From contig JACQGV010000165.1 in assembly GCA_016199375.1 (NCBI GenBank), positions 1 through 14,120 on the forward strand: a stretch of 14,120 nucleotides of DNA, written 5' to 3'. Position numbers and translations under genes: made by a program. The notes under the pieces are model-generated. The model was not told the origin of the DNA. It worked only from the letters and a program-made list of their open reading frames with translations, and did not search any database. This document shows positions 1 to 14,120 of this stretch, piece by piece. The DNA is from Chloroflexota bacterium (GTDB lineage Bacteria; Chloroflexota; Dehalococcoidia; SHYM01). Each line of letters begins with the position of its first letter. The stretch's first letter is position 1.

Positions 1-511
1 CTTCCTGCTCCAGCTCTCTGAATCGGTCTAGCGGAAAAACGCAGTTGGGGTCCTGCCGCGGCCCCGCAAGGTCATAATGGAGGTGTGCTACCCTGAGTTG
101 GTCTCGAGGAACGGTCTTGGGGATCGGCCGGTAGGACCAGTCACCCAAGCCCTCCGGTCCGTCGGTCTGATAAGGCTGCTGCCCTTCTAGATAGAACCCG
201 CCGGTCGTGACTAGGGCAAGCTTGGCTTGCCGGAGAGGAAGCCTCAGGGAGGCCCAAGGTATCCCTTCGACCTGAGGAGCGCGTGCCCTCGCTCCGGCCA
301 GAGCAAGGCCCTTGGCCTCCCACTCCTCCAGCAGATCGGCCAGCCCGTCTACGCTGCCGCTTTCCCGCGTCTCCACCGCCGCGCTGAACAGCGCCTTCAG
401 GAAGCGCACCTGCTCCTCCTCAGTCATAAGGGCGCCTACGTAGCGGATGCGTGAGAAGGCTGCAAGACCGGGCGATTTCAGGACCTCTTTGAGGACCTCT
501 GAGGTATCCAT
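1..511 (-). CDS. GrdB-related (glycine/sarcosine/betaine reductase selenoprotein B family) protein, partial
   Basis: An open frame begins at ATG 511-509 and runs off the left window edge after 170 residues without a stop. AGGGAG lies just upstream of the ATG, and the start is 25 nt after the stop of the flavoprotein gene, so it is probably the next gene of the same operon. Seen: an N-terminal helical part beginning MDTSEVLK, then TTGGFYLEGQQPY at about residues 111-123, GDWSYRPIP at about 132-140, VAHLHYD at about 150-156 and DPNCVFPLDRFREL near the edge. From family knowledge, the TTGG, GDWSYR and HYD...NCVFPxDR pattern is typical of proteins annotated as glycine/sarcosine/betaine reductase selenoprotein B family. 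Many of these are not true glycine reductases. The C-terminal part, where a redox Cys or Sec would lie, is outside the window, so substrate and selenoprotein status cannot be judged. Confidence 0.8.
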   Translation of the reverse strand, partial: MDTSEVLKEVLKSPGLAAFSRIRYVGALMTEEEQVRFLKALFSAAVETRESGSVDGLADLLEEWEAKGLALAGARARAPQVEGIPWASLRLPLRQAKLALVTTGGFYLEGQQPYQTDGPEGLGDWSYRPIPKTVPRDQLRVAHLHYDLAGPRQDPNCVFPLDRFRELEQE

Positions 512-535
512 GTCGCTCCCTTCAATCTGTCGGGA

Positions 536-1744
536 CTAGGAGAGCTGCGAAGTCCTGGCTTCGCCTACTCGCTCAAGATACTCTCTCACCATGAGCGCTG
601 CCGTGGCTCCCTCTCCGACGGCGCTGGCCAGCTGTTTGGTGCTCCCCAGCCGGCAGTCTCCTGCGGCAAACACGCCCTCCACGCTGGTCTCAAGATTGGG
701 CTTGGTCACCACAAAGCCCATCGGGTTTAGCTCTAGGGCTCCTTTGAGAAATTCCGTGTTCGGCTGCATGCCGATAAACACGAAGACCGCCGCCGGGTGC
801 ATCTCTCGTGTCCTACCCGTAGGCAGGTCTTTCACTACAATCGCTTCGAGCTTGCCTCGCCCCTTGAACTCCTGTACGGTGGCCTGTGTAAACACTTCCA
901 TAGATTTGTGCTCCGCAACCTTTTCTTGCAGAGCCTTGCTGGCGTGCACCTCTTTCGCCCCTTCCAGTATGGTTACTTTGGAGACAAGCCCCGCAAGGAA
1001 CAGTCCTTCCTGAAAGCCGCTGTTGCCTCCGCCGACCACTACCACCTCCCGCCCCTTGTAGAAGGGTCCGTCACAGGTGGCGCAGAAATGGATACCCGCT
1101 CCGATGAAGTCTGCCTCGCCGGGAACGTTCAACCTGCGATAGGTAGCTCCGGTGGCGAGGATGAGCGCTGGCGCACAGTACTCCTGCCCCGACTCAACGT
1201 GCACTGTCCGATGCATGCCGTCCGAGCTCACGCGGGCGACCCGCTGGGCCTGCAGGATCTCCACACTGAAGCGCCTGGCCTGATTCGTCAATCGTTGGGC
1301 CAGTTCTGCCCCTCCCACTGGCTCGGGGAAGCCTGGATAGTTCTCTATCTCGCGGGTTGTACCGGCCTGACCTCCTAGGCCGCTGCGTTCGATCACCAGG
1401 GTCTGAAGGCCCTCTCGGGCGGTGTAAATGGCAGCCGTTAGTCCCGCGGGACCGCCGCCAACGATGACAACATCGTAGACCTTCCTGCTTGCCTCACGAC
1501 GTATCCCCAGCTTCTCCGCCAGCTCAGCGTTGCTAGGCTCCACCAACAAGGAGCCGTCGGGGAAAACGATGGTGGGGATGATCTGCTTTCCCTTGTTGAT
1601 CTCTTGGACATAGGCCATCGCCTGAGGGTCTTTTTCGATGTCGACCCATTGGAAAGAGACCCGGTGCTCATTGAAAAACTGCTTGGCGCGCCGGCAGTCT
1701 GGGCACCAGGGAGCTCCATACATGCGGATGGTCTGTTCTGACAT
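536..1744 (-). CDS. Glutaredoxin-like domain fused to AhpF/thioredoxin-reductase-like FAD oxidoreductase
   Basis: The start is set at ATG 1744 (402 aa) because AGGAGG lies 6-7 nt before it; an ATG 18 nt upstream has no such site. Residues 1-82 form a glutaredoxin/mycoredoxin-like domain with YGAPWCPDC (Cys14, Cys17) and a cis-Pro at IIPTIVFPDG. Residues 88-402 form a TrxR-type flavoprotein: GGGPAG (95-100) for FAD, the redox pair CATC (220-223), a second Rossmann motif GGGNSG, and the C-terminal GVFAAGD FAD motif. Canonical NADPH-dependent TrxR has HRRxxxRA after the second Rossmann strand. Here the segment reads LEGAKEVHASKALQEK, resembling the NADH-type segment of AhpF. Likely role (inference): electrons pass from NAD(P)H through FAD and CATC to the fused CPDC domain, and on to a peroxidase or an operon partner. 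The gene starts 52 nt after the methyltransferase stop. Confidence 0.9.
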   Translation of the reverse strand: MSEQTIRMYGAPWCPDCRRAKQFFNEHRVSFQWVDIEKDPQAMAYVQEINKGKQIIPTIVFPDGSLLVEPSNAELAEKLGIRREASRKVYDVVIVGGGPAGLTAAIYTAREGLQTLVIERSGLGGQAGTTREIENYPGFPEPVGGAELAQRLTNQARRFSVEILQAQRVARVSSDGMHRTVHVESGQEYCAPALILATGATYRRLNVPGEADFIGAGIHFCATCDGPFYKGREVVVVGGGNSGFQEGLFLAGLVSKVTILEGAKEVHASKALQEKVAEHKSMEVFTQATVQEFKGRGKLEAIVVKDLPTGRTREMHPAAVFVFIGMQPNTEFLKGALELNPMGFVVTKPNLETSVEGVFAAGDCRLGSTKQLASAVGEGATAALMVREYLERVGEARTSQLS

Positions 1745-1795
1745 CAGGTTCCTCCTCTCCATAGGCCCTTCCCGTCGGTGAAGGAGCTGCGCGTC

Positions 1796-2593
1796 CTAGG
1801 GTTTGCCGGCCACGAAGGTCCAGTAGCCCAGGTCTCCCTGCCGCGCCAGCTCGCTGGCGCAGTTCAAGGCTACGGCAATCTGATCAAGCTGCTGGTCGTT
1901 CGCCTTGGTGGCGAGAGCGGTGCGGCGCCCGATGCCGAGCAGAGACTCGGCTTTGTCCAGAAGTTTCTCAACGGTGTTCGAATAGTCAGCTTTGCCCTCG
2001 ATGGTCAGGCCGGCCCCCTGGATGAGGTGGACGTATTGTTCTGGCCCCGTCCCCAGCGGTATACAAAGTGCCCTGGCTATACTCGAGTCGAGGGGAAGAG
2101 GCAGCGTTTCAGGTCGAAAGGTAACATCGCTCAGAGCCAGACGACCGCTTGGCTTCAAGACACGGGCTATCTCGCCGAGAGCAGCTTGCCGGTTCGAGAA
2201 GAGGCTGGTGGCACACTCGCAGAGGACGGCGTCGAAAACCGCTGGCGGGAATGGCAGATGGGTGGCATCGCCTTCGACGAAGGCCACGAGGCTGTCCAGC
2301 CGATAGCGTCGAGCATCCTTCGTTGCTCCTTCGAGGGCACGGGCGTCAGTATCGATCCCAGCCACCCTACACTTGTACGTCTGAGCCAGCATGATTGCGC
2401 TCGCGCCGCGACCGCAGGCCACATCCAGCAGGTACTGACCCTTCGTTAGTCCTAACTCCTTCCCCAAAGCTCTGGTCAGCGCCAGTCCGCCGGGGTGCAG
2501 GCTCTCGCCCAGGAGATAGCGCACCAGGGGAGACTGATAGAGATCGGCGCAACAGGTGTCCTCCGGCTGCATGTTAGGGCTCGTATCGGTCAT
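1796..2593 (-). CDS. Class I SAM-dependent methyltransferase (ArsM/UbiE-like)
   Basis: The start is set at ATG 2593 (265 aa): GGAGGAGG lies about 7 nt upstream, and the start falls inside the end of the radical SAM gene (stop at 2574), a 20-nt overlap that suggests translational coupling. Seen: motif I LDVACGRGAS (about 56-65), the acidic post-I residue in VAGIDTDA, motif II around EGDATHLPFPPAVFDAVLCE, and motif III RVLKPSGRLALSDV. A CC pair at residues 14-15 precedes DLYQSPLVRYLLGESLHPGG. The domain belongs to the Methyltransf_11/25 group that includes arsenite and ubiquinone/menaquinone methyltransferases. The substrate is not evident. The coupling to a radical SAM enzyme suggests it acts on a product or partner of that enzyme, which is inference. 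I see no basis for calling it arsenite methyltransferase beyond general fold and the Cys residues. Confidence 0.88.
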   Translation of the reverse strand: MTDTSPNMQPEDTCCADLYQSPLVRYLLGESLHPGGLALTRALGKELGLTKGQYLLDVACGRGASAIMLAQTYKCRVAGIDTDARALEGATKDARRYRLDSLVAFVEGDATHLPFPPAVFDAVLCECATSLFSNRQAALGEIARVLKPSGRLALSDVTFRPETLPLPLDSSIARALCIPLGTGPEQYVHLIQGAGLTIEGKADYSNTVEKLLDKAESLLGIGRRTALATKANDQQLDQIAVALNCASELARQGDLGYWTFVAGKP

Positions 2594-4031
2594 GATTCGC
2601 CTCCTCCGCTCGACGCGCAAGCTGGGCGCGGACCTGCTCCCGGTACCCCACGCTGTTATACGCGCAGAAGGGGATCAGGCGACCGTCTGGCACAAGCACG
2701 GCGACGCAGCACTTCATGACCTGTTTGACACTGAAGGTGTAGGCGTCCATGAAGTCCTTGATGGCGATCTGAAACACGTGCTTTTTCGCATGGCTCAGGT
2801 CTGTGCCCAGGTCGAGGGATACTCCGCAGGCGCAGCTAAACTGGCTGGCGGTCTTGGCTGAGCCGGCTACTGCCGACGCTGACCAGAGGCCCTCCAGGGC
2901 CCGTTGAATATCCGGCAAAGAGGGGACTTTAGGCAGGGTGCGGTTGGTGATGTAGTCCAGGTAACGATCGACGGGGAGTACCCGAGGCAACGGTATGACC
3001 TGACTGCCGTCGACATAGACATAGGTGTTGACCTGGCAGGTGGGAAAGCAGCAGGGCACAGGCACGAAGTCCTCTCGGCGGAACAGGCCGCCGGTCTGCT
3101 GGACGATGCCGTGGAGGACGTCGGGGATGGTCATGCGCTCCAGGGGGTTGAAGGGCAGGTGCCTTCCCGTGTGGGTCACCGGTTGGAAGACGATGCCGCG
3201 CGCCGCCGGGTGGTTTATGCCGAACTCTACGAGAGCGCCGACCTCGTGCTCGTTGATACCGCGCTCAATAGCCGCAACCAGGGCAACGTCCAGGTCTATC
3301 CGTGCGAGCCGTTCCAGGCAGCGCAGCTTGACATCTAGGAGGTCTTCTCCCCTGATCTTCCGGTATGTCTCCCGTTCCAACCCATCAAACTGCAGATAAA
3401 TGGTCGGGCGTAGCTCCTCTAATTCGGCTAAGAAGCGCTCGTCGCGAGCAATCCGAATGCCGTTGGTGTTGATCATCACGTTAGGGATGCCCCTGGCCTT
3501 AGCTGCTCGCACCATGTCCAGTATCTGGGGATGAATAGTCGGCTCCCCGCCACTGAACTGCACTACTTCAGGCTCTCCCTCCAGCTCCAGCAGGCGGTCC
3601 AGCATCCGCTCTACTTCTTCGAGAGTGAGGCTGAATCCTTGGCCAGCATCGGCGAAGCAAACGGGGCAGTTGAGATTGCAGCCGCTGTTCACTTCGATCA
3701 GCGCGAGGCAGGTATGCTGCTTGTGCTCCGGGCAGAGGCCGCAGTCCAGAGGGCAGCCATCTTTGAGGTCGGTACTGTACCGGAGAGGCATGGTGCCCGG
3801 CTTGTTAAAGGCGGCCGCGGTCACGTACATCTCAGCGTCCGCGCTCATCAGCCCTTCGGACCAACCATGCTCAGGGCAACGCTTCCTCATGTAGACCTTG
3901 TTGTTCCGGAGGATCACCTGGGCATCGATCACCAGCTTGCACACCGGGCAGATGCTGCGTGTCAATTCGTGGAAGATGAAATCGGCATCCTGCCTCACCG
4001 AAGGAGGTGTTGGCCGCGAGTGAGTGGTCAT
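2574..4031 (-). CDS. Radical SAM enzyme of the tetraether-synthase / MJ0619-like family
   Basis: 485 aa. The start ATG 4031 overlaps the stop of the preceding thioredoxin-like gene by 4 nt (ATGA). Cysteines in order: C28, C31 and C52 in a zinc-ribbon-like N-terminus (CPVC...CPEHGW); C93, C97, C100 and C108 in GCPLDCGLCPEHKQHTC; and the radical SAM cluster motif C118-x3-C122-x2-C125 in NSGCNLNCPVCFAD. FSGGEPTIHP is the SAM-contacting GGE motif. Later VPVPCCFPTC, QFSCACG, MKCCV and PFCAYN provide further likely cluster ligands. This layout matches the COG1964 group, which includes archaeal tetraether synthase (Tes) and the MJ0619 pterin-methylating enzyme. Those carry several auxiliary clusters and join or modify unactivated carbons. 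The bacterial substrate is unknown. The coupled methyltransferase and the redox genes suggest a dedicated electron supply (inference). Confidence 0.9.
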   Translation of the reverse strand: MTTHSRPTPPSVRQDADFIFHELTRSICPVCKLVIDAQVILRNNKVYMRKRCPEHGWSEGLMSADAEMYVTAAAFNKPGTMPLRYSTDLKDGCPLDCGLCPEHKQHTCLALIEVNSGCNLNCPVCFADAGQGFSLTLEEVERMLDRLLELEGEPEVVQFSGGEPTIHPQILDMVRAAKARGIPNVMINTNGIRIARDERFLAELEELRPTIYLQFDGLERETYRKIRGEDLLDVKLRCLERLARIDLDVALVAAIERGINEHEVGALVEFGINHPAARGIVFQPVTHTGRHLPFNPLERMTIPDVLHGIVQQTGGLFRREDFVPVPCCFPTCQVNTYVYVDGSQVIPLPRVLPVDRYLDYITNRTLPKVPSLPDIQRALEGLWSASAVAGSAKTASQFSCACGVSLDLGTDLSHAKKHVFQIAIKDFMDAYTFSVKQVMKCCVAVLVPDGRLIPFCAYNSVGYREQVRAQLARRAEEANHDRYEP

Positions 4032-4402
4032 GCCGTTGCTTCCTTCTGGATCAGATTCTGGCCGATAACTTGTCGCAGTCTGTCCTCGTCAGGGACAGTG
4101 CCCTGGCTGAAGCGCTTGCCGTTGATGGTGACTACGGGGGGATGCCAGCCGCCGTGCCAGAGCGCCTGGGGAAGATAGTTCAGCCACGGTCGAATGCGCA
4201 CCTGGATCTGCGGCCGGTTGCCAAGCTCGCGGACCACCTGACGCACTATCTTGATCGTTAGGTCGCATTCTTCGCAGAGCCGGTCTGGCACTCGGAGGAA
4301 CAGCTGGCGCCCCGCGATCGGGTAAACGGTCACGGTTACCGTCGGGCGGTCCTGGAGGCATGCCGGTTGTTCAATAACACCTTGCTTCACGGTGAGTTTC
4401 AT
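4028..4402 (-). CDS. Small thioredoxin-fold CxxC protein
   Basis: 124 aa, joined by ATGA overlaps both to the regulator upstream (stop at 4399) and to the radical SAM gene downstream (start at 4031). Seen: about 40 residues of beta-rich N-terminus, then RLCEECDLTIKIVRQVVRELG with Cys43 and Cys46 at the start of a helix, then WHPPVVTINGKRFSQG, where Pro88 sits in the position of the thioredoxin-fold cis-Pro facing the active site. The CEEC sequence is unlike WCGPC of general thioredoxins, so a dedicated redox partner for the operon is more likely than a housekeeping thioredoxin. No signal peptide is seen, so it is probably cytoplasmic. A ferredoxin-like 2Fe-2S thioredoxin fold is unlikely, since only two cysteines cluster. 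Confidence 0.75.
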   Translation of the reverse strand: MKLTVKQGVIEQPACLQDRPTVTVTVYPIAGRQLFLRVPDRLCEECDLTIKIVRQVVRELGNRPQIQVRIRPWLNYLPQALWHGGWHPPVVTINGKRFSQGTVPDEDRLRQVIGQNLIQKEATA

Positions 4403-5133
4403 CCTGTGCCGGCGTCGATCTCCTGCGTGAGCGCTTGAAGGGCCTCGCGATCCTTGACGCGGATCTGCTTCTGTCCTAGGAGCACGAGCCCCTGGCGCTG
4501 CATGTCATTGAGCTCCTCGGTCACCGTCGAACGGAGCGCGCCAATGGTGTCGCCTATCTCTTCGTGCGTATAGCCTGACACTGCCCCCGTTGACGAGTCC
4601 AGGTTGGCGAGGAGGAAGGCCGCCAGCCGAGCCTGAACGGAACCGAAGACAGCTTGCTCCAGCCGTTCCTCTAGGGCCTTCACCCGGTTGCCAACCGTTT
4701 CCAGCAGTCGGGTTGCCACGTCGGGGCGGTCCTTCAAGACCCGCAGGACATCCTCGCGCGTAGCGGTGCAGACCAAGCTCTCATCTGTCGACTCGGCGAA
4801 GCACCCCTGCATGCTCTGGCCCAGGATGCCCATCTCTCCGAAGATCGAGCTCGGCCCTATGCGCCTGATGACCAGGCGCTTGCCTCTGCGTGTGAGGCGG
4901 TAGATGTCTACATGGCCTCTCTTCAGGACGAAGAGGCGCTCACTGGATTCCTCGGGAGTAAAGATCACCGTCCCTCGGGCGCACTCCCGTAGCATCGTCC
5001 CACGGAAAAGTGCCTCTATCTCCTCCATGGTCAGGCTCTGGAATACGTCCACTTTTCGCAAGTACTGCGTCAGCGGCACGGGTTCTCGCTTGCCTCCCGC
5101 GTTCTCTGGTTTCTGTCGCAACCTACGCCACAT
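4399..5133 (-). CDS. Crp/Fnr-family transcriptional regulator
   Basis: 244 aa, with CAGGAGG about 7 nt before ATG 5133. Residues about 20-140 are a cNMP-binding-type beta-roll (VFQSLTMEEIEALF, FVLKRGHVDIYRL, SSIFGEMGILG). A dimerisation helix spans about 140-165, and a winged HTH spans about 168-235 (YTHEEIGDTIGALRSTVTEELNDM). At the positions where E. coli CRP contacts cAMP phosphate (Arg-Ser), this protein has Cys111-Phe112, so cAMP is not expected to be the ligand. Cysteines at 51, 111 and 122 leave room for redox or metal sensing. In the recognition helix the first CRP Arg is kept (Arg200), but the CRP Glu and second Arg are replaced by Ser201 and Glu205. As first gene of the operon, with a palindrome 26 nt upstream, it is probably autoregulated. 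Confidence 0.92.
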   Translation of the reverse strand: MWRRLRQKPENAGGKREPVPLTQYLRKVDVFQSLTMEEIEALFRGTMLRECARGTVIFTPEESSERLFVLKRGHVDIYRLTRRGKRLVIRRIGPSSIFGEMGILGQSMQGCFAESTDESLVCTATREDVLRVLKDRPDVATRLLETVGNRVKALEERLEQAVFGSVQARLAAFLLANLDSSTGAVSGYTHEEIGDTIGALRSTVTEELNDMQRQGLVLLGQKQIRVKDREALQALTQEIDAGTG

Positions 5134-5147
5134 GATGCGCCTCCTGA
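5134..5147 (-). promoter_or_regulatory. Ribosome binding site of the Crp/Fnr-type gene
   Basis: Read on the minus strand the leader contains GGTCAGGAGGCGCATC directly before ATG 5133. AGGAGG is a full Shine-Dalgarno match at normal spacing and fixes the start. Confidence 0.75.
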
Positions 5148-5159
5148 CCTAGCCAAGTA

Positions 5160-5175
5160 TGTCGGCTGGCCGACA
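5160..5175. promoter_or_regulatory. Operator copy 1, TGTCGGC-TG-GCCGACA
   Basis: Perfect 7-bp inverted repeat with a 2-bp centre, 26 nt upstream of the Crp/Fnr-type start codon. The size and symmetry fit a Crp/Fnr dimer site. Written as TGTCG-N6-CGACA, the outer half-sites resemble the published CooA-type pattern. A TACAAT hexamer at 5178-5183 (minus strand) lies immediately upstream, so a regulator bound here would cover the start of transcription. This suggests negative autoregulation (inference). Confidence 0.65.
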
Positions 5176-5177
5176 GT

Positions 5178-5183
5178 ATTGTA
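5178..5183 (-). promoter_or_regulatory. Possible -10 element (TACAAT) of the left operon
   Basis: On the minus strand TACAAT matches the sigma-70 -10 consensus at 5 of 6 positions and lies 45 nt before the start codon of the regulator gene. No convincing -35 hexamer is seen 16-18 nt upstream, so this is tentative. Confidence 0.4.
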
Positions 5184-5334
5184 GACCCGTTAGCAATCCG
5201 CTCTGTATCCGGTGATAAGGGAGAGGTCAGGAGTGTTCTGTAGGGGAGGTCTTGGTCCGCTTCCAAGAGCCTTGTGCCCCGCACAGCCTCAGCTTGATCG
5301 GGGGATACCCCGCGAGGCATGTCGAGAGTGGTTT

Positions 5335-5350
5335 TGTCGGCTAGCCGACA
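5335..5350. promoter_or_regulatory. Operator copy 2, TGTCGGC-TA-GCCGACA
   Basis: A perfect 16-bp palindrome identical to copy 1 except for one base of the central dinucleotide, and 175 bp from it. It faces the plus-strand membrane-protein operon. A weak -10-like TACGCT at 5372-5377 lies about 32 bp from its centre. That is the spacing of class II activation by Crp/Fnr proteins (site centred near -41.5), so this copy may activate the plus-strand operon. The palindrome is seen directly; the regulatory role is inference. Confidence 0.65.
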
Positions 5351-5547
5351 GCATCGCAGGCCGCTGACGACTACGCTGCACTTGAAGCCCTGAAGCTATG
5401 TGGCTGCGGTGCCTCAGGTCAGGTAAGACAGCGACGGAGGAATGTCGATGGCAAAGACGATCGGCTAAGAGCTTACGAGCGAATGCTACCGCGGTGTCGA
5501 TAAGAGATGCGACACCAGGAGCCTCAGATACAGGAGGAATCAAGAGA

Positions 5548-6504
5548 ATGAGTACCAGACCTGGAACGCTGTTACGTCCCTCGTTGACCGCAGACTACCG
5601 CAGCCGATCAACGCAGCGAGCAGCTGGGTTGGGCATAGTCGCGGTTGGGCTGATGGTGGCGATGATCGCCTTCATCAGCAGCATCGTCCAAGCCGGCCGC
5701 GAAGGAACAGCTGCTTCCATCGCCATGCAGGCTGCTTGGACCTTTGGAGCAGCCACCGCCGCGCTTGGGATACTCAAGACAGGGATCGCTGTTGTTTTGT
5801 GGGGCATCGTGCGGCGCATTTGGCTGCGAGCCGAGAGCATCAAGGCGGCGCTCCCCAAGCTCATGCCACCCAAGGCAGACCAGCCTCCTCTTAGAGAAGG
5901 GGCCATAGATACATCTTATGGTCCTGCGGAGGTCACACGGACTCCACCGGCGCCCCTGTTCATCCACCGGCTTTCCTTCGCCCTCTGGGCGCCCATGCTG
6001 CTCATGGGCGTCATGGGGCTGGGTGCCGGCCTGATTCTGTCCTTTATAGAGGCCGGGGCTGCCAGTTCTCAGAGCACCGGTACCTTCAACAGCCTGCGGG
6101 CCCTCGTGCCTGGCATCATGTTCTTCGGCGAGGCGTTGCTCTTGGCAGGGATCTCCTTCTTACTCGGCAGCATCCTGGGCTCCATCCGCCAGGGTGGGGG
6201 AGAGGTCCAGGAATCTGTCGGTGTACACGTGAAGACCTTGAAGATGCCCCTGACGGCCAAGTTGTTTGTGGCCCTGATGATGATGGGCATGATGGTCGAG
6301 ATGGCGCAGCTTGGCCTCTACATATACGCGGCTACGCTGGAGAACGCTGAGAGCCTCGACGTGTGGCTCACGTGGCTCGGGCCCCTACGCGAGGCTGGGC
6401 TGGGGCTACTGCTGTCGGGCATCGTCCTTGCGCTGGCCAGCATCGGGAAGGTTTTGGGATTCCAGTTCTCCCGCATCCAAGAGCTCATCGCTGTTGGACG
6501 GTAG
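5548..6504 (+). CDS. Polytopic membrane protein, about six helices, unknown function
   Basis: 318 aa. The start is set at ATG 5548 because AGGAGG lies at 5532-5537. An in-frame ATG at 5398 would add 50 polar residues and has no ribosome binding site. Hydrophobic segments lie at about 25-48, 64-90, 145-167, 186-210, 236-260 and 284-304, with a basic loop (about 89-110) after the second. Residues 145-318 are clearly paralogous to the next gene: both share ALWAPML..GVM, R.GGG.VQ, a MP.TA motif before the Met-rich helix, and a W..WL..LR..G segment leading to VL.FQ..R..EL. The fifth helix contains MMMGMM (244-249). I do not recognise the family. The neighbouring thioredoxin and protease, and the shared operator with the redox operon, suggest a stress- or redox-linked membrane role (inference). 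Confidence 0.85.
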   Translation: MSTRPGTLLRPSLTADYRSRSTQRAAGLGIVAVGLMVAMIAFISSIVQAGREGTAASIAMQAAWTFGAATAALGILKTGIAVVLWGIVRRIWLRAESIKAALPKLMPPKADQPPLREGAIDTSYGPAEVTRTPPAPLFIHRLSFALWAPMLLMGVMGLGAGLILSFIEAGAASSQSTGTFNSLRALVPGIMFFGEALLLAGISFLLGSILGSIRQGGGEVQESVGVHVKTLKMPLTAKLFVALMMMGMMVEMAQLGLYIYAATLENAESLDVWLTWLGPLREAGLGLLLSGIVLALASIGKVLGFQFSRIQELIAVGR

Positions 6505-6520
6505 AAAAAGGAGGAAAGAC

Positions 6521-7182
6521 ATGACAACGATAAAGACCATTCGGCATGGCGAATTCCAGGTGGTAGCCAGTGACCGCGCCTTGGACATGAACTTCGCTCA
6601 GAAGATGGGCAAGGCACTCTGGGCGCCGATGCTCATCATCGGAGTTATGGCCTTCCCAGTGGCCTTTATCCTGGGCGCCGTCCGCGCTGGCCTGGTGGCC
6701 AATGGGACGACAGTCCAGCAAGCAGCCACGGCTGCTGCCCTGGGCCAGTACGTGCCAGCCGTCATGTTCATTGGCTTCATGAGCGTCTTTGCGGGGATTG
6801 TGTTTGCGATTGCCCGCATCCTCGGCATACTGCGCACCGGAGGCGGCCGGGTCCAGCAGACGGCTGGGCGGCAAGTCCTGAGCTACAGAATGCCAGTGAC
6901 GGCCTGGGGCATGATCCTGCTCATGATGATGGGCATGATGATGCTCCTGTTCGCCGTCATCGTCCACTTCGTGCTGGGCGCCATCGCATACGACGCAGTG
7001 GTGCAGGGCAACCAGGCCACCATAGGGACGGTGGACACATGGGCCACCTGGATCGAGGGCTTGCGGCGCTTCGGTGTGGCGACGTACCTGGGCTCTATCG
7101 CCCTAGGCCTGGCCACCATTATTCAGGTCCTTCGCTTCCAGTCGGCGCGAGTCCACGAGCTGGCACAAGAGGGAAAAGTTCT

Positions 7183-7186
<4 letters not shown>
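6521..7186 (+). CDS. Polytopic membrane protein, about four helices, paralogue of the preceding gene
   Basis: 221 aa. The start is set at ATG 6521, preceded by AAGGAGGAAAGAC and 16 nt after the previous stop; an earlier in-frame ATG at 6311 lies inside the previous gene and is rejected. Hydrophobic segments are at about 33-54, 77-103, 125-152 and 184-204. It corresponds to the C-terminal four helices of its neighbour, lacking the first two, which indicates tandem duplication with gain or loss of an N-terminal pair. The third helix is very rich in methionine (MMMGMMM, 135-141). The gene ends in an ATGA overlap with the thioredoxin start, so the three genes are surely co-translated. The two membrane proteins may form a heteromeric complex. 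Function is unknown. Confidence 0.85.
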
Positions 7187-7512
<326 letters not shown>

Positions 7513-7568
7513 GGGGAGGTGACCTTACGCGGAGCGCCCATGAGCATTCAATCACGAAGGAGACGGCC

Positions 7569-8207
7569 ATGGTGATGGGCAACAATCTGGAACAGATGCT
7601 GGCGGTCTACCGGGCGCGCAAGGACGAGCTTGACCGCCAGGGGGCCTACTTTCTCTCCGATATCACTGACGAAGAGGCTGAACGCTTCTCCAAGTCAATG
7701 CTGATCATGTCCAGCCAGCTGAAGGACCGCCCCAACCCGAGGATCACGGTGTACATAAACTCGGGTGGCGGCTCGGTGGGGGCCGGCTTCGCCATGATGG
7801 AGATGATGTACAAGGTGAAACGGGATTTCAGCGTGCAGGTACACACTGTGGTTACAGGGTACGCTTACTCCATGGGTGCCATCATATTCCAGGCAGGCGA
7901 CAGACGCTCGATGGGCCATTTTTCGACCCTGATGCTCCACAGCGTGAGCTGGGTAGTTTCAGGCGAGGACCACCGAATCTTCAAGGACACGCAGGACTTG
8001 GCCCGCCACTATCAGAACACGATCGGGGCGTTGTTCGCCGAGCGCACAGGGAGGCATACTGCCAGATGGTGGAGGAACTATGTCTACTCCGGCCACGACC
8101 GCTTCCTCTCGGCAGGGGAGTGTCTGAAGTTGGGGCTCGCTGATGAGGTCTGCTCTTTCGACCAGTGTTATATGCTCGCGCCACCCTCTGCCCAAGCGGC
8201 TAGCTGA
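7569..8207 (+). CDS. ClpP-family (ClpP/crotonase fold) serine protease
   Basis: 212 aa. ATG 7569 follows AAGGAGACGGCC; the gap from the thioredoxin stop is 56 nt. Seen: INSGGGSVGAGFAMMEMM, corresponding to the ClpP INSPGG substrate-binding strand; GYAYSMGAIIFQAG with the nucleophile Ser101; LMLHSVS with His124; and HDRFLSAGECLKLGLADEV with Asp177 in the position of the ClpP catalytic Asp. The triad is therefore complete. The sequence is divergent from housekeeping ClpP (AYSMGA for ASMGA, no MIHQP). The N-terminal segment beginning MVMGNNLEQM lacks a typical ClpP axial loop, so whether it docks with an AAA+ unfoldase is uncertain. It may act with the neighbouring membrane proteins in protein quality control (inference). 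No clear terminator follows. Confidence 0.88.
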   Translation: MVMGNNLEQMLAVYRARKDELDRQGAYFLSDITDEEAERFSKSMLIMSSQLKDRPNPRITVYINSGGGSVGAGFAMMEMMYKVKRDFSVQVHTVVTGYAYSMGAIIFQAGDRRSMGHFSTLMLHSVSWVVSGEDHRIFKDTQDLARHYQNTIGALFAERTGRHTARWWRNYVYSGHDRFLSAGECLKLGLADEVCSFDQCYMLAPPSAQAAS

Positions 8208-8394
8208 CAAGCCGCGATCTGCGCGATGTAACCTGTCTCGGCTTAGACGTGGCCCGCCTCCGAAAGGCCCTTCCGTACAAGCCACAACAGCGCCGTTGAA
8301 TCCTGCTGAAACATCCTTGGAGAGGTTGGTTCCCAGCGCTATAGAAAGCAAGCAGAGGTCCAAAAGTGGACGCGTACATATTGGGGGCATCCCC
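8208..8394. other. Non-coding stretch, possible left boundary of an IS remnant
   Basis: No gene or convincing terminator is seen. CCTGTCTCG at 8232-8240, followed by a degenerate CTTAGACGTGG, resembles the left end of the 118-bp element at 13011 (CCTGTCTCG then CTAATCCGTGG). It may be the eroded left terminal repeat of the IS whose right end is at 9557. Confidence 0.35.
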
Positions 8395-8812
8395 GTTCCC
8401 GCGCCGCCCCGCGCTGCTTCCAGTCCTTGGTGGTGGCGATGAGCAACTCCGGCCCTCGGGGCGGGTGCAGGCGGCGATGTTGGCCTCGCTCCAGTACCCC
8501 GTGTCGGCCAGGGCGGTCCTGGGACGCTCCTCGATCCCGGCCGCTGCCAGGGTGCGCTCCAGCCTCCTTAGCGTCGGCTCCAGTTGCCGGACATCGTTGG
8601 CCTCCGGGGTCACCCCCACGGCCACGATGACCTGGTCCTCGCTGACCACCGCCTGGACGTTGTAGCCCTGCCCGGCCTTCATGATGCGGCTGTCGGGGTC
8701 GGTGGTGTTCGCCTTCGCCTCTGTGTATGGACTGGCTCTACCACCGTGGGCTTCCGGCCACGCTTCCTCTTCCCTGTGGCCTCTTCCTCTCCGTGGAACC
8801 AGGCGAGTTGAC
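8395..8812 (-). pseudogene. IS1182/IS5-like DDE transposase fragment, frameshifted
   Basis: On the minus strand the reading frame contains KANTTDPDSRIMK, GYNVQAVVSEDQVIVAVGV, EANDVRQLEP and ALADTGYWSEANIAA. These are typical of the catalytic core of IS1182/IS5-group transposases (the conserved D is in ADTGYWSE). Two frame breaks are visible. Near 8720-8740 the upstream linker, with EEEATGKRKRGRKP, is in another frame. Near 8450-8465 the continuation ELLIATTKDWKQRGAARERGC is again shifted, apparently by loss of one base in a GEGPE-like segment. The N-terminal third and the C-terminal end, with the catalytic Glu, are absent. The fragment cannot encode an active transposase. Confidence 0.8.
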
Positions 8813-8854
8813 AAGAAAATGTGCCGGTGTGACGCTTCTGTTGACACGCCCGAA

Positions 8855-9040
8855 ACTGTGGACACTCTCCGTGGAGAGTCTCCAGGAAACTCTACGGAGA
8901 ATCTCAGGACACTGCACGGAGAGTTGTCATGTGGCGTCCACGGAGAGCCAGGCAGAGAGTGTCCGTAGAGCGGACGGGGAGTGGACGGGGACTCCCAGGG
9001 TAGAAAACGGAGACTCCGGAGAGCGGAGACTGGAGAGGAG
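8855..9040. repeat. CGGAGA-rich tract with inverted repeats
   Basis: The hexamer CGGAGA (often ACGGAGA) recurs at irregular spacing on the plus strand, for example near 8896, 8915, 8938, 9008, 9018 and 9023. The tract also contains ACTCTCC-GT-GGAGAGT (about 8864-8879), a perfect inverted repeat, and GGACACTCTC (8860-8869), which is repeated inverted as GAGAGTGTCC at 8955-8964. It is purine-rich on one strand and shows no plausible coding frame. It separates the transposase fragment from the broken HTH gene. Its origin is unknown. Confidence 0.5.
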
Positions 9041-9047
9041 TAGAACG

Positions 9048-9403
9048 ATGGGTACGATGCAGGGGGGCGATGCAGGAGCTTCGGGACATGCTGACCAGCG
9101 GCATGACCCATCAGCGAGATCATCGAGGACGGCTGCGCGCCTTCGTCGGTGTACAAGGCGTGAAGGCCGAGCAGCAAACAGGCGCTCAAGAGAACGGTGG
9201 CCGAGTTAGAGCCCTTGCGGGTGTGGAACAGCCATCCGTGTAAAGTGTGCCACCTGCCAATGGAAGGCGCGGTGTCGCTGGGCAGCAAAGAAGAAGGGGC
9301 AGCCCGACGGGCTGCGCTTCTTGGTAAAACTCTTGGCTGTTTACAAGGTTCTTCTCGCAGATCGAGCCTTGCGGCACAGCCGGGCCGCCAGCACCAGCGT
9401 TAG
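9048..9403 (+). pseudogene. Broken small gene with HTH-like and CxxC segments
   Basis: Reading from ATG 9070 gives MQELRDMLTSGMTHQ. After a +1 shift near 9112-9116 the frame continues EIIEDGCAPSSVYKA, a TGA at 9161-9163, and then KQALKRTVAELEPLRVWNSHPCKVCHLPMEGAVS, ending at a stop at 9401-9403. Joined together, LTSGMTHQEIIEDGCAPSSVYKA looks like a helix-turn-helix (as in homeodomain-like HTH of recombinases or phage regulators), followed by a coiled helix and a possible zinc CxxC. The frameshift and the stop argue for a decayed gene. GGAG lies before ATG 9048, which may be the original start in yet another frame. The family is not recognised, and the element may be part of the surrounding IS or phage debris. 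Confidence 0.5.
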
Positions 9404-9440
9404 CGCCAGCGGCTCGTCGGCGTCAATTGAATCCCGCGTT

Positions 9441-9460
9441 CCCTCTCCTGCAGGAGAGGG
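9441..9460. repeat. 20-bp perfect palindrome
   Basis: CCCTCTCCTG is followed directly by its reverse complement CAGGAGAGGG. As RNA it forms an eight-pair stem with a four-base turn. It is the first of three consecutive dyads upstream of the selenoprotein operon and is likely a dispersed repeat or terminator component rather than coding sequence. Confidence 0.6.
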
Positions 9461-9469
9461 GTATGAGTA

Positions 9470-9511
9470 TTGGGGGGCACCCCCCAACCCCCGTCAGGGG
9501 CTTCGCCCCTG
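9470..9511. terminator. Tandem hairpins, possible bidirectional terminator or REP-like repeat
   Basis: Two dyads follow each other: TTGGGGGG-CA-CCCCCCAA (9470-9487) and CAGGGGC-TTC-GCCCCTG (9495-9511). Both are perfect. Neither is followed by a clean T-run on either strand, so a factor-independent terminator is not certain. They lie between decayed mobile DNA and the promoter at 9565 and could insulate the operon. Confidence 0.45.
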
Positions 9512-9545
9512 CACCCCACTTATTCAACTTCAATATTCTTCAGGG

Positions 9546-9557
9546 ACAGGACACTAG
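9546..9557 (-). repeat. IS/MITE-type terminal repeat ACAGGACACTAG (right end)
   Basis: These 12 bp are identical to 13117-13128 and are the reverse complement of 13011-13022. The similarity extends inward: read outward-in, this copy continues CCCTGA and the 13128 copy TCCTGA. It marks the right end of the decayed IS of about 1.3 kb containing the transposase fragment, 8 bp before the -35 of the next operon. Confidence 0.65.
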
Positions 9558-9564
9558 GCTCCCC

Positions 9565-9593
9565 TTGACCCATCTTCCTCTGGGATGTAGAGT
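9565..9593 (+). promoter_or_regulatory. Sigma-70-type promoter of the selenoprotein operon
   Basis: TTGACC (9565-9570), a 17-bp spacer, then TAGAGT (9588-9593). The -10 and the spacer length are identical to those of the lexA promoter in this window. Transcription would start near 9600, leaving a leader of about 19 nt that contains GGGAGG before ATG 9619. Confidence 0.65.
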
Positions 9594-9618
9594 AGCGCCG
9601 CGATAACGGGAGGGCAGC

Positions 9619-10455
9619 ATGAGCTACCAGTACATCCTCTATGACAAACGCTCCGATGGCATCGCCTACCTCACCCTGAACCGGCCGGAGAAGCTCAACG
9701 CCCTGAGCCGGCCCCTCCAGGACGAGGTGGCGGACGCCGTGCGCGCCGCCGACCGCGACCCGGAGGTCCGGGTGCTGGTCCTGCGTGGGGCCGGGCGCGC
9801 CTTCTCCGCCGGCTACGACCTCTCGCCGCAGCCCGCTCCGGCGGGCCAGTATATCCGGCGCGACACCCTGGCCGACCGGGCGGGGCTGGAGCATACGGTG
9901 GACTGCTGGATGACTATCTGGAACGCCCGCAAGCCTGTCTTGGGGCAGGTGCACGGCTACTGCCTCGCCGGCGGCACAGACCTGGTGCTCATGTGCGATG
10001 CGGTGATCGCCGCCGATGACGCGCAGATCGGCCATCCCGGCGTCCGCGCCCTGGGGATGCCGCTGACCTCCATGTGGCCCTACCTGGTGGGGCCCCAGCG
10101 GGCCAAGCTCTGGCTCCTCACCGGCGGCTCCATGGACGGCGTCGAGGCGGAGCGGATCGGCCTGGTGGCCAGGGCGGTCCCGGCCGAGCGCCTGGAGCAG
10201 GAGGTCCTGAGCATCGCCCAGACCATGGCGAAGGTGCTGCCGGAGTTGCTGATAGTGAACAAGGCGGCCATCAACCGGGTGTACGAGCTCATGGGGCTGC
10301 GCACAGCCCAGCAGAATGCCGTCGAGCTGGACGCCATCTGCCATGCCACCGAGTCGGTGCAGGAGTTCGGCAGGGTCGTGCGGGAGAAGGGCCTGAAGGC
10401 CGCCCTGGAGTGGCGCGACACCAAGTTCGGCGATTACCGCGGGGCCAAGGTCTAG
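9619..10455 (+). CDS. Crotonase-superfamily (enoyl-CoA hydratase/isomerase-like) protein
   Basis: 278 aa, with GGGAGGGCAGC directly before ATG 9619. Seen: LNRPEKLNALS, the oxyanion-hole strand RGAGRAFSAGYDLS (about 56-69), QVHGYCLAGGTDLVLMCD (110-127), and the C-terminal helices. In hydratases two Glu residues activate water (rat Glu144 and Glu164). Their equivalents here are Asp121 and Gly141, so classic enoyl-CoA hydration is unlikely. Isomerase, hydrolase, C-C lyase or dehydration chemistry on a CoA thioester remains possible. It is the first gene of an operon with a UGSC selenoprotein, a DGLPVIPP protein and an alpha/beta hydrolase, which suggests catabolism of an acyl-CoA or ring-derived intermediate (inference). 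Coding GC is clearly higher than in the left half of the window. Confidence 0.9.
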   Translation: MSYQYILYDKRSDGIAYLTLNRPEKLNALSRPLQDEVADAVRAADRDPEVRVLVLRGAGRAFSAGYDLSPQPAPAGQYIRRDTLADRAGLEHTVDCWMTIWNARKPVLGQVHGYCLAGGTDLVLMCDAVIAADDAQIGHPGVRALGMPLTSMWPYLVGPQRAKLWLLTGGSMDGVEAERIGLVARAVPAERLEQEVLSIAQTMAKVLPELLIVNKAAINRVYELMGLRTAQQNAVELDAICHATESVQEFGRVVREKGLKAALEWRDTKFGDYRGAKV

Positions 10456-10482
10456 GGGCCCCGCCGCGAAGGAGCGCACCGC

Positions 10483-11082
10483 GTGGAGATCCTCGACCCC
10501 GTAGCCGAGGCGCACCCGCCCTCCGTCCCCCTTGCCGCACGCGGCCTCGACCTGCGTGGCAAGCGCCTGGGGCTCCTGGACAACAGCAAGCCCAACGCCA
10601 GGGAGCTGCTGGAGGCGGTCGCCCGGGCCCTGGACCTGCGCTACGAGCTGGCGAGCGTCGTGGTGCGCCGCAAGCCCACCATGTCGGTCCCCGCCACGGA
10701 GTCGCTCCTGGATGAGCTGGCGCGGGAATGCGATGTGGTCCTCACCGGCAGCGGCGACTGAGGGTCCTGTACGTCGTGGAGTATCCACGACGCGGTGGAG
10801 CTGGAGAAGCGGGGCCGCCCCACGGCGGTGATCTGCACCGATGAGTTCGCGATCCTGGGCCAGACGGAGGCCCGCTCCCTGGGCGTGGCGGGGCTGCCGG
10901 TGGTGCTCATACCCCACCCCCTGGGCTCCCTCCCTCCGGAGGCGGTGCAGGAGCGCGGCCGCGCCGTCGCGGGGGAGGTGAGCGCCGCCCTGACCCGCCC
11001 CAGTGAGCAGGTGGACGCCGATTACGCCGCCCGGGTCATCGAGCCCAAGGGACGGCTGCGCCACAAGCCCATCTTTGACTGA
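10483..11082 (+). CDS. UGSC-family selenoprotein (Sec encoded by in-frame TGA at 10759-10761)
   Basis: 199 aa when TGA is read as selenocysteine. The start is GTG 10483, preceded by AAGGAG (10469-10474). The frame runs RLGLLDNSKPNARELLEAV, KPTMSVPATESLLDELARECDVVLTGSGD, then Sec93-Gly-Ser-Cys96, TSWSIHDAVELEKRGRP, VICTDEF, PVVLIPHPLGSLPPEAV and a stop at 11080-11082. Both halves are in one frame, share composition and join at the point where the known UGSC (seleno)protein family carries its U/C-G-S-C motif. This makes Sec insertion far more likely than nonsense mutation. Sec93 and Cys96 form a UxxC pair, the form of a redox or nucleophilic site. A perfect hairpin at 10772-10792 is suitably placed as bacterial SECIS. 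The family's reaction is not established as far as I know. Gap to the crotonase is 27 nt, and to the next gene 4 nt. Confidence 0.9.
10759..10761 (+). other. Selenocysteine codon (TGA)
   Basis: In-frame TGA at codon 93 of the UGSC-family gene, followed by GGG TCC TGT (Gly-Ser-Cys). Conventional gene calling would stop here and restart at GTG 10795, giving two false short proteins. Confidence 0.88.
10772..10792 (+). promoter_or_regulatory. Bacterial SECIS-like hairpin
   Basis: CGTCGTGG and CCACGACG form a perfect 8-bp stem closing the 5-nt loop AGTAT. The loop begins 18 nt after the TGA and has G as its second base, in line with the general description of bacterial SECIS elements (short stem, small apical loop with an early G, close downstream of UGA). 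It would recruit SelB. The hairpin is within the coding frame, so it also constrains codons for S-W-S-I-H-D. Confidence 0.75.
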
Positions 11083-11086
11083 TGCC

Positions 11087-12154
11087 ATGCCGGACCCTGT
11101 CTCCCGCCTGACGTCAGCCCGCATCCTGGTCGGCGACTCCCTGGAGGCGGTCAACCGCCTGGTGTATGGGCGCGGCTGGGGGGATGGCTTGCCGGTGATC
11201 CCGCCCACGCCGGAGCGGGTGGAGCGGATGCTGGGCGCTCTTCCCGGCCACGCTCCCCAGGAGTCCCTGGGCCAGATGCCGCCCCGCTGGGGGGAGGCCA
11301 CCGTGGAGAAGCTGGCGATCAACGCCGTCATGGCCGGCTGTACGCCCGCGGCCTTCCCCGTCGTCGTCGCCGCGACCCGCGCCCTGCTGGAGCCGCAGCT
11401 CAATCTGTACGCCGTGCAGGCCACCACCAACCCCGTGGCTCCCCTCTGCGTAGTCAACGGCCCCATCGCCGAGGAGCTGGACATCAACAGCGGCCTGGGC
11501 GCCTTCGGCCAGGGCTGGTGGGCCAACGCCACCATCGGGCGCGCCCTGCGCCTGGTCCTGTTGAACGTGGGCGGCGGCCGTCCCGGCATCCTGGATCGGG
11601 CGACGCAGGGGCAGCCCGCCAAGTACACCTTCTGCGTGGCCGAGAACGAGGCCGAGAGCCCCTGGGAGCCTCTCCACGTGGAGCGCGGCCTGCCCCAGGA
11701 GCAGAGCGCCGTCACCCTGCTGGGGGTGGCGGGCACCCTCAACATCCTGGACCTGGGCAGCAAGGACGCCGAAGGCATCCTCACCATGGTGGCAGGCTCG
11801 ATGACGGCCCTGGGCAGCAACAACATGCTCCTGGGAGGCGCGCCCGTGGTCGCCCTCTGCCCGGAGCACGCGGCCATCCTGGCCCGGGAGGGGCTGAGCA
11901 AGGCCGACGTGAAGCGCGAGCTATTCCGGCGCTCCCAGGTGCCCTTGGGCCGCTTCGCGCGGGAGAACCAGGCCCTCATCGCCAGCTACCGGGAGGCACT
12001 GCTGGGCCATCCGGGCCCGGCTACCCCGGTGCCGGTGGCGGACCGGCCGGAGGACATCCAGGTCATCGTGGTCGGCGGGGCCGGGCCGCACTCCCAGTTC
12101 CTGCCCTCCTTTGGCGGCGACTCCATGCCCGCTACCAGGCCCGTGGAGGTGTGA
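11087..12154 (+). CDS. Conserved DGLPVIPP-motif protein, UGSC operon partner, function unknown
   Basis: 355 aa. The start is set at ATG 11087, 4 nt after the selenoprotein stop; an in-frame ATG further upstream lies inside the selenoprotein gene. Seen: GRGWGDGLPVIPPTPERVERML (about 28-49, motif DGLPVIPP at 33-40), an Ala-rich helical stretch KLAINAVMAGCTPAAFPVVVAATRALLEP, QATTNPVAPLCVVNGP, a Gly-rich segment SGLGAFGQGWWANATIGRALRLVLLNVGGGRPG, and a C-terminal part with PVVALCPEHAAILAREGLSK and IQVIVVGGAGPHSQ. There is no signal peptide or membrane helix. I recall similar WxDGLPVxPPT proteins beside UGSC genes but know no characterised member. Tight spacing suggests that it is a subunit or immediate partner of the selenoprotein. 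The gene ends in a TGATG overlap with the hydrolase. Confidence 0.8.
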   Translation: MPDPVSRLTSARILVGDSLEAVNRLVYGRGWGDGLPVIPPTPERVERMLGALPGHAPQESLGQMPPRWGEATVEKLAINAVMAGCTPAAFPVVVAATRALLEPQLNLYAVQATTNPVAPLCVVNGPIAEELDINSGLGAFGQGWWANATIGRALRLVLLNVGGGRPGILDRATQGQPAKYTFCVAENEAESPWEPLHVERGLPQEQSAVTLLGVAGTLNILDLGSKDAEGILTMVAGSMTALGSNNMLLGGAPVVALCPEHAAILAREGLSKADVKRELFRRSQVPLGRFARENQALIASYREALLGHPGPATPVPVADRPEDIQVIVVGGAGPHSQFLPSFGGDSMPATRPVEV

Positions 12155-13014
12155 TGGCCAGCGAGGCTCCGCAGCAGTCCTTCGTGCGGGCCAACGGGCT
12201 ACGGCTGGCCTGTCTCGACTACGGCAACGCAGGCGCTCCCCCCGCCGTCCTCGTCCATGCCACCGGCTTCCACAAGGAGCTCTGGGGGCTGGTGGCACGC
12301 GCCCTGGCCCCCAGCCATCACGTCCTCGCCTTCGATCAACGAGGCCACGGCGACAGCGACAAGCCGGCCGCCGACTATCACTGGCAACGCTTCGCCGATG
12401 ATCTGGCTGGTTTCCTGGACGCGCTGCGCCTGCGGGGCGTGCTCGCCATCGGCCACAGCTCGGGCGGCACCGCCATCGTCCTGACGGCGGCGCAGCGGCC
12501 GGAGCTCATCGGCCGCGCGGTGCTGGTGGAGCCGGTCATCTTCCCGCGGAGCGCCATCGCAAGCGGGGACCGGGCTGGCGACCGGGGCATGGGGGAGCGC
12601 ACCCGCCAGCGGCGCGAGTCCTTCGAGAGCCCGGAGGCGTTCTTCCAGTCCTTCCGTGACCGCCCACCGTTCAAGGACTGGACCGACGAGGCCCTGTGGA
12701 CCTATGCCCGCGCGGGGACGGCGCCCGGCCCTGATGGCCGCGTCCATCTGAAGTGCCCGCCGAGCATCGAGGCCCAGGTATACGAGAACAACCGCTCGGT
12801 CAACCCCTGGCCTGCCCTGGAGGCGCTGCGCTGCCCCACCTTGTTCATCCAGGGCGGCAGCCGGGGCATTCTGGCGCCCGACCTGGCCGAGCAAATGCGC
12901 ACGGCGGTCCCGCACCTGCGCCACGTCCAGGTGGCCGCAGCCAGCCACTTCGTGCCCATGGAGCAGCCCGAGGCCGTCAGCGGGGCGATCCAGGACTTCT
13001 TGCAGGCCAGCTAG
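12154..13014 (+). CDS. Alpha/beta hydrolase
   Basis: 286 aa. The start is set at ATG 12154, overlapping the previous stop by 1 nt (TGATG). Seen: the oxyanion-hole HATGFH (35-40), FDQRGHGDSD (60-69), the nucleophile elbow GHSSGG with Ser102, and the C-terminal ASHFVPMEQP with catalytic His265. The acid is less clear: after the penultimate strand (TLFIQGGSRGILAPD) the usual Asp position near 237-238 is Arg-Gly, with Asp243 the nearest acid. The overall form is that of C-C bond or ester hydrolases of the BphD/haloperoxidase-like group. As last gene of the selenoprotein operon it may release the product of the pathway (inference). Its stop TAG (13012-13014) is part of the CTAG at the edge of the MITE-like element. 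Confidence 0.9.
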   Translation: MASEAPQQSFVRANGLRLACLDYGNAGAPPAVLVHATGFHKELWGLVARALAPSHHVLAFDQRGHGDSDKPAADYHWQRFADDLAGFLDALRLRGVLAIGHSSGGTAIVLTAAQRPELIGRAVLVEPVIFPRSAIASGDRAGDRGMGERTRQRRESFESPEAFFQSFRDRPPFKDWTDEALWTYARAGTAPGPDGRVHLKCPPSIEAQVYENNRSVNPWPALEALRCPTLFIQGGSRGILAPDLAEQMRTAVPHLRHVQVAAASHFVPMEQPEAVSGAIQDFLQAS

Positions 13015-13128
13015 TGTCCTGTCTCGCTAATCCGTGGGAAAAGCCGACGCGATAAGCAGGCTCTCGCGCTGGCCCCCTTGCCAATCCCCCTAGGACTTGT
13101 TCGACGAATCTCAGGAACAGGACACTAG
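13011..13128. mobile_element. 118-bp MITE-like element with CTAG ends
   Basis: The ends are CTAGTGTCCTGT (13011-13022) and ACAGGACACTAG (13117-13128), perfect 12-bp inverted repeats with partial similarity further inward (CTAATCCGT against GAGATTCGT). The inside has no coding capacity. CTAG at both edges may be a 4-bp target duplication. Removing the element with one CTAG restores a hydrolase stop codon directly followed by the hairpin at 13128, which supports insertion at this point. The same end occurs at 9546-9557, so a related full IS probably exists in the genome. Confidence 0.65.
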
Positions 13129-13157
13129 GCGCCGGAGCGAGGTCTGGCTCCGGCGCC
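13128..13157 (+). terminator. Strong GC-rich hairpin, probable terminator of the selenoprotein operon
   Basis: GGCGCCGGAGC (13128-13138) pairs perfectly with GCTCCGGCGCC (13147-13157) across an 8-nt loop. No T-run follows, so termination would depend on stem strength or Rho. Before insertion of the MITE-like element it would have started at the last base of the hydrolase stop codon. Confidence 0.55.
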
Positions 13158-13209
13158 GACGCGGCCCTCTGGCGAGTCCTCCTTGTGGTCTCTTCCTGTT
13201 CCACCCCCA

Positions 13210-13238
13210 TTGACAGGGGTGCTGTGGCCTGCTAGAGT
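13210..13238 (+). promoter_or_regulatory. lexA promoter
   Basis: TTGACA (13210-13215), a 17-bp spacer, then TAGAGT (13233-13238). The predicted start of transcription is near 13245. A second TTGACA at 13238-13243 has no good -10 at 17 bp. The leader to GTG 13329 is about 85 nt. Confidence 0.7.
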
Positions 13239-13245
13239 TGACACA

Positions 13246-13257
13246 GAACAGGCGTTC
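13246..13257. promoter_or_regulatory. LexA (SOS) box GAAC-AGGC-GTTC
   Basis: It matches the Gram-positive/Actinobacteria LexA core GAAC-N4-GTTC. It sits at the predicted transcription start of lexA, where bound LexA would block its own promoter. This implies autoregulated SOS control. Confidence 0.75.
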
Positions 13258-13328
13258 CGCACAAGCAGTCGGGCCCGGCCTGCCTGTCCTGGGCTTACCG
13301 AAGGGAGCCTGTCAAAGGGAGGCGTGAG

Positions 13329-13958
13329 GTGTCGAAGCCCCTGTCGGCGCGACAGCAGAAGATCCTCAACTTCATCCGCAGCTTCATCCGCAAGCGGGGC
13401 TACCCGCCCAGCATCCGCGACATCGTCCAGGGCTGCCAGGTGAGCTCGACCTCGGTGGTGGACTACAACCTAAACATCCTGGAGCGGCTGGGGTTCATCC
13501 GCCGCGACCGTGAGGTGTCGCGGGGGATCGAGCTACTGGGCGAGGACCCGCGCGCCGGCGCCGTGGCCGTCCCCATCATCGGCACCATCGCCGCCGGCCA
13601 GCCCATCCCGACCCCCGACCACGATTCCTGGAACCCCGACATCTACGAGAGCATAGATGTGCCGGCGTCCCTCCTGGGCTCCCGGGAGCTGGTGTACGCC
13701 CTGCGGGTCCAGGGCCAGTCCATGGTGGACGCCCTCATTGACGACGGCGACGTCGTCATCATGGAGCCGGCGCAGACGGCCGACAACGGCGACCTGGTGG
13801 CGGCCTGGCTGGTCAACGAGCGGGAGGCGACGCTAAAGAAGTTCTACCGCGAGGGCAAGCGCATCCGGCTCCAGCCCTGCAACGCCCAGATGCAGCCCCT
13901 CTACGCCGACGCTAGGAACGACCGGGTCCAGGGCAAGGTGCTGCGGGTCGTGCGGTAG
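13329..13958 (+). CDS. lexA: LexA repressor
   Basis: 209 aa, start GTG 13329 with GGGAGG about 8 nt upstream. Residues 5-70 are the LexA winged HTH (LSARQQKILNFIRSFIRKRGYPPSIRDIV, then SSTSVVDYNLNILERLGFIRRD, with SRGIELL leading to the linker). The cleavage site is in IGTIAAGQP, between Ala89 and Gly90. The catalytic dyad is Ser131 in VQGQSMVDALIDDGD and Lys170 in EATLKKFYREG. The C-terminus has the usual VQGKVLRVVR. Everything needed for RecA-stimulated self-cleavage is present. It represses SOS genes and itself through the box at 13246. It is not part of the preceding operon, since it has its own promoter after a terminator-like hairpin. It is typical in length. Confidence 0.97.
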   Translation: MSKPLSARQQKILNFIRSFIRKRGYPPSIRDIVQGCQVSSTSVVDYNLNILERLGFIRRDREVSRGIELLGEDPRAGAVAVPIIGTIAAGQPIPTPDHDSWNPDIYESIDVPASLLGSRELVYALRVQGQSMVDALIDDGDVVIMEPAQTADNGDLVAAWLVNEREATLKKFYREGKRIRLQPCNAQMQPLYADARNDRVQGKVLRVVR

Positions 13959-14074
13959 CACGATATTTTTCATAGGTGACGCCATGGCGGGGTAACGCTC
14001 CATCTCGGGTCCAGCCTCCCGGGGGCGGTGAGGGGGAAGCCCCTGAGGCGTGGGCCCCCGAGGGGCATAAATGA

Positions 14075-14102
14075 GAACCGCCCCCCCTGTGGCGGGCGGT
14101 TC
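14075..14102. terminator. Hairpin, possible terminator
   Basis: GAACCGCCC (14075-14083) pairs with GGGCGGTTC (14094-14102) across a 10-nt loop. On the minus strand it is followed by the moderately T-rich TCATTTATG, so it could end a leftward gene lying beyond the right edge. In the plus direction no T-run follows. The rest of 13959-14120 is GC-rich with smaller dyads (for example CGCCATGGCG at 13980-13989), and no gene is seen there. Confidence 0.4.
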
Positions 14103-14120
14103 CTGGCGATTGCCTTAGGA

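Follow-up and report, generated by a model that had tools for sequence, protein, structure and literature searches.

A UGSC-family selenoprotein gene of a Chloroflexota bacterium, its partner protein and a likeness to the GrdB/PrdB selenium enzymes

The UGSC selenoproteins are not new. Listings of the family go back to 2008 or earlier (PMC2398784), curated models for it exist, and a marine survey reported it as 8.2% of selenoprotein genes (PMC9402790). In the accessible part of the open literature, the 2008 suggestion of a thioredoxin-like fold and a general redox role (PMC2398784) is the only remark found that bears on the UGSC reaction, and no link to GrdB was found. For the selenoprotein B enzymes, a mechanism has been put forward. 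In glycine reductase, the activated substrate would be attacked by a selenocysteine (Sec) of GrdB, and cleavage of the C-F bond of fluoroacetate by Sec attack has been proposed for the GrdB-like FarB/FarE, according to the accessible sections of one report (PMC10838667).

The locus described here lies in a window of 14,120 nucleotides, the whole stretch of Chloroflexota DNA that was analysed (Table 1). It carries a UGSC gene in the Sec form and, directly downstream, a gene for a partner protein that is found next to UGSC in many other genomes. The UGSC protein looks distantly related to the GrdB/PrdB selenium enzymes.

Table 1. Positions, strands and supporting evidence of the UGSC gene, its elements and its cluster
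Feature	Position	Strand	Evidence
Enoyl-CoA hydratase/isomerase (crotonase), first in cluster	9619..10455	+	PF00378, 156 bits; NF006128, 269.5 bits (cut-off 257)
AAGGAG, Shine-Dalgarno-like, 8 nt upstream of GTG start 10483	10469..10474	+	Sequence
UGSC-family selenoprotein gene, 199 residues, predicted Sec93, stop TGA 11080-11082	10483..11082	+	ORFs, family profiles
In-frame TGA, codon 93, almost certainly read as Sec	10759..10761	+	Column conservation among 117 copies
Cys codon of UGSC motif, putative second redox residue	10768..10770	+	C96 invariant in both protein alignments
Bacterial SECIS-type hairpin, stem 10772-10779/10785-10792, loop AGTAT 10780-10784	10772..10792	+	Folding, covariation
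Serine codon AGT in hairpin loop	10780..10782	+	91/91 Ser at codon +7 use AGT
Partner protein, 355 residues	11087..12154	+	Homologue search, adjacency to or fusion with UGSC
Alpha/beta hydrolase, ATG 12154-12156 overlapping partner stop codon	12154..13014	+	PF12697, 91 bits for 12160-13014

The UGSC gene and its in-frame TGA

Two open reading frames of the window, 10483-10761 and 10795-11082, share a frame and, as the preliminary description had it, are joined by a TGA followed by Gly-Ser-Cys. When the TGA is translated as U, the frame runs through to the stop codon and U93 falls within GSGDUGSCTSW, which places in frame the U93-G-S-C96 motif, the family's pattern of Sec or Cys followed by G-S-C. 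The assignment to the UGSC family made in that description also holds: the window protein scores 148 bits with NCBIfam NF041046 (cut-off 125; profile positions 2-147 of 147) and 192.4 bits with Pfam PF24696 (UGSC; cut-off 25; positions 1-171 of 172). Because it lies above both curated cut-offs, it is, judged by sequence, an ordinary Sec-form member of a named selenoprotein family.

The protein and gene alignments bore out the expectation that homologues carry U or C at the motif column. The database search gave 84 homologues, from which the window protein was aligned with 39 (alignment A1) and with 59 (A3). In A1 the Sec93 column is Cys in 37 of the 39 homologues and Trp in two (P0017 and P0019); these two were excluded from A3, and the invariant Cys93 column of A3 is therefore partly by choice. 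The two Trp residues are probably TGA codons translated under another code by the gene caller. Neither alignment (40 and 60 rows) shows any residue but Cys at position 96. A scan of 400 genomes of the same phylum located UGSC in 42 of them, at 89 places; 84 places have exactly one in-frame TGA. The remaining five, of which two are partial matches, lack a TGA. At the gene level, 117 distinct copies (the window's own counted) were drawn from loci L013-L122 as best matches, not as a random sample, and their motif column reads TGA in 111, TGC in three, TAG in one and CAG in one weak copy, with the column absent from one fragment. The TGA copies span several phyla. The TAG occurs in a Blastococcus UGSC copy (L112, 7444-7950) with an identical AGT loop; the accessible text of an earlier study reports UAG as a Sec codon in the Blastococcus group, with UGSC proteins among the examples (PMC5330540).

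The search for Sec machinery that had been proposed for this genome, a draft of 1.44 Mb in 251 contigs that is 63% complete, succeeded for selA, selC and part of selB. SelA is encoded by an ORF of 520 residues (523.7 bits; cut-off 267.9), and tRNA-Sec scores 69.9 bits against a threshold of 47, with ARAGORN in agreement and assigning the anticodon TCA. For SelB there is only a C-terminal fragment of 101 residues at a contig end (C175), which matches a solved SelB at 7e-12. The search for selD gave nothing above cut-off in this 63%-complete bin. SelD is above cut-off in 133 of 197 genomes of the same class. These 133 include the only further member of the same family among the genomes searched, where SelD carries one in-frame TGA; UGSC gave no match in that relative, whose genome is 71% complete. 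Incorporation of Sec at codon 93 is strongly supported, and the codon is almost certainly read in this way.

The SECIS-type hairpin

The hairpin is found where the preliminary description placed it. A 10-nt spacer, GGGTCCTGTA, follows the TGA and leads into the 5' strand of the stem, CGTCGTGG, the 5-nt loop AGTAT and the 3' strand, CCACGACG, the two strands pairing perfectly over 8 bp. RNAfold recovers this stem and adds one A-U pair within the loop. Bacterial SECIS elements have an apical loop some 16-37 nt past the UGA and a G close to the start of the loop; the loop of the window, AGUAU, starts 18 nt past the TGA.

Taken by itself, the hairpin of the window is only moderately above chance. 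Five of 200 dinucleotide shuffles of a 42-nt segment fold equally well (z -2.29), and comparison of 45 nt with 200 synonymous-codon shuffles gives p 0.025. For 89 TGA sites the synonymous z averages -1.38, with 35% of the sites reaching p 0.05. The mean for six TGC sites is -1.05, but because some of these are chance motif matches outside UGSC genes, the comparison of TGA with TGC sites fails to separate the two.

Across the sequences of its relatives, the hairpin is well beyond chance. Among the 109 TGA copies with 45 nt of downstream sequence, 81% of cells are paired, as against 22-54% when the strands are slid; the five inner pairs persist in 94-97% of copies and the three outer ones in 35-71%. 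A motif filter removed 13 of these 109 copies ahead of the covariation count, which drew on the window together with 69 of the remaining 95 standard-motif copies (70 sequences, 69 distinct). In this set 85% of cells are paired, compared with 22-55% after sliding the partner strand. Two-sided changes were counted in 40 cells against a shuffled mean of 10.8, and the covariation score is 0.258 against 0.095 in shuffles; none of 500 shuffles reached either value. Less striking is the number of pairs that show two-sided changes, six of the eight, a number reached by 43 of 500 shuffles, and the outermost pair (10772/10792) forms in just 25 of 69 sequences. The loop is conserved also at the codon level. 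Codon +7 encodes Ser in 91 of the 109 TGA copies, always as AGT, while AGT makes up 170 of the 1166 Ser codons in the aligned UGSC genes and about 79 of 1075 away from +7. In the three TGC copies this codon is TGC or AGC. GT is present in the loop of 102 of the 109 TGA copies.

The partner protein and the gene neighbourhood

UGSC belongs to a tight cluster of four genes, in the order crotonase, UGSC, partner and alpha/beta hydrolase. The partner has at least 7998 homologues (every scored candidate, 7998 of 7998), the closest at 86% identity with the window's own set aside, and neither a Pfam nor an NCBIfam model matched it. With that many members and no model in either collection, the partner family merits one of its own.

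The association of the two proteins is seen from both sides. Fusions of the two occur: a UGSC domain or name is found on five of the 120 partner homologues listed (P0105, P0111, P0119, P0165 and P0199), and PF24696 matches seven of the 45 rows of the partner alignment (A2). Among the best 80 of 581 partner loci in named genomes, again no random sample, 72 have UGSC on the same strand no more than 1 kb away, first in 64 and after the partner in eight. Eight loci have no UGSC. In four of these the partner lies no more than 20 nt from where the available sequence starts, and in a fifth (L043) there are 3 kb before the partner and 170 bases after it; the other three (L065, L089 and L095) have more than 5 kb on each side. 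Starting from UGSC, 25 of 30 loci, most with flanks of 1.5 kb, have the partner at most 1 kb away in the same orientation, and it is present in 41 of the 42 genomes bearing UGSC. Named carriers of the partner include Chloroflexota, alpha-, beta-, gamma- and deltaproteobacteria, Rokubacteria, Bacillus dakarensis, Blastococcus and Natrialba. Some genomes hold many copies: at least eight UGSC matches were found in each of G122 and G137 and seven in G312, and these three genomes have 8, 16 and 8 partner matches, respectively, some of them partial.

Two cysteines of the partner, C85 and C183, are kept in 45 and 44 of the 45 alignment rows. Profile comparison found no relation of the partner to GrdB, and hhalign found none to the pyruvoyl subunit GrdE (E 0.35). 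Past the UGSC-partner pair, the genes are not conserved: the crotonase and the hydrolase of the window are only distantly matched near other copies, at 11 and 3 loci. Neighbouring genes of acyl-CoA and organic acid metabolism, taken without a background control, would fit the reaction proposed below.

The window holds further genes on the minus strand. A run at 536-5133 includes a glutaredoxin-thioredoxin reductase fusion, a thioredoxin-like protein, a DVU_1556-like methyltransferase (136 bits, under the cut-off of 155), a radical SAM protein (354 bits, under the cut-off of 490) akin to TrsS and tetraether synthase and an ORF that resembles a Crp-type regulator as judged by eye. Between this left operon and the UGSC cluster, an ORF at 8200-9288 weakly resembles a transposase (PF01609, 24.2 bits; cut-off 23). 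An ORF running off the window start (2-511) weakly matches the GrdB/PrdB-like PF07355 (23 bits; cut-off 22).

Likeness to selenoprotein B and a proposed reaction

The Pfam GRDB model did not detect UGSC. This model has 347 positions and stops at about the place of the motif, which lies at residue 350 in the GrdB of one locus (L123); GrdB-type proteins were therefore gathered anew, from genomes of the same phylum. By hhalign, with each E-value a single comparison, the UGSC profile matches 22 GrdB-type rows, long and short mixed, with a score of 56.8 (E 3e-7), and the alignment sets UGSC on the Sec of UGTC. The score is still 41.9 (E 4.9e-5) when five motif columns are masked on both sides. Controls are lower: 60 column shuffles give at most 24.7, the reversed profile 13.6, and 30 neighbour families at most 28.7. 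The 10 long GrdB rows alone score 60.0 (E 9.2e-8; 42.2 and E 4.3e-5 with both motifs masked), and 21 short PrdB-like rows, none of them in common with the 10 long ones, score 41.4 (E 2.2e-5).

Individual proteins show the likeness more faintly. From the Sec onward, the GrdB of L123 aligns with UGSC over 27 ungapped residues with 13 identities, equalled in none of 20000 shuffles. Three further GrdB proteins do less well, with 9, 10 and 11 identities. The motif UG[ST]C-x-R-C-G is present in just four of the 10 long GrdB rows; one row of the 10 is truncated ahead of it. At E<=10, the GrdB model TIGR01917 matches 43 of 60 UGSC proteins, PrdB 25, the mixed B family TIGR01918 24, GrdF 22 and GrdH 12, with a best value of 7e-6 over the B-type models. 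An apparently unrelated reductase model matches 23 of the 60 (best 3e-4), so single weak matches are no proof. All of the GrdB/PrdB cross-matches seen are far under the cut-offs of those families; for example, the window protein has 17.8 bits with TIGR01917 (cut-off 602.2) and 10.3 bits with GrdF (cut-off 800). A search by sequence found no solved GrdB structure. The predicted model of UGSC has a pLDDT of 93. Most of the structural neighbours listed for it are flavodoxin-like or Rossmann-like, a list whose lack of thioredoxin folds does not argue against that fold. We read the profile matches as common ancestry of the catalytic region, without membership of UGSC in selenoprotein B.

The apparent kinship with GrdB/PrdB and the near-constant partner lead to two testable claims: that UGSC carries out a Sec-dependent reductive cleavage, and that the enzyme has two subunits. 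We give an even chance to the proposal that UGSC and its partner form a two-part Sec-dependent reductase, which would cleave a carbon-heteroatom bond in an organic acid or in the CoA ester of one. Sec would be inserted at residue 93 by SelB and tRNA-Sec, together with the hairpin past the UGA; the predicted model, a flavodoxin-like domain, puts this residue after a beta-strand, where a helix begins. The partner would bind and activate the substrate, and Sec93 would act as the nucleophile, as proposed for GrdB, its selenolate breaking the carbon-heteroatom bond. Cys96 may then help to restore reduced Sec through a Sec-Cys bridge, itself reduced by thioredoxin or a similar donor. An organic acid or CoA ester as substrate is suggested because an enoyl-CoA hydratase and an alpha/beta hydrolase share the cluster. 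A different substrate subunit is proposed because GrdA is mostly absent (above cut-off in six of the 42 UGSC genomes, with no match in the genome of the window) and the partner is unrelated to GrdE. The low absolute scores and the absence of conserved neighbours past the UGSC-partner pair weigh against the reductase reading.

More tentatively, UGSC and its partner may constitute a third branch of selenoprotein B, which would have lost the pyruvoyl subunit as well as the GrdA relay and would use a new substrate-binding subunit. Many paralogous pairs of this branch would have spread through Chloroflexota, Proteobacteria, actinobacteria and haloarchaea and would break carbon-heteroatom bonds in resistant organic acids.

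A different division of labour is conceivable, in which UGSC is a real selenoprotein acting as a thioredoxin-like UxxC thiol oxidoreductase that keeps the partner reduced, catalysis being the partner's. The UxxC motif of UGSC and the well-kept C85 and C183 of the partner would suit such a role. We consider it rather unlikely, since the confidently predicted model is flavodoxin-like by its listed neighbours, the UGSC profile matches GrdB/PrdB, and the two proteins often pair one to one, in several paralogous copies per genome, as suits a dedicated enzyme subunit better than a general reductant.

Both this role and the reductase depend on Sec at codon 93. TGA is a stop in the standard code, the draft genome is fragmented, and the hairpin by itself is only moderately unusual; the two pieces might then be a pseudogene or two short proteins, separated by a true stop, a sequencing error or a decayed codon. 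That is very improbable in view of the TGA at the motif column in 111 of 117 copies from several phyla, with Cys or TAG in four more, the covariation of the hairpin, the AGT fixed at codon +7 of TGA copies, a codon that is TGC or AGC in the three TGC copies, and the tRNA-Sec, SelA and SelB in the genome. Scarcely credible is a changed genetic code in which the TGA specifies tryptophan or another standard residue. The Trp at the Sec column of P0017 and P0019 would agree with it, but the coding alternative among relatives is Cys, the Blastococcus copy has TAG, a Sec codon reported for that group in the accessible text of the earlier study (PMC5330540), the loop AGT tracks TGA, and tRNA-Sec is present.

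Set beside the known systems, the window member shares the U-G-S-C motif and the hairpin position with other copies of the UGSC family (NF041046, PF24696), and no feature was found that distinguishes it from them. The UGSC/Unknown_1 protein of the 2008 ocean survey is described, in the accessible text, as UGSC fused to a second conserved domain (PMC2398784). With selenoprotein B (GrdB, PrdB), the UG[ST]C motif aligns with UGSC and the profile match, to its C-terminal part that bears the Sec, is significant. The proteins differ in size, the GrdB of L123 having 461 residues and the UGSC protein of the window 199, and in company: GrdE is the partner there, whereas the partner in the window is unrelated to GrdE and the genome is without a GrdA match. 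Because the partner is unrelated to GrdE or GrdB and GrdA is rare, the glycine-reductase scheme is not wholly transferable. FarB/FarE of Cloacibacillus differ in being GrdB/GrdE homologues accompanied by a radical SAM protein, and are not UGSC; like the pair proposed here, they consist of a protein of the selenoprotein B type and a second subunit dedicated to it, as described in the accessible sections of that report (PMC10838667).
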